Assembly: GCF_014647475.1 (NCBI RefSeq)
Contig: NZ_BMPG01000001.1
Span: forward strand, 1 to 64,000
Reading direction: 5' to 3'
Length of the DNA: 64,000 nucleotides
Source: Halocalculus aciditolerans
GTDB lineage: Archaea > Halobacteriota > Halobacteria > Halobacteriales > Halobacteriaceae
In this document: positions 1 through 64,000 of the stretch, one piece after another
Numbering within the stretch: the stretch's first letter is position 1
Layout: every line of letters begins with the position of its first letter
Made by a program: the position numbers and the translations under genes
Notes under the pieces: generated by a model
The model's database searches: none
Told to the model about the DNA's origin: nothing
What the model saw: the letters and a program-made list of their open reading frames with translations, nothing else

Positions 1-57
1 TCGGACCTAGTAGTCGGAAGCGGCGGGCCTTAAGCCCATCGGCTTCCAAGGTCCGAC
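1..57 (-). other. Leader hairpin downstream of the rRNA-type promoters
   Basis: A long imperfect inverted repeat: tcggacct at 1-8 pairs with aggtccga at 49-56, and inner ggaagc/gcttcc and gggc/gccc segments extend the stem. On the minus strand it follows the last of four tandem promoters, so it would lie in the 5' leader of the pre-rRNA expected off the left edge. It could be part of a processing stem. The 16S gene itself is not visible here, so its role is inferred. Confidence 0.5.
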
Positions 58-80
58 TCGCCGAACTGTGTTCGGCGCGA

Positions 81-120
81 CGTTCGCATCTCATCCGAGT
101 ACCAGGATACACTTAAGGAC
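81..120 (-). promoter_or_regulatory. rRNA-type promoter, copy proximal to the left edge
   Basis: On the minus strand a TATA box (gtccttaagtgt, complement of about 109-120) is followed about 27 bases later by the word tgcgaacg (complement of 81-88). The pair CTTAAGT plus tgcgaacg at the initiation point is the known arrangement of haloarchaeal rRNA promoters. It is one of four copies in a row with 129-136 base spacing, all pointing out of the left edge of the window. Confidence 0.8.
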
Positions 121-209
121 GTCGTTCCAAGCTCGGTTAGACCGAGCCGGCGTCGACCCCGGCCGGAATGAGTGCGTCGGTAGCGCGGGAGTGGACCCGG
201 CCACCTCAT

Positions 210-249
210 CGTTCGCAACTCATTCGAAGCGTGGGGAGTACATAAGGCC
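210..249 (-). promoter_or_regulatory. rRNA-type promoter, second copy
   Basis: The minus-strand TATA box ggccttatgtac (complement of 238-249) lies about 27 bases before ttgcgaacgatgagg (complement of 204-218). The downstream part (gatgaggtggccggg...gctaccgacgca) is shared almost base for base with the next upstream copy, so these are true tandem duplicates, not chance TATA boxes. Confidence 0.8.
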
Positions 250-339
250 TCCGGACCGGCCTCGTGAGAGGCGGGTCGGAGGGGATCCCCGGAATCGGAT
301 GCATGCGTCGGTAGCACGGGGTGACCCCGGCCACCTCAT

Positions 340-379
340 CGTTCGCATTAGTCCGAATGTCGGAGATACGTATAAGGCC
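340..379 (-). promoter_or_regulatory. rRNA-type promoter, third copy
   Basis: The minus-strand TATA box ggccttatacgt (complement of 368-379) is followed by atgcgaacgatgagg (complement of 334-348). It shares the initiation word and about 40 bases of downstream sequence with the copy at 210-249. Confidence 0.8.
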
Positions 380-474
380 TACGAACCGGACTCGAAATGG
401 GTCCGGTGTAGACGTCTCCTGGTTGGATGAGGGCGTCAATCAGTGGTTCCGGGTCAGGCCCGGACCACCTCACG

Positions 475-515
475 TCGTCTGCATTCCATTCGATGGGTGG
501 GTTACGTAAAAGGCC
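475..515 (-). promoter_or_regulatory. rRNA-type promoter, most distal and most diverged copy
   Basis: The minus-strand box ggccttttacgta (complement of 503-515) is followed 27 bases on by the diverged initiation word tgcagacg (complement of 475-482), then by gaggtgg as in the other copies. It keeps the repeat spacing (about 136 bases to the next copy) but the start element is degenerate, so it may be weaker. Confidence 0.65.
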
Positions 516-519
516 GTCG

Positions 520-783
520 AACCACCACCCTCTCCGGGACGCCGCGGCATGGCGATTTGTACCGTGGTGCAGGGGTGGGGGTGGTGTCGTTGTGACTGTG
601 GAGTTCGGTCTGTGAGAAGCGTGTCGCGCGGGCGGAGGCCGGCTCGTCATCCCGACGCGTCGTGCGTGTGGTCGAGCCGGGTGGTACCCGCGCAGCGTGA
701 CGTAGCGGGGGCTGCGTGAAAAGTGCGTCTGCTCGGCTCGGCGGCGGCACACGTGCGCGCGAGAATAACGTAGTCAGTTCGGG
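520..783. other. Intergenic stretch between MC1 gene and rRNA promoters
   Basis: I see no convincing gene here. The only readings are short frames without family resemblance. The stretch separates the 3' end of the MC1 gene from the distal rRNA promoter; both read on the minus strand. Confidence 0.5.
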
Positions 784-1095
784 CTACGACTGGAGGTGCT
801 CGATTCCCTTCTTGGAGACGTTCGCTTCGGTGATGTTCCCGGGCATCCAGTCGGGCTTGTCGTCGGGTGAGTCCGATTTCCAGGCCCAGGCGTCGTAGAT
901 GTGTACTTTGTCGGTCCCTTTCTCGCGGAGGCGGATCTCGTGGTGTTTCGCTTGTTGTTCGGTTTTCGCGACGTCTTCGAGGCGGCGCGCTGCTTTGAGT
1001 GCGGCCTGTCGGGGTGTGTTCCCGCTGAAGACGCTCGTCTCGTTCCCGTCGACATCTCGGAGCGCGAAGTTGCGCTTCCCATCCTCTCGTGCCAT
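784..1095 (-). CDS. Non-histone chromosomal protein MC1
   Basis: A 103-residue small basic/acidic protein of the MC1 family, which binds and sharply bends DNA in Methanosarcina and haloarchaea. Family hallmarks are visible: RNFALRDVDGNE near residue 8, PRQAALKAARR near 28, IRLREKGTDKVHIYDAW near 55-72 and DWMPGNI near 80. The start at 1095 (MAREDGK) is chosen because the family begins a few residues before the RNF motif; ATG at 1107 is an alternative. A 13-bp inverted repeat (cacaca-g-tgtgtg, 1118-1130) and a TATA-like tgtttatca lie directly upstream and may control it. It lies immediately upstream of the rRNA promoters on the same strand. Confidence 0.9.
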   Translation of the reverse strand: MAREDGKRNFALRDVDGNETSVFSGNTPRQAALKAARRLEDVAKTEQQAKHHEIRLREKGTDKVHIYDAWAWKSDSPDDKPDWMPGNITEANVSKKGIEHLQS

Positions 1096-1117
1096 GGTTA
1101 CGTCCATGCGAAAGGAA

Positions 1118-1130
1118 CACACAGTGTGTG
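1118..1130 (-). promoter_or_regulatory. Inverted repeat at the MC1 promoter
   Basis: A perfect 6-bp inverted repeat cacaca/tgtgtg around a single G, between the TATA-like tgtttatc (about 1131-1138, minus strand) and the MC1 start. The position fits an operator overlapping the transcription start. No regulator is known from the sequence. Confidence 0.4.
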
Positions 1131-1286
1131 ATAAACATATCGGCGATATCGGCTGGTTTTCGGTGGTTTTCCCCGTGTTTCGCCGGGCGGGTGCGTAGAT
1201 GGGTACGCGAGGAAGATGTGCCGGTAGACGCGTCGACTGCGCGGTGACGGGCCGTAGTGGCGGCGAGGCGGCCGGCGGTCGGAAGG

Positions 1287-1295
1287 GCTTAAGTA
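1287..1295 (+). promoter_or_regulatory. TATA box of the AbrB-like/pyrD operon
   Basis: GCTTAAGTA lies about 30 bases before the likely transcription start and 35-43 bases before the ATG at 1330. It is the only good TATA-like box before the two co-directional genes. Confidence 0.6.
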
Positions 1296-1329
1296 CGTCC
1301 TACGGTGAAGGTTCACGTAGGATAGCTCG

Positions 1330-1527
1330 ATGGTTCGCAAGAAGAAGCTCAGCCCGAGTGGCGCGAAAGGCGAGGACGGCGAGTATCACAACGCCCACGT
1401 GAACCTCCACGAGGACGAACTCGCGGTCGCCGGGCTCGAGATCGGCGACGAAGTGTTCGTGCGCGTCCGCGAGGACAAGATCATCATTCAGAAGGCCGAC
1501 CCGGACGAGGTCGAACACGATTTCTAG
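1330..1527 (+). CDS. AbrB/SpoVT-like small protein upstream of pyrD
   Basis: A 65-residue protein with a swapped-hairpin AbrB-like pattern: HVNLHEDELAVAGLEIGDEVFVR followed by DKIIIQKADP, spelling strand, turn, 'GLEIGDEVFV' loop and a final strand. A basic N-terminal tail (VRKKKLSPSGAK) could contact nucleic acid. Only 3 bases separate its stop from pyrD, so the two are co-transcribed. I recall this small gene preceding pyrD in several haloarchaea; its function is unknown to me. It could regulate the operon or be an RNA-binding AbrB derivative. Confidence 0.8.
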   Translation: MVRKKKLSPSGAKGEDGEYHNAHVNLHEDELAVAGLEIGDEVFVRVREDKIIIQKADPDEVEHDF

Positions 1528-1530
1528 GGG

Positions 1531-2580
1531 ATGTACGACGCCCTCAAGCCGCTGCTCTTTCGGCTGCCGGCGGAGACGGCGCACGAGGGAGTGAAAGAGC
1601 TGTTGCGGACGGTGCAGGCGACGCCGGCGCTCGGCGTGCTCGACCGCGTCTACGGCGTGGAGAACGAGCGGTTGGGCGTCGAGGCGTTCGGGCAGTCGTT
1701 CCCGAATCCCGTCGGTGTGGCCGCGGGGTTCGATAAGAACGCGGAGGTGCCGCGTGCGCTCGCGGCGCTCGGATTCGGCCACCTGGAGGTCGGTGGTGTG
1801 ACGGCGGAAGCCCAGGAGGGCAACCCGCGCCCGCGGATGTTCCGGCTCCCGGAGGACGAGGCCGTCGTCAATCGGATGGGGTTCAACAACGACGGCGCGG
1901 ACGTCGTCGGGCGGCGACTCCACGAGAAGCCGTTGCCGGACGTGCCGGTGGGCGTGAACATCGGGAAGTCGAAGTCGGCGAGTCCGGAGGACGCGCCGGA
2001 GGACTACGCGTACACGTACGAGCGCGTCGCGGGTGCGGGCGATTTCTACGTGGTGAACGTCTCCAGTCCGAACACGCCGGGGCTGCGCGATTTACAGAAC
2101 CGCGAGGGCTTAGAGCGGATTCTCGCGCGACTGCTGGACGCGGGCGCAGCGCCCCTGCTCGTGAAGCTCTCGCCGGACTTGAGCGAGGGGGCGACGGCGG
2201 ACGCGGTCGACCTCGCGGAGGACCTCGGCCTCGACGGTATCGTGGCGGTGAACACGACGACGGACCGGCCGGACTCCCTGCGAGGCGAGCACCGCGACGA
2301 GACCGGCGGGCTCTCGGGGCAGCCGCTGCGTGACCGCGCAACGGAACGGGTTCGGTTCGTGGCGTCCCGCACCGACCTGCCCGTGGTCGGCGTCGGCGGC
2401 GTGGCGTCGGCGGCGGACGCGTACACGAAGATCCGTGCGGGCGCGAGCGTCGTCCAGCTCTACACGGGCCTCGTCTACGAGGGGCCGTCGCTCGCGCACG
2501 ACATCAACGAGGGCCTCCTCACGCTCCTCGACCGCGACGGCTTCGATAGCGTCGAGGATGCCGTCGGCGCGGACCTCTGA
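1531..2580 (+). CDS. pyrD: Dihydroorotate dehydrogenase (quinone-type)
   Basis: A 349-residue class 2 PyrD that oxidises dihydroorotate to orotate in pyrimidine synthesis, passing electrons to the quinone pool at the membrane. Visible signatures: FPNPVGVAAGFDKNAE (residues 57-72), EVGGVTAEAQEGNPRPR near 88, NRMGFNND near 114, VNVSSPNTPGLRDLQ near 175 with the class 2 serine, and the FMN phosphate-binding VVGVGGVASAADAY near 286. Length and the N-terminal helical region (LFRLPAETAHEGV) fit class 2. It starts 3 bases after the AbrB-like gene. Confidence 0.95.
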   Translation: MYDALKPLLFRLPAETAHEGVKELLRTVQATPALGVLDRVYGVENERLGVEAFGQSFPNPVGVAAGFDKNAEVPRALAALGFGHLEVGGVTAEAQEGNPRPRMFRLPEDEAVVNRMGFNNDGADVVGRRLHEKPLPDVPVGVNIGKSKSASPEDAPEDYAYTYERVAGAGDFYVVNVSSPNTPGLRDLQNREGLERILARLLDAGAAPLLVKLSPDLSEGATADAVDLAEDLGLDGIVAVNTTTDRPDSLRGEHRDETGGLSGQPLRDRATERVRFVASRTDLPVVGVGGVASAADAYTKIRAGASVVQLYTGLVYEGPSLAHDINEGLLTLLDRDGFDSVEDAVGADL

Positions 2581-2696
2581 CTCACGAGTCGGGAGTTCGG
2601 AGCCATCGTCGTTCGCCTCCTCGCCGAAGCCGCTCGTTTTCTCGAAGTCACGACAGCCGTAGACGCGAGAAGAGAAAGAAGGGAGAGCGGGGTCGG

Positions 2697-4415
2697 TTAC
2701 TTCAGCGCGTCGAGGCGGAACTCGAAGGCGGCGACGGGGAGTTCGAGGTCGTGGTCGACGAGGACGCGCGGGCGGAGTTCGCCGATGACACCCACTGGTT
2801 CGCCGTCGATTTCGACTGCCGCCGTGCGGCCGTCGATGAACGAGGGGTGGTCGGTCGGCGGGGTTTCGAGGTCGACGTCGAAGTGCCGGCAGAGCGCCTG
2901 GAGGCGGGCTTTGGCGTCCTCGTAGGAGGCGTCGTGGCGGGCGACGGCGGCGGCGACCGTGCGGAACTCGTGGTAGCCGGTGTTCTCGGTGTCGTCGCGG
3001 TGGGCGGCGAACCCGATTTCGGCGAGGTCCTGTGGGTACGCGCGGTGCGTGTTGTTCTCGAGGACTTGCGCGATGCCGGGGAGCGCCCACGTGCGGAGGA
3101 TGTCGAAGTCCTCGCTGTAGGGTTCGGTGATGACGGCGGGTTTCCCGCCGCCGTAGACGTCGCTTCCGGGGTCGACGCCCATCCGGTCGAAGTTCTGCGC
3201 CTCGCTCGTGAGGTGGAAGTTCAGGAGGTCCTGGAAGCCGAGGCCGGTGAGCACCCCGCGGACGGCGCGTTCGAGTTCGTTGCGCTCCGTGCGTTCGCCG
3301 ACGGTGGCGACGTCGGGGTAGCGGGGGACGAGGTTGTTGAAGCCGTGCGCGCGCCCGACGTCGTCGACGAGGTCGACGGGGTGGAGGACGTCGACGCGGT
3401 AGGGCGGAATCTCGACTTCGTACTCGGTGTCGTCGCCCCAGGGTTCGGGGGTGGCGTCGAGGCCGGCGCGTTCGAAGTAGTCGAGCACCCGGTCTTCGTC
3501 GAGGTCGACGCCGAGCGTGGATTCGATGTCGCTGTGGAGGACGTACTTCTCGTCGACGTCGAAGTCGGGGCGGACGAGGTCGTGGTCGTCGTAGTGGACG
3601 CGGACTTCCTCGATTCTGCCGCCGCGGGCGTCGAGGGCGTAACAGAGGATGGCGCACATCTTGTCGATAGTCCACTGGTCAGTGCCCGTGAGCTCGATGA
3701 GGAGGTCGCGGGAGTCAGTAGAGACCTCGGTGCGGCGGCCGTTGATGACGGGCGGGAACGAGAAGAGCCCGATGTCGTCGTAGATGGCGGGGTAGCGCTC
3801 GTAGTCGTCGAGGAGGTCGGCGTACTTCTCGCCGGTCGGATGCTCTTCGAGGACGGCCTCGGGCGTTAGCTCGGCGTCGGCGTCGAGCGGGACGAACTCG
3901 TCGCCCGCGGGGTCGATGCCCGTGTACCGGATGGAGTTCGCGGTCTCCCCGGCCTCGGTCGCGGGGCGGCCTTTGAGCATCGTGAGGTCGTGGATGCCGA
4001 TCGCGCCCTTCGCGCGTTTCCGCCCCATCGTCGCGTGGAGTTTCTCCTGGAGCTGAATGAGGGAGTCGAGCGCGGCCTCGTCGAGGTCGACGCCCCGGAC
4101 GACCGCACCGGTGACGTACGGGCGCTCGTCGGGAACAGACGAGTCGACGTCGATGGTCCAGTCGGCGTCGTTCGTCGACGGGACGTAGACGCCGCGGTCG
4201 TCGCCGTACTGGTAGCGCAGCGAGCGGGCGACGCCCTCGACGCTCAGGCGGTCGAGACGGTCGGGCGCGAACTCGAGCTGGAGTTCCCCCTCCTCCGTCT
4301 CGCCTTCGTACTCGAGACCGAGCGCGAACAGGTCGTCCTTCAGTTCGTCCGTGCTCTTCTCGTCGTGGCCGGTGAGGCGGCGGAGTTCGTCGGGGTCGAC
4401 GTCGACGACGGGCAT
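2697..4415 (-). CDS. pheT: Phenylalanyl-tRNA synthetase beta subunit
   Basis: A 572-residue archaeal-type PheT, the non-catalytic partner in the (alpha-beta)2 enzyme. The N-terminal MPVVDVDPDELRRLTG and the B3/B4 region (RPYVTGAVVRGVDLDE near 100-115, KGAIGIHDL near 137) are typical. The B5 DNA-binding-like part and core (RIEEVRVHYDD, YEVEIPPYRVDVLHPVDLVDDVGRAHGFN near 350) follow. Its ATG immediately follows the pheS stop codon with no gap, so translation is probably coupled. No anticodon-binding B8 domain, as usual in archaea. Confidence 0.95.
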   Translation of the reverse strand: MPVVDVDPDELRRLTGHDEKSTDELKDDLFALGLEYEGETEEGELQLEFAPDRLDRLSVEGVARSLRYQYGDDRGVYVPSTNDADWTIDVDSSVPDERPYVTGAVVRGVDLDEAALDSLIQLQEKLHATMGRKRAKGAIGIHDLTMLKGRPATEAGETANSIRYTGIDPAGDEFVPLDADAELTPEAVLEEHPTGEKYADLLDDYERYPAIYDDIGLFSFPPVINGRRTEVSTDSRDLLIELTGTDQWTIDKMCAILCYALDARGGRIEEVRVHYDDHDLVRPDFDVDEKYVLHSDIESTLGVDLDEDRVLDYFERAGLDATPEPWGDDTEYEVEIPPYRVDVLHPVDLVDDVGRAHGFNNLVPRYPDVATVGERTERNELERAVRGVLTGLGFQDLLNFHLTSEAQNFDRMGVDPGSDVYGGGKPAVITEPYSEDFDILRTWALPGIAQVLENNTHRAYPQDLAEIGFAAHRDDTENTGYHEFRTVAAAVARHDASYEDAKARLQALCRHFDVDLETPPTDHPSFIDGRTAAVEIDGEPVGVIGELRPRVLVDHDLELPVAAFEFRLDALK

Positions 4416-5930
4416 CTAATAGACCACCTCCGCGTTCCGCAGGAAGTCGAGGTCGACGAGGGTCCCGTGGACGTCGCGGATGTCCTCGAAGCCGGAGACG
4501 AGCATCAGGAGCCGCTCTAAGGCGAGCCCCCACGCCATCACGTCGCACTCCACGCCGAGCGGTTCGAGAACTTCGGGGCGGAAGATTCCGGAGTTCCCGA
4601 TTTCGATGACTTCTCCCGTGCGCGGGTGGCGGCCGAACAGCTCGAAGCTGGGTTCGGTGTAGGGGTTGTAGTGGGGTTTGAACTCGATGTCCTCGATGCC
4701 GAAGTGGCTGTAGAATTCGGTAAAGGTGCCCATGAGGTCTCGTACACTCAGGTCTTCGGCCATCACCCAGCCCTCGATCTGGAAGAACTCGAGGAGGTGG
4801 GTCGAGTCGAGAGTGTCATTTCTGTATACTTTCTCGACGCTGAAGTAGCGCTCCGGGGGTTCGAGGTCCCCGATTTGTTCGCCGGAGAGGTAGCGCATGG
4901 AGAGGTTGGTGGTGTGGCCGCGGAGGGCGAGGGAGCGAGAGAAGTCCTCGCTCCACGGGCTGTGGTAGCCGTCGCCGTCGGGGCCGACGCCGTTCCGGTG
5001 GGCGTCCTCGACGCGGTCGACGAGGTCCTCGGGGAGCTCCTGAATCCCGTCGGGTTCGGCGACGGCGAAGCGGTCCCAGTGGGTGCGCGCCGGGTGGTCC
5101 TGCGGCATGAAGAGCGCGTCGTTGATCCAGAAGTCGGCGTCGACGTGCGGGCCCTCCATCTCCGAGAAGCCCATCCCGACGAGGACGTCCTTCACTTCTT
5201 CTGCGGTCTGCCGGAGGAGGTGGGTGGTGCCGCCGTGGAGGTCCTCGGCGTCGGCTTCGACGTTGTACTCGGCGAAGTCGGCGTCCTCCCACGCACGGGA
5301 CGAGAGCATCTCGGGGGTGAGCTGGCCGACTTCGCCTGTGGTTTCGACGCCGGCCATGAGTTCGGTGACGCCGGTCTCCGTGAGTCGCGCGGAGCGGACG
5401 GTTCGTTCGGTGACGTCGACCAGGCCGCGGCGCTCCAGCTGGTCGAGCACGTCGGCGTCGAGGCCGGCGGCGTCCGCGTCCCCTGCGAGGGCGTCGAGCG
5501 CCGCGGCTTCGGCGTCCTCGCTCGGGTCCGCGTCGGCGTCCGCGGTGAGTTCGCCGCTGTCGATTTCGCCGTACCCTTTCCGCGCGTAGTTGGAGAGCGC
5601 GACGTCGACCTCGTTGCCTTCGAGGCCGGACGCGCCGATGACCTGTCCCATCTGGACGGCGTCGTCGGTCGCGCCGGCGTCGACGGCGGCCTCGTAGAGC
5701 CGGACTTCCGGCAGCCCCTCGGCCGCGTACGTCTCGCCCTCGTCGGTGAGTGCGACGGACGTCTCCGCCGTCTCCGTGAGTTCGAGGAGGCCGCGCTCTT
5801 CGAGTTCGAACGCCGCGCCCGTGACCGTCTCCGGTTCGAGGTCGGTCGCGGCGGCCAGTTCGTCCATCGTCTTCGCTTCGTCGGCGCTCGCGGCTTCGAG
5901 CACCGAGACCTGCTGTCGTGGTAGCTTCAT
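4416..5930 (-). CDS. pheS: Phenylalanyl-tRNA synthetase alpha subunit
   Basis: A 504-residue catalytic subunit charging tRNA-Phe. The N-terminal third is built from winged-helix segments (MKLPRQQVSVLEAASADEAKTMDEL), as in archaeal/eukaryotic PheS. The class II core carries motif 2 (YRNDTLDSTHLLEFFQIEGW near 370), ELFGRHPRTGEVIEIGNSG and motif 3 (MAWGLALERLLML near 470). The first gene of the pheS-pheT operon, followed directly by pheT. An acidic linker around residues 120-150 is a halophilic feature. Confidence 0.96.
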   Translation of the reverse strand: MKLPRQQVSVLEAASADEAKTMDELAAATDLEPETVTGAAFELEERGLLELTETAETSVALTDEGETYAAEGLPEVRLYEAAVDAGATDDAVQMGQVIGASGLEGNEVDVALSNYARKGYGEIDSGELTADADADPSEDAEAAALDALAGDADAAGLDADVLDQLERRGLVDVTERTVRSARLTETGVTELMAGVETTGEVGQLTPEMLSSRAWEDADFAEYNVEADAEDLHGGTTHLLRQTAEEVKDVLVGMGFSEMEGPHVDADFWINDALFMPQDHPARTHWDRFAVAEPDGIQELPEDLVDRVEDAHRNGVGPDGDGYHSPWSEDFSRSLALRGHTTNLSMRYLSGEQIGDLEPPERYFSVEKVYRNDTLDSTHLLEFFQIEGWVMAEDLSVRDLMGTFTEFYSHFGIEDIEFKPHYNPYTEPSFELFGRHPRTGEVIEIGNSGIFRPEVLEPLGVECDVMAWGLALERLLMLVSGFEDIRDVHGTLVDLDFLRNAEVVY

Positions 5931-6180
5931 TTATCGTGTGTCTGTGGGTAAGTCGGAAAGCTATTGCGAACGCCTCGCAGCGAGTTTCGGACGCGAGAGA
6001 GGTCTCACTCCCCCGCGTCGTCCGCTCGCCTCACGCGGAGAAAAAACCGAAGCCGAAACCGAACTGGAGAGTCGCGGTGCGCTCGGCGACGGAGCCACGA
6101 ACGGTGGGTTCGACTCCCATACACGGGCCGTCGGTGGGCGGCGACAAAAAGGCGGAGGGTCCGCGATTCTTGTAGGCGTA

Positions 6181-7785
6181 TCAGCGGTTCCGCGGGCTCT
6201 CCAGCGTGAGGTCCGTCTCTTCGAGGAGGCCTTCGACTTCGTCGCGTTTCTCCTGGTGGTCTTCGAGGAATTCCCGCATCAGCTCGGCCGCCTGCTCCTT
6301 GCAATCCCCACAGAGGCGCTCGCCGTTCCGACACTCCTCGTAGACGCGTTCGGCGAAGGCGTCGTCGTCGCTCGCGAGGAGGTAGGCGTAGAGTTCGTAG
6401 ACGGGACACTGGTCGGGCCGACCGCCCTTCTCGCGCTGTTCTTCGGCGCTCGTCCGTCCGCCGGTGGTCGCGGCCTTCACCTTGTCGTAGCCGTCTTCGG
6501 GGTCGTCGAGGAGGCTGATGTGGCTCGCGGGAATACTCGAGCTCATCTTTCCGCCCGTCAGCCCGGTCATGAAGCGGTGGTAGATGGAGGACGGCGGGAG
6601 GAAGCCGTAGCCGCCGTGGGCGACGGCGACGTCGCGCGCAAGGTCTTCCGCCTCGTCGCGGTCGAGGTCGAAGGCGTCGACGTGTTCGTCGTAGACGCGT
6701 TTCTCGCCCTCCACGGACTCGATGAGCGCCTCGAAGGCTTCCTCGCTCGCGTTCCGGTCGAGGAAGCGGACGCGCGGCCGGAGCGGTTCCTTCCCCGCGG
6801 ACGCGAGTTTCGCTTCGAGGTCGTCGCGGACGCCGGCCGGGTCGGGGACGTCCTTCGCGTCCTGCGCGGCGAGCCACGTCGCGGCGTCCTCGCAGCGGAC
6901 CGTGTCGTCGTCCGTGTCGAGCGCGTCGTAGGCGTCCGCGAGGAGCGCGCGCTCGTCGTCGTCCACTTCGAAGGACGCGTAGGCTTCGGTGACGCGGAAG
7001 TAGCCGACGCGAGAAGCGAGGTCACGCGCGAACCGCACGTGCGGGTCCTGGTCCGGGCCGACCGGAATCACCGTCGGCTTCGGCTCCTCTAACTGGGGGT
7101 AGAGGATGTCCGCCATCTGCGTCACTACCGACTGCATGTGCGAGACGTCCGTCTCCCCGTCGAACCCATAGATACCCTCGAACTCCGAGAAGTTCGCCTC
7201 GATGCCGAGTTCGAACGCGAGGTCCTGCACCTCGCGGTTCTCGGACTGTCGGTAGAGCTCGCCCTCCTCGGGGTCGAAGCCGAGCGCGAGCAGGCTCAGG
7301 AGGTAGTCGCGGGCGTGCTCGTCGATTTCCGCCCAGGAGAGCCCGCGCGCCGAGTGCGCTTCGAGGTCCGCGATGAGCGCGTAGGCGTCCCCGCCCTGTT
7401 CTTGGTGCCAGATGATCTCGTCGAACACCATCTTGTGGCCGATGTGGGGGTCGCCGGTCGGCATGAAGCCGGAGAGCGCGGCGAACGGCTCGTCGTTCCG
7501 CATCGCGTCGAGGACGCGGCGGTAGTCGCGGTGGCCGAAGATGATGGCGCGCCGCATCAGGTAGTGGGGGTTCGGGACTTCGTCGATGACGTCGTCGAAG
7601 GACTCGATGCCGAACTCCGTGAAGAGCTTCTCGTAGTCCGAGACGGTGGACGAGCCCCACGGGTCGAGCGCGACGTCGTCCGCGCCTTCGGCGTCGACGC
7701 CTGCGCCGTCCGCACGGAGGTCAGTCGCGTGGTCGTCCGTGTCGGTCCCGTTCGGTCCGCCGTCGTGTGTATCGTCGTCAGTCAT
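6181..7785 (-). CDS. trpS: Tryptophanyl-tRNA synthetase
   Basis: A 534-residue class I synthetase. A disordered acidic N-terminal extension of about 40 residues (MTDDDTHDGGPNGTDTDD) precedes the archaeal/eukaryotic-type core: GFMPTGDPHIGHKMVFDEI near 105 (HIGH motif), GPDQDPHVRFARDL near 245 and GGKMSSSIP near 415 (KMSKS motif). A Cys-rich patch CRNGERLCGDC near the C-terminus is a likely metal site. Its start overlaps the endA stop by 4 bases (ATGA arrangement), so endA-trpS form an operon. Confidence 0.95.
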   Translation of the reverse strand: MTDDDTHDGGPNGTDTDDHATDLRADGAGVDAEGADDVALDPWGSSTVSDYEKLFTEFGIESFDDVIDEVPNPHYLMRRAIIFGHRDYRRVLDAMRNDEPFAALSGFMPTGDPHIGHKMVFDEIIWHQEQGGDAYALIADLEAHSARGLSWAEIDEHARDYLLSLLALGFDPEEGELYRQSENREVQDLAFELGIEANFSEFEGIYGFDGETDVSHMQSVVTQMADILYPQLEEPKPTVIPVGPDQDPHVRFARDLASRVGYFRVTEAYASFEVDDDERALLADAYDALDTDDDTVRCEDAATWLAAQDAKDVPDPAGVRDDLEAKLASAGKEPLRPRVRFLDRNASEEAFEALIESVEGEKRVYDEHVDAFDLDRDEAEDLARDVAVAHGGYGFLPPSSIYHRFMTGLTGGKMSSSIPASHISLLDDPEDGYDKVKAATTGGRTSAEEQREKGGRPDQCPVYELYAYLLASDDDAFAERVYEECRNGERLCGDCKEQAAELMREFLEDHQEKRDEVEGLLEETDLTLESPRNR

Positions 7786-8870
7786 GGCGTGAGGCGGGTC
7801 ACGGCGACCCAGTCAGTCGTGTCTCGTTCGTGGTCTTCGCGCGCAAAAACCATTGTCTTCCGGACACCGTGGGCGAGGCGGACGTCGAGGGCGAGGTCGC
7901 GCGGTTCGAACGCGTGGTCTCGCTGGAGCGCGCGCACGAGCCAGGTCGAGTGCCCGAGGTTCTCCACGGAGTCCACGGTCTGGTAGACGCGGAAGTCCGC
8001 GCCGAACTTGAAGCCGGTCTTGGGGACGGTGCCGGCGTCGCGGAGCGCGCGGTACGCGCGGAGGCGGCGGTCGAAGCGGTCGCCTTCGACGGCGCGTCCG
8101 CGGGAGACGACGGCGTTCACGCCCGCGTCGGCGGACCCCTCTTCGACGGCCACGGAGCCGTCGGCGTCCTCGTCGTTTTCGAGCGTGAGGGTGCCGCGCG
8201 CGGCGAGGTAGGCCGCTTCGACGAGAGAGAGGTGGAGAGCGTCGTGCTCGGTCGAGCGCCCGGAGAGCGGCTGGCCGTAGAACCCGGACTCGTAGAGCGC
8301 TTCGGGCGGGTTCCAGACCATCACGCGGTCGTCGAGGAGCACGCCGGTGAGAGCCGCGTCGGGTTCGTAGTCCGTGTCGCCGTCCGGCGTCACGCTGTCG
8401 GAGTCGAGGTAGGTGATTTCGGACTCCTCGTCGACGACGGCGAGCACGCTCTCGCCGAGCGAGTCGACGGCGACGGGGGTGCGTTCGCCGACGACGCGAA
8501 TCTCGTGGGCGACGTCGCCGTCGCGGGGGCCGGTGCCGCGTTCGTAGACGACGAAGTCCGTGCGGTCGCCGGTATCGGGGACGACGTCCCAGTCGAGCGC
8601 GGCGGGAGAGAGGTAGAAGCCGCGGTCGCGGAGGTCCGCGTAGACGAAGAAGCGCGCGGCGAACCCGTCGCCGCCGCGTTCGACGAACTCGCGGAAGCCG
8701 TCGCCGTCGACGGCGTCGAGGTCCCCGCGGAAGAGGAGGTGGGCGGCTTCCACGGGGGCGAGCGCGATCTCGTTCCCCTGGAGGGGACGGCCGTACCCTC
8801 GCGAGTCGTGGAACCGCTGTCGCGCGTCACCACCGACGTGTATCTCGCCGTCGCGTCGCTCTCCGTGCAT
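7782..8870 (-). CDS. endA: tRNA-splicing endonuclease (fused, haloarchaeal type)
   Basis: A 362-residue EndA that cuts bulge-helix-bulge motifs to remove tRNA introns. Two repeats are visible: the N-terminal half (RQRFHDSRGYGRPLQGNEIALAPVEAAHLLFRGDL, split here only for description) and the C-terminal half with the catalytic triad region FKFGADFRVYQ, GHSTWLV (His) and VRKTMVFAR (Lys). The doubled length is the known tandem-fusion form that dimerises. The ATG at 8870 (MHGERRDGEIHVGG) is chosen; ATG at 8897 would add nine residues. Its likely target in this window is the tRNA-Arg(UCU) intron at 51723-51752. Confidence 0.93.
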   Translation of the reverse strand: MHGERRDGEIHVGGDARQRFHDSRGYGRPLQGNEIALAPVEAAHLLFRGDLDAVDGDGFREFVERGGDGFAARFFVYADLRDRGFYLSPAALDWDVVPDTGDRTDFVVYERGTGPRDGDVAHEIRVVGERTPVAVDSLGESVLAVVDEESEITYLDSDSVTPDGDTDYEPDAALTGVLLDDRVMVWNPPEALYESGFYGQPLSGRSTEHDALHLSLVEAAYLAARGTLTLENDEDADGSVAVEEGSADAGVNAVVSRGRAVEGDRFDRRLRAYRALRDAGTVPKTGFKFGADFRVYQTVDSVENLGHSTWLVRALQRDHAFEPRDLALDVRLAHGVRKTMVFAREDHERDTTDWVAVTRLTP

Positions 8871-8918
8871 GGGCGGGAGGTGCGCGGCGAACACCAAAGC
8901 GACTGCGGTCTCCCCGAC

Positions 8919-9641
8919 TCAGTCGGCGTCGCAGGTCGAGTCGAGACAGCGCGTGCCGCCGGGCGTCTCGAAGCGCGGGAGGCCACAGTCGCAGGTCGCG
9001 TCGGTCGTGCCGTGGGGGACGGCGAGGACGCGCTCGCAGTCGGGGCAGACGGCGCGGACGCCGCGTCGCCACTCGATGTTCATGCCCGTGCCGCAATCGG
9101 GGCAGGGCCACGCGCCGTCGTATTCGGCGGCGACGGCGTCGGCGAGCGGGTCGCAGGACGGGTCGGCGCAGACCTCGAAGACGCGGCCGCGTTCGACGCG
9201 GAGCAGCGGGAGCCCGCAGTCCTCGCAGGGCGTACCGAGCACGTCGGCGTCGCGGGGAATCGCGTGGGTGCGCCGGCAGGAGATGCAGGCGAGGTCGCTG
9301 CCGCTCCGGACGAGCGGGCCGTCGCAGTCGGGACAGGTACCGACTTCGGGGCCGCTGGGAGAGGCGGGGTAGAAGGCGCGGCCGTGGACGGCGTGGAAGT
9401 CGAGGCGGAGGGATTCGTCGCCCTTTCCGGCGACGAGTCGCGTGCCGTCCTCGCCGTCGGTGAACCTGACCGTTTCGGCGCGCGTGAGCCACGCGGCGGG
9501 CTGATACCCTCGGGCGTCGTGGACGAGCACGGTGTTGTCGGGTTTCACGAGCGCGACGATCTCGCCGCGTTCGCGGCGGGCGTCGCGGCCGTCGGAGGTC
9601 GTCGTGCAGTCGCCGGCGACGACGCGGATTGCGTCCTGCAT
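8919..9641 (-). CDS. NucS N-terminal-like domain fused to zinc ribbons
   Basis: A 240-residue protein. Residues 1-80 (RVVAGDC, GEIVALVKPDNTVLVHDARG, YQPAAWLTRAE) resemble the N-terminal beta domain of the mismatch endonuclease NucS (DUF91), but the RecB-type nuclease domain is absent. Instead at least four CxxC pairs follow: CPDCDGPLVRSGSDLACISC, CEDCGLPLLRVERGRVFEVC, CPDCGTGMNIEWRRGVRAVCPDC and CDCGLP...CLDSTC. These look like topoisomerase-type zinc ribbons. It probably binds DNA or RNA. It lies just upstream of endA-trpS on the same strand. GTG at 9644 is the alternative start. Confidence 0.8.
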   Translation of the reverse strand: MQDAIRVVAGDCTTTSDGRDARRERGEIVALVKPDNTVLVHDARGYQPAAWLTRAETVRFTDGEDGTRLVAGKGDESLRLDFHAVHGRAFYPASPSGPEVGTCPDCDGPLVRSGSDLACISCRRTHAIPRDADVLGTPCEDCGLPLLRVERGRVFEVCADPSCDPLADAVAAEYDGAWPCPDCGTGMNIEWRRGVRAVCPDCERVLAVPHGTTDATCDCGLPRFETPGGTRCLDSTCDAD

Positions 9642-9696
9642 CACGAGGAGTTCGCCGCGTCACCACGCATAAACTCACGCACGGCGAAGGGGGCGT

Positions 9697-10392
9697 ATGG
9701 AGCCGAAGGCGGTTCTCTTCGACATGGACGGCGTGGTCGTGGATTCGGAAGCCCACTGGATAGAGCGGGAGGAAGCGTTGTTCGCGGAGCTCCTGGGCCC
9801 GGGCGTCGTCGACGTGGAGGGCGAAATCGCGGGGATGCAGTACGAGGAGATATACGACCTGCTCGTCGCGGAGTACGGCCTCGAGATGGAGCGCGAGGCG
9901 TTCCTCGCCGAGTACGAGGACGCTGCCGAGACGGTCTACGGCGAGCAGGCGACGCTCATGCCGGGGTTCGAGGGCGTGGTCGCGGCGTTACGCGAGGCGG
10001 GCGTGACGGTCGCGCTCGTCTCCGCCGCGCCCCACGACTGGATCGACCTCGTGGTCGCGCGCTTCGGTCTGGAGGGTGCGTTCGCGGTGCGCGTGAGCGC
10101 CGACGACGTGGACGGGCCCTCGAAGCCCGACCCCGGCATCTACGCGCTCGCCGCCGAGAACGTCGGAGTCGACCCCGAGCACTGCGTGGCGGTCGAGGAT
10201 TCGCTCCACGGCGTGGAGTCGGCGCGCCGCGCGGGCGCGACCGCCGTCGCGTACCGAACCGGGCACAACCAGGCGTTCGACTTCGACGCGGCGGGCGCGG
10301 ACGTCGTCGTCGACGGCCCCGACGGCCTCCGGGAGTACCTGTCTCAGGTGACGCGGACAGTGCGAGAGTCGGAGTCGGGGCGGAGCGGATAG
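9697..10392 (+). CDS. HAD-superfamily hydrolase (beta-PGM/phosphoglycolate phosphatase-like)
   Basis: A 231-residue HAD subfamily I phosphatase. Motif I is AVLFDMDGVVVDSE at residues 5-18 (nucleophile Asp9, acid Asp11), followed by a helical cap. Motif II is VALVSAAPHDW (Ser) near 105, motif III is the KPDPGIY lysine near 147 and motif IV is CVAVEDSLHGVESARRAG near 165. The substrate cannot be told from sequence. Its 3' end overlaps the 3' end of convergent hel308 by 49 bases. Confidence 0.9.
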   Translation: MEPKAVLFDMDGVVVDSEAHWIEREEALFAELLGPGVVDVEGEIAGMQYEEIYDLLVAEYGLEMEREAFLAEYEDAAETVYGEQATLMPGFEGVVAALREAGVTVALVSAAPHDWIDLVVARFGLEGAFAVRVSADDVDGPSKPDPGIYALAAENVGVDPEHCVAVEDSLHGVESARRAGATAVAYRTGHNQAFDFDAAGADVVVDGPDGLREYLSQVTRTVRESESGRSG

Positions 10393-12698
10393 TCGGGGAA
10401 CGTGACTTCGACGGTGTACGTCAGCGACTCCGCGTTCGCACCGAAGACGCCGACGGGAACGGTGAGCGGGTCGTCGAGGTAGCCGGTGGTGGTGGTCATC
10501 TCGACGGGGTCGCCGTCGTCGGGGGTGGCGGTGACGCGGACGTGCGCGCGTCCGCCGCCGCCGGCGTTTCGAACCGTGACTTCGCAGGCCTCATTCTCCC
10601 CCATCGCGACGCGGTCGGGGAAGTCGCCCCAGTCGAAGGTGACGGCGGGGAGACCCTCTGCCTGGTCGAGGACGCGGTCGGCGAGGCTCTCGCTGAGCCC
10701 GGCGTCGACGAGGCCGCTCGCGCCGGCGTCGATGACGGCGGCGGGCGTCTCCACGTCGGCGTCGGCGAGTTTGTGCGCGCGCCCGGACGCGATGCCGTCG
10801 ATGGCGGTGAGACCGACGGCGTCCGCGGGGACGCCGGTGTCGACGCGCGCGGCGAGGCGTTCGGCGAGGTTCTCGCCGCGCGGCCGGTCGTAGCGGTCCA
10901 TGAACGCGCCGGCGGCGGCGAGGAGGCGGAGGGCGTTCTGCCGGATGACCCACGCGTCCGAGCGGAGCTCCGGCGGGACGCTCCCGCGCATCGACCCGAC
11001 GAGGATGGCGAGCACTTTCTGTTGCCCTGGTTCGAGGTCGTCTCCGCGGTTCCCGAGGACCTTCCGGACGGCGTCCTTCTCGCCGTGCCGGGCGTTCACG
11101 CTGTCGAACTCGCGGGCGGCCGCGACGGCCTGGAGGACGTCGTCCTCGCGGAAGTCGCCGTCCTGCGTGGCGAGAGCGTGGAACGCGCTCGCGGTGTCGA
11201 GGCGGAGGTAGAACGTCGAGCAGAGCACGCCGAGGGTCGTCGGCGCGAGCACGCCGCCGTCCGCCTCGACGAACCCGCGCTCGCGGAGGTCGTCGAGGGT
11301 CTCCCGCACGCGGTCGCGGATCCCGTCGAATCCGTACTCGTCGGGCTCCGACTTCGCGCGGTGGTAGTAGAACGTCGTCTCCAGCCAGTCGATGGCGTCC
11401 TCGACGCCGTGCACCGTTCCCATCGCCACCTCCGCGTTGAGGTGTTCGACGAGGTCGGCGGCGAGCTGGGACTCGATTTCCTTCCCCTCTCTGAGGAGTG
11501 TTCGGTACGTGTCGGCGTCCGAGCGGTCGGTGACGACCCAGCCGTAGCCGACGTCGTCGTAGCCGGGGCGGCCCGCGCGCCCGAGCATCTGGAGGACGTC
11601 GAGCGGGCTCATGTCGACTTCGCCCTCCAGGGGGTCGTGGTATTTCGTGTCGCGAATCACGACGCAGCGCGCGGGGAGGTTGACGCCCCACGCGAGCGTC
11701 GACGTCGAGAAGAGCAGTTCGATTTTCCCGTCCTTGAACCACTGCTCGACGCGGTCTTTGTCGCCCTTGTTCAGGCCGGCGTGGTGGAAGGCGACCCCGT
11801 CGAGGACGCTCTTGCGGAGGGTGGAGTTCTCCAGTTCCTTGGCGTCGTTGTGGAAGTCGTAGTCGCCGCGCGCGCCCATCGGGATGTCGCGTTCGGCGAG
11901 TTCGTCGCGCGCCTTCTTCGCGGCCTGCTTGGCGTCCTGTCGGGACGCGCAGAAGACGAGCGCCTGCCCGTCCTCACGGAGGTGTGGTTCGGCCTTGTCG
12001 AGCGCGCGGTAGAGTCGTCGGTACTTGTCGGCGAAGGAGTTCTCGCCGTGGCTGTAGGTGACGACGTCGGCGTGCAGGTCGACGGGGCGGTACGATTCGT
12101 CGAACTGGAAGGTGGCTTCGGGCGGGGCGTCGAGCCAGTCGGCGACGTCCCGCACGTTCGGCATGGTCGCGGAGAGCGCGACGATACGGGGGTCGCAGAG
12201 CCGGCGGAGCCGGGAGACGACGACCTCGAGGACGCTCCCCCGTCGCTCGGAGTCGAGCAGGTGGACTTCGTCGATGACGACGAGGTCGACGTCAGCGATA
12301 AACGAGTAGCGGGGCGAGTCGTGCTTCCGCGTCGCCGAGTCGGCCTTCTCCGGCGTCATCACGAGGACGTCGGCGCGCTCGGCGCGCCGCGGGTTCAGGT
12401 CGCGCTCCCCGGTGACGACGTAGACTGAGTAGCCGAGGTCTTCGAAGCGCTCCCACTCGGACTCCTTCTCGTTGGTGAGCGCGCGGAGCGGCGCGACGAA
12501 CACGGCGGTGCCGCCGGCGGCGAGCGCGCGACAGATCGCCAGTTCCGCGAGCGCCGTCTTGCCGGAGCCCGTGGGGGCGGCGGCGACGACGTTCGCGTTC
12601 GACTCGACCAGTGCGGGCACGGCCTCCCGCTGCATCCGATTGAACTCGTCGAACGGGAAGGCGTCCGCGAACTCCGGAACGGCGTCGGCGACCTCCAT
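10344..12698 (-). CDS. hel308: Hel308-type ATP-dependent DNA helicase
   Basis: A 784-residue superfamily 2 helicase acting at stalled forks (3'-5' unwinding). Motifs: Q-like FNRMQREAVPAL near 20, Walker A AAPTGSGKTALAEL near 38, DEVH box VVIDEVHLLDSE near 142, motif III LSATMPNVRDV near 180, motif V/VI FSTSTLAWGVNLPARCVVI and QMLGRAGRPGYDD near 370. The winged-helix, ratchet and HhH-like (GLTAIDGIASGRAHKLADA near 640) parts follow. The C-terminal about 90 residues add a beta-rich extension (EVTVRNAGGGGRAHVRVTATPDD) beyond the usual about 700-residue Hel308. Confidence 0.93.
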   Translation of the reverse strand: MEVADAVPEFADAFPFDEFNRMQREAVPALVESNANVVAAAPTGSGKTALAELAICRALAAGGTAVFVAPLRALTNEKESEWERFEDLGYSVYVVTGERDLNPRRAERADVLVMTPEKADSATRKHDSPRYSFIADVDLVVIDEVHLLDSERRGSVLEVVVSRLRRLCDPRIVALSATMPNVRDVADWLDAPPEATFQFDESYRPVDLHADVVTYSHGENSFADKYRRLYRALDKAEPHLREDGQALVFCASRQDAKQAAKKARDELAERDIPMGARGDYDFHNDAKELENSTLRKSVLDGVAFHHAGLNKGDKDRVEQWFKDGKIELLFSTSTLAWGVNLPARCVVIRDTKYHDPLEGEVDMSPLDVLQMLGRAGRPGYDDVGYGWVVTDRSDADTYRTLLREGKEIESQLAADLVEHLNAEVAMGTVHGVEDAIDWLETTFYYHRAKSEPDEYGFDGIRDRVRETLDDLRERGFVEADGGVLAPTTLGVLCSTFYLRLDTASAFHALATQDGDFREDDVLQAVAAAREFDSVNARHGEKDAVRKVLGNRGDDLEPGQQKVLAILVGSMRGSVPPELRSDAWVIRQNALRLLAAAGAFMDRYDRPRGENLAERLAARVDTGVPADAVGLTAIDGIASGRAHKLADADVETPAAVIDAGASGLVDAGLSESLADRVLDQAEGLPAVTFDWGDFPDRVAMGENEACEVTVRNAGGGGRAHVRVTATPDDGDPVEMTTTTGYLDDPLTVPVGVFGANAESLTYTVEVTFPDYPLRPDSDSRTVRVT

Positions 12699-12760
12699 CT
12701 ACCGCCGGGGTTAGCGACGCGCGCGGAAAGCCCTTGCCGAAACGGCCAGGCGGCCGGCGT

Positions 12761-14149
12761 TCAGGAGCCGGCGGCGTCGGCGGCGCGCTCCAGCATCCCG
12801 TTCCGCGTCGAGTAGCGGTAGTAGACGCCCGCGCCGACGGCCGCGGCGACGTTCGAGGCCGTGACCGCCCAGAAGACCGCGGTGACGCCGAAGCCGAGGG
12901 CGAGCGCGCCGACGGCGGCGACCGGGAGGCGGACCGCCCAGTACTGCAGCATCGTCATCACCATGGAGACGCGGGTGCGGCTCGCGCCGTTGAATCCCGC
13001 CTCGAAGACGTAGATAGCCCCGAACGCCCAGTAGCCGTACGCGAGGATGCGGAGGTACGAGACGGTGTGCGCGAGCGCCTGCCCGTCGAGGGTCGGCGCG
13101 AAGGCGTGAGCGATGGCGGCGGGGAAGCGCCACTGGAGCGCGCCGACGACGAGCAGGCCGCCGCACGCGACGGCGATGCCGACCCACGTGGTCCGCTCGG
13201 CGCGGTCGGGGCGGTCCGCGCCGAGGCTCTGCCCGATGATGCTCGACGCGGCCTGCCCGAGGCCCTGCGGGGGGACGAAGGCGATGGTGGCGACGCGCGC
13301 GCCGACGGTGTAGGCGGCGAGGCCGGCCGCGCCGCCGGCCGCGGAGACGACACCGACGACGAGGAGGCGGGCGACCTGCCGCGCGGCGTTCTGGACGCCG
13401 TTCGGTCCGCCGACGTCGATGACGTCGCGCGCGAGGGCGGCGTCGATGGCGAGGTGCGAGCGGCGGAGGCGGAACCCGCGGCGGCCGCGGGCGACGAGGA
13501 CGAGGACGGTCAGGAGGCCGGCGACGTAGCCGAGGGCGGTGGCGAGCGCCGCGCCGCGGATACCGAGGGCGGGGACGCCGGCGTAGCCGAAGATGAGGAG
13601 CGGGTCGAGGACGACGTTCGTCCCGATGGTGGCGGCGGTGATGACGAACGCGCCGCGGGTGTCACCGAACCCGACGAGGCCGGCTTCGAGCGCGTTGCTC
13701 GCGGCCATAGGCGCGAGGCCGAGGGCGTAGACGCCGAGGTAGGCGGCCGCCGCGCCGGCGACGGCGGCGTCGAGCGGGAGGCGCGCGAAGACGGGGTCGA
13801 CGAGGGCGAGCACGGCGGCGGTGACGACGGCGTACGCGGCGAACCCGAGGAGCGCGCCCTGGACGGCAGTGCGGATCGCGGCGTCCGGTTCGTCAGCGCC
13901 GGCGCGCTGGGCGACGTTCACCTGCGCGCCGACGAAGACGACGAAGACGCCGGCGGAGAGCAAGCCGATGACGGGCGCGAGGAGGCCGAGGGCGGCGACG
14001 GGGGGCTCGCCGAGTCGGCCGACCCAGAAGAGGTCGACGACCTGCTGGGCGATGACGACGAAGTTCTGCGCGACGAGCGGTGCGGCGAGTACGAGGAGTG
14101 TCCGGGTGATCGGCCCGTCGACGATGTCCTCGTCCGAAACGTCAAGCAT
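12761..14149 (-). CDS. MATE-family multidrug/metabolite exporter
   Basis: A 462-residue membrane protein with about twelve hydrophobic segments in two homologous halves. The pattern DGPITRTLLVLAAPLVAQNF at the N-terminus, PVIGLLSAGVFVVFVGAQVNVAQR near 60-85 and the second-half DVGGPNGVQNAARQ and GLGQAASSIIGQSLGA are MATE-like. It would exchange a cationic compound against Na+ or H+. It stands alone, convergent to hel308's 5' side, and the substrate is unknown. Confidence 0.88.
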   Translation of the reverse strand: MLDVSDEDIVDGPITRTLLVLAAPLVAQNFVVIAQQVVDLFWVGRLGEPPVAALGLLAPVIGLLSAGVFVVFVGAQVNVAQRAGADEPDAAIRTAVQGALLGFAAYAVVTAAVLALVDPVFARLPLDAAVAGAAAAYLGVYALGLAPMAASNALEAGLVGFGDTRGAFVITAATIGTNVVLDPLLIFGYAGVPALGIRGAALATALGYVAGLLTVLVLVARGRRGFRLRRSHLAIDAALARDVIDVGGPNGVQNAARQVARLLVVGVVSAAGGAAGLAAYTVGARVATIAFVPPQGLGQAASSIIGQSLGADRPDRAERTTWVGIAVACGGLLVVGALQWRFPAAIAHAFAPTLDGQALAHTVSYLRILAYGYWAFGAIYVFEAGFNGASRTRVSMVMTMLQYWAVRLPVAAVGALALGFGVTAVFWAVTASNVAAAVGAGVYYRYSTRNGMLERAADAAGS

Positions 14150-14350
14150 ACGTCACCAGCACGGTTGCCGTACAGTTCCGTCCGCTCACTATCAATCTAT
14201 GGGATACTAGGCCACCGCCACGCGAGCACCCACGCTGAACCCCCGAAACGAGAGAGAAATGGGGGTTCTCGGAGCCGTCAGATGTAAATTACACCTTTTT
14301 ACTCCTTGTGAGTAAGTTTAATGTTGGTGGCTGTTATACGAAATTATATG

Positions 14351-14515
14351 ATGTCCCAGCCCCGCATCACGGCCCGCATCGAGCGCACCGAAGACGACGT
14401 CGTGCACACGTACGAACTCGACGGCGTCGTCTACGACTCCCTCGAAAAGCTCCAGGCCGCGCTCGACGGCGTCGACGCCGCCCCGACGGACGTCCCCGAA
14501 GCCACCGCGCAGTAA
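14351..14515 (+). CDS. Small conserved-looking protein, unknown function
   Basis: A 54-residue acidic protein beginning MSQPRITARIERTEDD and containing a Tyr-rich beta segment VHTYELDGVVYDSLEKLQAAL. ATG at 14348 gives one more Met. An AT-rich upstream stretch (14285-14347, with ttactcc, taagtttaa and ttatac) supplies plausible TATA elements at 25-30 bases. I do not recognise a family; it could be a small adaptor or antitoxin-like protein. Confidence 0.6.
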   Translation: MSQPRITARIERTEDDVVHTYELDGVVYDSLEKLQAALDGVDAAPTDVPEATAQ

Positions 14516-14650
14516 CTCGACCGACGGAGGCCTTGCCGTCGGAATCCCTGGCAGTCGGGACTCCGACAGACGGGGCTCTCGGTCGTCGGGATTCCGCACC
14601 CATTCGCCCGTCGCGGAGCGTGCCGTGGAGCGCCCCGCCCTGCGATAATC

Positions 14651-14660
14651 CGTACGTTTT
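14651..14660 (+). promoter_or_regulatory. TATA-like box upstream of lipA
   Basis: gtacgttttt lies 27-36 bases before the lipA ATG at 14687, the spacing of a leaderless haloarchaeal transcript. Confidence 0.45.
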
Positions 14661-14686
14661 TGCCGTCGCGAGTGGACGTTCGTCAC

Positions 14687-15619
14687 ATGGAGAGCCGGCG
14701 GAAGCCGTCATGGCTGAAGATGGAGATGCCCTCCGGGGAGCGGTTCACGGAGATCAAGCGGACGCTCCGCGACCACGACCTGCACACGGTCTGTGAGGAG
14801 GCGTCCTGCCCGAACCTCGGGGACTGTTGGAGCGGGCGGAACGGCCCGGGGACGGCGACCTTCATGCTCATGGGCGACCGGTGCTCGCGCGGCTGTAACT
14901 TCTGCGACGTCGCCACCGGCGGGATGGACGCCCTCGACGAAGAGGAGCCGTCGAACGTCGCCGACGCCGTCGCCGAAATCGGCCTCGACTACGTCGTCCT
15001 CACGAGCGTCGACCGCGACGACCTCCCCGACGGGGGCGCGAGTCACTTCGCGGAAACGATTCGAGAGATCAAGCGCCGCGACCCCTCGATCCTCGTCGAG
15101 GCGCTCGTCCCGGACTTCCAGGGCGACCCCGACGACGTGCGGAAGATCATCGACGCGGGACCCGACGTGTTCGCGCACAACGTCGAGACGGTCGAACGCC
15201 GGCAGTTCCCGGTTCGGGACCGGCGCGCGGGCTACGAGCAGAGCCTCGACGTGCTCGCGCAAGCAGCAGCAGAAGGCGACTGCTACACGAAGACGTCCAT
15301 CATGCTCGGCGTCGGCGAACACGACCACGAGGTCTACCAGACGCTCTCGGACTTGAAGGCGGTGGACGTGGACATCGTGACGTTCGGGCAGTACCTCCAG
15401 CCGTCGCGGAGCCACCTCGACGTCGAGTCCTACGTCCACCCGCAGAAGTTCGACACGTGGCGCGCGGTCGCCGAGGAGGAGTTGGGCTTCCTCTACTGCG
15501 CGTCGGGGCCGATGGTGCGGTCGTCGTTCAAGGCGGGCGAGTTCTTCGTCGACGCCCTCGTGAAGGAGGGGAAGTCCATCGAGGACGCTCGCGCGGAAGC
15601 CCGCGCGTCGGCGCGGTGA
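14687..15619 (+). CDS. lipA: Lipoyl synthase
   Basis: A 310-residue radical-SAM enzyme inserting two sulfurs into octanoyl groups on lipoyl domains. The auxiliary cluster cysteines are in CEEASCPNLGDCW (residues 36-48), the radical-SAM CxxxCxxC is CSRGCNFCDV near 67, and the C-terminal RSSFKAGEFF holds the conserved Arg-Ser-Ser motif. The start MESRRKPSWLKMEMP matches the family better than the longer frame. It lies 0.24 kb upstream of the pdh operon whose E2 needs lipoylation. No lipB or lplA is in the window. Confidence 0.95.
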   Translation: MESRRKPSWLKMEMPSGERFTEIKRTLRDHDLHTVCEEASCPNLGDCWSGRNGPGTATFMLMGDRCSRGCNFCDVATGGMDALDEEEPSNVADAVAEIGLDYVVLTSVDRDDLPDGGASHFAETIREIKRRDPSILVEALVPDFQGDPDDVRKIIDAGPDVFAHNVETVERRQFPVRDRRAGYEQSLDVLAQAAAEGDCYTKTSIMLGVGEHDHEVYQTLSDLKAVDVDIVTFGQYLQPSRSHLDVESYVHPQKFDTWRAVAEEELGFLYCASGPMVRSSFKAGEFFVDALVKEGKSIEDARAEARASAR

Positions 15620-15810
15620 GGCCGGGAGCGGGGAGTTCGCGGTTCGGGCTGTACGCTCGTCCACTCCTGCACCGGCAATTTCTGCGAGAGTAGACGTTCG
15701 TCCACCCATCGTCGATTCGACGGTGAGTCGTCGGTTTTTTCGAGGATGTTCTGGACGAATCAGCCACGAATCGGGGGTTCGAGAGTCGCTCCGGAACGAC
15801 CGTTACGAAA

Positions 15811-15820
15811 ACCATTTACC
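15811..15820 (+). promoter_or_regulatory. TATA box of the pdh operon
   Basis: accatttacc lies about 27 bases before 15840 and 43-52 bases before the GTG start of pdhA, the only clear TATA-like element between lipA and the operon. Confidence 0.55.
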
Positions 15821-15862
15821 CCGAGCACGGGACACTCTACGTATGCCAGGACGGGGATCACC

Positions 15863-16978
15863 GTGACACGGAACCTCTTCGACCGCGCCCCGGACGACCA
15901 GTACCGTATCCTCGACACGGACGGTCGCGTCGTCGACGGCGCGAGCGTGCCCGACCTCTCCGACGAGGAGTTCGTCGAGCTGTACGAGTACATGAAGCTC
16001 GCGCGGCACTTCGACCAGCGCGCGGTGAGCCTCCAGCGACAGGGGCGCATGGGGACGTACCCGCCGCTCTCCGGCCAGGAAGGCGCGCAGGTCGGCTCCG
16101 CGCTCGCGCTCCGCGACGAGGACTGGCTCATTCCGAGCTACCGCGAGCACGCCGCCGCGCTCGTCCACGGGCAGCCGCTGAAAGACACTCTCCTCTACTG
16201 GATGGGGAACGAGGCCGGGAGCGAGATTCCCGAGGACGTGAACGTCTTCACCCCCGCAGTCCCCATCGCGAGCCAGATTCCGCACGCGACCGGGCTCGCG
16301 TGGGCGGCGAAGCTCAAGGGCGACGACGCCGCCTTCCTCGGCTACTTCGGGGACGGCGCGACGAGCGAAGGCGACTTCCACGAGGGGTTGAACTTCGCGG
16401 GCGTCTTCAACACGCCGAACGTCTTCTTCTGCAACAACAACCAGTGGGCCATCTCGGTCCCCCGCGAGCGACAGACCGCCGCGAAGACCATCGCGCAGAA
16501 GGCGACGGCGTACGGCTTCGAGGGCATCCAGATCGACGGGATGGACCCGCTCGCCGTCTACAAGGCGACGACGGAAGCGCTCGAGAAAGCCCGGAACCCC
16601 CAGGAAGGCGAGATGCGGCCGACCCTCATTGAAGCCGTCCAGTACCGCTTCGGCGCGCACACCACCGCGGACGACCCGACGGTCTACCGCGAGGAGGGCG
16701 AAGTCGAGGAGTGGAAGGCGAAAGACCCGATTCCGCGCTTAGAGAAGTTCCTCCGGAACACCGGCCGGCTCGACGACGAGCGAGTCGCGGACATCGAGAC
16801 TGCGGTCGAGGAGCGCGTCGCCGACGCCATCGCGGACGCGGAGTCCGAGCCGCGCCCCGAGCCGTCGGAGATTTTCGACAACGTCTACGCGGAGAAACCA
16901 CCGCGCCTGCAGGAGCAAGAGGAGTGGTTCGAGCAGGTGCGTGAGAAGTACGGCGACGACGCGATGCTGGAGGACTAA
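15863..16978 (+). CDS. pdhA: Pyruvate/2-oxoacid dehydrogenase E1 alpha subunit
   Basis: A 371-residue thiamine-diphosphate subunit that decarboxylates a 2-oxoacid. The TPP/Mg motif is GDGATSEGDFHEGLNFAG...NNNQWAISVP at about residues 165-200; QRQGRMGTYPPLSGQEGAQVG is near 55. The GTG start at 15863 (VTRNLFDRAPDDQYRILD) is preferred because the frame upstream overlaps the promoter. First gene of a four-gene operon, 3 bases before pdhB. Substrate (pyruvate versus branched-chain) is not certain: in haloarchaea the role of such complexes is debated because pyruvate:ferredoxin oxidoreductase exists. Confidence 0.93.
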   Translation: MTRNLFDRAPDDQYRILDTDGRVVDGASVPDLSDEEFVELYEYMKLARHFDQRAVSLQRQGRMGTYPPLSGQEGAQVGSALALRDEDWLIPSYREHAAALVHGQPLKDTLLYWMGNEAGSEIPEDVNVFTPAVPIASQIPHATGLAWAAKLKGDDAAFLGYFGDGATSEGDFHEGLNFAGVFNTPNVFFCNNNQWAISVPRERQTAAKTIAQKATAYGFEGIQIDGMDPLAVYKATTEALEKARNPQEGEMRPTLIEAVQYRFGAHTTADDPTVYREEGEVEEWKAKDPIPRLEKFLRNTGRLDDERVADIETAVEERVADAIADAESEPRPEPSEIFDNVYAEKPPRLQEQEEWFEQVREKYGDDAMLED

Positions 16979-16981
16979 CCC

Positions 16982-17965
16982 ATGAGTGACACACAGAATC
17001 TCACCTTAGTGCAGGCGGTGCGGGACGGGCTCCGCGGCGAGCTCGCCAGGGACGACGACGTCGTCGTGATGGGCGAGGACGTCGGGAAGAACGGCGGGGT
17101 GTTCCGCGCGACCGACGACCTCTACGAGGAGTTCGGCGACGACAGAGTCATCGACACGCCGCTCGCCGAGTCGGGCATCATCGGCACGGCCGTCGGGATG
17201 GCGGCGTACGGCATGAAGCCGGTCCCCGAGATGCAGTTCTCCGGGTTCATGTATCCGGCGTTCGACCAGATCGTGAGTCACGTCGCGCGCCTCCGGAACC
17301 GGAGCCGAGGGCGGTACTCAGTGCCGATGACGATCCGCGCGCCCTACGGCGGCGGCATCCGCGCGCCCGAACACCACTCCGAGTCGAAGGAGGCCTTCTA
17401 CACCCACGAGGCCGGCCTGAAGGTCGTCATTCCGTCGACGCCGTACGACACGAAGGGGCTGCTCGCGTCCGCGATTCGCGACCCGGACCCGGTCGTCTTC
17501 CTCGAACCGAAGAAGATCTATCGCTCCTTCCGTCAGGAAGTCCCGGACGAGACGTACACCGTGCCGATCGGCGAGGCCGCCGTGCGCCGGGAGGGCGCGG
17601 ACATCTCCGTGTTCTGCTGGGGCGCGATGACCCGGCCCACCCTCGAAGCGGCGGAGAACCTGGAGGGCGAAATCGACGTCGAGGTCGTCGACCTGCGGAC
17701 GATGAGTCCGATGGACACCGAGACCGTCGTCGAGTCCTTCAAGAAGACCGGGCGCGCGGCGGTCGTGCACGAGGCCCCGCAGACCGCGGGCCTCGGCGCG
17801 GAGATCGCCGCGACGATTCAGGAGGAAGCGCTCCTCCACCAGGAAGCCCCCGTGAAGCGCATCACGGGCTTCGACACGCCGTTCCCGCTGTACGCGCTGG
17901 AGGACTACTACCTGCCCGAGCCCGCCCGCATCACTGAAGGCATCAGGGAGGCAGTAGAGTTCTAA
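16982..17965 (+). CDS. pdhB: Pyruvate/2-oxoacid dehydrogenase E1 beta subunit
   Basis: A 327-residue transketolase-like partner of PdhA. Typical segments: VVVMGEDVGKNGGVFRATDDL near 24-44, DTPLAESGIIGTAVGMAAYG near 58, QFSGFMYPAFDQIVSH near 83, and the C-terminal TAGLGAEIAATIQEEA and RITGFDTPFP. Its stop overlaps the pdhC ATG by one base (TAATG), so translation is likely coupled. Confidence 0.95.
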   Translation: MSDTQNLTLVQAVRDGLRGELARDDDVVVMGEDVGKNGGVFRATDDLYEEFGDDRVIDTPLAESGIIGTAVGMAAYGMKPVPEMQFSGFMYPAFDQIVSHVARLRNRSRGRYSVPMTIRAPYGGGIRAPEHHSESKEAFYTHEAGLKVVIPSTPYDTKGLLASAIRDPDPVVFLEPKKIYRSFRQEVPDETYTVPIGEAAVRREGADISVFCWGAMTRPTLEAAENLEGEIDVEVVDLRTMSPMDTETVVESFKKTGRAAVVHEAPQTAGLGAEIAATIQEEALLHQEAPVKRITGFDTPFPLYALEDYYLPEPARITEGIREAVEF

Positions 17966-19509
17966 TGGCGCTGAGAGAGTTCAAGCTCCCCGACGTCGGC
18001 GAAGGCGTCGCGGAGGGCGAAATCGTCGACTGGCTCGTCGAGGAGGGCGACACCGTCACGGAAGACCAGCCGGTCGCCGAAGTCGAGACGGACAAGGCCG
18101 TCGTCGAGGTGCCGTCGCCCTACAACGGGACGGTCAAACAAATCCACTACCCGGCCGGCGAGGTCGTGAAGGTCGGGAGCGTCATCGTCACGTTCGAGAT
18201 TCCGGACGAGGCCGGTGACTCCGAGGCGGCGGAGCCCGTCGTCGAGGAGGGCGCTGGCGCGCCCGAAGCCGAAGACGCGACGGACGCGGGCACGGCCGAG
18301 TCGGAAGCGCCGTCGTCGAGCGGGCGGACGTTCGCACCGCCGTCCGTGCGGCGGCTCGCGCGCGAACTCGGCGTGGACCTCTCGACCGTGTCCGGCTCGG
18401 GGCCGTCCGGACGCGTGACGGAGGGCGACGTCCGGCAGGCCGCAGAAGGCGGCGAACGCGAAGACGAGAGCGAACTCACGGACGCCGTCGAGCGAGTGGA
18501 GGAGGACGCCGAGGACGCGGTCGAGCGAATGGACGAAGAAGTCGAAGCCGAGGTGCCGCTCGGCGAGCAGGCAGCGGAGCACGCGGAGCGTGAGAAGACG
18601 CTCGCCGCGCCGGCGACGCGGAAGCTCGCCGCGGACGAGGGCGTCGACCTGAACGCGGTGCCGACGGACGAGGAGCGCGACGGCGAGGCGTTCGTCAGCC
18701 CGGAGGCCGTGACGCAGTACGCGCGGGCGCAGCGGGAGGCGAAAGCCGCCGAAGAACGAGCTGAATCCTCGTCGGCGTCGGCGACCGCGTCGTCGGCGTC
18801 CGCGGGCGAGGAGCGCGTGGAGTCCCGGCCGTATCGGGGGATTCGGCGGACCATCGGGAAGCAGATGGCGAAGTCGAAGTACACCGCGCCGCACGTCTCC
18901 CACCACGACACGGTCGACATCTCCGACCTCGTGGAGGTGCGCGCGGAGCTGAAGGAGCGCGCGGCGGAGCAGGACGTGAAGCTCACGTACCTGCCCTTCA
19001 TCATGAAGGCGGTCGTCGCGGCGCTGAAGGAGAACCCGATTCTGAACTCGGAGCTCCGCGAGGACGACGAGGAGGTGCTCGTCAAGCACTACTACAACAT
19101 CGGCATCGCGGTGGCCACCGACGCCGGGCTGATGGTGCCCGTCGTGAAGCGCGTCGACGAGAAGGGCATCCTCGAGCTCGCCGAAGAAGTGAACGAGCTC
19201 GCGGCGAAAGCCCGGGACCGCTCCATCACGCGCGAGGAGATGCAGGGCGGGACGTTCACGCTCACGAACTTCGGGGCCATCGGCGGCGAGTACGCCACGC
19301 CGATCATCAACTATCCCGAGACCGCGATTCTCGGGCTGGGCGCGATCGACGAGCGGCCGGTCGCGGAGGACGGCGAGGTGTACGCGCGCCCGACGCTCCC
19401 GCTCTCGCTATCGATCGACCACCGCGTCATCGACGGCGCTGAGGGCGCGGCGTTCACGAACAAGGTGATGGAGTACCTGAACAACCCCACCCTCTTGCTC
19501 TTAGAATAA
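17965..19509 (+). CDS. pdhC: Dihydrolipoamide acyltransferase E2, with two subunit-binding-like segments
   Basis: A 514-residue E2 core. Residues 1-80 form one lipoyl domain (FKLPDVGEGVAEGEI, lysine in EVETDKAVVEVPSP). A peripheral-subunit-binding domain follows (FAPPSVRRLARELGVDLSTV near 112-131, ending SGRVTEGDV). After an acidic Glu-rich linker a second, similar segment appears (LAAPATRKLAADEGVDLNAV near 213-232, ending FVSPEAVTQYA). The catalytic domain ends with DHRVIDGAEGAAF (His and Asp near 475). Two binding-domain-like copies in one E2 are unusual; see findings. It overlaps pdhB and lpdA by one base each. Confidence 0.95.
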   Translation: MALREFKLPDVGEGVAEGEIVDWLVEEGDTVTEDQPVAEVETDKAVVEVPSPYNGTVKQIHYPAGEVVKVGSVIVTFEIPDEAGDSEAAEPVVEEGAGAPEAEDATDAGTAESEAPSSSGRTFAPPSVRRLARELGVDLSTVSGSGPSGRVTEGDVRQAAEGGEREDESELTDAVERVEEDAEDAVERMDEEVEAEVPLGEQAAEHAEREKTLAAPATRKLAADEGVDLNAVPTDEERDGEAFVSPEAVTQYARAQREAKAAEERAESSSASATASSASAGEERVESRPYRGIRRTIGKQMAKSKYTAPHVSHHDTVDISDLVEVRAELKERAAEQDVKLTYLPFIMKAVVAALKENPILNSELREDDEEVLVKHYYNIGIAVATDAGLMVPVVKRVDEKGILELAEEVNELAAKARDRSITREEMQGGTFTLTNFGAIGGEYATPIINYPETAILGLGAIDERPVAEDGEVYARPTLPLSLSIDHRVIDGAEGAAFTNKVMEYLNNPTLLLLE

Positions 19510-20936
19510 TGGTCGTTGGAGACGTCGCAACCGGTACGGAACTCGCGGTCGTCGGCGCTGGCCCCGGTGGCTACGTGGCGGCGATTCGCGCGGCACAGCT
19601 CGGCGTGGACACCACGCTCATCGAGAAGGACGAACTCGGCGGCACCTGCCTGAACGTCGGGTGCATCCCGTCGAAGGCGCTCATCCACGCGACGAACGTC
19701 GGCTACGAGGCCGATACCGCGGAGGAGATGGGGATTCACGCGGACGTGAAAGTCGACATGGAGCAGATGGTCGACTGGAAGGACGGCGTGGTCGACCAGC
19801 TCACCTCCGGGGTCGAGAAGCTCTGTAAGGCGAACGGCGTGAACATCGTGCACGGCCGCGCGGAGTTCGCCGGGGAGAACAGGCTCCGCGTCGCGCACGG
19901 CGGTGAGGGGCAGGGCTCCGAGACCATCGAGTTCGAGCAGTGCGTCGTGGCGACGGGGTCGCGACCCATCGAGATTCCCGGGTTCGCGTACGACGACGAC
20001 CCGGTTCTCGACTCGACGCAGCTGCTCGCCCTAGAGCAAGTCCCGCGGTCGCTCGTCGTCGTCGGCGGCGGCTACATCGGCATGGAGCTCTCCACTATCC
20101 TCGCGAAGATGGGGTGTGACGTGACGGTCGTCGAGATGATGGACGACATCCTCCCGGGCTACGAGGAGGACGTGAAGCGCGTGGTGCGGAAGCGCGCGGA
20201 AGAGCTCGGCGTCGACTTCTACTTCGGGCAAGCCGCGAAAGGCTGGGAGCGCGCAGACGACGCCGGAATCGTCGTCACGACGGAGAACGAGGACGGCGAA
20301 GAGTCGACGTTCGACGCGGAGAAGGCGTTCGTCGCCGTCGGCCGCCAGCCCGTGCTCGACACGCTCAACCTCGACGCGGCGGGCCTCGAACCGAACGAGC
20401 AGGGCCGCCTCGAAACCGACCACACCGGCGAGACGAACGTGGATGGCATCTTCGCCATCGGCGACGTCGCGCCCGGCCCGCAGCTCGCGCACAAGGCGAG
20501 CAAGGAGGGCCAGGTCGTCGCCGAAGTCGTCGCCGGCGAGCCCGCCGCGATGGACTATCAGGCCGTTCCCGCGGCGGTCTTCACCGACCCCGAAATCGCC
20601 ACGGTCGGCCTCACGCAAGCGGAAGCCGAAGAAGAAGGGTTCACTCCGGCAGTGGGCAAATTCCCGTTCTCCGCGTCCGGGCGCGCCCTGACGACGAACG
20701 ACCACGAGGGCTTCGTCCGCATCGTCGCCGACGGGGATTCGGGATTCATCCTCGGCGCGCAGATCGTCGGTCCCGAAGCCAGCGAGCTCATCGCCGAACT
20801 CGGGCTCGCCGTCGAGATGGGCGCGACCCTCGAAGACATCGCCGCGACCATCCACACGCACCCGACGCTCTCCGAGGGCGTGATGGAGGCCGCCGAGCAC
20901 GCGCTCGGCCACGCCATCCACACCCTCAACCGCTAA
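19509..20936 (+). CDS. lpdA: Dihydrolipoyl dehydrogenase E3
   Basis: A 475-residue flavoprotein that reoxidises dihydrolipoyl groups with NAD+. It shows the FAD-binding GAGPGGYVAAIRAAQLG near 16, the redox disulfide GGTCLNVGCIPSKALIHA near 44-61, the NAD-binding VVVGGGYIGMELSTILAKMG near 180, and the C-terminal His-Glu pair THPTLSEGVMEAA near 451. Last gene of the pdh operon, coupled to E2 by a one-base overlap. The AT of its ATG is shared with the E2 stop. Confidence 0.96.
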   Translation: MVVGDVATGTELAVVGAGPGGYVAAIRAAQLGVDTTLIEKDELGGTCLNVGCIPSKALIHATNVGYEADTAEEMGIHADVKVDMEQMVDWKDGVVDQLTSGVEKLCKANGVNIVHGRAEFAGENRLRVAHGGEGQGSETIEFEQCVVATGSRPIEIPGFAYDDDPVLDSTQLLALEQVPRSLVVVGGGYIGMELSTILAKMGCDVTVVEMMDDILPGYEEDVKRVVRKRAEELGVDFYFGQAAKGWERADDAGIVVTTENEDGEESTFDAEKAFVAVGRQPVLDTLNLDAAGLEPNEQGRLETDHTGETNVDGIFAIGDVAPGPQLAHKASKEGQVVAEVVAGEPAAMDYQAVPAAVFTDPEIATVGLTQAEAEEEGFTPAVGKFPFSASGRALTTNDHEGFVRIVADGDSGFILGAQIVGPEASELIAELGLAVEMGATLEDIAATIHTHPTLSEGVMEAAEHALGHAIHTLNR

Positions 20937-20987
20937 CGTCGAACCGACACCGCGTTTTTTCCCGCACCGTCGCGTCGAGTCGAGTAG

Positions 20988-21170
20988 ATGTCACGAACGA
21001 ATGGCGAGGAGAGCGGGTCCGGTGACGCCCGGAGGGACGTGAAGACGATGTTGCTCGGGGTCTGGCTCACGCTCGTCGCGTTCGGTGTCGGCGCGTTCGG
21101 ACACGACGGCATCGCGATGCTCGTCGGCCTCGTCGCGGCGCTCTGTGTGCTCGCCGGATTCGTCGACTGA
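20988..21170 (+). CDS. Small two-helix membrane protein, unknown
   Basis: A 60-residue protein with a hydrophilic N-terminus (MSRTNGEESGSGDARRDVK) and two hydrophobic stretches (TMLLGVWLTLVAFGVGAFG and GIAMLVGLVAALCVLAGFV). A T-run (cgcgttttttccc, 20950-20962) just upstream may be the pdh terminator. I do not recognise a family. Confidence 0.6.
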   Translation: MSRTNGEESGSGDARRDVKTMLLGVWLTLVAFGVGAFGHDGIAMLVGLVAALCVLAGFVD

Positions 21171-21332
21171 ACACCTGGCCGCATAGCCGCGACTCCGTGG
21201 TCTCTACGGTGGTGGGCTTCCGAGGCGTCGAAATCGATGTCCACTCCGGCGGTGGTACGCATCCCACACAGGATTGCTGGCTGTCTCGGCGATGGGCTTT
21301 TCTCCCCGTCGGCTCCTACGAGTGTCAAACAC

Positions 21333-22142
21333 ATGCAGGTCGTGACGCTGGGGCCCTCGGGGACGTACTCGCATCGCGCAGCGAAATCCATCGCCGACGA
21401 CGCGGACATCGACTTCCGGGAGTCCGTGCACGCGATTGTGGGGGCGGTGAGCGCGGGGGACGCCGACCGGGGCGTCGTCCCCATCGAGAACTCCATCGAG
21501 GGGTCGGTGACGGAGACGCTCGACACGCTCGCCGAGGAGGACGTGGCGGTCGTGAAGGAAGTCGTGACGCCGATTCGGCACGCGCTCCTCTCGCAGACGG
21601 AGTCGGTGAAGACGGTCGCATCGCACAGTCAGGCGCTCGCGCAGTGCCGAGACTACATCGAGACGAACTATCCGGACGCGGACGTGCAGGCGGTGGCGTC
21701 GACGGCGCGCGGCGTCGAACTCGCGCGGGAGAACGAGGGCGTCGCGGGAATCGGCCACCCGGACAACGCCGGCGACGACCTGCTCGTGCTCGGCGAGGAC
21801 ATCCAGGACCAGCCCTCGAACGCGACGCGGTTCTTCGTCGTCGCACCCCCAGAGGACCGCTCGGAGGCGGGCGGAAAGTCGAGTTTCGTCGTCTACCCGA
21901 ACGCGAACTACCCGGGGCTCCTCCTGGAACTCCTCACGCCGTTCGCGGACCGCGACGTGAACCTCTCTAGAGTGGAGTCCCGGCCGAGCGGCGAGCGTCT
22001 CGGCGACTACGTCTTCCACGTCGACGTCGACGCCGGCCTCTACGAGGACCGCACGCAGGCCGCCGTCGCCGAGATCGAAGCGCTCGCGGAGTCCGGATGG
22101 GTGCGGACGCTCGGCTCCTACGACGTCACGCACGTCGTCTAA
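21333..22142 (+). CDS. pheA: Prephenate dehydratase
   Basis: A 269-residue monofunctional enzyme making phenylpyruvate from prephenate for phenylalanine synthesis. The N-terminal VVTLGPSGTYSHRAAKSIAD, the VVPIENSIEGSVTETLDTL segment near 48-66 and the catalytic NATRFFVVAPP near 166-176 are diagnostic. A C-terminal ACT domain (LLELLTPFADRDVNLSRVESRPSG, split by the catalytic end) gives feedback control by Phe. The ATG at 21333 starts MQVVTLGPSG. Close to tyrS on the same strand. Confidence 0.94.
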   Translation: MQVVTLGPSGTYSHRAAKSIADDADIDFRESVHAIVGAVSAGDADRGVVPIENSIEGSVTETLDTLAEEDVAVVKEVVTPIRHALLSQTESVKTVASHSQALAQCRDYIETNYPDADVQAVASTARGVELARENEGVAGIGHPDNAGDDLLVLGEDIQDQPSNATRFFVVAPPEDRSEAGGKSSFVVYPNANYPGLLLELLTPFADRDVNLSRVESRPSGERLGDYVFHVDVDAGLYEDRTQAAVAEIEALAESGWVRTLGSYDVTHVV

Positions 22143-22181
22143 TCCAGAACGCCTAACCTCCTCCTCCGTTTTTCAGGTTCT

Positions 22182-23162
22182 ATGAACGCGTACGAGTTGG
22201 TCACGCGGAACGCGGCGGAAGTCGTGACCGAAGACGAAGTCCGAGCGCTGGCCGACGACCCCGACGGGAAGCGGGCGTACGTCGGCTACGAGCCCTCGGG
22301 CGTCCTCCACATCGGCCACCTCCTGACGGCGAACAAGCTCATCGACCTCCAGAACGCCGGCTTCGAGGTGACAGTGCTCCTCGCGGACGTCCACGCCTAC
22401 CTCAACGACAAGGGGACGTTCGAGGAGATTCAGGAGACCGCGAATCGGATGAAGGAGCAGTTCCTCGCGTACGGCCTCGACGAGGAGTCCACGGAGTTCC
22501 GGTTCGGCTCGGAGTTCCAGATGGACGAGGAGTACGTCCTCGACCTCCACGGCGTCGAGCTGGAGACGACGCTGTCGCGGGCGGAACGCGCGATGAGCGA
22601 GATCAAGAGCGGCGAATCAGTACGGGTCTCGCAGGCGGTCTACCCGCTGATGCAGGCGCTCGACATCGAATACCTCGACGTCGACCTCGCGATCGGCGGG
22701 ATGGAGCAACGGAAGGTCCACATGCTGGCGCGCGACGTCCTCCCGAAGGTCGACTACGACGCGCCGACCTGCCTCCACACGCCGCTCATCGCGGACCTCA
22801 CCTCGGGCGAGGGGAAGATGAGCTCGTCGTCCGGCGTCTCCATCAGCATGGAGGACTCGACGGAGGAACTGGAAGAGAAGGTGAACTCGGCGTTCTGCCC
22901 GCCGACGCGGGATCCGGAGGGCGACCTGGAGAACCCGGTGCTCCAGATCTTCGAGTACCACGTCTTCCCGCGCTTCGAGGAGGTCGTGGTCGAGCGCCCC
23001 GAGCAGTACGGCGGGGACCTCGAGTACGGCGACTACGAGTCGCTCGCGGCGGACTTAGAGTCGGGCGAGCTCCATCCGGCGGACGCGAAGGGCGCGCTGG
23101 CGGACTACCTCGACCGCCTCATCGCGCCCGGCCGCGAGAAACTCGCGGAGCTGCGCGCGTAG
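22182..23162 (+). CDS. tyrS: Tyrosyl-tRNA synthetase
   Basis: A 326-residue archaeal-type class Ic synthetase. It shows YVGYEPSGVLHIGHLLTAN near 31-49 (HIGH), the tyrosine-binding QAVYPLMQALDIEYLDVDLAIGG region near 148, and GEGKMSSSSG near 208 (KMSKS). It lacks a C-terminal anticodon-binding S4 domain, normal for archaea. It starts 39 bases after pheA and may share its transcript. Confidence 0.95.
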   Translation: MNAYELVTRNAAEVVTEDEVRALADDPDGKRAYVGYEPSGVLHIGHLLTANKLIDLQNAGFEVTVLLADVHAYLNDKGTFEEIQETANRMKEQFLAYGLDEESTEFRFGSEFQMDEEYVLDLHGVELETTLSRAERAMSEIKSGESVRVSQAVYPLMQALDIEYLDVDLAIGGMEQRKVHMLARDVLPKVDYDAPTCLHTPLIADLTSGEGKMSSSSGVSISMEDSTEELEEKVNSAFCPPTRDPEGDLENPVLQIFEYHVFPRFEEVVVERPEQYGGDLEYGDYESLAADLESGELHPADAKGALADYLDRLIAPGREKLAELRA

Positions 23163-23303
23163 GGCGAACGGGCGACGCCGACGTCGGTTGTACGCGCTCG
23201 GCGCGGGGCGTCGCACTCCCGCGGGACGCGCCGAGGCCACAGTTACGTGATAGGGAGTCTGGGTCCGTGTTCGTATTTGAACGTTCGCCGCGTAGACACG
23301 GGT

Positions 23304-23750
23304 ATGGACAGTGCGAGCGCGAGGGCGAGTTCGAGTGAGCGCGGTGTCTCGGGGGTGTGGGCGCGGCATTCGAACCCGAAGAGCGGGTGGTCGCGGGCGC
23401 TGGCGTGGCCGGTGTTGGTGGCGGCGCTCTACTGCCGGAAGCCGTGGCTGGGCGTCGCCACAGTGGGTTTCCTCCTCCTGAATCCGGTGTTGTTCCCGGC
23501 TCCGGCGGAGGGCGAGGACGCGTGGATGCGTCGAGTGGTGGAAGCGGAGGAAGCGTGGCTGGCGTCAGGGGAGACCGGTCTCTTCGGGTGGCCGAACGTT
23601 TTGAACCTCGTCAATCTCGGGTGTTTCGTCGTTGCGCTCTACGGGGCGTGGAAGCGGCGGCCGGTGGCGACGGCGGTCGGGACGGTCGGCGTGATGGCGG
23701 CGAAGTTCGCGTTCGTCGCGGCGCTGGTTCGGCGGTACGCGGCGTCGTGA
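23304..23750 (+). CDS. Membrane protein, possibly DUF6653-like
   Basis: A 148-residue protein. After a Ser-rich tail, VWARHSNPKSGWSRALAWP leads into three or four hydrophobic segments (VLVAALYCRKPWLGVATVGF, NLVNLGCFVVALYGAW, VATAVGTVGVMAAKFAFVAALV). The 'RHSNP.SGW.R' entry motif followed by short helices resembles a haloarchaeal domain of unknown function that I tentatively link to DUF6653. Function unknown. Confidence 0.75.
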   Translation: MDSASARASSSERGVSGVWARHSNPKSGWSRALAWPVLVAALYCRKPWLGVATVGFLLLNPVLFPAPAEGEDAWMRRVVEAEEAWLASGETGLFGWPNVLNLVNLGCFVVALYGAWKRRPVATAVGTVGVMAAKFAFVAALVRRYAAS

Positions 23751-23771
23751 CCGGTCGGGAGTTCCCATACC

Positions 23772-23780
23772 GTTTAAATT
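23772..23780 (+). promoter_or_regulatory. TATA box of the eIF1A gene
   Basis: GTTTAAATT is centred 27 bases before the ATG at 23803, predicting a leaderless transcript. Confidence 0.65.
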
Positions 23781-23802
23781 CCTGCCGGGGTAATCGGGTG
23801 GT

Positions 23803-24093
23803 ATGAGCGACGACGAATCGGGCGGCCGTCGAAATCTCCGGATGCCCGAGGACGACGAGGTGTTCGCCGAGGTGACGAACATGCTCGGCGCGAACCGCGT
23901 GGAAGTACGGTGTGCGGACGGCACAGAGCGGACGGCGCGAATTCCGGGTCGGATGCAGAAGCGCATCTGGATCCGGGAGGGCGACATCGTGCTCGTGGAG
24001 CCGTGGGACTGGCAGGACGAGAAGGGGGACATCACGTGGCGGTACGAGAAGTCGGAGGCGGACCAGCTCCGCGAGGAGGGCCACATCCAGTGA
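23803..24093 (+). CDS. eif1a: Translation initiation factor aIF1A
   Basis: A 96-residue S1/OB-fold factor that occupies the A site during initiation. Family signatures: [60 protein letters not shown] (split only in reading). Sixteen bases separate its stop from rio1. The acidic N-terminus (MSDDESGG) is typical. Confidence 0.95.
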
Positions 24094-24109
24094 CGATTCT
24101 TCACGCGCG

Positions 24110-24982
24110 ATGACGGAGGAGAACCCGTTAGTCGAATCCGTCGGGGAGGGCGAGACCGCGGGCGACGAGTGGGAGGACATCGACGTTTCTGACACCGAGG
24201 CGGACCGCATCGCGCGGAAGCGCGACCGCGAGTTCTCGGAGTTCCGCAAGCGCCTGAAGGACGCGGACCAGTTGAAGCTGGACGACAGCGCGTTCGACGA
24301 CGCGACGTACGCGGCCATCTACAAGCTCGTGCAGGACGGGCACGTTTCCGCCATCGGCCGGCCGATTTCGACGGGGAAGGAGGCGAACGTCTACGAGGCC
24401 GCGGCGGACGGCGGCGAGCGCGACGTCGCGATGAAGGTCTACCGGGTGAACGCGTCGAGCTTCCGGCAGATGCGGGACTACCTGGAGGGCGACCCGCGCT
24501 TCGAGGGGTTGCGCGGGGACAAGAAGGCGGTCGTGTTGGCGTGGACGCGGAAGGAGTACGCGAACCTGAAGCGCGCGCAGGACGCGGGCGTGCCGGTGCC
24601 GGACCCCATCGCGGTGCAGCGGAACGTCCTCGTGATGGAGCTCCTCGGCGAGGAGGACGACGCCGCGCCGACGCTCCACGACGTCCATCTTGAGAACCCC
24701 GAGACGGCGTACGAGAACGTCCGCGAGTACATGCGGCGGCTCTTCCGCGCGGGCCTCGTCCACGGCGACCTCTCCGAGTACAACCTCCTCGTCTGGGAGG
24801 GCGAGATTTTCGTCATCGACGTCGGGCAGGCGGTGACGGTTCACCACGGGAACGCGGACGACTTCCTGGAGCGCGACTGCCGGAACGTCGCGAACTTCTT
24901 CGCGCGACAGGGCGTCGACGTCGACGCGGACGACCTCTACGACTACGTCACCGAGCCAATCGCGGACGACGACGCGGCCTGA
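24110..24982 (+). CDS. rio1: RIO1-type serine protein kinase
   Basis: A 290-residue atypical kinase involved in small-subunit maturation. It carries the RIO nucleotide loop GRPISTGKEANVYEA near 80, the catalytic loop LVHGDLSEYNLLV near 210 and the metal-binding IDVGQAV near 233. The start MTEENPLVE at 24110 is taken because the family has a short acidic N-terminus. It sits downstream of aIF1A, a common archaeal pairing. Confidence 0.94.
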   Translation: MTEENPLVESVGEGETAGDEWEDIDVSDTEADRIARKRDREFSEFRKRLKDADQLKLDDSAFDDATYAAIYKLVQDGHVSAIGRPISTGKEANVYEAAADGGERDVAMKVYRVNASSFRQMRDYLEGDPRFEGLRGDKKAVVLAWTRKEYANLKRAQDAGVPVPDPIAVQRNVLVMELLGEEDDAAPTLHDVHLENPETAYENVREYMRRLFRAGLVHGDLSEYNLLVWEGEIFVIDVGQAVTVHHGNADDFLERDCRNVANFFARQGVDVDADDLYDYVTEPIADDDAA

Positions 24983-25326
24983 GGGCGCGACGCGCGGCGG
25001 TCAGTGTGAGGGCGACACGGGACGTGTCAGGTCGGTTCGCGTCGGGCCGGCGATACGTCCATAGGGGCGAGCGTTCTCTGAGAGGGCATGACGGGAAGCG
25101 TAGTCGTCTCGGCGGAGCCGCTGCGGGTTCGGCTCGACGTGACGGTGGAGGGGGAGACGGCGACGGCGGTGGTGGACGAGTCGGCGTCGGTGGCGTCCTT
25201 CGAGCGCGGCGAGCGGTAGCCACGGGCGTTCGAACCACTGTCCCGACAGAACTCGCGTTCTGCCCTCGCGTTTACAGAACTGTCGTTCAGGAATTACTTA
25301 TTCCGTTCGGCGGCGTCCGACCGGGT
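24983..25326. other. Gap between rio1 and the MFS gene
   Basis: Besides the possible 43-codon reading frame at 25088-25219, I see only a TATA-like attacttatt (about 25292-25301) that fits the MFS gene start. No RNA gene is evident. Confidence 0.5.
25088..25219 (+). CDS. Possible 43-residue protein or gene remnant
   Basis: The frame ATG 25088 to TAG 25219 reads MTGSVVVSAEPLRVRLDV..., with alternating beta-like residues (TVEGETATAVVDESASV). Codon third positions are GC-rich as in neighbours. No TATA box at ideal spacing is obvious. It may be a real short protein or the front of a gene lost when the MFS gene entered this otherwise translation-related cluster. Confidence 0.35.
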   Translation: MTGSVVVSAEPLRVRLDVTVEGETATAVVDESASVASFERGER

Positions 25327-26586
25327 ATGCGAGAGCTCCTCAGGTATCCGGATTTCCGGCGGCTCTTCGTGGGCCGGCTCGTCACGAACATGGGCGACAG
25401 CGTCTACTCGGTGGCGGCGATGTGGCTCGTCTACTCGCTCTCCGGGTCGATGCTCTACACCGGCCTCGCCGGCGCGCTCACGATGGGGCCGTCGGCGCTC
25501 CAGGTGTTCGTCGGCCCGCTCGTCGACCGGTGGTCGCTCCGCCGCACGCTCGTCGCGACGCAGGCCGCACAGGCCGTCCTCGTCCTCGTCATTCCCGCGG
25601 CGCACGTCCTCGGCGCGCTCTCCGCCGAGCTCGTCCTCGTCGTCATGCCGGTCGTGGCGATGCTCAATCAGTTCGTCTACCCCGCGCAGAACGCCGCGCT
25701 CCCCCGCATCGTCGAGGAGGACGAACTCACCGCCGCGAACTCCGCGTTCTCCCTCGCCTACCAGGGCGTCGATATGGCGCTGAACGGGGTCGCGGGCCTC
25801 CTCGTCGTCGCCGTCGGCGCGGTGGCGCTCTACGCGCTCGACTCCCTGACGTTCGTCGTCGCCGTCGCCTGCTTCGCCGGCCTCCGCGTCCCGCCGGTCA
25901 CCGACGACGGGGACGACGACCCCGCCTCCTACCTCGACGACCTCCGGGAGGGCATCGGGTTCGTCCGCGGCACCGTCATCGCCCGGCTGTTCGGCGCGTC
26001 CATCATGGCGAACGCCCTCCTCGGCGTGACGTGGGCGGTCCTCCCGGCGTTCGCCGACGCGCGCGGCGGCGCGGGGACGTACGGCTTCCTCCTCGCCGGT
26101 ATCTCCGCCGGAACGCTCCTCGGCGCGCTCGTCGCCACGCGCTTCGACGGCGTTCCCTACGGGACGCTCTCCATCGCCGGGTTCGCGCTCGCCGCCGCCG
26201 CGTGGTTCGCCGCGCTCCTCGCGCCCGCGACGCTCGCCGCCGTCGCCTGCTTCGCCGTCGCGTTCGTCCCCGTCGGCGTCACGAACGTCGTCTCCTCGAC
26301 GATGATACAGCGCCTCGTTCCCGACGCCCTCCTCGGCCGCGTGATGGCGCTCCTCGGGAGCGTGGGCACCGCGGCGATGCCGCTCGGCTCCCTCCTCGGC
26401 GGCGCGGGCGGCGACGCCCTCGGCGCAGCTACCGTGATGTGGGTCGGCGGCGTCGGCTTCCTCTGGATCGTCGCGTACGTCTTCGCCGTCCCGAGCCTCC
26501 GCCGCCTCGGCGCGCCCACCGCCGTCGAGACGCTCTCGCACCAGCGCGACCGCCACTCCACGGTCGTCGCCGACGGCGGCGAGTAA
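25327..26586 (+). CDS. MFS transporter
   Basis: A 419-residue permease with about twelve hydrophobic segments. It starts MRELLRYPDFRRLFVGRLVTNMGDSVY, like the MFS_3/enterobactin-exporter-like group; the loop after TM2 (VGPLVDRWSLRRTLVATQ near 62-79) matches the G-x-x-x-D-R-x-G/S-R-R motif A. The second-half cytoplasmic linker is PVTDDGDDDPASYLDDLREGI. It lies between rio1 and the KH-domain gene, where I would expect only translation genes. Confidence 0.9.
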   Translation: MRELLRYPDFRRLFVGRLVTNMGDSVYSVAAMWLVYSLSGSMLYTGLAGALTMGPSALQVFVGPLVDRWSLRRTLVATQAAQAVLVLVIPAAHVLGALSAELVLVVMPVVAMLNQFVYPAQNAALPRIVEEDELTAANSAFSLAYQGVDMALNGVAGLLVVAVGAVALYALDSLTFVVAVACFAGLRVPPVTDDGDDDPASYLDDLREGIGFVRGTVIARLFGASIMANALLGVTWAVLPAFADARGGAGTYGFLLAGISAGTLLGALVATRFDGVPYGTLSIAGFALAAAAWFAALLAPATLAAVACFAVAFVPVGVTNVVSSTMIQRLVPDALLGRVMALLGSVGTAAMPLGSLLGGAGGDALGAATVMWVGGVGFLWIVAYVFAVPSLRRLGAPTAVETLSHQRDRHSTVVADGGE

Positions 26587-26773
26587 AGGGGTTTTCAGCC
26601 ACCAAGGCAGCCACCGGGAACAGCGAAGCGACACGAACAACGCGACTCGGCCGGCGAGACGGCAGCTTGGGGAGGGGCATCGAAAGGGGCCGAGGCGTCG
26701 CGTCCACGCGTCAGAAACGTCGGGACGAAACAGGTTACAGTTCGAGAAACGTCCGTTCGGCAGGCTCTGGAAG

Positions 26774-26782
26774 ACTTTTACG
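26774..26782 (+). promoter_or_regulatory. TATA box of the KH-domain gene
   Basis: acttttacg lies about 27-30 bases before the ATG at 26808; the transcript would be nearly leaderless. Confidence 0.6.
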
Positions 26783-26807
26783 CGTCGACTTCCTAGTTCG
26801 GTGTATA

Positions 26808-27362
26808 ATGACTCAACACGTCAAGATTCCGCAGGACCGAATCGGTGTCCTCATCGGTTCGGGTGGTGAGACGCTTCGCCGCATCGAGCGGACCGCGGAG
26901 GTCTCTCTGGACGTGGACTCGGAGAACGGCTCCGTCGCCGTCGAGAAGGCGGGCGACCCCATTCGCGCGCTGAAAGGGCCGGACGTCGTGCGCGCGATCG
27001 GTCGCGGCTTCGACCCGGACGCGGCGCTCTCCCTGCTGGACGACGACATGCGGATGTTCGATACGATCGACATCGAGCGGGCGGCGCGGAACGACAACGA
27101 CCTGCGGCGGAAGAAGGGCCGGCTCATCGGTGAGAACGGGCGGACGCGTCAGCTCATCGAGGAGCTGACGGGCGCGAGCGTCGTCATCTACGGGTCGACG
27201 TTCGGCGTCATCGGTCAGCCGCAGGAGGTCGATATCGCGCGGTCGGCGGCGGAGATGATTCTCGACGGCGCGCCCCACGGCTCGGTGTATTCCTTCCTCG
27301 AACGGAAGCACGTGGAGGAGCTGAAACACCAGGGGATGGAGTACCACGAGTACTCGGGGTGA
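26808..27362 (+). CDS. KH-domain RNA-binding protein (Pno1/Dim2-like)
   Basis: A 184-residue protein with two KH domains: VKIPQDRIGVLIGSGGETLRRIE near residue 5-27 and GRLIGENGRTRQLIEELTGASVVIYG near 105-130 (GxxG loops GSGG and GENG). It matches archaeal Dim2p/Pno1 homologues that act with Rio kinases in 16S rRNA maturation and may interact with aIF2. Its presence near rio1 and aIF1A supports this role. Confidence 0.92.
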   Translation: MTQHVKIPQDRIGVLIGSGGETLRRIERTAEVSLDVDSENGSVAVEKAGDPIRALKGPDVVRAIGRGFDPDAALSLLDDDMRMFDTIDIERAARNDNDLRRKKGRLIGENGRTRQLIEELTGASVVIYGSTFGVIGQPQEVDIARSAAEMILDGAPHGSVYSFLERKHVEELKHQGMEYHEYSG

Positions 27363-27623
27363 GCGTGGGTCGGAGCGAGGCCACCTACGGCGGCCGAGCG
27401 AGAACCACGGAATTAGCGAGCAGGAACGGCCAGCGGGAGTGACACGCGAGCAGCGAGAACCACGATAGCGCGGGCGGCGAAGCCGCGAGCCGGGCGACTG
27501 AGTGCGGGAGATGGCGGGATTCGGCAGCTGAGTGGCCGGTGGAGAACCGGGTGGTTTGCGGCGGCGTCGGGTCGAGTCGTCGGTTTTCCGGGTGGTCGTG
27601 GTGCGTCGACGTCGAGCAGGGAG

Positions 27624-27635
27624 TGTATATAAACC
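27624..27635 (+). promoter_or_regulatory. Distal TATA-like box of the thermosome gene
   Basis: TGTATATAAACC. If used it would give a leader of about 80 bases before the ATG at 27740. Confidence 0.45.
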
Positions 27636-27703
27636 GCGTCATTGGTATTGTCTCACACACCCTGTTAACCCGTCGTGCGCCGTGTCGACGCCCACTTGCC
27701 AAA

Positions 27704-27713
27704 GTTTTATATA
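27704..27713 (+). promoter_or_regulatory. Proximal TATA box of the thermosome gene
   Basis: GTTTTATATA is centred about 30 bases before the ATG at 27740, predicting a start within a few bases of the coding sequence. TATA-proximal elements control heat induction of cct genes in Haloferax, so this is the likely heat-shock promoter. Confidence 0.75.
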
Positions 27714-27739
27714 GAATGGCAATCAATCAATGAGTGATT

Positions 27740-29434
27740 ATGGCGCAGCAGATGGGTAACCAGCCGCTGATTGTCCTCTCCGACGACAGTCAGCGCACGT
27801 CCGGGAAAGACGCACAGTCGATGAACATCACCGCCGGGAAGGCCGTCGCGGAGTCCGTCCGCACGACGCTCGGCCCGAAGGGCATGGACAAGATGCTCGT
27901 CGACTCGCAGGGCTCCGTCGTCGTCACGAACGACGGCGTCACCATCCTCAAGGAGATGGACATCGAGCACCCGGCGGCGAACATGATCGTCGAAGTCGCC
28001 GAGACGCAGGAGAACGAGGTCGGCGACGGTACGACGTCCGCCGTCATCGTCTCCGGTGAACTCCTCTCCGAGGCCGAGAACCTCCTCGAGCAGGACATCC
28101 ACGCGACCACGCTCGCGCAGGGGTACCGTCAGGCCGCGGAGAAAGCGAAAGAGCTCCTCGACGACATCGCCATCGAGGTCTCCGAGGACGACGACGAATA
28201 CCTCGAGAAGATCGCCGCGACCGCGATGACCGGGAAGGGCGCGGAGAACGCGAAGGACGTCCTCGCCGGCCTCGTCGTACGCGCCGTCCAGTCGGTCGCC
28301 GACGACGGCGTCGTCGACACGGACAACATCAAAGTCGAGAAGGTCACCGGCTCCTCCATCGAGGACTCCGAGCTCGTCGAGGGCGTCATCGTCGACAAGG
28401 AGCGCGTGAACGACAACATGCCGTTCGCCGTCGAGGACGCGAAGATCGCGCTCGTCGACGACGGTCTCGAAGTCGCTGAGACCGAAATCGACACCGAGGT
28501 CAACGTCACCGACCCCGACCAGCTCCAGCAGTTCCTCGACCAGGAAGAGGCGCAGCTCCGCGAGATGGTCGACTCCCTCAAGGACGCGGGCGCGAACGTC
28601 GTCTTCGTGGACGGCGGCATCGACGACATGGCGCAGCACTACCTCGCGCAGGAAGGCATCCTCGCCGTCCGCCGCGTGAAATCCTCCGACATGAAGCGCC
28701 TCGGCCGCGCGACGGGCGCGACCGCCGTCACGAACGTCAAGGACATCGAGGCCGACGACCTCGGCGACGCCGGCAGCGTCGCGCAGAAGGACATCGGCGG
28801 CGACGAGCGCATCTTCGTCGAGGACGTCGAGGAAGCGAAGTCCGTCACGCTCATCCTCCGCGGCGGCACGGAGCACGTCGTCGACGAAGTCGAGCGCGCC
28901 ATCGACGACTCGCTCGGCGTCGTTCGCGTCACGCTCGAAGACGGCAAGGTCCTCCCCGGCGGCGGTGCCCCGGAGACCGAGCTCGCGCTGAAGCTCCGCG
29001 ACTTCGCTGACTCCGTCGGCGGGCGCGAGCAGCTCGCCGTCGAGGCGTTCGCCGACGCCCTCGAAGTCGGGCCGCGCACCCTCGCCGAGAACGCGGGCCA
29101 CGACCCCATCGACTCCCTCGTGGACCTCCGCAGCCGCCACGACGGCGGCGAGACCGGCGCGGGCCTCGACGCCTACACGGGCGACATCATCGACATGGAA
29201 GACGAAGGCGTGGTCGAGCCGCTCCGCGTGAAGACGCAGGCCATCGAGTCCGCCACCGAGGCGGCCGTGATGATCCTCCGCATCGACGACGTCATCGCCG
29301 CCGGCGACCTCAAGGGCGGCCAGATTGACTCCGACAGCGGCGGAGACGAAGGCCCCGGCGGTGCCGGCGGCGGCCCCGGTGGTATGGGCGGCGGCATGGG
29401 CGGTATGGGCGGCGGTATGGGCGGCATGATGTAA
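27740..29434 (+). CDS. thsA: Thermosome subunit (group II chaperonin)
   Basis: A 564-residue ATP-dependent chaperonin. Hallmarks: [16 protein letters not shown] near 49-64, [15 protein letters not shown] near 96-110, the [15 protein letters not shown] region, and [14 protein letters not shown] near 412. The C-terminus is the Gly/Met repeat [18 protein letters not shown]. The ATG at 27740 ([16 protein letters not shown]) is used instead of the GTG at 27734. Whether it is the alpha or another subunit cannot be decided here. Confidence 0.96.
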
Positions 29435-29683
29435 CGTCGGTTCCGAACACCCACTCCATCCGCCGGCCACCCGGCCCAGACCCCTTCGCTTCCGGTCGAG
29501 TATCGTCCGCTTCGAACACCGTTTTTCTTTCGCGCGCTACCCGGTGAGCGACAGCGCCCGTTCTCGCCTCGACCGCATCGGTGACGGTTTCGCGGCCGCG
29601 AGATTGACTCGCGTTCGACGTATTTTACCGCCTCTTTGACGCTGTTTGATTTGCGTGGACGGCGATGGCAGAGTGTTTCCTGT

Positions 29684-29693
29684 CGATTTATGC
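29684..29693 (+). promoter_or_regulatory. TATA box of the ornithine-cyclodeaminase-family gene
   Basis: cgatttatgc lies 24-33 bases before the ATG at 29717, predicting a leaderless mRNA. Confidence 0.6.
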
Positions 29694-29716
29694 GTTCGGG
29701 GGCAGGAATTGCGGGT

Positions 29717-30703
29717 ATGGAGACGCTACTGTTGAACAAAGACGACGTCCACGAGAACACGCCCATGGCGGAGCTCATCGTCGCCGTCGAAGAGGCCTTC
29801 CAGGCCTACGAGAACGGCGACGCGCAGATGCCCGCGAAATCCTACATCGACCTCCCCCAGTACAACGGCGACTTCCGGTCGATGCCCGCCTACCTCGACG
29901 CGGGCGACTGGGACGCCGCCGGCATCAAGTGGGTGAACGTCCACCCCGACAACCCCGACGCCTTCGAGCTGCCGACCGTCATGGGGACGATGGTCTACTC
30001 CGACCCGAAGAACGCCTACCCGCTCGCCATCATGGACGGCACCGAACTCACCATGAAGCGCACGGGCGCGGCCGCCGCCGTCGCCACCGACCACCTCGCC
30101 GTCGACGACGCCACCTCCTTCGGCCTCGTCGGCGCTGGCGTCCAATCCTACACGCAGTTAGAAGCCATCAGCCAGGTCCGCGACATCGAGAAAGTCGTCG
30201 TCAGCGACCTCAACGAGGGCCGCGTCGCCCGCTTCATCGACCACTTCGGCGACGACTTCGACGTCGAGGAAGGCTCCATCACCGACGCCGGCCACTGCGA
30301 CATCCTCTCCACTGTCACCCCCGTCGAAGACCCCATCGTCCACGAGACCGACGTCGGCGACCACACCCACATCAACGCCATGGGCGCGGACGCCGCCGGC
30401 AAACACGAAATCGACGACGACGTCCTCCTCGATTCGAAACTCGTCATCGACGACTACTCCCAGACCACGCACTCCGGCGAAATCAACGTCCCGTGGAGCG
30501 ACGGCGTCCTCGACGACGACGACATCTACGGCGAAATCGGCGAAATCGTCACCGACAAGAAGGCCGGCCGCACCGCCGACGACGGCGTCACCGTCTTCGA
30601 CTCCACCGGCCTCGCCATCCAGGACGTCGCCGCCGCCCACGTCGTCTACACCCACGCCAACGAACACGAAAACGGCACCCAGTTCGACCTCCTCGGCGTC
30701 TAA
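29717..30703 (+). CDS. Ornithine cyclodeaminase/mu-crystallin family (alanine dehydrogenase-like)
   Basis: A 328-residue NAD(P)-binding enzyme. N-terminal substrate region PAKSYIDLPQYNGDFRSMPAYL and GIKWVNVHPDNP near 74 are family-typical; the Rossmann motif is FGLVGAGVQSYTQLEAI near 134. Close relatives are archaeal alanine dehydrogenase and ornithine cyclodeaminase, and the exact reaction cannot be decided. It stands alone downstream of the thermosome gene. Confidence 0.88.
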   Translation: METLLLNKDDVHENTPMAELIVAVEEAFQAYENGDAQMPAKSYIDLPQYNGDFRSMPAYLDAGDWDAAGIKWVNVHPDNPDAFELPTVMGTMVYSDPKNAYPLAIMDGTELTMKRTGAAAAVATDHLAVDDATSFGLVGAGVQSYTQLEAISQVRDIEKVVVSDLNEGRVARFIDHFGDDFDVEEGSITDAGHCDILSTVTPVEDPIVHETDVGDHTHINAMGADAAGKHEIDDDVLLDSKLVIDDYSQTTHSGEINVPWSDGVLDDDDIYGEIGEIVTDKKAGRTADDGVTVFDSTGLAIQDVAAAHVVYTHANEHENGTQFDLLGV

Positions 30704-31026
30704 CCCGACGCACGAACCACATTCCAGCGGCACCGGCTTTCTCGCAGTTCTCATGCGAGCGAACGCCTTCCGGCCGTGTTCGCCTAATCGCGATTCTCAG
30801 CCGTTGCTGGCGGCCCTACATCTCCAAGCATAAGGACGTCGCGCTGGCTCGCGTGTCGTTCGCGCGAGCGATAGCGAGTGCGAGCAGCACGTCGCGGAAC
30901 GCGACGGAACGAGCGAGCGCCGCAGGCGCGAGCAGGGAGGAACTCCGTTCCGACCGCGCTCCCCATCGGTCGCTCCCGCTCGCCGTTCCGCGGTTCTCGG
31001 CCGCGAAGCGGCCGAGAACCGCGTCC
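30704..31026. other. Intergenic region rich in inverted repeats
   Basis: 323 bases without a credible gene. It is packed with gagcga/tcgctc-type words and ends in a perfect 16-bp hairpin at 30989-31023. Parts of this sequence recur inside the gene at 34998-35555. Confidence 0.6.
30989..31023 (-). terminator. Perfect 16-bp hairpin downstream of the small membrane-protein gene
   Basis: cgcggttctcggccgc (30989-31004), loop gaa, then its exact complement (31008-31023). It begins 3 bases past the stop of the minus-strand gene at 31027, so it may end that transcript, though no U-tract follows. It also belongs to a repeat family (see findings). Confidence 0.5.
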
Positions 31027-31239
31027 TCAATGCGCTGGCGCGTACTCCTCCTCGCTCTCGGTATCGCCGACGACGAGGTCGAGAATCCAGAGGACGACGA
31101 GAACGGGGATGAGTGGGACGACGATGACCAGAAGGAGGAGGCCGATGAGGAGGCCGATGACGGTCATCTCGCGCGCGCCGCGGTCGCGCGGCCGGAACAA
31201 CGCCTGTAGGATGAAGTCGCCGAGTCCTTCCTCGCTCAT
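31027..31239 (-). CDS. Small single-pass/hairpin membrane protein
   Basis: A 70-residue protein: MSEEGLGDFILQALFRPRDRGAREM, a long hydrophobic stretch (VIGLLIGLLLLVIVVPLIPV then LVVLWILDLVV) and an acidic tail (GDTESEEEYAPAH). ATG at 31239 fits better than the upstream frame. It resembles small haloarchaeal membrane proteins of unknown function (possibly DUF7535). Divergent from the HTH-10 gene. Confidence 0.7.
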   Translation of the reverse strand: MSEEGLGDFILQALFRPRDRGAREMTVIGLLIGLLLLVIVVPLIPVLVVLWILDLVVGDTESEEEYAPAH

Positions 31240-31317
31240 ACGCGACGATAGCCGTGCCGCCACCTAATACGTGCGGGTATCCGGCGACCGGACGGGATGC
31301 GACCGCGAACATTCAGG

Positions 31318-31327
31318 GTATTAAAGA
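31318..31327 (+). promoter_or_regulatory. TATA box of the HTH-10 regulator gene
   Basis: gtattaaaga is centred about 28 bases before the ATG at 31351, again a leaderless arrangement. Confidence 0.6.
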
Positions 31328-31350
31328 GATTGGGGGAGGAACAGGTCACG

Positions 31351-32025
31351 ATGAACGTCGCCGAGTTCACGCTGGGGTATCCGATACTCCGTGACGCGCT
31401 GGAGCGGACGCCGGGCGTGACGCTGGAGTGGGAGCGCTCGGATATGGACGGGGCGCACCACACGATTCTCGCGTGGGCGTTCGGGGACGACGCCGCCCTC
31501 GACCGATTCGAGGCCGCGCTCGAGGACGACGCCTCCGTGTACGCGGCCGACCGAATCGCCGCCGTCGACGACCGCCGGCTCTACCAAGTCGACCTCGACG
31601 ACGCCGGCGAGGAGATGAGCGTCTACCCCGTCATCGTCGACACGGGCGGCATCATCCGGCAGGCGACCGCGGACGACGGCGGCTGGCACTTCCGCGTCGC
31701 GTTCCCCGACCAGCGGACGTTCGCGCAGTTCCGCGCCGCCTGCGACGACCACGACATCGACCTCGTCCTCCACACGCTCCTCGTCGAGGAAGCCGCCGAG
31801 GAGAGCGACCGCTACGGGCTGACGGACCGACAGCGAGAACTCCTCCGCGTCGCGCTCGACGCCGGCTACTTCGACATCCCGCGCAGCGCGTCGCTCGGCG
31901 ACGTCGCCGCCGAACTCGGCATCTCCGGAAACGCCGCGTCCGAGCGCCTCCGCCGCGGCCTCCGAGCGCTCCTCAGCGAGACCGTCGCGGCGAACGAGAC
32001 CGGGGACGCGTCGACCGACCGCTGA
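31351..32025 (+). CDS. HTH-10 (bacterio-opsin activator-type) transcription regulator
   Basis: A 224-residue haloarchaeal regulator. The N-terminal two-thirds are a ligand/sensor-like domain (MNVAEFTLGYPILRDALERT, YPVIVDTGGIIRQA). The C-terminal HTH_10 domain reads LTDRQRELLRVALDAGYFDIPR then LGDVAAELGISGNAASERLRRG, the classic Bat C-terminal signature. The target genes are unknown. It is convergent with leuS, ending where leuS ends (2025/2026). Confidence 0.92.
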   Translation: MNVAEFTLGYPILRDALERTPGVTLEWERSDMDGAHHTILAWAFGDDAALDRFEAALEDDASVYAADRIAAVDDRRLYQVDLDDAGEEMSVYPVIVDTGGIIRQATADDGGWHFRVAFPDQRTFAQFRAACDDHDIDLVLHTLLVEEAAEESDRYGLTDRQRELLRVALDAGYFDIPRSASLGDVAAELGISGNAASERLRRGLRALLSETVAANETGDASTDR

Positions 32026-34866
32026 TTACTCGAGGTGGATGGCGGGCCGGAACGGCTTCGCCTTCCCCGCGGCCTCGTCCTCGACGTCGGACTCCCGGTA
32101 GAGTTCGACGGCCGCGTCGAACTCGTGTTCGAGGAACCGCGTCGCCTCGTCGAGCACGTCGTACTCGTCGACGTCGAGCAGCGTCTCGCTCGTCTCCTCG
32201 CCGCGCTCGCGGACGTCCTCGACGAGGTCTTGGACGAGCTGGTTCACCTCGTTCCCGCGCTCGCGCAGGCCCTCGTGCTGCATGACCGTCCCCATCACCG
32301 CGCCGACGTCGGGGCCGGTCTCCACGACCTCCTCGAAGACGGTGTGCTTCCACGGCGCGGCCGTGTAGAGCCGGATGGTGTCCGGGTCGGTGTCCGTGAC
32401 GTCCATGATGTCGCGGACGTCCTCCGTGAGCCGTTCGACTAACTGCTCTTCCACTTCGACGCGCCGCGATTCGAACTCGTGGTCGACGTCTGGCCACGCC
32501 GCGTCCTCGACGGGCACGCCCGCGAGTTGCTCGTGGAGTTCGTTCGCCATGAACGGCGTCACGGGCGCGAGCATCCGCAGGCGCGCGGAGAGCACGTGCT
32601 TCTGCGTCCACCGCGCCCCCGGCCGGTCGAGGTCCGCGCGCCGACGGTACCACCGCAGGTCCTCCTCCAGCCCGAAGAACGCCGCCTGACTCGCCTTCCG
32701 GGTCTCGAAGCCGTCCATCGCCTCCGTCGCTTCCCGAATCGTCCGCTGGAGGCGGCTCAGCAGCCAGCGGTCGATGCGCTTCAGCTCCCGCGTTCCTTCC
32801 GCTAGATCGATGACGTCCTGGGCGCGGTTCCAGAAGCGCTCCAGTTGCTTCTTCGTCGACGTCACTTCCTCTCGCCGCCAGTCGAAGTCCTGCCACGGCT
32901 CCGAGGAGTTCAGGAGGAAGAACCGGACGGTGTCCGCGCCGTACTCCTCGATGGCCTCCGCGGGCAGCACGACGTGGCCTTTCGAAGAGCTCATCTTCTT
33001 CCCTTCGAGGAGCCCCATCCCGGCGATGGCGACGCCCTGCGGCCAGTTCGCCTCGTCGAAGAGCTCCGTGTGGTGGAAGACGTAGAACGAGAGGTGGTTG
33101 CTGACGAGGTCGTTCCCCGACACCCGGTAGTCCACGGGGTACCAGTAGTCCCACTCCGCGCGGAGGTCGAGCGCGCGCTCGGGCGCGTCGCCGTCGACGG
33201 CGTCCGCGCCGTAGAACAGCGCGTCGAAGAACTCGCGCGTGAGCTCCTCGGGCGGGATGTCCTGCAGGCGGTGCGCGATAGTGTAGTAGGACATGTAGAC
33301 CGTCGAGTCCGAGAGCGGCTCGATGACGAAGTCCTCGTCCCACGGCAGGCGCGTGCCGAGGCCGTAGTTCCGAATGCACGGCCACTCGTTCAGCCAGTCG
33401 ATGGTGTGGTCGAACTGCCCGCGCGTGTTCTCCGGGATCGTATCCATCTCGGAGACGGCCTTGTGCGCCATCGCCTTCCAGTCCTCGTCGTTGTAGGTGA
33501 GGAACCAGGTGTCCTGTTTCGCGACTTCGACGTCGCCGCCGCAGCGGCAGACGACCTCCTCGGAGAACTCGTACATCATGTCGAAATCCCCGGTCTCGCG
33601 GAACGCGGCGGCGAGTTCGTCGCGGACGTCCTCGACGACGCGACCCGCGTACTCGCCGTACATATCTTTCAGTTTCCCGCCGTGGAACTCCGCGTTGTAG
33701 ACGTCCTGCGTCGCCTCTTCGAGTTTCGGGTCGTCCGCGCTCTCGATGCCGTACGCCTCACAGGCCGCGCGCGCCGGGAACGGGTCGTCGTAGCCGTCGA
33801 CGTCGATGATGGATTTCGGCTGAATCTCCGCGACTTCCGCGGGGTCGATGCCGTACTCCCGCATGAGGTCGTCGTTCGCCTTCGCGTCCTGCAGCGCCAT
33901 CCAGTCGTCCGGCGAGTGCGCGGGCACGGACATCACGACCCCGGTGGCGTTGTCCGCGGCGACGAAGCGCGCCGGAAGAACGAGGACGTCCTCGCCCGTC
34001 ACGGGGTTCGTCACGCGCTCGCCGACGAGCTCCGACCCAGAGAAGCGCTCCAGGATCTCCACGTCGCGCTGCTGGAGCACGAGCTTCTCCACCGCCTCGT
34101 GGCTCACGATCCACTGCTCGCCGTCGACGTCCGCCTCGACGTAGTCCGCCTCGGGGTCGACGTACGCGTTCGTCACGCCCCGCACCGTCTCCGGGCGCAG
34201 CGTCGCCATCGGCAGGAGGGTGTCACCGCTCTCGAACTTCACGAGCGTGTACTCCTGGAACTCCGCCTCCTCGCCCTCCAGGATGTCGTGCGTCGTCACC
34301 GGGTTCTCCTCGTCCGTGCAGTATTTGACCGGGTGGAGGCCTTTTTCGAGCCTATCGCGGTCCCGCAGCGTCTCGTACTGCCACGTCACGAACTTCGAGT
34401 ACCGCTCGTCGTTCGTCGTGAACTCCCGCCGCCAGTCGATGGAGAGCCCGAGCGACTTCATGTTCGTCTTGTAGTGGTTCTCGATGAAGTACCGCGCGAA
34501 GCCCATCGGCGTCTCCAGCTCCTCCAGTTCCTCCTCCGGGACGTTGTACGTGTCCCGCAGCACCGAGAGCTGCTCCTCTTCGCCCTTCTGCAAGCGGTTC
34601 ACCGCGCCGATAATCGGCGTCCCCGTGACGTGCCACGCGATGGGGAAGAGGACGTTGTCGCCCTGCAGGCGGCGGTAGCGCGCCCACACGTCCGGCACGG
34701 TGTACGTCCGCGCGTGCCCGATGTGCATCCCGCCCGACGGATACGGATAGGGGACGGTGACGAACGTCGCGTCCTCGTCGTCCTCCTCCGGGTCCACCTC
34801 GTAGCGTCCGCCGTCCTCCCATCGGTCCTGCCACTTCCGCTCGATAGACCGCGGCTCGTAGCTCAT
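32026..34866 (-). CDS. leuS: Leucyl-tRNA synthetase
   Basis: A 946-residue class I synthetase with archaeal architecture. HIGH motif YPSGGMHIGHARTY near 42-55, the CP1 editing domain (TLRPETVRGVTNAYV near 220 and VMSVPAHSPDDWMAL near 315), KMSKS motif GKKMSSSKGHVVLP near 625, then anticodon-binding helices. The C-terminal part (FRPAIHLE end) is the archaeal Leu-specific tail. Stop codon abuts the HTH-10 gene's stop in a convergent arrangement. Confidence 0.96.
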   Translation of the reverse strand: MSYEPRSIERKWQDRWEDGGRYEVDPEEDDEDATFVTVPYPYPSGGMHIGHARTYTVPDVWARYRRLQGDNVLFPIAWHVTGTPIIGAVNRLQKGEEEQLSVLRDTYNVPEEELEELETPMGFARYFIENHYKTNMKSLGLSIDWRREFTTNDERYSKFVTWQYETLRDRDRLEKGLHPVKYCTDEENPVTTHDILEGEEAEFQEYTLVKFESGDTLLPMATLRPETVRGVTNAYVDPEADYVEADVDGEQWIVSHEAVEKLVLQQRDVEILERFSGSELVGERVTNPVTGEDVLVLPARFVAADNATGVVMSVPAHSPDDWMALQDAKANDDLMREYGIDPAEVAEIQPKSIIDVDGYDDPFPARAACEAYGIESADDPKLEEATQDVYNAEFHGGKLKDMYGEYAGRVVEDVRDELAAAFRETGDFDMMYEFSEEVVCRCGGDVEVAKQDTWFLTYNDEDWKAMAHKAVSEMDTIPENTRGQFDHTIDWLNEWPCIRNYGLGTRLPWDEDFVIEPLSDSTVYMSYYTIAHRLQDIPPEELTREFFDALFYGADAVDGDAPERALDLRAEWDYWYPVDYRVSGNDLVSNHLSFYVFHHTELFDEANWPQGVAIAGMGLLEGKKMSSSKGHVVLPAEAIEEYGADTVRFFLLNSSEPWQDFDWRREEVTSTKKQLERFWNRAQDVIDLAEGTRELKRIDRWLLSRLQRTIREATEAMDGFETRKASQAAFFGLEEDLRWYRRRADLDRPGARWTQKHVLSARLRMLAPVTPFMANELHEQLAGVPVEDAAWPDVDHEFESRRVEVEEQLVERLTEDVRDIMDVTDTDPDTIRLYTAAPWKHTVFEEVVETGPDVGAVMGTVMQHEGLRERGNEVNQLVQDLVEDVRERGEETSETLLDVDEYDVLDEATRFLEHEFDAAVELYRESDVEDEAAGKAKPFRPAIHLE

Positions 34867-34997
34867 TATCGGTTCTATCTGCCGCCGCGCTCAAAAGAAC
34901 ACCTATGCTGACTGGCCGGACTGTCAGCCGCCGCCGCACGCGGTCCGAATGTCGGGGACGAGTAGAGTGAAGTCGCTCCCCCACCTCGTGCGAGCTC

Positions 34998-35555
34998 GTG
35001 GGCGACTTCGCCGACGACGTACACCGCGACCTCCGCGACGCCCTCGCCGCCCGCCTCCCGAGTCGGAAGTGGCGGACCGAACGGTACGTCGAGCGCACGC
35101 CCGTCGACGTCGCCACCGACGACGACGCCGGCCGCGCCTCGCGTGTCGCTCCCTCCGGTCGCTCCCACTCGCCCGTCCCGCGGTTCTCACTCGCGCCCGC
35201 GGCGCTCGCTCCGAACCGCGTCATCCTCGTCGAAGTGGAGATGCGGCGCGCCGACCCCGCGAACAACCCCGTGAAACTCGCGCGGTACGCCGACGAGGGC
35301 GCGTTCGACGCTCCCGTCCACCTCGTTCAGGTCTTCTCCGGCTACTACGACCTCGCCGGCGGCGGCGTCTCTACGAAGCGCGAGAACGCGGAGTTCGTCG
35401 GCCGCCTCGCCACCGACGCCCTCGACGGCTTCACCTACGACGCCGTCGACCTCGGGTTCACGCCGCCGAAACGCGGCGGCGACCGCCCGAGCGACTGGCG
35501 AGCGCGCGTCCACGAGACCGCCGACCGAATCGTCGACTCAGTCGAGCGAGACTAA
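34998..35555 (+). CDS. Unknown protein with an in-frame repeat insertion
   Basis: A 185-residue protein starting at GTG 34998 (GDFADDVHRDLRDALAARLP). The core NRVILVEVEMRRADPANNPVKLARY near 75-98 has the E-x-E...K spacing of PD-(D/E)XK-like folds, though I would not call it a nuclease. Residues about 46-75 (ASRVAPSGRSHSPVPRFSLA) are low-complexity and match an intergenic hairpin repeat, so they look inserted. The 3' end overlaps the convergent bcp gene by 18 bases. Confidence 0.75.
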   Translation: MGDFADDVHRDLRDALAARLPSRKWRTERYVERTPVDVATDDDAGRASRVAPSGRSHSPVPRFSLAPAALAPNRVILVEVEMRRADPANNPVKLARYADEGAFDAPVHLVQVFSGYYDLAGGGVSTKRENAEFVGRLATDALDGFTYDAVDLGFTPPKRGGDRPSDWRARVHETADRIVDSVERD

Positions 35556-35987
35556 GCCGTCGTCGAGCATGTCGCCGAGCACGTCGCGCGCGTGCCCGTC
35601 GGGTTTCACGCCCCCGTACGCGGCCTTCACCTCGCCGTCGGCGAGCACGAACGTCACGCGCTCCGCCGCGCCGCTCGACGCGTCGACGCCGAACCCGTCC
35701 GCGATACCGCCGTCCGGGTCCGCGAGCAGGTCAAAGTCGAGCCCGTACTTCTCGCAGAACGCCTCGTGGGAGTCGACGTCGTCCGTCGACACGCCGTAGA
35801 CCGAGACGCCCGCCTCGCGATAGGTGTCGAGTTCGGCGTTGAACTGCTTCGCCTCCACCGTACACCCCGGCGTGTCGTCCCGCGGGTAGAAGTAGACGAC
35901 CGTGGGCTCCTCGAAGTCCAGTGAAACCGTCTCGCCGTCCTGGTTCTGCGCCTCCACGCTCGGCGCGCTGTCGCCTTCGTTCAGCAT
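35538..35987 (-). CDS. bcp: Peroxiredoxin, BCP/PrxQ type
   Basis: A 149-residue thiol peroxidase reducing peroxides with thioredoxin-like donors. It shows MLNEGDSAPSVEAQNQDG, VVYFYPRDDTPGCTVEAKQF near 32-51 with the peroxidatic Cys, and YGVSTDDVDSHEAFCEKYGL near 70-90. The second Cys five residues after the first, present in many BCPs, is absent (TPGCTVEAK), so resolution must use Cys in FCEKYG or another protein. The start MLNEGDSAP at 35987 fits the family. Confidence 0.93.
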   Translation of the reverse strand: MLNEGDSAPSVEAQNQDGETVSLDFEEPTVVYFYPRDDTPGCTVEAKQFNAELDTYREAGVSVYGVSTDDVDSHEAFCEKYGLDFDLLADPDGGIADGFGVDASSGAAERVTFVLADGEVKAAYGGVKPDGHARDVLGDMLDDGLVSLD

Positions 35988-36078
35988 ACTCGGAGGCAGA
36001 CGCTCCTCATTCTTGGCTGTTGGGAGGCCGGCAGCCCCCGCCCTGGGGGAGGCGGGACGCTCTCGAAGACAGCGGTGG

Positions 36079-36480
36079 TCAGTACGTCTCGGTCTCGACA
36101 TCGAGACGCTCGAAGTCCGCCACGTTACGGGTGAGTACCGGTTCGTCGACCACATCGGCTGTCGCACCGATGATTACGTCCCCGTCTCCGACCGCGTTGC
36201 CGTCGTTCATCAGTTCCCCAGAGAGCCGTCCGGCTTTCCGCACGACCGCTGCATCCGCGGGATACGTCGGCTTCGAGGCCAGGACATCCTTCACCCGGTC
36301 TGCCTCGTCGGAAGACTGGTCCGACCGCGCGATTCCGTAGTAGAGTTCGAACAACGTCATCGCGGAGATGCGCTGCTGGATCAACTCTTCCTCGATCTCT
36401 TCGGCCTTCTCGACGGCCCCTCCGTCCCCGTTCATCAGATCGATGAGAAATGCGGTGTCGAGGAGCACGCTACGCCTCAC
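36079..36480 (-). CDS. vapC: VapC-type PIN-domain ribonuclease toxin
   Basis: A 133-residue PIN domain. Conserved acids: LLDTAFLIDLMNG (Asp near 8), ISAMTLFELYYGIARS (Glu near 44), GDVIIGATADVVDEPVLTRNVADFERL (Asps near 99 and 122). The gene overlaps the 3' end of the antitoxin gene by 11 bases, the usual TA arrangement. It starts with GTG at 36480 or GTG at 36468. Likely target: a tRNA or rRNA, not decided. Confidence 0.92.
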   Translation of the reverse strand: MRRSVLLDTAFLIDLMNGDGGAVEKAEEIEEELIQQRISAMTLFELYYGIARSDQSSDEADRVKDVLASKPTYPADAAVVRKAGRLSGELMNDGNAVGDGDVIIGATADVVDEPVLTRNVADFERLDVETETY

Positions 36481-36706
36481 TTACGTCGTCAACGATACGT
36501 TCGAGTTCGTCGCGACGGCGACCACGGCGTTCCGCCACGGCGTCGCGGAGGGCGCACGCTTCCTCGTCGCTCAGGATTCCGGCGATCTCGAGGAGTGACC
36601 GCTCTCCCGCGAGGCGGAGAACAGCCTCGGAGAACGTCTCGTCCTCCCGCTTGTGGGCTTCGAGGCGTTCGTAGGCGTCGTCCGAGAGCCGGATGCTCTT
36701 CGACAT
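36470..36706 (-). CDS. vapB: VapB-type antitoxin (DUF217-like)
   Basis: A 78-residue protein with a ribbon-helix-helix-like N-terminus (MSKSIRLSDDAYERLEAHKRED, FSEAVLRLAGERSL) followed by an acidic/basic tail (EEACALRDAVAERRGRRRDELERIVDD) that would wrap the toxin. This matches archaeal DUF217 antitoxins paired with PIN toxins. The ATG at 36706 lies next to a perfect palindrome that probably serves as its operator. Confidence 0.9.
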   Translation of the reverse strand: MSKSIRLSDDAYERLEAHKREDETFSEAVLRLAGERSLLEIAGILSDEEACALRDAVAERRGRRRDELERIVDDVSEA

Positions 36707-36707
36707 A

Positions 36708-36725
36708 TGCATACAGTTGTATGCA
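36708..36725 (-). promoter_or_regulatory. vapBC operator palindrome
   Basis: TGCATACA-GT-TGTATGCA, a perfect 8-2-8 inverted repeat one base before the vapB start codon. Binding of the VapB ribbon-helix-helix dimer here would block the transcription start, the normal autoregulation of such operons. Confidence 0.75.
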
Positions 36726-36793
36726 GGTCGGCAAAGGGGTTTCCCCGCGTCCGTCCAGGGTGACGCCGGGTCTTCGATCCGGCTTCACGACCG

Positions 36794-38752
36794 CTACTCG
36801 CTATCTGCGCGGTGTTCGGAGATGATGGAGTCGAGTCGCTGCTCTCGCTCTTGGCGTTCGCGTTCCTCGTATCGCTCGCGGTAGTCGGCTTCGACGGCGG
36901 AGACAGCCGAGTCGTCGGCGATGGCGAGCTCGTCGATTTCGCGGATGCTGACGTCGTCGGCGGGGCCGAAGGGGACGTCGCGGTCGTAGAGGACGTCTTC
37001 GGCGATGTCGCTCGTTCGGCCGTCGAGGAGGACGACGCGCGGGCGGGCGTCGGCGAGTTTTTCGGCGGTTCGCTTCCCCGCGCCGGAGGCGTCGCGGATG
37101 TAGACGACGTCCCCTTTGGAGAGCCCGAACTCGGCGTCCGCTTCCTCGATGGCGTCGACGGTGAACTGCTCGACGGGTTTGACGGCGACGAGGCTGCCGT
37201 CGTCGACGTCTTCGAAGTTGGAGTGGTCGAGCTTCCAGAGCTCTTTCAGGCGTTCGAGCTTCCCGGCGAGCGCCTCCGCGCGCTCCCGCTGCTCGTCGCG
37301 CTCTTCCTCTAAGCGGTTGTTCTCCCACTCTAGTTTCGTGACTTCGCGGCGCTCGCGGGCCTCCTGGCGTTCCTCGCGGCGGGCCTCGGAGAGCTCGCCT
37401 TCTAACTCTTCGATGCGGGCGTCGCGTTCCTCGATGATGGCTTCGAGGTCGTCGACGTGGGATTGGAGGCGGCCGACCTGCGTCTCGAGGTCGCGGATCC
37501 GCTGTTCTTCCTCGGTGAGTTCGCGCTCCTCGTGTTCGTGGTCGTCCTCCTCGGAGTCGTCGTCCTCGCTGAGGTCGCGAATCACGGCGTCGACGTGTTC
37601 GCCGGCGACGACGCGCGCGACGACGTCGCCGCGGTCGAGGTCGCGGGGGGTGCGCCGGGTCGCCTTCGCGATGCGTTCTTCGTGGGCGTCGTAGGCGAAG
37701 AGCGCGGCGGCGAGCGCGTCCCGCTCGTGGTCGTTGCCGTACCCCGTCTCCCGGGTCCGGTGCTGTTTCTCGTCGACGGGGAGGTCGCTCTCGGGTTGCC
37801 AGCCCGCGGCGTCGAACGTGCGGCGGTACGCGTCCACGGTCTGCGGCATCGGCTCGACGTCCGCGGCGACGAGGACGGGCCGGCCGCGCTCGATGATCCA
37901 CTCGTTGATCGCGGCCGTGTCGGCGGTCCGGGTCGAGAGGACGTCGAGGACGCGGCCGTCGAGGTCCACGAGCGCCACCGCGGTCGTCGTCCCCGGGTCG
38001 ATACCGACGAAGACGCGGTCCCGGCGGCGCGCGAGCGACCGGAACTCGATACCGTCCCGACGCACCGGTTCGATCTCGACGCGCGTGTCGCCCGCCCGAT
38101 GCCCCGAGAGGGGAATCTCGCTCTCGCGCGCCTCGACCGTGAAGACGGCGTTCGAGTACCCGCCGTATTTCTCCGTGGCGTCCATCTCGTAGTCGAGGCC
38201 GGCGTCGTCGAGTTTCGACTTGACGTTCCGCGCCTCGTTCTTCACGTGGCCGTGGATGCGACGCGTGTATCGGTCCTGACTCCACCCGCCCTTCCCCGTC
38301 GAGCGCCCGCGGGCGACTTTCACTTCTGTCTCGTTCGTGAAGGCGGAGACCTCTTCGCCGACGTTCCGCGCGGCGAGGCGCGCGGCGGCTTCCGCTTCCT
38401 CCATCGCCGGCTTCCCGTAGGGGACGCCGTGGCGTTTCGCCACCCGCGAGAGCGGCTCGGGCCGCTCCGCGCCCGTCACCTGCACGAGTTTCGTCTCCGC
38501 CGGGAACCCCCGGAGGAGGTGGACGAGGGAGTCTTTGTCCGCCGCGAGCTCGTACATGTTGTCGGTCGCGACGAGGTCCGGCTCCTCGGAGTCGACGAGC
38601 CGCATGAGCTTCCGGTGGCTCACCACGTCGCGCTCTCTGACCTCGCCGTCGAACACTACGAGCGCGTAGGAGGGACTGTCGCCGCGCACGTCGCCGCTCT
38701 GCACGTCGACGCCGAACACGAGGGCGTCGAGCGCACTCGTCCGCGTACTCAC
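36794..38752 (-). CDS. DUF460 family RNase H-fold protein with coiled coil
   Basis: A 652-residue archaeal protein of COG2433. An N-terminal domain (LDALVFGVDVQSGDVRGDSP, DLVATDNMYELA) is followed by a RNase H/RuvC-like core (FVGIDPGTTTAVALVDLDGR near 250; GYGNDHERDALAAALFAY near 345), a long charged coiled coil at about 410-510 (Glu/Arg-rich) and a C-terminal domain (LSKGDVVYIRDASGAGKRTAEKLADA). A nucleic-acid role is likely but not shown. Start is GTG at 38752. Confidence 0.88.
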   Translation of the reverse strand: MSTRTSALDALVFGVDVQSGDVRGDSPSYALVVFDGEVRERDVVSHRKLMRLVDSEEPDLVATDNMYELAADKDSLVHLLRGFPAETKLVQVTGAERPEPLSRVAKRHGVPYGKPAMEEAEAAARLAARNVGEEVSAFTNETEVKVARGRSTGKGGWSQDRYTRRIHGHVKNEARNVKSKLDDAGLDYEMDATEKYGGYSNAVFTVEARESEIPLSGHRAGDTRVEIEPVRRDGIEFRSLARRRDRVFVGIDPGTTTAVALVDLDGRVLDVLSTRTADTAAINEWIIERGRPVLVAADVEPMPQTVDAYRRTFDAAGWQPESDLPVDEKQHRTRETGYGNDHERDALAAALFAYDAHEERIAKATRRTPRDLDRGDVVARVVAGEHVDAVIRDLSEDDDSEEDDHEHEERELTEEEQRIRDLETQVGRLQSHVDDLEAIIEERDARIEELEGELSEARREERQEARERREVTKLEWENNRLEEERDEQRERAEALAGKLERLKELWKLDHSNFEDVDDGSLVAVKPVEQFTVDAIEEADAEFGLSKGDVVYIRDASGAGKRTAEKLADARPRVVLLDGRTSDIAEDVLYDRDVPFGPADDVSIREIDELAIADDSAVSAVEADYRERYEERERQEREQRLDSIISEHRADSE

Positions 38753-38870
38753 GGAGTGTGCTAGGCGATTGACGCCTATAAGCGCACCCCCGAGCGAAGT
38801 TCAAGAGCGTCAGTACATACCACCGGTAAGTATATCTGTGTGACAGCTAGTGAATCAGACAGGGATTGGG

Positions 38871-39377
38871 ATGCTACCAGATAGCGCGGACAGGCTGGGG
38901 TCGGAGAGTCGCGGCGTGTCGAACGTCATCGGGATCGTGATGCTCGTCGGCATCACCGTCCTGCTCGGTGCCGTCGTCGGCTCGGCCGCCCTCCACCTCG
39001 GGGGCGACGTCGGGCCGACGCAGCCGAACGCGCAACTCGCCGTCGAGGACGCGAGCGAACTCGTAGGCGAGAGCGCCGGCGCGAACGTCCTCGAGATCAC
39101 GCACGAAGGTGGCGACGACCTCGAAACGACCGGTCTCCGTCTCGTGATTCGACAGGACGGCGACGTCTACTACAACGCCATACTCGCGAAGGACACGTAC
39201 GAACGAGAAAACGGGTACGCGCCGCTGGAGTCGGACGCGAGCGGGAAGTTCGCCTCCGGACAAGCCATCACGGTGGCCGAACAGAGCGGCGAGTTCGCCC
39301 CCGGGAAGTACCGGATTCAGCTAATCCACGTCGACTCCGACTCGCTCCTCGTCGACGAGGAAGTGAAGATTAACTAG
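38871..39377 (+). CDS. Type IV pilin-like protein
   Basis: A 168-residue haloarchaeal pilin with the DUF1628-type N-terminus: a positively charged leader, prepilin peptidase site SRG|VSNVIGIVMLVGITVLLG, and one hydrophobic helix continuing VVGSAALHLGG. The rest is beta-rich and acidic, like exported pilins. The ATG at 38871 is taken; GTG at 38850 is possible. A TATA-like aagtatatc (about 38828) lies upstream. Its 3' end overlaps convergent rnz by 4 bases. Partner genes (PilB/PilC) are not in the window. Confidence 0.88.
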   Translation: MLPDSADRLGSESRGVSNVIGIVMLVGITVLLGAVVGSAALHLGGDVGPTQPNAQLAVEDASELVGESAGANVLEITHEGGDDLETTGLRLVIRQDGDVYYNAILAKDTYERENGYAPLESDASGKFASGQAITVAEQSGEFAPGKYRIQLIHVDSDSLLVDEEVKIN

Positions 39378-40300
39378 CGGTCCGGGTAGGGGACGTCGAG
39401 TTCCATGCCGTCGGCGGCGACGAGGACGCGACCCGTGAACTCCCGCGTGGCGTGGTCTTTGAGGACGCCGGCGTCGCCGGCGTACCGCGAGGAGACGTGA
39501 GTGAGGACGAGGCGAGTGACGCCCGCCTGTCGCGCGATGCTCCCCGCTTCGCCCGCCGTCGAGTGCCCCGTGTGTTCTGCGCGCTCTCCGGCGTCGTTCG
39601 CGAACGTCGAATCGTGGACGAGGACGTCCGCGCCCTCGGCGGCCTCCACGGTCGCCTTCGTCGGCCGCGTATCGCCCGTGTAGACGAACTTCCGCCCCGG
39701 GCGCGGCTCGCCCACCACCTGCTCCGGCTCCACGACCGTTCCGTCCTCGAGCTCCACCGGCTCGCCCTCGTGCAGCCGCCCGAACTTCGGCCCCACGGGA
39801 ACCCCGAGCTCCTCCGCTTTTTCTCTGTCGAACCGGCCCTTCCGGTCGTGCTCGTCGAGGACGTACCCGACGGCGCTCGTCCGATGCGCCACGGGGAACG
39901 CCCGCACCTCGTACTCCTCTCTGTCGAGCACGACCTCGCCCGGCGACACCTCGCTCACCCGCACGTCGAACCCGACGTCGCCGCCGACGGCGAACACCAA
40001 CTGCTCGATGCGGTCGGCCGTCCCCTTCGACGTGTGAATCGTCAACCGCTCCTCCCGGTCGTTGAAGTCCATCGTCTGCACGAGCCCGGGCAGCCCCAGC
40101 ACGTGGTCGCCGTGCACGTGCGTCACGAAGACGTCGCTCACCCCGAAACCCGTCCCGTACTTCAACATCTGCCGCTGCGTCCCCTCGCCCGCGTCGAAGA
40201 GGAAGGCGTCGCCCTCCCGTCGCACGAAGAGGGAGCTCGGGTTCCGGTTCACCGTCGGAACCGCCCCGCTCGTCCCCAGGAAGGTCGCGTGAAGCGTCAT
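39374..40300 (-). CDS. rnz: Ribonuclease Z (tRNA 3' processing)
   Basis: A 308-residue metallo-beta-lactamase-fold endonuclease cutting tRNA precursors 3' of the discriminator base. It shows FLGTSGAVPTVNRNPSS near 6, the zinc motif VFVTHVHGDHVLGLPGL near 59-75, FVYTGDTRPT near 209, the HDSTFANDAGERAEHTGHST segment near 228-247 and LVLTHVSSRY near 266. The start at 40300 (MTLHATFLGTSG) is typical. Acts with EndA in tRNA maturation. Confidence 0.95.
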   Translation of the reverse strand: MTLHATFLGTSGAVPTVNRNPSSLFVRREGDAFLFDAGEGTQRQMLKYGTGFGVSDVFVTHVHGDHVLGLPGLVQTMDFNDREERLTIHTSKGTADRIEQLVFAVGGDVGFDVRVSEVSPGEVVLDREEYEVRAFPVAHRTSAVGYVLDEHDRKGRFDREKAEELGVPVGPKFGRLHEGEPVELEDGTVVEPEQVVGEPRPGRKFVYTGDTRPTKATVEAAEGADVLVHDSTFANDAGERAEHTGHSTAGEAGSIARQAGVTRLVLTHVSSRYAGDAGVLKDHATREFTGRVLVAADGMELDVPYPDR

Positions 40301-40648
40301 AGTCGAAACTGGGGGAGTCGCGTGTATACCGGCTTCGGAACCTATCCTCTCCGAGCGAACGCCACCGCGAACGGGGAGAGGACCACCGTCGACGGCGATG
40401 AAGCAACCGCCGGAACCGGTCAGTTGCTCAAACCACCGCGGGGAGGGAATCGAAGGGGCGGGCGCGCTCGCGAGTCGAGACGATGCAAGCACCGGAGCGC
40501 ACGGAGTGCGCGAGGAGCACAGCGAGTCGCAGGCCGCGAGCGCGCCCGGGGCTTCGGAGGAGGCGAAAACGAGAGTAAGAGTAGCAGGATCAGATACGAC
40601 GACTAGCAACCGACCGATTCTTACTCGCGCTCGCGCTACGAGGAGGTA
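40301..40648. other. Gap between rnz and the RFC-like gene
   Basis: 348 bases between divergent genes. It holds a 13-bp inverted repeat (gggcgcgctcgcg at 40460-40472 and its complement at 40535-40547) around gagcgcacggagtgcg-type words. I see no gene. Confidence 0.6.
40460..40547. repeat. 13-bp inverted repeat, 62-base loop
   Basis: gggcgcgctcgcg (40460-40472) and cgcgagcgcgccc (40535-40547) are exact complements. It lies upstream of the RFC-like gene; a role as hairpin, repeat remnant or regulatory site cannot be told apart. Confidence 0.5.
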
Positions 40649-41653
40649 ATGGAGTCGCCGCTCTGGCTGGACACGCACGCGCCGGACCTGGAGGACCTCC
40701 CGCAGCGCGAGGTGCGGGAGCGACTGGGCGACGTGGTGTCGGATCCGGTGAATCTGGTGGTACACGGGCCGGTGGGGTCGGGGAAGACGGCGGCGGTCCG
40801 GGCGCTCGCGCGCGAGGCGCACGAGGACGCGGAGAACGACCTCGTGGAGCTGAACGTCGCGGACTTCTTCGGGATGACGAAGAAGGAGATCGCGAACGAC
40901 GAGCGGTTCTCCCACTTCATCTCCGCGAAGCGAAAGCGCGAGTCGTCGAAGGCCGACCTCATCAATCACGTGCTGAAGGAGTCGGCGTCCTACCAACCAG
41001 TGTCAGGGGACTACAAGACCATCGTGCTCGACAACGCCGAGGCGATTCGGGAGGACTTCCAGCAGGCGCTTCGGCGCGTGATGGAGCGCCACCACGAGAC
41101 GACGCAGTTCGTCATCGGGACGCGCCAGCCGACGAAGCTCATCCCGCCGATTCGCTCGCGGTGCTTCCCCGTGCCCGTCCGCTCGCCCGACACCGACGAG
41201 GCGGTCGACGCCTTAGAGCGTATCGTCGAACGCGAAGCCGTCGAGTACGACGGCGACGGCCTCGAGTATCTCGCGGGCTACGGCGACGGCAACCTCCGGC
41301 GAGCGGTGCTCGGCGCGCAAGCCACCTACGAAGCGGAAGGCGAAGTCACGATGCAGGCCGCCTACGAAACCCTCCAGGATATCGGATACGGCGACCGCGT
41401 GAAGGAAATGCTCGACCACGCCGAGAGCGGGAGTTTCACCGACGCCCGCTCCGAACTCGACGACCTCCTCGTCGACGACGGACTGGACGGCACGGAAGTC
41501 CTCGACGAGATTCTCCGCGTGTCGCGCTCTCGCTACACCGGCTCCGAACTCGCCCGCGTCCACCGCCTCGCCGGCGGCGTCGACTTCGACATGCACGAAG
41601 GCACCAGCGACCGCATTCACCTCTCGCGCCTCCTCGCCGAACTCGGTCGATAG
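40649..41653 (+). CDS. rfcC: Clamp-loader-type AAA+ ATPase (RFC small subunit paralog)
   Basis: A 334-residue RFC small-subunit-like AAA+ protein. Walker A is VVHGPVGSGKTAAVRAL near 36; the Walker B position reads IVLDNAEAIREDFQQALRR near 129, with DNAE in place of the usual DEAD/DEAx, and the arginine-finger SRC motif is IPPIRSRCFPVP near 167. It corresponds to the third RFC-type gene known in haloarchaea. An aggaggt just before the ATG may be a Shine-Dalgarno, with only one base of spacing. The last 59 bases are duplicated downstream at 42205-42263. Confidence 0.9.
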   Translation: MESPLWLDTHAPDLEDLPQREVRERLGDVVSDPVNLVVHGPVGSGKTAAVRALAREAHEDAENDLVELNVADFFGMTKKEIANDERFSHFISAKRKRESSKADLINHVLKESASYQPVSGDYKTIVLDNAEAIREDFQQALRRVMERHHETTQFVIGTRQPTKLIPPIRSRCFPVPVRSPDTDEAVDALERIVEREAVEYDGDGLEYLAGYGDGNLRRAVLGAQATYEAEGEVTMQAAYETLQDIGYGDRVKEMLDHAESGSFTDARSELDDLLVDDGLDGTEVLDEILRVSRSRYTGSELARVHRLAGGVDFDMHEGTSDRIHLSRLLAELGR

Positions 41654-41654
41654 C
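41596..41654 (+). repeat. 59-bp direct repeat, copy 1 (native 3' end of rfcC)
   Basis: The last 19 codons plus the stop of the RFC-like gene and one following base. It is identical over 59 bases to 42205-42263; the offset is 609 bases. Confidence 0.95.
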
Positions 41655-41693
41655 ACCAGAACTCGCGCTCACAAGTGCGATAGCAGCTGTATA

Positions 41694-41705
41694 AGTTATA
41701 AATAG
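41694..41705 (+). promoter_or_regulatory. TATA box inside the inserted segment
   Basis: gttataaataga, 22-33 bases before the ATG at 41727. The local AT-rich stretch stands out from the GC-rich surroundings. Confidence 0.6.
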
Positions 41706-41726
41706 AGGAACAGATATGGTGAGTAA

Positions 41727-42176
41727 ATGGAGTCGAGTGATAGCACCCAGCGACGGGTCGGAGTCGCGGTCGCGTACGGTGTTTCGGCTATCGTCCTCTG
41801 GTTCGTGCTCTTCGTCTCGCTCGGGGCGTTCGTCGGTCTTCCGGTCGTGTTTGCGGGCTTCGTCTCGTCGCCGGTCATCGTTCCGTTCGTGGCTGCGGCG
41901 ACGCTGTTTCGCGTCGAGTGGTTCGAACGCGAGAAGTGGTCGGCGGGGACGACGCTCTCGAAGCGGATCGGCCTCGGTGTCCTCGTCGCCGCCGCGAGCG
42001 GCGTCGTCGGCATTCCCGTGATGGGTGGCCTCTCGGTTGCCGGCGCGCCGTGGTGGCTCGCGTTTCCGCCGGGAGTGCTCCTCGAACTCGTCGTCGGGTT
42101 CGTCGTCGCTCTCAACCTCCTCGCCGACTACCTCGACGCCGACGCGCTCCGCGAGGAGTCCCGGTTCGCGTCGTAG
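41727..42176 (+). CDS. Membrane protein in the inserted segment
   Basis: A 149-residue protein with four hydrophobic segments (VAVAYGVSAIVLWFVLFVSL, LPVVFAGFVSSPVIVPFVAAATLF, IGLGVLVAAASGVVGIPVMG, WWLAFPPGVLLELVVGFVVA) and a charged loop RVEWFEREKWSAGTTLSKR. I do not recognise a family. The gene is bounded by the two copies of the 59-bp rfcC end, so it probably arrived or was duplicated in as a unit. Confidence 0.75.
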   Translation: MESSDSTQRRVGVAVAYGVSAIVLWFVLFVSLGAFVGLPVVFAGFVSSPVIVPFVAAATLFRVEWFEREKWSAGTTLSKRIGLGVLVAAASGVVGIPVMGGLSVAGAPWWLAFPPGVLLELVVGFVVALNLLADYLDADALREESRFAS

Positions 42177-42204
42177 TCGAACCATGACTGCTCGGAATCA
42201 GCAG

Positions 42205-42263
42205 CGAAGGCACCAGCGACCGCATTCACCTCTCGCGCCTCCTCGCCGAACTCGGTCGATAGC
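42205..42263 (+). repeat. 59-bp direct repeat, copy 2 (orphan rfcC end)
   Basis: Identical to 41596-41654, still reading EGTSDRIHLSRLLAELGR plus stop but without the rest of the gene. It adjoins the 3' end of the Trm-G10 gene, so it marks the older gene junction. Confidence 0.95.
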
Positions 42264-42272
42264 GCCGGCGGC

Positions 42273-43256
42273 TCAGCCGAGGACGAGGACGTGGCGGACG
42301 AGCGAGCGGTGGACGCGGCGTTCGAAGCGGTTTTTCACGGTCCAGCCGGCTTCGCGGGCTTCCGCGCGCCAGTCGCGGTCGGCGACGAGGACGCAGCGAC
42401 CAGTCGAGACGCGGCGGGCTTCCGCGAGCGCGCCGGCGACGAGGTCTTTCAGCCCGTGCGTCTCGATTTTCGACTGGCGGCCGTAGGGCGCGTCGAAGAC
42501 GACGCCGTCGACGGAGTCGTCGCGGAGGGCGAGTCGGGTGGCGTCGCCGCGGAGCACGTCGAACGCGGAGTCCGAGAGCTCGCTGAGGTTCTTCCGGGTC
42601 CCCCGAACCATCTTCGCCTGCGCGTCGTTCCCTATCGGTTTCGCGCCGACGATACCGGCTTCGAGGAGGACGCCGCCCGTCCCGCACATCGGGTCGAGGA
42701 GGCGGTCGCCGGGGTCGACGCGCGCGAGGTTCACGAGCGCGCGGGCGTCCAGCGGGGCCATGCTCCCCGGCTGGAAGAACGGCCGGTCCGTGGGCTTGCG
42801 GTCGCCGTAATCGCGGACGCTCGCCGCTTCCAGCCAGCCGAGCGCGCAGACGCCGTCGCCGTCCGCGCGCTCGCTGAAGACCGCGCGGAGCTCGTGGTCG
42901 GGGTCGTCGAGGTCCACCGAGAACCCGCGGTCGACGAGCACGCTTCCTAACTCGCGCTCGACGCGCTGCGTGTCGACGCCGGTCGCGCCGCGGACGTCCC
43001 GCGCGCGGACCGCGACGCTGCCCGCGCGCTCGACGCTCGACGCTTCGAGGAGGACGCGCGCGCTCCCGAGGTCGGCGTCCGTCCGGCCGAGGAGCTCGCT
43101 CGCGAAATGCGTGTACGCGAGCGTCGCCACGCGCCCCGCGTCCAGCACCGTCGCCGTCGCCAGCCCGGCCGAGAACCGGTCGACGCCGCCCGCGGCGACG
43201 CCGGCCTCCGCCGCCGCGAACCCGTCGTCCTCGCCCGCGAATTCGAGGAGGTACAC
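42273..43256 (-). CDS. trmG10: tRNA (guanine10-N2)-dimethyltransferase
   Basis: A 327-residue Trm-G10 that dimethylates G10 of tRNA. The N-terminal THUMP-containing part (YLLEFAGEDDGFAAAEAGVAAGG onward) is followed by a Rossmann methyltransferase: FFQPGSMAPLDARALVNLA, LLDPMCGTGGVLLEAG, and catalytic motif IV VVFDAPYGRQSKIE. The start GTG at 43256 (VYLLEFAG) is chosen because the family begins there; GTG 43265, ATG 43322 or GTG 43340 are alternatives. Convergent with rfcC and the inserted gene. Confidence 0.88.
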   Translation of the reverse strand: MYLLEFAGEDDGFAAAEAGVAAGGVDRFSAGLATATVLDAGRVATLAYTHFASELLGRTDADLGSARVLLEASSVERAGSVAVRARDVRGATGVDTQRVERELGSVLVDRGFSVDLDDPDHELRAVFSERADGDGVCALGWLEAASVRDYGDRKPTDRPFFQPGSMAPLDARALVNLARVDPGDRLLDPMCGTGGVLLEAGIVGAKPIGNDAQAKMVRGTRKNLSELSDSAFDVLRGDATRLALRDDSVDGVVFDAPYGRQSKIETHGLKDLVAGALAEARRVSTGRCVLVADRDWRAEAREAGWTVKNRFERRVHRSLVRHVLVLG

Positions 43257-43408
43257 GCCACCCACTCGCCGCCCCACCCCGTTGAGCGTGCCGATACGAT
43301 ACCCACCCCGCAGCGACCGCATCCGCCAGTCAGTTCGCACGAGCGAAATCGCCGGCTGGCGCTCGGGTTCGACCGAGATATGAAGGCGAGGCTCGCAGGA
43401 CCGCCAAC

Positions 43409-43419
43409 ATTTATAAACC
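43409..43419 (+). promoter_or_regulatory. TATA box of the tbp gene
   Basis: catttataaac centred about 30 bases before the ATG at 43445. A second box-like cttaaatacg (43419-43428) and gtttaa (43431-43436) follow, so the promoter is unusually A/T-dense. Autoregulation by TBP is plausible but not shown. Confidence 0.7.
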
Positions 43420-43444
43420 TTAAATACGCAGTTTAAGTCGAGAG

Positions 43445-44005
43445 ATGACCGACCCCAAGGAAACCATCAACATTGAAAACGTGGTCGCGTCGACGGGTAT
43501 CGGCCAGGAGCTCGACCTCCAGTCCGTCGCGATGGACCTCGAAGGCGCTGATTACGACCCCGAGCAGTTCCCCGGCCTCGTCTACCGCACGCAGGAGCCG
43601 AAATCCGCCGCGCTCATCTTCCGCTCCGGGAAGATCGTCTGCACCGGCGCGAAGAGCACCGCGGACGTCCACGAATCCCTCCGCATCGTCTTCGATAAGC
43701 TCCGCGAGCTCAACATCAAGGTCGAGGACGACCCCGAAATCGTCGTGCAGAACATCGTTACGTCCGCCGACCTCGGCCGCCAGCTCAACCTCAACGCCAT
43801 CGCCATCGGCCTCGGCCTCGAGAACATCGAGTACGAACCCGAGCAGTTCCCCGGCCTCGTCTACCGCCTCGACGAACCCGAAGTCGTCGCGCTCCTCTTC
43901 GGCTCCGGCAAACTCGTCATCACCGGCGGGAAGAAGCCCGAGGACGCCGAACACGCCGTCGACAAAATCGTCTCCCGCCTCGAAGAACTCGGTCTGCTCG
44001 AGTAA
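43445..44005 (+). CDS. tbp: TATA-binding protein
   Basis: A 186-residue general transcription factor made of two direct repeats. The shared core YDPEQFPGLVYRTQEPKSA (near 38) / YEPEQFPGLVYRLDEPEVV (near 129) and SGKIVCTGAKS / SGKLVITGGKK confirm the saddle fold. Haloarchaea often have several TBPs; which paralog this is cannot be judged. A T-run follows the stop (taaatttttcc), a likely terminator. Confidence 0.97.
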   Translation: MTDPKETINIENVVASTGIGQELDLQSVAMDLEGADYDPEQFPGLVYRTQEPKSAALIFRSGKIVCTGAKSTADVHESLRIVFDKLRELNIKVEDDPEIVVQNIVTSADLGRQLNLNAIAIGLGLENIEYEPEQFPGLVYRLDEPEVVALLFGSGKLVITGGKKPEDAEHAVDKIVSRLEELGLLE

Positions 44006-44013
44006 ATTTTTCC
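44003..44013 (+). terminator. T-rich terminator after tbp
   Basis: The tbp stop codon runs into taaatttttcc, a T-tract typical of archaeal intrinsic termination. Confidence 0.55.
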
Positions 44014-44027
44014 GCTCGGGTTTCCTC

Positions 44028-44046
44028 GTGAGCGCTTCGCGCTCAC
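44028..44046. repeat. 8-bp hairpin with TTC loop
   Basis: gtgagcgc-ttc-gcgctcac. One of several short stem-loops with a TTC or GAA triloop in the window's intergenic DNA. Confidence 0.6.
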
Positions 44047-44084
44047 TGCGGGAACCTCTCGCGTAAAAAGACACGGAAGAAGGC

Positions 44085-44103
44085 CGCTCGCCTCCGGCGA
44101 GCG
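44085..44103. repeat. 8-bp hairpin with TCC loop
   Basis: cgctcgcc-tcc-ggcgagcg, a perfect inverted repeat 38 bases past the hairpin at 44028-44046. Confidence 0.6.
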
Positions 44104-44307
44104 GGTGCAACAGGGAGGCCGCGACCGCACAGCAACGGGTTACACCGATAGTCGAGCGAGAGTCGAGTAACCGGCTCGGGCGAGAGCTCCGACTCGCCGC
44201 CGAAGTGATGGTTCTAGCTGGCAGTCGTGGACGATGTTTCGCTCTCGGAGCGGTGGGCTGTGGCGTCCGCAGAAACGTGTTTTTCGAGAGATCGGGAGGA
44301 GGCGCGC

Positions 44308-45153
44308 TCAGTCCACTAAGCGTTCGATTTCGGTGACGAGGATGCCGGTCGCGCCTTCGTCTTTGAGGGCGTTGATGGTCTCGAAGACGTGGCGTTCTTC
44401 GACGACGGCGTGGACGGCCACGGTGTCTTGGCCTTCGACGTCCATGACGGTGGGGCCGCCGAGGCCGGGGATGACCTCCTCGATGGCGTCGAGGTTGTCC
44501 TGCGGGGCGTTGAGCATGAGGTAGCGTTTGCCGTCGGCGTCGAGGACGGAGCGGAGCGCCATCGCGACCTGCTGGGTCTTTTCAGTACCGGCGACGTCGT
44601 CGCGGGCGAAGAGGCGGACGCTCGACTTGAGGACCTCGTCGACGACCTCTAAGCGGTTCACGCGGAGCGTGGTCCCGGTGCTGGTGATGTCGATGATGGC
44701 GTCGGCCATGTCGACGTGCGGGGTGAGTTCGGTCGCGCCGGAGACCTCGACGATTTCGGCGTCGACGTCCATCTCCGCGAAGTACTCTTCTGCCAGGTGG
44801 GGGAACTCGGTGGCGACGGTCTTCCCGTCGAGGTCGTAGACTTGCTGGATGTCGCCGTCCTGCGGGGCGGCGAGGACGATGCGGCAGTTCCCGAACCCGA
44901 GGTCGATGAGCTCTTCGAGGTCTGCGCCGGCCTCGCGGACCATGTCGTAGCCGGTGATACCGATGTCGGCCGCGCCGTCGGCGACGTACTCGGGGATGTC
45001 GGCGGCGCGCGCGAAGAGGATGGAGATGTCGGGGTCGACGGTGTCGGCGTAGAGCTGTCGGTCGCTCCCGCCCTCCACGCCGAGACCTGCGCGGTCGAGC
45101 AGGTCGAGCGTGGGGTCGTGGAGACGGCCCTTGTTCGGAACGGCGATTTTCAT
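44308..45153 (-). CDS. hisG: ATP phosphoribosyltransferase (histidine synthesis, step 1)
   Basis: A 281-residue long-form HisG joining ATP and PRPP. It shows [23 protein letters not shown], the [18 protein letters not shown] segment near 56, the PRPP loop [24 protein letters not shown] near 145-168, and a C-terminal regulatory ACT-like domain ([32 protein letters not shown] near 230-261) used for histidine feedback. No other his genes are nearby. Confidence 0.95.
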
Positions 45154-45289
45154 ACTCCGGCGTTCGCACGCGTCGCCCTAAGGACTGCCGATGCCGGCCG
45201 TCCACCCGCTCGATACGCCACTGTTCCTCACACGAGGCGCGCGGTCAGTAATCGGACCCGCTAAGGAGGCGGCGGCGCACGCTGGAACT

Positions 45290-46567
45290 ATGAGTACGCT
45301 CCAGATCACGGACGGGCGCGTTCTGCTCCCCGACATGTCCGTCGAGACCGGCGACGTCCTCGTGAATCAGGATTCGGGCGACATCGTCGCCGTCGGCGAC
45401 GTCGAAACCGGCGACGAGACGCTGAACGCCGACGGCTGCCTCATAATGCCGGGGCTGGTGAACGCGCACACGCACGCCGCGATGAGCCTCCTGCGCGGCT
45501 ACGCCGACGATAAGCCGCTCGACGCCTGGCTCCGAGAGGACATCTGGCCGGCCGAGGCCTCGCTCACCCCGGAGGACGTCCGCGCCGGCACGGAGCTCGC
45601 GCTCCTCGAGTTCATCGAAAGCGGCGTCACGAGCTTCGCGGACATGTACTTCCACGAGCCGGAGGTCGTCGACGCCGTCGCCGACGCCGGCCTGCGTGCG
45701 CGCCTCGGCCACGGCGTCGTAACGGTAGGTAAGGACGAGGCGGACGCAGTCGCGGACAACGAGGAATCCCTCGCCTTCGCGCGAGAGTACGACGGCGCGG
45801 CGGACGGGCGCGTGAAGACGGCGTACATGCCGCACAGCCTCACGACAGTAGACGAAGCCCTCCTGCGCGAGTTCACGGCGGAAGCCCGGGAAGCCGGCGT
45901 TCCCCTCCACTTCCACGCGAACGAGACGCGAGACGAAGTCGACCCCATCGTCGAGGAGCGCGGGATGCGCCCGCTCGCGTACGCCGACGACCTCGGGATG
46001 CTCACGGACGAGGATTTCGTCGCGCACGGCGTCCACTCGGACGCGAGCGAGATCGAACTCCTCGCGGAGCGCGGCACCGCCGTCGTCCACTGCCCCGCGT
46101 CGAACATGAAACTCGCCTCGGGCGCGGCACCCGTCCAAGCGTACCGCGAGGCGGGCGCGACGGTCGCGCTCGGCACGGACGGCGCGGCGTCGAACAACGA
46201 CCTCGACGTCTTCGACGAGATGCGGGACGCCGCGATGCTCGGCAAGCTCGCCGCCGAGGACGCGAGCGCCGTCCCCGCCGAAGCCGCCGTCGACATGGCG
46301 ACCCGCGGCGGCGCGGACGCCCTCGGCTTCGACGCCGGCCGCATCGAACCCGGCGCGAACGCCGACCTCGCCGTCGTCGACTTCTCCGCGACGCACCTCA
46401 CGCCCGTCCACGACTACGTCAGCCACCTCGCCTACGCCGCGCGCGGGAGCGACGTCCGCCACACCGTCTGCGACGGCCGCGTCCTCATGCGCGACCGCGA
46501 GGTCGAAACGCTCGACGCCGACGCCGTTCGCGCCCGCGCCGCCGACGCCGCCGCGAACCTCGATTAA
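45290..46567 (+). CDS. mtaD: 5-methylthioadenosine/S-adenosylhomocysteine deaminase
   Basis: A 425-residue amidohydrolase deaminating SAH, MTA or 5'-deoxyadenosine to the inosyl product. Metal ligands are seen in PGLVNAHTHAAMSLLRG near 54 (HxH), PLHFHANETRDE near 205, DFVAHGVHSD near 245 and ALGTDGAASNNDLDVFDEM near 299. The start MSTLQITDGRVLLPD at 45290 fits the family. It lies 1.5 kb upstream of ahcY, which handles the same SAH by-product, with a secreted protein gene between. Confidence 0.92.
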   Translation: MSTLQITDGRVLLPDMSVETGDVLVNQDSGDIVAVGDVETGDETLNADGCLIMPGLVNAHTHAAMSLLRGYADDKPLDAWLREDIWPAEASLTPEDVRAGTELALLEFIESGVTSFADMYFHEPEVVDAVADAGLRARLGHGVVTVGKDEADAVADNEESLAFAREYDGAADGRVKTAYMPHSLTTVDEALLREFTAEAREAGVPLHFHANETRDEVDPIVEERGMRPLAYADDLGMLTDEDFVAHGVHSDASEIELLAERGTAVVHCPASNMKLASGAAPVQAYREAGATVALGTDGAASNNDLDVFDEMRDAAMLGKLAAEDASAVPAEAAVDMATRGGADALGFDAGRIEPGANADLAVVDFSATHLTPVHDYVSHLAYAARGSDVRHTVCDGRVLMRDREVETLDADAVRARAADAAANLD

Positions 46568-46682
46568 CCGTTCAACCGGCCCGGTAAACGCTCTCGAACG
46601 GTTTGAACGGTTTTTCAACGGAGTGCACGGGGGTGGACGGTTTCCCCGGTTTATGCAGTGTCCCCCGATACGAGGGAGTGTG

Positions 46683-47636
46683 ATGAGACGAAAGCTCACC
46701 GCAGTCCTGACCGCGACGCTCGTGCTCACCGCCGCGGCCGCCGGCGTCGGCGCGCTCGGCGGTGCCGTCGCCGCGAGCGGAAACACGACCCTCGGTATCG
46801 ACGTCGACCAGGCGGAGGCCGGGAACGCCGCCACGGTGACCGTCACCGACGACGGCACGGCGGTCTCGAACGCCAGCGTCGACGTCGACGCCGCGAACGA
46901 CTCCACGTACGCGGGCGTCGGCACGTACACCACCGACGCGAACGGCACGGTCGACCTCCCCGCGCCGAGCGAGACCGTGACCGTCACGCTCTCCGCGAGC
47001 GCGCACAACGACACCGCGACGACGACCGCGACCCTCGACGCGGCGAACGACACGAACGCCACGGACGAATCGGAGAACGCGACGTTCGGGCAGCGCGTCG
47101 CCGCCTTCGTCCAGTACCTCCACGACACCGACCAGATGGAGGGGAGCGCCGTCGCCGAGTTCGTCGTCGGACACAACCCCGGGAACGCTGACGACGCACC
47201 GGGGCACGCTGACGACGCACCGGGGCACGCTGACGACGCACCGGGGCACGCTGACGACGCCCCCGGGCACGCTGACGAGAACGAGACCGAGCGTGACCAC
47301 GAGAACGACGGCCACGCGGACGAGAACGAAACTGACCGCGACGAGAACGAGACGGCCGAGAACGAGACCGAGCGCGGTCACGGGAACGGCCACGGCGCAA
47401 ATGCGACCGACGACGACGATGCGGTCGAGCGCGGCCACGGCGACGACCGCGATGACGACGCGAACGCGACCGACAACGACGACGCGGAGCGCGACGGGAA
47501 CGACCAGCAGCGCGCTGACCACGAAGACCGCGAGGACGATGAAGACAACGCGGACGACGAAGACGGAGACCGCAAGGGCGGTGACGCTCGCGGGAACGGT
47601 AACGGCGAGCAGCGCGGCCACGGCAACGGGAAGTAA
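46683..47636 (+). CDS. Secreted acidic repeat protein
   Basis: A 317-residue protein with a Sec-type signal (MRRKLTAVLTATLVLTAAAAG, cleavage probably after GGAVAAS). A Thr/Asn-rich beta domain (TVTVTDDGTAVSNASVDVDA) of about 110 residues follows. Then come four copies of ADDAPGH (47187-47270) and a Glu/Asp/Asn/His-rich, unstructured C-terminal half with many N-x-T/S sites. Function unknown; perhaps a cell-surface or metal-binding matrix protein. No membrane anchor is visible at the C-terminus. Confidence 0.82.
   Translation: MRRKLTAVLTATLVLTAAAAGVGALGGAVAASGNTTLGIDVDQAEAGNAATVTVTDDGTAVSNASVDVDAANDSTYAGVGTYTTDANGTVDLPAPSETVTVTLSASAHNDTATTTATLDAANDTNATDESENATFGQRVAAFVQYLHDTDQMEGSAVAEFVVGHNPGNADDAPGHADDAPGHADDAPGHADDAPGHADENETERDHENDGHADENETDRDENETAENETERGHGNGHGANATDDDDAVERGHGDDRDDDANATDNDDAERDGNDQQRADHEDREDDEDNADDEDGDRKGGDARGNGNGEQRGHGNGK
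47187..47270 (+). repeat. Four 21-bp in-frame repeats encoding ADDAPGH
   Basis: gctgacgacgcaccggggcac occurs three times exactly (47187-47249) and once with changes (47250-47270), followed by a partial unit. The 21-base period keeps the frame, so copy number can vary without breaking the protein. Confidence 0.9.
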
Positions 47637-48055
47637 TCCCGAGCCGCTCCGCAAGCCACACCTAGTCGAGCCGGTTTTTCAACTGCGAAACGCGTACCGT
47701 ACGCAGCGACACCGACCCGTCTGCCGAACCGGATCATATCGACACCGACCCGTCTACCGAACCGGGTCATAGCGATAGCGGTCTCGGCGGCGTCACGAGA
47801 CGATTCAATCCGAATTAGTCGCGGCCAGTGTGTTTTTTGTGTCGGCGACGGTTGACTTAGGTGCCGTCGAGGTGGAGTCCATCTCCGCCCGACGCGAACG
47901 ACGAACCGTCGGTCGCTATCGGAACCCACCACCACACGCCGGCGGAACCGGTTACGGGCGGTCCGCCGGCCGCGTTCCGATACCCTACTTCCGCTTCGTT
48001 CGATGAGCAGGGAGTGTTCGGTAGCGTTAACTGCGCGCTCGCCGACGCTCGATGT
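47637..48055. other. Intergenic region before ahcY
   Basis: 419 bases. It holds the 33-bp tandem repeat at 47707-47772 and a T-run (gtgttttttgtg, 47830-47841). No gene is credible here, although the ahcY frame stays open upstream. Confidence 0.6.
47707..47772. repeat. 33-bp tandem direct repeat, two copies
   Basis: Copies at 47707-47739 and 47740-47772 differ at three or four positions; each begins cgacaccgacccgtct and carries ccgaaccgg. A weakly conserved inner inverted motif is possible. It could be a protein-binding array for ahcY or simple slippage DNA. Confidence 0.8.
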
Positions 48056-49336
48056 ATGACCGCCGACCCTATCAGCGACCGCGTCGACGACGTCGACGAG
48101 GCGCGCACGTCCGGTCGACAGAAGATCGACTGGGCGTTCGAGCACATGCCGATTCTCACCGCGCTCCGCGAGGACTTCGAGGCCAGCCAGCCGCTCGCCG
48201 GCGAGACAGTGGGAATGGCGCTGCACGTCGAGGCGAAGACCGCGGCGCTCGTCGAGACGATGGCCGCCGGCGGCGCGGAGGTCGCCATCACCGGGTGTAA
48301 TCCGCTCTCGACGCACGACGACGTCTCCGTCGCGCTCGACGCGCACGAGAACATCACGTCCTACGCGGAGCACGGCATCGACGACGTCGAATACTACGAG
48401 GCTATCGACGCCGTCATCGGCCACGACCCCACGGTCACGGTGGACGACGGCGGCGACCTCGTCTTCCGCATCCACGAGGAGTTCCCCGAGAAAATCGACA
48501 CCATCATCGGCGGGACGGAGGAGACGACCACCGGCGTCCACCGCCTCCGCGCGATGGACGAGGACGGCGAACTCGACTACCCGATGTTCAACGTGAACGA
48601 CACCCCGATGAAGCACCTCTTCGACAACGTGCACGGCACCGGGGAGTCCGCGCTCGCGAACATCGCGATGACCACGAACCTCTCCTGGGCCGGAAAGACC
48701 GTCGTCGTCGCCGGCTACGGCTACTGCGGCCGCGGCGTCGCGAAGAAAGCCGACGGGCAGGGCGCGAAGGTCGTCGTCACCGAAATCGACCCGCGCAGAG
48801 CGCTCGAAGCCCACATGGAGGGCTACGAGGTCACGAACATGGACGACGCCGCCGAGCGCGGTGACGTCTTCATCACCACGACCGGGAACCGCGACGTCCT
48901 CGCCGCCCGCCACTTCGAGGACATGCAGGACGGCGTCGTCCTCGCGAACGCCGGCCACTTCGACATCGAAATCAACTTAGAAGAACTCGGCGAGCTCGCG
49001 ACGAGCACGCGCGAAGTCCGCGACGGCGTGCAGGAGTACGAACTCGTCGACGGCACGCGCGTCAACGTCCTCGCCGAAGGCCGGCTCGTCAACCTCGCCG
49101 CCCCCACCGCCCTCGGCCACCCCGTCGAAGTCATGGACCAGTCCTTCGGCGTTCAAGCTGTTTGCGTCCGCGAACTCGTCGAACGCGGCGACGACTACGA
49201 CGCCGGCCTCCACGACGTCCCCGACGCCCTCGATAAGGAGATCGCGGAGACCAAACTCGACGCCGAAGGCATCGACATCGACGTCCCCACCGACGTCCAG
49301 CGCGAGTACATGGACTCCTGGCGGCACGGGACCTGA
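48056..49336 (+). CDS. ahcY: Adenosylhomocysteinase
   Basis: A 426-residue NAD-dependent SAH hydrolase that regenerates homocysteine and adenosine after methylation. It shows [17 protein letters not shown] near 80, [14 protein letters not shown] near 180, the Rossmann motif [21 protein letters not shown] near 220, [15 protein letters not shown] near 280 and [10 protein letters not shown] near 300. The ATG at 48056 ([16 protein letters not shown]) is chosen. The C-terminal NAD-contact segment ([13 protein letters not shown]) is intact. Confidence 0.95.
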
Positions 49337-49342
49337 TTCGGG

Positions 49343-49855
49343 TTAGTTCAGCAGCCAGAACTGGTAGTTGAGGTAGGCGGCGAACGACACCCAGAGCAGG
49401 TACGGAACGAGCAGGGCTGCGGCGCGCCGGTCGATTCTGGCGAACGCCCACGTCGTCGCCGCGATGAGCACCCAGAGCACGGCGATGACGACGAGCGCCG
49501 CGCCGATTTCTCGCAGTCCGAAGAAGACGGCGGACCACCCGAGGTTGAACGCGAAGTGAACGGCGAAGACGCCGCCGGCGAGTCGGACGCCCCGAGGATT
49601 CTCTTCGCCCTGCCGCCAGACGAGCCACGCGGCGACGCCGACGAGCGCGAACAGCGTCGTCCAGACGGGGCCGAACACCCAGTTCGGCGGGGCGACCCCC
49701 GGCCGCCGGAGCGTCCCGTACCACTCCGCCAGCCCTTGTGCGGTGAACACCGCGCCGGACGCGCCGACGGCCTCCACGGCGAGCACGGCGACGACGAGGG
49801 ACGCGACAGGGTGGGCTCTCGGGAACTCGGCGACGCGCGCGGAAAGCGCACTCAT
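49343..49855 (-). CDS. tspO: TspO/MBR (tryptophan-rich sensory protein) family
   Basis: A 170-residue protein with five hydrophobic helices. Trp-rich family motifs: GLAEWYGTLRRPGVAPPNWVFGPVWTTL (described in two parts, near 43-70), HFAFNLGWSAVFFGLREIG near 98 and YLLWVSFAAYLNYQFWLLN at the C-terminus. TspO proteins bind tetrapyrroles and affect porphyrin handling or stress. Convergent with ahcY, 6 bases apart. Confidence 0.92.
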   Translation of the reverse strand: MSALSARVAEFPRAHPVASLVVAVLAVEAVGASGAVFTAQGLAEWYGTLRRPGVAPPNWVFGPVWTTLFALVGVAAWLVWRQGEENPRGVRLAGGVFAVHFAFNLGWSAVFFGLREIGAALVVIAVLWVLIAATTWAFARIDRRAAALLVPYLLWVSFAAYLNYQFWLLN

Positions 49856-49949
49856 ACTCGCCTATTCGGCAGAGAACGACATAGCTGCTTGCACGACCGT
49901 CGAGGGCGTGGCGGACAGTCGAAGCCGCTTCAGACGCCCTTAGACGCCG

Positions 49950-50372
49950 TCAGTCGTCGTCTTCGGTCTTCGTCTGTTCGAGTTCTTTCTCGCCGCGGTA
50001 GATGTCCGCGCCGTCCTGGACGACTTTCTCGGCGAGAACGGCGCACTTGATGCGCATCGGGGTGACGTCGACGCCGAGGAGGTCGAGGACGTCATCGCGG
50101 TCGAGGTCGTCGACTTCGTCGAGCGTCATGCCGGGGAGTTCCTGCGAGAGGAGGCTCGCGGACGCCTGGCTGATGGCGCAGCCGTCGCCCTCCCAGGAGA
50201 CGTTCGCGATGGTCTCGTCGTCGTCGAGTTCGACGTCGAACTCGATCTCGTCGCCACAGGAGGGGTTGTAGCCCTCGTGGCTGAACGTCGGGTCCGCCAG
50301 CCCCCCGAAGTTCCGGGGGTTCTTGTAGTGGTCAAGGATCTGCTGGCGGTACATGTCCGAACCCATGCTCAT
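49950..50372 (-). CDS. iscU: Iron-sulfur cluster scaffold, IscU/SufU type
   Basis: A 140-residue scaffold. The cysteine ligands are in YNPSCGDEIEFDV near 37, GDGCAISQASASLLSQ near 63 and RIKCAVLAEKV near 110, with the preserved Asp in CGDE. MYRQQILDHYKNPRNFGGL is the family N-terminus; the start at 50372 (MSMGSDMYRQQ) is assumed, with ATGs at 50366 and 50354 possible. SufU-type spacing is likely. No sufB/sufC or iscS is adjacent. Confidence 0.92.
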   Translation of the reverse strand: MSMGSDMYRQQILDHYKNPRNFGGLADPTFSHEGYNPSCGDEIEFDVELDDDETIANVSWEGDGCAISQASASLLSQELPGMTLDEVDDLDRDDVLDLLGVDVTPMRIKCAVLAEKVVQDGADIYRGEKELEQTKTEDDD

Positions 50373-50499
50373 ACCCCTAGTTGGGGGCGAGCGCCGGAAA
50401 AACGTTCCGTCGCCAACGGGTCGCCCCGCGATCCGCCGCCGACGACGGGGCGCGCGTCCGGCCGCCCTCCGGGAATCTGTCCTCTCGAAACCCACCAAT

Positions 50500-50508
50500 C
50501 ATTTAAGC
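50500..50508 (+). promoter_or_regulatory. TATA box of the zinc-ribbon gene
   Basis: CATTTAAGC is about 28 bases before the GTG at 50533, again leaderless spacing. This supports the reality of the short gene. Confidence 0.65.
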
Positions 50509-50532
50509 CGAACGCGTGCGTGACACTGACAC

Positions 50533-50682
50533 GTGCCGAAGCTCGACTGTCCGGACTGTGAGCGCGGAATCGCGATGCACGAACTGGAGACGAAGACCGT
50601 CGCGCAGACGACCGGGTTCGAGACGAACTATCGGTGTCCCTTCTGCCGCGCCGACTTCGAAGACGTCGGTCAGCTCCTCTGA
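50533..50682 (+). CDS. 49-residue zinc-ribbon microprotein
   Basis: GTG 50533 to TGA 50682 reads VPKLDCPDCERGIAMHELE...NYRCPFCRADFEDVGQLL. Two CxxC pairs (CPDC and CPFC) 32 residues apart form a classic zinc ribbon. A well-placed TATA box supports expression. Haloarchaea encode many such tiny zinc-finger proteins, mostly of unknown function, some acting in regulation. Confidence 0.8.
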   Translation: MPKLDCPDCERGIAMHELETKTVAQTTGFETNYRCPFCRADFEDVGQLL

Positions 50683-50715
50683 GCCGGCTCCACGCCAGTT
50701 CTCACCCGCCGACAG

Positions 50716-51477
50716 TCACTCCTCGGGCGCGTACACCATCTCCATCGGGAGACCACGCGGGTCAGTGTCGTTCTGACCCGGTTCGACAGACGGGTCAGTG
50801 TCGGGCTCCGCGGGAAGCGTCGTCGTCTCCGGCGTTCGCGGGCTCGCGGTGAGCGCGAGCGCGAACGCGTCGAGGACGTCGTCGTTCGACGCCGCGCAGT
50901 CGAGCGATTCCCCGACTTCTCGCACGGCCCGGAGCACGTCCGCGTCGACGGTTTCGAGCGCGTCGACGCGCTCCCAGAACGCCGCCGCCGGCTGCCCCGT
51001 CTTCGAGTACGCGGTCGCCTCGCCCCCGCGGAGCGCCGCGAAACACACCTCCGGGTGCGCCTCCCGGACGACGCCCACGCGCTCCGCGGGGTCCGCTCGG
51101 AGGAACTCGTCCACCTCCCGAATCTTGTCCGCAATCGCCCACGCCTGCCGGCCGAGACTCCCCTCGGTCTCCGCCTCCTGAATCCGCTTCGCCTCCGCGT
51201 ACTCCTCGGCCTGCAGCGTCTCCCGCACCGGCGGCGGGAACACGCTCCGCCCGCGCGGCGACCCGAGATACGCCCGCGCCGCCGTATCACACGCCCGCGG
51301 CGACCCATCTCCCTCCCGAAGCCCAATCGGCGTATCAACCAGCACCGTCTCCGCGTCCGGATACGACTCCCAGACGCCCGCGAACGACTCGAAGAATCCG
51401 CCGCCGACGAACGACTCGCCCCCGTACGCGACCGCCACCCACCCGTCCGGACACCCGTCGACGCCGACGTAAGTCAT
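50716..51477 (-). CDS. DUF429 domain protein
   Basis: A 253-residue protein of the DUF429 family: MTYVGVDGCPDGWVAVAYGG at the start (RNase H-like 'GvDg..dGW'), VLVDTPIGLREGDGSPRACDTAARAYLG near 45-72, the HPEVCFAALRGG block near 142 and SNDDVLDAFALALTA near 200. The acidic residues suggest a RNase H-like fold. The function is not known. The disordered C-terminal tail (PSVEPGQNDTDPRG) is not conserved. Confidence 0.85.
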   Translation of the reverse strand: MTYVGVDGCPDGWVAVAYGGESFVGGGFFESFAGVWESYPDAETVLVDTPIGLREGDGSPRACDTAARAYLGSPRGRSVFPPPVRETLQAEEYAEAKRIQEAETEGSLGRQAWAIADKIREVDEFLRADPAERVGVVREAHPEVCFAALRGGEATAYSKTGQPAAAFWERVDALETVDADVLRAVREVGESLDCAASNDDVLDAFALALTASPRTPETTTLPAEPDTDPSVEPGQNDTDPRGLPMEMVYAPEE

Positions 51478-51541
51478 ACCCGACGAACGCGGACCTACCG
51501 GAAGAACGCACCGACGGAACAGCGGATACCACGATGAAAAC

Positions 51542-51595
51542 GGCACGACGGGAGTCACGCGAGCTCCGCTCGGCAGAATAGCGGGCACGACGGGA
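51542..51595. repeat. Two short copies of the tRNA 3' end
   Basis: ggcacgacggga at 51542-51553 and gggcacgacggga at 51583-51595 repeat the last 12-13 bases of the tRNA-Arg 3' half (51688-51700). They lie 105-146 bases beyond the tRNA's 3' end, spaced by 41 bases. Confidence 0.7.
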
Positions 51596-51686
51596 GTCTC
51601 GTGAGCGCCAGCGAACGAGACTAAGCGGGACCGCAGGTCCCGCGGAGTCCTCCCAGTGTTCCGCGAGCCGGAGGTTCGCGGGAAAA

Positions 51687-51791
51687 CGGGCACGACGGGA
51701 TTTGAACCCGCGACCGTCGGATGTCTCCTCACCCCAGATACCTGCGGATGATTAGAAGTCCGACGCTCTATCCGGACTGAGCTACGTGCCC
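51687..51791 (-). tRNA. tRNA-Arg(UCU) with a 30-nt intron
   Basis: Minus strand: acceptor GGGCACG / CGTGCCC, D-arm GCTC-AGTCCGGATA-GAGC, anticodon stem TCGGA/TCCGA, loop CTTCTAA with anticodon TCT, T-arm GCGGG-TTCAAAT-CCCGT, discriminator G (51687). The mature tRNA is 75 nt without CCA. The intron at 51723-51752 sits at the canonical 37/38 site. Confidence 0.93.
51723..51752 (-). other. tRNA-Arg intron with bulge-helix-bulge
   Basis: The exon and intron form a 4-bp central helix CUUC/GGAG flanked by two 3-nt bulges on opposite strands (UAA and ACA). The anticodon stem UCGGA/UCCGA stacks on one side and intron stem UCAUCC/GGGUGA on the other. Cutting after the second bulge nucleotide in both gives an intron at exactly position 37/38. 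This is a perfect substrate for EndA. Confidence 0.9.
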
Positions 51792-52012
51792 TCGGCGTGG
51801 AGTAGATGGGGCGTGCTCAAAAAGGGAGTGGGATGCGCCGGGGGGAGACGGCACACCGGGGTGGAAAATCGAGAGGGTCCTCGCGAGCCCCAGAGGGGCG
51901 GGTGAGGGCGAGCGGGACGCAAAGCGTCCCGCCCTGGCCGAGTCGCCGACGGCGCTTTCGGAGACGTCGGCGGCGTCTCCCGGTCCGCGAACGAGAGAGA
52001 AGCGCACGGAGC

Positions 52013-52390
52013 CTAGCCGTCGAAGCGGTAGAGGCTGGTGACGTAGGGGAGGCGGTTGAACATCCAGACGGCGAGGGGGAGGCCGATGATCGTGACGGCG
52101 AGGAAGGCGGCGACGTTCGCCCAGAGGAAGGAGAGCCACCAGCCGACGAGGAGGAAGTAGAGGGCGCGTGCGAGGAGCGAGCGCTGGGGCTGTTGGAGGT
52201 CGGGGCGGTTGAAGCCGCGGGGCTCCTTGAGGGTGAGGACGGTGGGGACGACGTTGATGAGTTTGACCGCGAGGGGGATGCCGAGGACGGTGACGCCGAG
52301 GAGCCAGGCGAAGTTGACGACGATGGGGGTGGCCCACCAGCCGACGAGGAGGAACCAGACGAGTCGGACGAAGAGGGAGCGCTGCGCCAT
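52013..52390 (-). CDS. YccF-domain membrane protein
   Basis: A 125-residue protein with two copies of the YccF repeat: MAQRSLFVRLVWFLLVGWW then FAWLLGVTVLGIPLAVKLIN near 28-47, and LLARALYFLLVGWWLSFLW then AAFLAVTIIGLPLAVWMFN near 90-108. The ATG at 52390 is used because a TATA box (ctttatg, about 52418) lies 28 bases upstream. Function unknown. Confidence 0.88.
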   Translation of the reverse strand: MAQRSLFVRLVWFLLVGWWATPIVVNFAWLLGVTVLGIPLAVKLINVVPTVLTLKEPRGFNRPDLQQPQRSLLARALYFLLVGWWLSFLWANVAAFLAVTIIGLPLAVWMFNRLPYVTSLYRFDG

Positions 52391-52462
52391 ACAGGCGTTT
52401 GCGGGCCGCTCGGGCATAAAGAATGGCAAACGGTAAGGGTCGGTCCGGACTACTCCGATTCC

Positions 52463-53107
52463 ATGAGAGTCATCGGCGTCGTGGGGCTCCCGGGGAGCGG
52501 GAAGAGCGAGGCAGCGGCGGTGGCGGAGGACCTCGGGATTCCCGTGGTGACGATGGGTGACGTGATTCGCGCGGAGACGCGAGAGCGCGGGTTGGATCCG
52601 GCGAAGGACCACGGGCGGGTGGCGCAGGCGCTCCGCGAAGAGGGCGGGCCGGCGGCCATCGCGGACCGGTCGCTCCCGCTCATTCAGGAGGCTCTCGCGG
52701 AGTCGGAGACGGTGCTCGTCGACGGGATTCGGTCGGGCGCAGAGGTAGAAGTGTTCGAGGAGGCGTTCGGCGACGATTTCCTGCTCGTGAACGTCTACGC
52801 GCCGTTCGACCTGCGGCGAGAGCGCATCACGAGCCGGGGGCGCGACGTCGGCGAGGAGGGAGGAGGCGAAGGGCTAGAGGCCCGCGACGAGCGCGAGCGG
52901 TCGTTCGGGATGGCGGACGCCATCGAGGCGGCGGACGTGACCGTGGAGAACACGGGGACGCTCGAAGACTTTCAGGCGGAGATACACGAACTCCTCACCG
53001 AGAGCGCGGATTCCGACGGAGACGCGGAGGCCGACGGGGATGTGGAGACTGACGGAGGCGCGGAGACCGACGAGCCGAAGGGCGACGGGGGCGAAGACGG
53101 CGTATGA
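52463..53107 (+). CDS. UPF0200-type P-loop kinase-like protein
   Basis: A 214-residue nucleotide kinase-like protein: VIGVVGLPGSGKSEAAAVAED (Walker A at residues 2-20), TMGDVIRAETRERGLD near 31, VLVDGIRSGAEVEVFEEAF near 88 (Walker-B-like) and a lid ITSRGRDVGEEG. It resembles adenylate kinase and dephospho-CoA kinase folds (UPF0200/COG0237-like). The last about 30 residues are a disordered acidic tail. It overlaps the next gene by 4 bases. Confidence 0.87.
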   Translation: MRVIGVVGLPGSGKSEAAAVAEDLGIPVVTMGDVIRAETRERGLDPAKDHGRVAQALREEGGPAAIADRSLPLIQEALAESETVLVDGIRSGAEVEVFEEAFGDDFLLVNVYAPFDLRRERITSRGRDVGEEGGGEGLEARDERERSFGMADAIEAADVTVENTGTLEDFQAEIHELLTESADSDGDAEADGDVETDGGAETDEPKGDGGEDGV

Positions 53108-53511
53108 TTTACAGCGTCGACGTTCGCGTGTCCGCGCCGGTGCAGCCGACGGAGGTCGAAGAGCGCGTCGCGGCCGCCGTGGAGCGGTTGTTCCCGAACG
53201 CGGACGTGGAGCGCCACGGCGACCGCGTGACAGCAGAGACCCACGAGGTGGAGGGGTTCCGGGAGCGGCTCTTCGACCAGCAGATTCTCGACACGGCGCG
53301 CGGGGAGTTCCTCTCGAACGCCGACGGCGAGGGGTTCGACTTCGAGTTGAAGAAGCAGGCGGCGTTCGAGGGTGTCGTGAACTTCGCGGTCGGAGGCGAG
53401 TCCGAGCTCGGCGACATCCACGTCGACGTGACGGTGAACGAGCCGTCCGTGGAGGAGTTTATCACGTATCTCGCGCCGGAGACGGTGGACGGGAAGCCGA
53501 CGAGCGAATAG
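53104..53511 (+). CDS. UPF0201 family protein
   Basis: A 135-residue protein matching UPF0201 (COG1325): MIYSVDVRVSAPVQPTEVEERVAAAV, then AERLFPNA-like and RERLFDQQILDTARGEF near 57-73. In several methanogens this domain is fused to the UPF0200 kinase; here the two are separate but overlapping genes, which supports a shared role. RNA binding is suspected, not shown. Confidence 0.88.
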   Translation: MIYSVDVRVSAPVQPTEVEERVAAAVERLFPNADVERHGDRVTAETHEVEGFRERLFDQQILDTARGEFLSNADGEGFDFELKKQAAFEGVVNFAVGGESELGDIHVDVTVNEPSVEEFITYLAPETVDGKPTSE

Positions 53512-53518
53512 CGAGCGC

Positions 53519-54556
53519 TCAGAGGAGGATGGCGAGCGCGACGGCGATGAAGACGACTTTTCCGGCGACGTTGACGGCGATGACTTTCGAGCCGAACTCC
53601 GCGCCCCAGATGCCGTACTGGAAGGGGATGGAGCGTTTGAACGTGGAGACGGCGAAGGAGACGACGCCGCCGACGAGCATCGTCGCGACGGCCTGCTCGG
53701 GCGTGAAGACGCCGGGGACGAGCGGGGCGATGGCGAGCGCGCCGCTCGTCGTGTCCACGGCGAACACGGCGATGACGGGGACGGCGGCCGCGGGGAGACC
53801 GACGGCGGCGGCGAGCGGGTCCGCCCCGGCCTGCGAAGCGACCGCCGTAAGGTCGACGTTACGCGTGAGGAGGACGACGAGCGTGTAGACGACGGCGAGC
53901 CGCGGGAGGATGTCGCGGAGCTTCGCCCACGTCGATCCGAGCGAGTCGCGAACGCGCTCGCCGCGGCCGGCGTCGCCGTCGGACTCGTCCGGGGTGTCGA
54001 CGGCGCGCTCACCGGCTGTCGAATCGGTTGATTCGGCGTCGGCGGCGTGGCGGACGTTCCGCTCGGGGAGGAAGAGCGCGCCGGCGAGGACACCCGTGAG
54101 CGTGACGGCGAGCGCGACGGCGGCGCGCGCGCCGACGTAGAGGAGGCCGACGCGGAGGCCGAGAATCGGGATGAGGACGGGCGCGTAGAAGGTGAAGATG
54201 TGCTGGACGAACCCGAAGACGGTGTTGATGGTGACGGCGACGAGGGTGGCGCGGTCGTCGAGGACGCCGTCCTCGCGGAACTCGGCGAGCATCCCGTAGC
54301 CCGCCGTCGGCGAGGCGGTGGTCGCGAGGATGGCGGTGCCGACGGCGGTCGGGAGGTTGGCGGCGCGGGCGAGGGGCGCGGCGAGCGCGCCGATGCGGCG
54401 GATCGCGCCGAACTCGACGGCGAGGTTCGCGAAGAAGAGGCCGACGGCGATGGCGGCCGCGATGGACGCGACGCGCGGCCCGACGGCCACCAGGGTCGCG
54501 GCGAGTTCCGCGGCGACGTCAGCGACGGGCGCACTAGATGCGGACGCCGGAGTCAC
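53519..54556 (-). CDS. Nucleoside-recognition (Gate) domain membrane protein
   Basis: A 345-residue protein with about eight hydrophobic segments. The gate-domain pattern includes IGALAAPLARAANLPTAVG near 55, TASPTAGYGMLAEF near 82 and NTVFGFVQHIFTFYAPVLIP near 110; the second half has a similar fold (AVDTTSGALAIAPLV). The loop at about 165-205 is acidic and disordered. The start GTG 54556 (VTPASASSAP) is uncertain; GTG 54625 would add 23 residues. Substrate unknown. Confidence 0.78.
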   Translation of the reverse strand: MTPASASSAPVADVAAELAATLVAVGPRVASIAAAIAVGLFFANLAVEFGAIRRIGALAAPLARAANLPTAVGTAILATTASPTAGYGMLAEFREDGVLDDRATLVAVTINTVFGFVQHIFTFYAPVLIPILGLRVGLLYVGARAAVALAVTLTGVLAGALFLPERNVRHAADAESTDSTAGERAVDTPDESDGDAGRGERVRDSLGSTWAKLRDILPRLAVVYTLVVLLTRNVDLTAVASQAGADPLAAAVGLPAAAVPVIAVFAVDTTSGALAIAPLVPGVFTPEQAVATMLVGGVVSFAVSTFKRSIPFQYGIWGAEFGSKVIAVNVAGKVVFIAVALAILL

Positions 54557-54672
54557 ACCCGTGTCTTCGCAGCGCGTGCTCTTGGTGGCGTCGAAAGTAC
54601 TGTCACGCCTGTCGAGCCGAGCCACACCGACGCGAACCGAACTGTTTCCTCGGTGGCGCGACCACGGCGAGT

Positions 54673-55056
54673 ATGCCCGAGTTCACGGTGGAAACGGAAT
54701 CGCACACCGGCGTCGTCGACGTGACGGGCGCGGTCGAGAGCGCGATTCCCGAGGACGCGAACGGGGTGGCGACGGTGTTCGTCCGGCACACGACGGCGGG
54801 CGTCGTCGTCAACGAGGCCGAGTCGCGCTTGCTGAAGGACGTCGAGGCGTTCGTCGAGACGCTCGCGCCCGACGCGGGGTGGGCGCACGACGAGTCGGAC
54901 GGGAACGCCGACAGCCATCTGCGCGCCCTCGTGCTCGGGGAGAGCGTCACTGTGCCGGTGACGGACGGCGCGCTCGACGTCGGGACGTGGCAGTCCGTCC
55001 TGCTCGTGGAGTGCGACGGCCCGCGGACGCGGACGGTGACAGTACGAGTCAGATGA
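54673..55056 (+). CDS. YjbQ/UPF0047 family protein
   Basis: A 127-residue protein: MPEFTVETESHTGVVDVTGAVESAI, VFVRHTTAGVVVNEAESRLL near 37-56, DESDGNADSHLRALVLGESVTVPV near 82 and GTWQSVLLVECDGPRTRTV at the end. The conserved His/Ser set (RHTTA, NADSHL, WQ) is UPF0047; homologues have weak thiamin-phosphate synthase activity. Divergent from the gate-domain gene, overlapping mgtE-like gene by 8 bases. Confidence 0.9.
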   Translation: MPEFTVETESHTGVVDVTGAVESAIPEDANGVATVFVRHTTAGVVVNEAESRLLKDVEAFVETLAPDAGWAHDESDGNADSHLRALVLGESVTVPVTDGALDVGTWQSVLLVECDGPRTRTVTVRVR

Positions 55057-55606
55057 GGAGTTGAGCGACGGCGAAGAGGACGAGGACGCCGAGGACGTCG
55101 CAGGTGTTCGTGACGATGGGGATGACGACGTCGTCGGGGTCGAGTTCGAAGCGGTAGGCGGCGTACGTCGAGAGGAGGGTGACGACGATGGCGAGCACGG
55201 CGAGCGCCGCGCCCGAGGTGAGCGCGACAGTGACGACCGTGAGGAGCGAGAGTTCGACGCCGGTCGTGAGGAGGGAGAGCACCCACGCGCCCGCGCCGAC
55301 GAGCGGGAAGATGGACACCGCGAGCGCGACCGTCGCGACCGCGTTCCCGGCGAGGTCGTCGTCGCGGTGGTCGAAGGAGAGCGTGCCGAGGTGGAACGCC
55401 GTCGAGAGCCGGGAGGCGAGGATGCTCCCGAGGTTCCCCGCCGTGCCGATGGTGACGGGGACGAGGACGAGGAGGGTCGGGTGCGCGTAGAGCGTCGCCT
55501 CGAAGGAGCCGAGGACGAGCCCGGAGAGGAGTTCGACCGTCGTGAGCGCGATGAGGACGGGGAGCATCGCGCGCGTGATGCCCTCGACAGTCCACTCCTC
55601 CGGCAT
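55049..55606 (-). CDS. MgtE/SLC41-type transporter, second half-gene
   Basis: A 185-residue protein holding one MgtE integral-membrane repeat: PTLLVLVPVTIGTAGNLGSILASRLS near 44-69 and PIVTNTCDVLGVLVLF near 165. The NLGS loop and the C-terminal TNTCDVLG motif parallel the Mg2+-channel motifs of SLC41/MgtE. No cytoplasmic CBS domain is present. It begins where the upstream homologous gene ends, so both should form a heterodimer. Confidence 0.88.
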   Translation of the reverse strand: MPEEWTVEGITRAMLPVLIALTTVELLSGLVLGSFEATLYAHPTLLVLVPVTIGTAGNLGSILASRLSTAFHLGTLSFDHRDDDLAGNAVATVALAVSIFPLVGAGAWVLSLLTTGVELSLLTVVTVALTSGAALAVLAIVVTLLSTYAAYRFELDPDDVVIPIVTNTCDVLGVLVLFAVAQLLI

Positions 55607-56179
55607 CTAAAGCACCCCCAGGACGACGCGAACGGAGAGGAGGAGGAAGGCGACGCCGAAGACGTCGCCGGTGGTGGTGACGAGCGGGCCGACGAGCGTG
55701 TCCGGGTTGTACCCCCGTCGGAAGCCGACGATGACGACGACGAGGACGGCGGCGGTGAGCGCGATACCCGAGAGGAAGCCCGCGAGGAACGCGATGCCGA
55801 CGAGCACCGGGAGCGGCGCGACGGTCCGCGCGAGCAGTTGAAGGATGACGAACCCGCCGACAGCCGCGTAGACCGACGCGAGCAGGCCGTTCCCCATCGC
55901 GGCGGCCGTGGCGGCGCGGAGGCGGTCGTCCTCGATGTCGAACACCGGCTCCACGAGCCCCTGATGGAGGCCCGTCGCCAGCCGCGCGCCGAACGACCCG
56001 TAGACGTTCCCCCGCGTCGCCAGGAGCGCCGGCACGAGCACGAGGAGGCCCGGAACCGCCTGCAGCTCCGCGCGCATCCCGCTCAGCACGACGCCCGACG
56101 CGAGCCCGCCCACCATGCTCGCCAGCAGGGCCGGCAACGCCTCCTCGTACGCGTCGACGGCGACGTCCCGGACACCCAT
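55607..56179 (-). CDS. MgtE/SLC41-type transporter, first half-gene
   Basis: A 190-residue MgtE repeat: LVLVPALLATRGNVYGSFGARLATGLHQG near 46-73 and LVGPLVTTTGDVFGVAFLLL near 160. The stop codon abuts the start of the next gene with no gap. The two homologous halves together equal one full SLC41-like unit. Confidence 0.88.
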   Translation of the reverse strand: MGVRDVAVDAYEEALPALLASMVGGLASGVVLSGMRAELQAVPGLLVLVPALLATRGNVYGSFGARLATGLHQGLVEPVFDIEDDRLRAATAAAMGNGLLASVYAAVGGFVILQLLARTVAPLPVLVGIAFLAGFLSGIALTAAVLVVVIVGFRRGYNPDTLVGPLVTTTGDVFGVAFLLLSVRVVLGVL

Positions 56180-56230
56180 TAGGCGATTTCACGCCCGCAG
56201 GGGTGAAAAGTCGGACGGGTACACACCCAC

Positions 56231-56276
56231 TTTTTACTCTGCGGGGGTGGCCTTCGGCCACCCCGCTCGGTAAAAA
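56231..56276. terminator. Stem-loop flanked by tttttac and gtaaaaa
   Basis: tttttac ... ggggtggcc-ttc-ggccacccc ... gtaaaaa, followed by cgtgggg. Because of the T-run on both strands it can terminate either direction. Confidence 0.5.
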
Positions 56277-56596
56277 CGTGGGGAAAAAGCACTCCTCCTT
56301 CGGTCCCTCCGGTCCCTCAGTCGTCGGCCCGCGACTCGCGGTGCTCGTCGCGGTGAACTGGCGACCTACCGGGTCCTAACGGACCGCTCGGTCGCCGGAT
56401 GCTCGACGGACCTTTGAATAGAAATCTGACGAGCATTCGCGAACCGAGCGGCTCGTCAGAGCCCGGAAGGTTCGCGATTCACTCGCGGCGAAGCCGCGAG
56501 GCCGACGAACCCCCGGAGTCCGCGTGAGCCAACGGCGAACGCGGGCAAGGAGGAGCGGAGCTCCGACTGAGGGGGTGAGGAGGCTTTTAGTCCAGG

Positions 56597-56634
56597 TTTT
56601 TATCGAGCGCCCGGCAGGGCGCTCGCAATAAAAA
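56597..56634 (-). terminator. Stem-loop downstream of srp54
   Basis: tttttat-c-gagcgccc-ggca-gggcgctc-gca-ataaaaa, then cgtggg. On the minus strand it follows the srp54 stop by eight bases and ends in a T-run (gataaaaacc as complement), so it is the likely terminator. Confidence 0.6.
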
Positions 56635-56641
56635 CGTGGGT

Positions 56642-58033
56642 TTAGAATAAGCCGCCGAATCCGCCACCGCCGGGGCCGCCACCGCCGCCGCCGCCCATCT
56701 TCTTCATCATGCGTTGCATGTCGCCGTCGCCCATGCCCTGGAACTGCTTCATGGTCTGGGCCATCATCTTGTGCTGTTGGAGGAGTTCGCGGACGGTCTC
56801 CTCGTCCTGTCCGGAGCCTTTGGCGATGCGGCGGACTTGGCTCGCGCCGATGCCGCGGGGGTTCTCGAGTTCCTCCTCGGTCATCGAGTCCATGACGACC
56901 TCGAAGTGGCGGAGGCGGTCCTGCGTGACGTCCATGGCGTCGTCGGGGAGCTGGTCCATGATGCCGCCGCCCATCCCGGGAATCATGTCCATCACCTGGT
57001 CGAGCGGCCCCATGTTGTTCATCGCCTGCATCTGCCGGCGCATGTCCTTGAGGGTGAACTCCCCTTTGAGCATGTCCTCGGGGTCCCACTCCTCGTCGTC
57101 TTCCACCATGGACTCCTCCATCGCGCGTTCGACGCGCTCGGAGAGCTGCTTGAGGTCGCCCATGCCGAGGAGGCGGGAGATGAATCCGCTCGGCTCGAAG
57201 CGCTCGATGTCCTGGACGGTCTCACCGGTCCCGAGGAAGGCGATGGTGGAGCCGGTCTCGTTCACGGCGGTGAGCGCGCCGCCACCTTTCGCGGTCCCGT
57301 CGAGCTTCGAGATGATGACGCCGTCGATACCGATCGAGTCCTCGAACTGGCGGGCCTGGTCCTTCGCGCCCTGGCCGATGGCGGCGTCGAGGACGAGGAG
57401 GCTGCGGTCGGGGTCGACCGCGCGGTCGATGTCCTCGATCTCGTCGATGAGGTCGTCTTCGAGCGCGTGCCGGCCGGCGGTGTCGACGATGTGGACGTCG
57501 GCGTCCTCGGTCGCGTCGAGGCCGTCGCGCGCGATCTTCACGGGGTCGTCCTCGTCGGGGTCGCCGTAGAACTCGACCTCGGCGCGCTCGCACATCTGCT
57601 TCGCCTGGTCGTACGCGCCCGGGCGGAAGGTGTCCGTCTGGATGACGGCGGGGCGGAGGCCCTTCTTCGAGAACCACCACGCCATCTTCGCCGCGCTCGT
57701 GGTCTTCCCGGAGCCCTGGAGGCCGGCGAGGAGGATCGTCTGACTCTCCAGCGGGAGGTCCGTGGATTCGCCGACGAGGTCGACGAGCTCCTCGTAGACG
57801 ATGCGGAGCACGTGGTCGCGCGCCGTCGTCCCGCCCGGCGGCTCCTCTTCGAGCGAGCGTTCCTTGATAGAGTCCGAGAGGTCCATGACGAGGGAGACCT
57901 CGACGTCGGCCTGGAGCAAGGAGCGCTGAATCTCCTTGACGACCTCGTCGACGTCCTCCTCGGAGATGCGGGATTTCCCGCGGAGCGTGTCGAGCGTCCC
58001 CCGCAAGGAACTCCCGAGGTCGTCGAGTACCAT
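56642..58033 (-). CDS. srp54: Signal recognition particle GTPase SRP54
   Basis: A 463-residue SRP protein. The N-domain [21 protein letters not shown] leads to the G-domain: [18 protein letters not shown] near 107, [20 protein letters not shown] near 184 and [16 protein letters not shown] near 242. The Met-rich M-domain includes [24 protein letters not shown] near 330 and ends in a Gly-rich tail. With FtsY, 7S RNA and SRP19 it targets proteins to the membrane. The ATG at 58033 is used. Confidence 0.96.
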
Positions 58034-58077
58034 TTGCCTACTAGCAGTCGCCCGCGACGTAAAGGCTTTATCTACCA

Positions 58078-58090
58078 CCCCCAGGGGGTT
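58078..58090. promoter_or_regulatory. Inverted repeat just before the 58091 gene
   Basis: accccc-a-gggggt sits directly before the ATG at 58091 in the divergent srp54/58091 gap. It could be an operator or a chance GC-rich repeat. Confidence 0.3.
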
Positions 58091-58588
58091 ATGCCGGTCG
58101 AGCCCGAAACCCGGGTGATGGACCCCGACTCGGCCGCGCGAGACCGCGTGTTCGTCGCCCGCCCGCTCCTCGACGTCCTCCTCGAATTCGGGAGCGACAC
58201 CGACCCGCAGCGCCTCTCAGTCGCTCTCGCCACGGAGGACGCACGCGACCTCGTTCCCTCTGCGGCGTCGACGACGAGCGACGTGGCCCTCGCCGACCTC
58301 GACTCCGATCAGTCCGTCTACGCCGAGTTCTTCCTCCCCGACGCCGGCAGGTCGGTCGAGAACGTCTTCGGCGTGAACCTCTCCACGCCCCCCGGCCGCA
58401 CGCGCGGCCGCTTCGTCACTCACCCCGACGGGAACCCGGACCTCGCGGCGACGGACGACCTCTCCGTCCGCGTGCTCGTCGCCACCCCGCCCTACGACGT
58501 CGAGAACGTCCGCGCCTACGACCGGAGCGGCAGACGGATCGAACTCGTCGTCGTCGCCGCCGACGCACCGGACGAAGAACCGCTGTGA
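58091..58588 (+). CDS. Unknown protein between srp54 and ftsY
   Basis: A 165-residue acidic protein: [29 protein letters not shown], then [50 protein letters not shown] and [26 protein letters not shown]. It is a globular, beta-rich pattern without membrane segments. I do not recognise it. Its setting among SRP genes may or may not be meaningful. Confidence 0.72.
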
Positions 58589-58600
58589 GAAAGGGGGCGC

Positions 58601-59818
58601 TCAGTCGCCGAGGAGGTCCTCGACGAGCGCTTCGGGGTCGAACTTCACGAGGTCGTCGTATCCCTGGCCGGTCCCGAGGAAGAAGATTGGCTTCCCGGTG
58701 ACGTGCGCGATGGAGATGGCCGCGCCGCCCTGTGAGTCCGCGTCCGCCTTCGTCAGGATGGAGCCGTCCACGGGAACGGCGTCGTTGAACTCGCGCGCGC
58801 GGTTCACGGCGTCCTGGCCGGCGACGGCCTCGTCGACGAAGACGGTGAGGTCGGGGTCGACGACCCGCCCGATCTTCTCGAGTTGCTGCATCAGGTCGTC
58901 CGACGTGTGCAGGCGACCGGCCGTGTCGCCGAGCACGACGTCGATGTCGTTCGCCTCCGCGTACTCCACGGCGTCGTAGATGACGGCCGTCGGGTCGCCG
59001 CCCTGCTCGTGCGTGATGATGTCCACGTCGAGGTTCGCCGCGTGCTCCTCGATCTGCTGGTTGGCACCCGCGCGGTAGGTGTCGCCGTTCGCGAGCACCG
59101 AGGAGTGCCCGTTGTCGCGGAGGTACTTCGTGAGCTTCGCGATGCTCGTCGTCTTCCCGACGCCGTTCACGCCCGTGAAGATGACGACCACCGGCTTCTC
59201 CGACTGCTCGATGGCGTCGTCGAAATCAACGCCGTCGACGCTGATGACGGAGAGGAGCGCGTCCTTCAACGCCTCCCGCACCACTTCGTCCGTCGACGTC
59301 GTGAACTTCTTCTCCTCACCGACGAGGTCGGCCTTGATCTGATCGAGAATCTCCTGTGCGACGCCCATCTCCACGTCGCTCTCCAGGAGCGCCATCTCGA
59401 GCTCCCAGAGCGGGTCCTCTAAGTCCTCCTCGTCGATGACGACGCGACCGCGAACCGCCGACTTCGCGCGCGCCGCGAAGCCGGCCCGCGACGACCCCGA
59501 ATCCGCCTCGGACTCAGGCTCGTCCGTTTCTCCGTCGGCTTCTGCGGCTTCGGACGCCGCCGACTCGGCCGCTTCAGATGCCGCCTCCGATTCGGATGCT
59601 TCGGGTTCTGCTTCGGCTTCCGCGGCCGTTTCCGCCGCTTCGGATTCGTCAGCTTCCGCGGGCGTCTCGCCCGTGTCAGCGTCCGCGGGTTCCGTCGGCG
59701 CTTCGGACTCGGGCGTCTCCTCGTCTTCCGCCTCCTCGACTTCCTCGGCGTTCTCCTCGGCGACGTCTTCGGCGTCGCTCCGGAACTTCCCGAGTCGGTC
59801 CTTCAACCCGTCGAACAT
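58601..59818 (-). CDS. ftsY: Signal recognition particle receptor FtsY
   Basis: A 405-residue SRP receptor. A highly acidic, low-complexity A-domain (about residues 20-110, rich in Glu/Ala/Ser, as in haloarchaea) precedes the NG domain: FTGVNGVGKTTSIAKLTKYL near 215, DVVLGDTAGRLHTSDDLMQQL near 297 and ILTKADADSQGGAAISI near 358. It probably forms an operon with pfdA, which lies 4 bases upstream. Confidence 0.96.
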   Translation of the reverse strand: MFDGLKDRLGKFRSDAEDVAEENAEEVEEAEDEETPESEAPTEPADADTGETPAEADESEAAETAAEAEAEPEASESEAASEAAESAASEAAEADGETDEPESEADSGSSRAGFAARAKSAVRGRVVIDEEDLEDPLWELEMALLESDVEMGVAQEILDQIKADLVGEEKKFTTSTDEVVREALKDALLSVISVDGVDFDDAIEQSEKPVVVIFTGVNGVGKTTSIAKLTKYLRDNGHSSVLANGDTYRAGANQQIEEHAANLDVDIITHEQGGDPTAVIYDAVEYAEANDIDVVLGDTAGRLHTSDDLMQQLEKIGRVVDPDLTVFVDEAVAGQDAVNRAREFNDAVPVDGSILTKADADSQGGAAISIAHVTGKPIFFLGTGQGYDDLVKFDPEALVEDLLGD

Positions 59819-59822
59819 GGCC

Positions 59823-60284
59823 TTATTCCTCGTCTTCGCCCTGCTGCTGTTGCTGCATCTGCTGCTGCATCATCTGCTGTTGGGCCTGCTGCGCCTGCTG
59901 TTCGAGCTGCGTCGATTCCTCCTGAAGCTCGCTGATGTCGTCTTGGACGTCCTCGATGCGCTGGTCGACTTCGTCCTTCTTGTCGTCGAGGATCTCCTGA
60001 GCGTCGCCCTGCGTCTGCTCGGCGGAGTAGCCCGCGCCGAGTTCGACGACGACCTCGTCGATGTCGTCGACTTCCGCGCGGACGAACGCGCCGCCGCCGA
60101 GCGGGACCTGCACCGTCGAGCCCGTTTCGAGGACGTCGAGCGCCTCGATGGCCTCGTCGATTTCGACCTTCTCGGCCTGGAGGTTCTCGACCTCGCCTTC
60201 GAGGCCTTCGATCTCCTCTTCGATTTCCTGGATTTCCTGTGAGAGCTGCTGCAGCTGCTGTCGTCCGCCGCCTCCGAGACTCAT
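59823..60284 (-). CDS. pfdA: Prefoldin alpha subunit
   Basis: A 153-residue coiled-coil chaperone subunit that hands substrates to the thermosome. Two long helices (QQLQQLSQEIQEIEEEIEGL; QRIEDVQDDISELQEESTQLEQ) flank a beta-hairpin region (STVQVPLGGGAFVRAEVDDIDEVVVELGAG). The C-terminal tail is a Gln/Met run (QQMMQQQMQQQQQGEDEE). The start at 60284 (MSLGGGGRQQLQQ) is chosen. Confidence 0.94.
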   Translation of the reverse strand: MSLGGGGRQQLQQLSQEIQEIEEEIEGLEGEVENLQAEKVEIDEAIEALDVLETGSTVQVPLGGGAFVRAEVDDIDEVVVELGAGYSAEQTQGDAQEILDDKKDEVDQRIEDVQDDISELQEESTQLEQQAQQAQQQMMQQQMQQQQQGEDEE

Positions 60285-60590
60285 GGTTCGAAACCGGAGT
60301 GCGAGCGGGAAGTATCTTTCCAAGGAGGCCCTCGCTCACTCTCTTCGGACGTCGACGCCACGGCCCACGGGCGCGCGCTCAGCGTTCCACCGCCGACGCA
60401 CCGCCGAGGTTCACTGACTAACGTGGGGCGCTCGGGCGTGTGCGAACGCCTCACTTGCAGTCGAAACAGGGGGGTCGAGGCGGCGCGGTGCTGGAGCCGG
60501 CGGGGCGTCGAGTGGGGCGGTCGGCGTCGCTCGCGGGTGTCTCCAAGAACGGGCGCGAAAGAAGGGTCGATTGCGGGTCGACCGGGAGGG
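60285..60590. other. Gap between pfdA and DP1
   Basis: 306 bases. An ORB-like word lies at 60454-60480 (see its own entry). I looked for the small L18a/LX ribosomal gene often found upstream of pfdA and did not find it. Confidence 0.55.
60454..60480 (+). other. ORB-like site (gaaacaggggggtcg)
   Basis: cttgcagtcgaaacaggggg and following gtcgag resemble the archaeal origin recognition box that binds Orc1/Cdc6. The word gaaacaggggggtcg recurs exactly at 63366-63380, 3 kb closer to the orc1 gene. The CCAGTGGAAAC half is less complete here than there. Confidence 0.5.
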
Positions 60591-62213
60591 TCAGCGGAAC
60601 GTTCGAACGGTCACGTCGAGCGTGTCGAGGTCGAGGATGGGCGCGGTGGCGACGTCCGGCTGGATGTTCACGGACTTCTGGAACTCCGTCTGCGCCTGCC
60701 AGCACCCCGAGTTGATGAGGCGGACGTTGTGGTACTCGCCGACGCCGAGCTTGTGGACGTGGCCGGTGTGGAAGACGTCCGGAACGTCGTCGATGACGAG
60801 GTAGTCCTTCTCCTCCGGAGCGATGCGCATGTGGCCGCCGTACTGCGGCGCGACGTGGCGTTTCTTGAGGAGCTGTGCCATCGCGTCGTGCGGCCGGTCG
60901 TAGCTCGCCTTGTCGTCCGGGAGCTCCGCCACCATCTCGTCGATGCTCACGCCGTGATACATCAGGATGTCGACGCCCTCGACGTTCACCGTCGAGGGGT
61001 TCCCCGTGATGTGGGCGTCGTGCGCGCTCATGATGTCACGGAGCTCCTCGTCGAAGCCCGGCTGGGGTTCCGCGAGCCGAACGGCGTCGTGGTTCCCCGG
61101 AATCATCACGACCTCCATGTCGCCGGGAATCTCCTTCAGGTACTCCGCGAACTGCTCGTACTGCTCGTAGATGTCGACGATGTCGAGCTCCTCGTCCTGG
61201 TTCGGATAGACGCCGACGCCCTCCACCATGTCGCCGCCGACGAGGAGGTACTCGACGTGCTCTGCCTCCTCGGTGTGGAGCCAGTCCGCGAAGACCGACC
61301 ACGCCTCCGCCTCGAACTCCTGGCTGCCGACGTGGACGTCGGAGATGAGCGCCGCCTGCACGTGGCGGTCGGCCGTGCTCGGCCGGTACGTCCGCGGCAC
61401 GTCCGGGAAGTGGACGCTGTCGGCGAAGAGGATGCCGCCATCGTTCGACAGCGACCCCTCGACCGCGATGACTTCGTCCATGAGGAGTTCGTCGACGACG
61501 CTCGACCACTCGCGGTCCTTCATGATGAGCGCCGGGAACGTCCCGTTCGTGTCCTCTAAGTCGACGATCCAGTGACCGCTCTTCGTCGAGCGGATGTCGT
61601 CCACCATCCCGACGATGGCGGCGTCGCTCCCGCCCGGCATCGACTCCAGCGCGTTCGTCGGTCGGTGGTTCACGCGCCCGCGGAGCTTCTTCGACAGCCG
61701 CTCGTAGCGGTCTCTGAACACCGTGACGAACTCGTCGTACTCGCCCGTCCCCGTCGACTGCCCGGTCACGTCGTTCCCGATAGCGAGGTCGTGCAGCGTC
61801 TCGTCCACCCGTCGCTCGAACGCCTCGATACCGTCCGCGACACCCCCCTTCGTTTCGACTGCATCCGGCACCGCACTCTCCGGGTTCGCTATCGAATCAG
61901 CTCCACCCGAAGACGCGGTGTCAGCCGCCGAATCGGAGGCGGAAGCGACAGCAGCGCCGCCAGCATCCGCCTCGTCGATATCTGCTTCGTCGGCGTCCGG
62001 CTGGCCGGGAGCCGTCCGGTCGGGGTCGTCGAGCGTGTCGTGGACGAGCGTCGTCGTGATGGTGAGGACGTCGTCCGGCGCGGCGTCGACGACGGTGTCG
62101 ACGGCCGCGTCGGAGTCCGGCGCGTCCGCGAGCAGCGTCACGGCCTCGCGCTCGGCGTTGTAGCCGCGGCTCGTCAGTCGACGAACCACCCGCACCGGCT
62201 CCTCTAAGGGCAC
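60591..62213 (-). CDS. polD1: DNA polymerase D small subunit (DP1, exonuclease)
   Basis: A 540-residue subunit with calcineurin-like phosphoesterase activity, giving PolD its 3'-5' proofreading. The metal motifs are ISDVHVGSQEFEAEAW near 290, LLVGGDMVEGVGVYPNQ near 326, VMIPGNHDAVRLAEPQPG near 370 and GHMRIAPEEK and DVFHTGHVHKLGVGEY near 470-490. An OB-fold (SGHWIVDLEDTNGTFPALI near 219) precedes. The N-terminal 180 residues include an acidic linker. The start is GTG at 62213 (VPLEEPVRVVRRL). Confidence 0.95.
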   Translation of the reverse strand: MPLEEPVRVVRRLTSRGYNAEREAVTLLADAPDSDAAVDTVVDAAPDDVLTITTTLVHDTLDDPDRTAPGQPDADEADIDEADAGGAAVASASDSAADTASSGGADSIANPESAVPDAVETKGGVADGIEAFERRVDETLHDLAIGNDVTGQSTGTGEYDEFVTVFRDRYERLSKKLRGRVNHRPTNALESMPGGSDAAIVGMVDDIRSTKSGHWIVDLEDTNGTFPALIMKDREWSSVVDELLMDEVIAVEGSLSNDGGILFADSVHFPDVPRTYRPSTADRHVQAALISDVHVGSQEFEAEAWSVFADWLHTEEAEHVEYLLVGGDMVEGVGVYPNQDEELDIVDIYEQYEQFAEYLKEIPGDMEVVMIPGNHDAVRLAEPQPGFDEELRDIMSAHDAHITGNPSTVNVEGVDILMYHGVSIDEMVAELPDDKASYDRPHDAMAQLLKKRHVAPQYGGHMRIAPEEKDYLVIDDVPDVFHTGHVHKLGVGEYHNVRLINSGCWQAQTEFQKSVNIQPDVATAPILDLDTLDVTVRTFR

Positions 62214-62307
62214 ACCGTCTCACGAGGCCGTCGGAGGAAATAGGACTTCCGGATGACGGAGGCGAAGCAAGAAGGTTCAAACCCCCGGTCCCCATAGCAT
62301 CGGCGTA

Positions 62308-63231
62308 ATGAGAGATGGCGACACCCCCGACCCGCGCGACGGCCCGCGGGCCGCCATCAGTTGGTTCCTCCGCACGGACAACGGCGTCGTGCTCTTCTTC
62401 CGCGAGATGCTGTCCAGCGCGCTCGCCGTCGCGCTTGTCGGCCTCGTCCTCTTCGCGGCGTCCGGCCTCTGGCCGCCGCTCGTCGCCGTCGAATCCGGCA
62501 GCATGGACCCGCACCTGAAGAAGGGCGACCTCGTCTTCGTGATGGAGGAACACCGCTTCGCGCCCGACGCCGCCTACACCGACACCGGCGTCGTCACCTA
62601 CACCGACGGGAAAGACGTGGGCTACACGAAGTTCCACAGCTACGGCGACGTCGTCGTCTACGAACGCGACGGCCGGAACAACTCCACGCCCGTCATCCAC
62701 CGCGCGCGCTTCTGGGTGAACGAGAGCGAGAACTGGTACGGGAAAGCCGACCCAGCCTACCTCGACCCCGCGTGGGACAACTGCGAGGAACTCCCGAACT
62801 GCCCCGCCCCCAACAGCGGGTTCGTCACCAAAGGCGACGCGAACCCCCTCTACGACCAGGTCTGGGGGATCAGTAAGCCCGTCCACCCGACGTGGATACA
62901 GGGCACCGCCGAGTTCCGCGTCCCGTGGCTCGGCTGGATCCGCCTCATCGCCTCCGGCCAGAGCCCGACCCTCGCTCTCCTCGACGCCGGCCACGTCGTC
63001 GACCCGGCGACCGCCACCACCGGCGTGACGTCGACGAACGCGACCGCCTCGAACGCGACCGCCTCGAACGCGACCGCAGTCGAGAACATACCGGCGACAA
63101 CGACAACAGCGGCCGCGACGATGCCGACCGCGACCGTGTCACCGGTGAGTGCATCCGAAACGACGGCCGAGGAGGGGGTCGGAGCGCCGCGTTCGGCGTC
63201 GAGCCGTCCTGGAACGCCGAGCGCGGCGTGA
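62308..63231 (+). CDS. sec11: Signal peptidase I (archaeal/ER type)
   Basis: A 307-residue membrane protease. One N-terminal transmembrane helix (LALAVALVGLVLFAA-like, about residues 37-58) leads to the catalytic serine in AVESGSMDPHLKKGDLVF near 62. The ER-type His replaces the bacterial Lys: TPVIHRARFW near 128. NSGFVTKGDANPLYDQ near 171 completes the family pattern. A Thr/Ala-rich tail follows that could stay outside the cell. It removes Sec signal peptides. Confidence 0.9.
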   Translation: MRDGDTPDPRDGPRAAISWFLRTDNGVVLFFREMLSSALAVALVGLVLFAASGLWPPLVAVESGSMDPHLKKGDLVFVMEEHRFAPDAAYTDTGVVTYTDGKDVGYTKFHSYGDVVVYERDGRNNSTPVIHRARFWVNESENWYGKADPAYLDPAWDNCEELPNCPAPNSGFVTKGDANPLYDQVWGISKPVHPTWIQGTAEFRVPWLGWIRLIASGQSPTLALLDAGHVVDPATATTGVTSTNATASNATASNATAVENIPATTTTAAATMPTATVSPVSASETTAEEGVGAPRSASSRPGTPSAA

Positions 63232-63451
63232 GTTGAGTCGGGGCATCGAGTCCGCGTCTGCCGGTGCGTCGCGGGAACCCCCCGGTTTCTCCTGCGCGCA
63301 CGCAGGGGAGCGCGTTCGCGGGTGGCTCGGACCGCGTGGCGTGTCGGCGGTTCGAAGGCTCCAGTGGAAACAGGGGGGTCGTGCGCGCGAGAGGGTCCGC
63401 GGCGAGAAGCAGTCGGCGGGTCACTCTCCGCGGCGAGAAGCAGTCAGCGAG
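63232..63451. other. Gap between sec11 and orc1 with origin-like words
   Basis: Holds the ORB-like site at 63357-63387 and the first of two 31-bp tandem repeats (63396-63426). Confidence 0.6.
63357..63387 (+). other. ORB-like site near the orc1 gene
   Basis: ggctccagtggaaacagggg then ggtcgtgcg. The core CCAGTGGAAAC followed by a G-run closely matches the archaeal origin recognition box pattern. It lies 65 bases past the orc1 stop, on the 3' side of the gene. Confidence 0.6.
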
Positions 63452-63457
63452 TCACTC
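63396..63457. repeat. 31-bp tandem direct repeat at the orc1 3' end
   Basis: Copies at 63396-63426 and 63427-63457 (tccgcggcgagaagcagtc, differing at two positions). The second copy supplies the orc1 stop codon and last codon(s). Confidence 0.85.
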
Positions 63458-64000
63458 TGAGTCGAAGCGCGCTTGGACGAACGGGGCGACGTTCTCGATG
63501 TCGCCGAGCCGGGAGTCGGCCTGGAGGACGGCCTCCGTCTCGTCAATCGGGACAGAGAGGCTGATCTCCTTCGTGCGGCCGTAGCGGCCCTTGGAGACGA
63601 CGACGGCGTTCACGATGCCGAGCATGTCGAGTTCGCTGATGAGGTCGGTGACGCGGCGCTGGGTCAGGACGTCGGCGTCGATCTCGTCGCAGAGGCGTTT
63701 GTAGATGTTGTAGACCTCGCCGGTGTTGATGTTGTGGACGCCGTTGTCCTCCAGCATCATGATGGCGTAGAGGACGAGTTTCGACTGCGTCGGGAGCGTC
63801 CGGACGACTTCGACGACGCGGTCGAGTTCGATCTTGTCCTGTGCGCGGCGGACGTGCTCTTCGTTCACCTCGTCCGCCTGGTCGCGCTCTGCGAGCTCGC
63901 CCGCGGTGCGGAGGAGGTCGAGCGCCCGGCGGGCGTCCCCGTGTTCTTGCGCCGCGAACGCCGCACAGAGCGGGATGACGTCGTCGGAGAGCGCGTCCGC
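63452..64000 (-). CDS. orc1: Orc1/Cdc6 replication initiator (C-terminal part)
   Basis: The last 182 codons of an archaeal Orc1/Cdc6; the gene enters from beyond the right edge. Visible parts: AALSDDVIPLCAAFAAQ-like AAA+ lid region, EHGDARRALDLLRTAGELAERDQ near the start (sensor 2 'GDARRALD'), then the winged-helix domain VEVVRTLPTQSKLVLYAI, IYKRLCDEIDADVLTQRRVTDLISELDMLGIV and GRYGRTKEISL. It initiates replication at ORB sites. Neighbours sec11 and DP1 match the origin-proximal orc1 of Haloferax. Confidence 0.93.
   Translation of the reverse strand, partial: ADALSDDVIPLCAAFAAQEHGDARRALDLLRTAGELAERDQADEVNEEHVRRAQDKIELDRVVEVVRTLPTQSKLVLYAIMMLEDNGVHNINTGEVYNIYKRLCDEIDADVLTQRRVTDLISELDMLGIVNAVVVSKGRYGRTKEISLSVPIDETEAVLQADSRLGDIENVAPFVQARFDSE

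Follow-up and report, generated by a model that had tools for sequence, protein, structure and literature searches.

A probable small insertion lacking an integrase at the 3′ end of rfcC in a haloarchaeal genome

The window, a 64,000-nt stretch of the Halocalculus aciditolerans genome, carries the clamp-loader gene rfcC followed by a small orphan gene and a convergent trmG10-type gene (Table 1). The orphan gene is enclosed by two copies of the rfcC 3′ end, and direct comparison of these copies confirmed the 59 identical bases out of 59 that a preliminary description of the locus had claimed. The first copy comprises the last 19 codons and the stop codon of rfcC. When the duplicate is stretched to 62 nt, 61 of 62 positions are identical, the sole mismatch (A/G) being at position 60, and identity is lost sharply beyond both edges of the 59-bp repeat. 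The second copy does adjoin Trm-G10, as had been stated, lying 9 nt from the stop codon of the convergent gene. The same description assigned to the 550-bp segment between the copies its own promoter and one membrane-protein gene, and we agree: the segment holds a single plausible gene, with a TATA-box-like sequence ~27 nt upstream of its ATG. Leaderless haloarchaeal transcripts have a TATA-like box at a comparable distance before the ATG.

Table 1. Features of the rfcC-trmG10 region (positions in the window).
Feature	Position	Strand	Evidence
Target gene rfcC, for replication factor C small subunit 2; frame intact through copy 1	40649..41653	+	NF009067, E 1.7e-141; haloarchaeal orthologues 60-75% identical
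Proximal copy of rfcC 3′ end, attL-like, presumed restored gene end	41596..41654	+	59/59 vs 42205-42263
Inserted segment (cargo), 550 bp, host-like composition, without integrase or RNA family	41655..42204	+	
TATA-box-like TTATAAATAG, putative promoter of leaderless gene	41696..41705	+	Read from the sequence; inferred from known haloarchaeal promoters
Orphan gene for a 149-aa protein with four hydrophobic stretches, without family	41727..42176	+	
Distal copy of rfcC 3′ end, attR-like, presumed original end, without in-frame start	42205..42263	+	Tail-profile match, E 4e-10
trmG10-type THUMP methyltransferase gene, convergent	42273..43340	-	TIGR01177, E 3e-93; synteny

With tandem arrays and paralogous genes excluded, 1.2 Mb of the contig contain no exact local repeat longer than the 59-bp duplicate, and no third copy is present in the 3.38-Mb genome. 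The repeat is therefore not a product of chance, given that it is the longest of its kind and that both copies are unique. We also noted a short tandem repeat with a 21-bp unit (ACGCTGACGACGCACCGGGGC) at 47185-47260 of the window, and an intergenic array of ~90-100-nt repeats (GCGATAAGCAGTAGATACGAAGCACTTCTC...) at C1:107430-107800 of the same contig.

The insert is host-like in composition. Its GC content is 63% (68% for the window), its GC3 is 85% (89% for rfcC), and its dinucleotide signature ranks among the most typical of the window. Composition thus offers no argument for foreign origin, and in this respect the earlier suggestion of a gene from elsewhere is unsupported. We detected no match of the 149-aa protein in Pfam, PHROGs, PADLOC or PDB, and only a sub-threshold one in NCBIfam. 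A search for further copies gave none: 392 haloarchaeal genomes, together with plasmids, phages and viral contigs, yielded neither a convincing homologue of the protein nor the DNA of the insert (41655-42204). Scans of the segment for RNA families, terminators, folds and tRNAs detected nothing, and fold prediction gave no significant structure for the 59-bp repeat.

We compared the insert with known classes of mobile DNA. Its ends hold no inverted-repeat pair, and the repeat, being 59 bp long and coinciding with a gene end, is unlike the 2-15 bp target duplications of IS elements, transposons and MITEs with their terminal inverted repeats. The genes that mark casposons (Cas1, PolB), which also carry inverted repeats, are absent from the 550 bp. 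As in att-type integration, a direct repeat derived from the 3′ end of the target gene is found at both insert ends (59/59 bp); an integrase, another mark of such elements, is not encoded, the membrane protein being the only product. The pair of repeats and the missing integrase are also features of cis-mobilizable elements (CIMEs), and a search for a parent or helper element found none. The rfcC reading frame is intact, but the origin of its proximal end cannot be read in the window, where the copies do not differ.

We turn to ~420 haloarchaeal genomes, all from genera other than that of the window. A survey of the rfcC-trmG10 junction was combined with a profile of the 31 C-terminal residues of rfcC, run over 392 genomes; in the 120 genomes that gave three or more matches, the weak additional ones were inspected. 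Convergence of rfcC and trmG10 is widespread in haloarchaea, and the gap between them spans from overlap to 3 kb. A small membrane-protein gene often lies in it, including in many Halobacteriaceae, so the junction may already have been occupied in the ancestor. This gene has no detectable kinship to that of the 149-aa protein, and derivation of the latter from the syntenic Halobacterium membrane gene by divergence was rejected on profile comparison (hhalign probability 1.7%). Minus the insert and one copy, the gap in the window would be 9 nt, and in short-gap genera it is 4-31 nt; an rfcC tree, used to infer the ancestral gap, does not place the genus of the window.

In the survey and the profile run, extra rfcC tails occurred solely beside rfcC, in the window, in G024 and G061 (family f7), in G237 (f4) and in G251 (f8). 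G412 (also f8, but of another genus) emerged when the G251 insert was used as a DNA query. Five genomes besides that of the window thus share this arrangement at the rfcC end. Dispersal of the tail as an att site elsewhere in the genomes was rejected, all extra tails in the 392 genomes being next to rfcC. No viral contigs bearing the rfcC tail and no plasmid copies of it were found, nor any full element with an integrase at the rfcC 3′ end, either in viral contigs or in ~100 gap regions inspected by eye as clustered ORFs. The start of the duplicated tail varies from case to case, from 34 to 80 nt before the stop codon; a single left boundary common to all cases was therefore rejected, and we claim only an overlapping crossover region.

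In G024, G061 and G237 the tail is repeated after ~20 nt, with a hairpin-like spacer in common and no cargo. A mini-ORF of 16-21 aa (e.g. MNDRLHVSHLLAELGR) directly behind the rfcC stop at these loci (L015, L071 and L122, respectively) is the repeated rfcC C-terminus. In G024 and G061, every codon difference in it, copy against copy and species against species, is synonymous. The spacer, GTCGTGAGTGAACGAC, is common to different families. A conserved microprotein family was considered for the 16-aa mini-ORF and rejected, as a search with its start-codon pattern gave it beside rfcC only in G024 and G061, and those of the other matches that were inspected lie away from rfcC.

Two of the cases allow the two gene ends to be told apart. 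G251 and G412 have in common, at the same place, one 1.8-kb insert without integrase (G251:C1:3313620-3315440, locus L242; G412:C34:59950-61770, locus L274), with 83% DNA identity; it is absent from the relatives of both. The rfcC body of G251 equals that of G062 and G158 over 71 nt, until 49 nt before the stop codon. Past that point, copy 1 is ~71% identical to the relatives and has a new end, GRDG-stop. The copy stranded 1.83 kb downstream has the end of the relatives, GREA-stop, with only 4 differences from G062 over 60 nt, each of them synonymous. The left part of this copy, which includes a TAG, is element-like. The crossover in G251 is confined to 11 nt, GGGACCAGCGA (codons G-T-S-D), and G412 is compatible with this. 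The proximal tail of G412 reads ...VGRLLAELGRNG-stop and the stranded one ...VSHLLAELGRDA-stop, the latter as in G411 and G416. All of the 10 codons that differ between the stranded tail and G411 differ synonymously (random expectation ~29%), so that this was a working gene end until recently, and the proximal tail carries four non-synonymous codon changes. Judged by comparison of the tails with those of each genome's own relatives, the proximal end arrived with the insert and the stranded end is the resident one, in two genera. These same-site cases lend good support to the claim, made earlier for the window, of a restored end with an orphan att-like copy and no integrase.

The inserts of G251 and G412 have diverged by 17% and their rfcC bodies by 14%. 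These values are close, so the insert is an old lineage, not a fresh copy; the locus could have spread by homologous exchange in its flanks. The cargo encodes a protein of 359-372 aa, which bears a Tat-type signal and has ten cysteines towards its C-terminus, and a membrane protein of 117-118 aa, whose gene is convergent. No family model, including those of the halocin families, matched the G251 precursor. A plasmid of Haloferax larsenii encodes a protein 42% identical to it, and an annotated halocin C8-like protein lies 3.5 kb away. The ten-cysteine protein may resemble a halocin precursor. Against the insert of the window, the G251/G412 insert shows no DNA or protein similarity above background.

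Duplicated gene ends are not confined to rfcC. In a scan of 1.6 Mb of the genome of the window (1266 crude gene calls, 95% identity or more), the 3′ end including the stop codon was repeated shortly downstream for 4 of 1266 gene tails, as against 0 of 6715 internal windows (Fisher p = 6e-4). Among start regions there was one such duplication, in a doubtful ORF. The four genes are rfcC and those for dihydroxy-acid dehydratase (ilvD), an aldo-keto reductase and a thiolase; at the last three the inserts are 70-105 bp long and contain no genes. The 3′ end of ilvD is present three times (C1:663600-663930 of the same contig), a 114-bp unit being present twice in tandem, and the final copy ends in TGA and the others in TAA. 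The two minus-strand genes have their 3′ ends duplicated once: the aldo-keto reductase gene (C1:549780-550060) with a gap of ~100 nt and two synonymous changes, and the thiolase gene (C1:451990-452180) with a gap of 83 nt and TAG in one copy, TAA in the other. The same tail scan of 400 kb of G251 gave no case. Set against this background (four genes in ~1590 surveyed), the six cases in ~420 rfcC loci are only a modest excess, so rfcC is one of a wider set of affected genes rather than a singular hotspot. The tiny gene-less inserts at the three other genes also fit a general mutational process.

Taken together, these results make it likely that 41596-42204 (59 + 550 bp) was inserted by recombination at the rfcC 3′ end, as a small segment without an integrase. 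The incoming DNA would have borne its own copy of approximately the last 60 bases of rfcC beside a small cargo gene. Through recombination between this copy and the resident 3′ end, the resident rfcC body would have acquired the incoming tail (copy 1), by which the protein was restored, and the resident tail (copy 2) would have been cut off from its gene and now lie next to trmG10. Gene 3′ ends serve integrative elements as attachment sites in this way. As the cargo includes no recombinase, the enzyme would have been supplied from elsewhere, by a helper element or the host, or else short homology would have driven the recombination. For the window itself, we infer the direction of events, the mobility of the 550-bp insert and the enzyme; the G251 and G412 cases, alike in architecture and in the gene end affected, support reading the copies as a restored end and an att-like remnant. 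The notion of a small mobilised element stands in so far as this architecture recurs elsewhere, and is weakened by the absence of the insert and its protein from the databases searched.

Two mechanisms are viable, mobilisation in trans, as had been suggested for the window, being one of them. A mini-element mobilised in trans, or the decayed rest of a larger one, may have been integrated site-specifically by the tyrosine recombinase of another element, a mechanism that we would stop just short of calling probable. Att-site integration yields short repeats bounded by a gene end, restores the frame and leaves the resident end stranded. The copies, 34-80 nt long, are close in length to crenarchaeal att sites of 29-69 bp (PMC6563490), the 11-nt crossover of G251 and its compatibility with G412 point the same way, as does the same short form in two genera, and thaumarchaeal elements are known that enter protein-coding genes at the 3′ end and supply the stop codon (PMC6563490). 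What speaks against it is that no helper integrase was found, nor any viral contig or plasmid with the rfcC tail, and that the 59 bp of the window have no significant structure.

Insertion driven by homology, with no site-specific recombinase, would also fit the lack of a recombinase, the small size of the inserts and the number of different target genes. A DNA fragment from another cell, with the rfcC 3′ end and the small gene downstream of it, would have undergone ordinary homologous exchange within rfcC at one end; at the other end, short or micro-homology would have joined it ahead of the resident stop codon. Insert sizes from ~20 bp to 1.8 kb, several different targets in one genome, the absence of a recombinase nearby and the host-like composition are consistent with this. 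A donor with the rfcC tail and a membrane gene is also easily imagined, since many relatives have such a gene directly behind rfcC, and flank exchange could have spread the locus with the G251/G412 insert. Random joining, however, should also yield long duplicated tails, and those observed are uniformly short; moreover, the inserts of G251 and G412 end identically, yet each stranded tail belongs to its own lineage. We regard this route as possible but on the whole doubtful.

A local event is unlikely. Tandem duplication of the rfcC tail with downstream DNA, followed by deletion, or the pasting of a tail copy behind a pre-existing syntenic membrane gene, would find precedents in the tandem ilvD unit and in the syntenic membrane gene of many relatives. 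It would, however, take two steps, with the 9-nt distance to trmG10 arising by coincidence, and does not agree with the differing ancestry of the two tails in G251 and G412, with the different stop codons of the ilvD and thiolase copies or with the lack of detectable kinship between the protein of the window and the syntenic one. An assembly artefact, which a draft genome of 27 contigs might suggest, is very improbable, since the contig is 1.25 Mb long, a usual read is longer than the 59-bp repeat and the pattern recurs in unrelated genomes.

Returning to insertion at gene ends, a wider picture might tentatively be drawn, in which haloarchaea harbour integrase-less 'gene-end cassettes' below 2 kb, each with a replacement 3′ end of a conserved gene and little or no cargo (membrane proteins, halocin-like precursors). 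These would enter matching gene ends, stack in tandem (as at ilvD) and cross genera, moved by an enzyme supplied in trans. In a limited search of the open-access literature we found no report of rfcC as an integration target; if the insertion reading is true, this replication clamp-loader gene is a new target gene. Some orphan genes between core haloarchaeal genes would then have come as tiny gene-end insertions, which searches for mobile elements based on integrases cannot see. The stranded gene end provides a simple sequence test to detect such insertions and to date their arrival. The Tat-exported, cysteine-rich, bacteriocin-precursor-like protein of the 1.8-kb relatives would, moreover, tie the process to competition between strains.

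Homology-facilitated illegitimate recombination would join the DNA by homology on one side only and duplicate a short gene end; it leaves unexplained the uniformly short repeats and the identical insert ends in two genera. CIMEs have lost their integration and transfer genes and kept attL and attR (PMC5704250). The insert resembles them in having att-like repeats at a gene 3′ end and cargo without integrase or transfer genes, and differs in that CIMEs are bacterial, decayed ICEs or IMEs, whereas the present insert is archaeal, 0.55 kb long (1.8 kb in G251 and G412) and without a known parent element. The haloarchaeal virus BJ1 integrates in a protein-coding gene, that for HMG-CoA reductase (PMC8371274); a haloarchaeal protein-coding gene is the att site in both cases, but BJ1 is a complete virus and the insert has no viral or integrase gene. 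In Thaumarchaeota, elements such as NitEve-E2 lie in the 3′-distal region of protein-coding genes (PMC6563490). These are multigene elements (proviruses, casposons, ICEs and cryptic ones) with repeats mostly below 26 bp, and rfcC is not among their listed targets (PMC6563490). They are like the insert, however, in that insertion occurs near the stop codon and the element restores the frame with a stop codon of its own, and the gene for dihydroxy-acid dehydratase is both a target in Thaumarchaeota (PMC6563490) and end-duplicated in the genome of the window.
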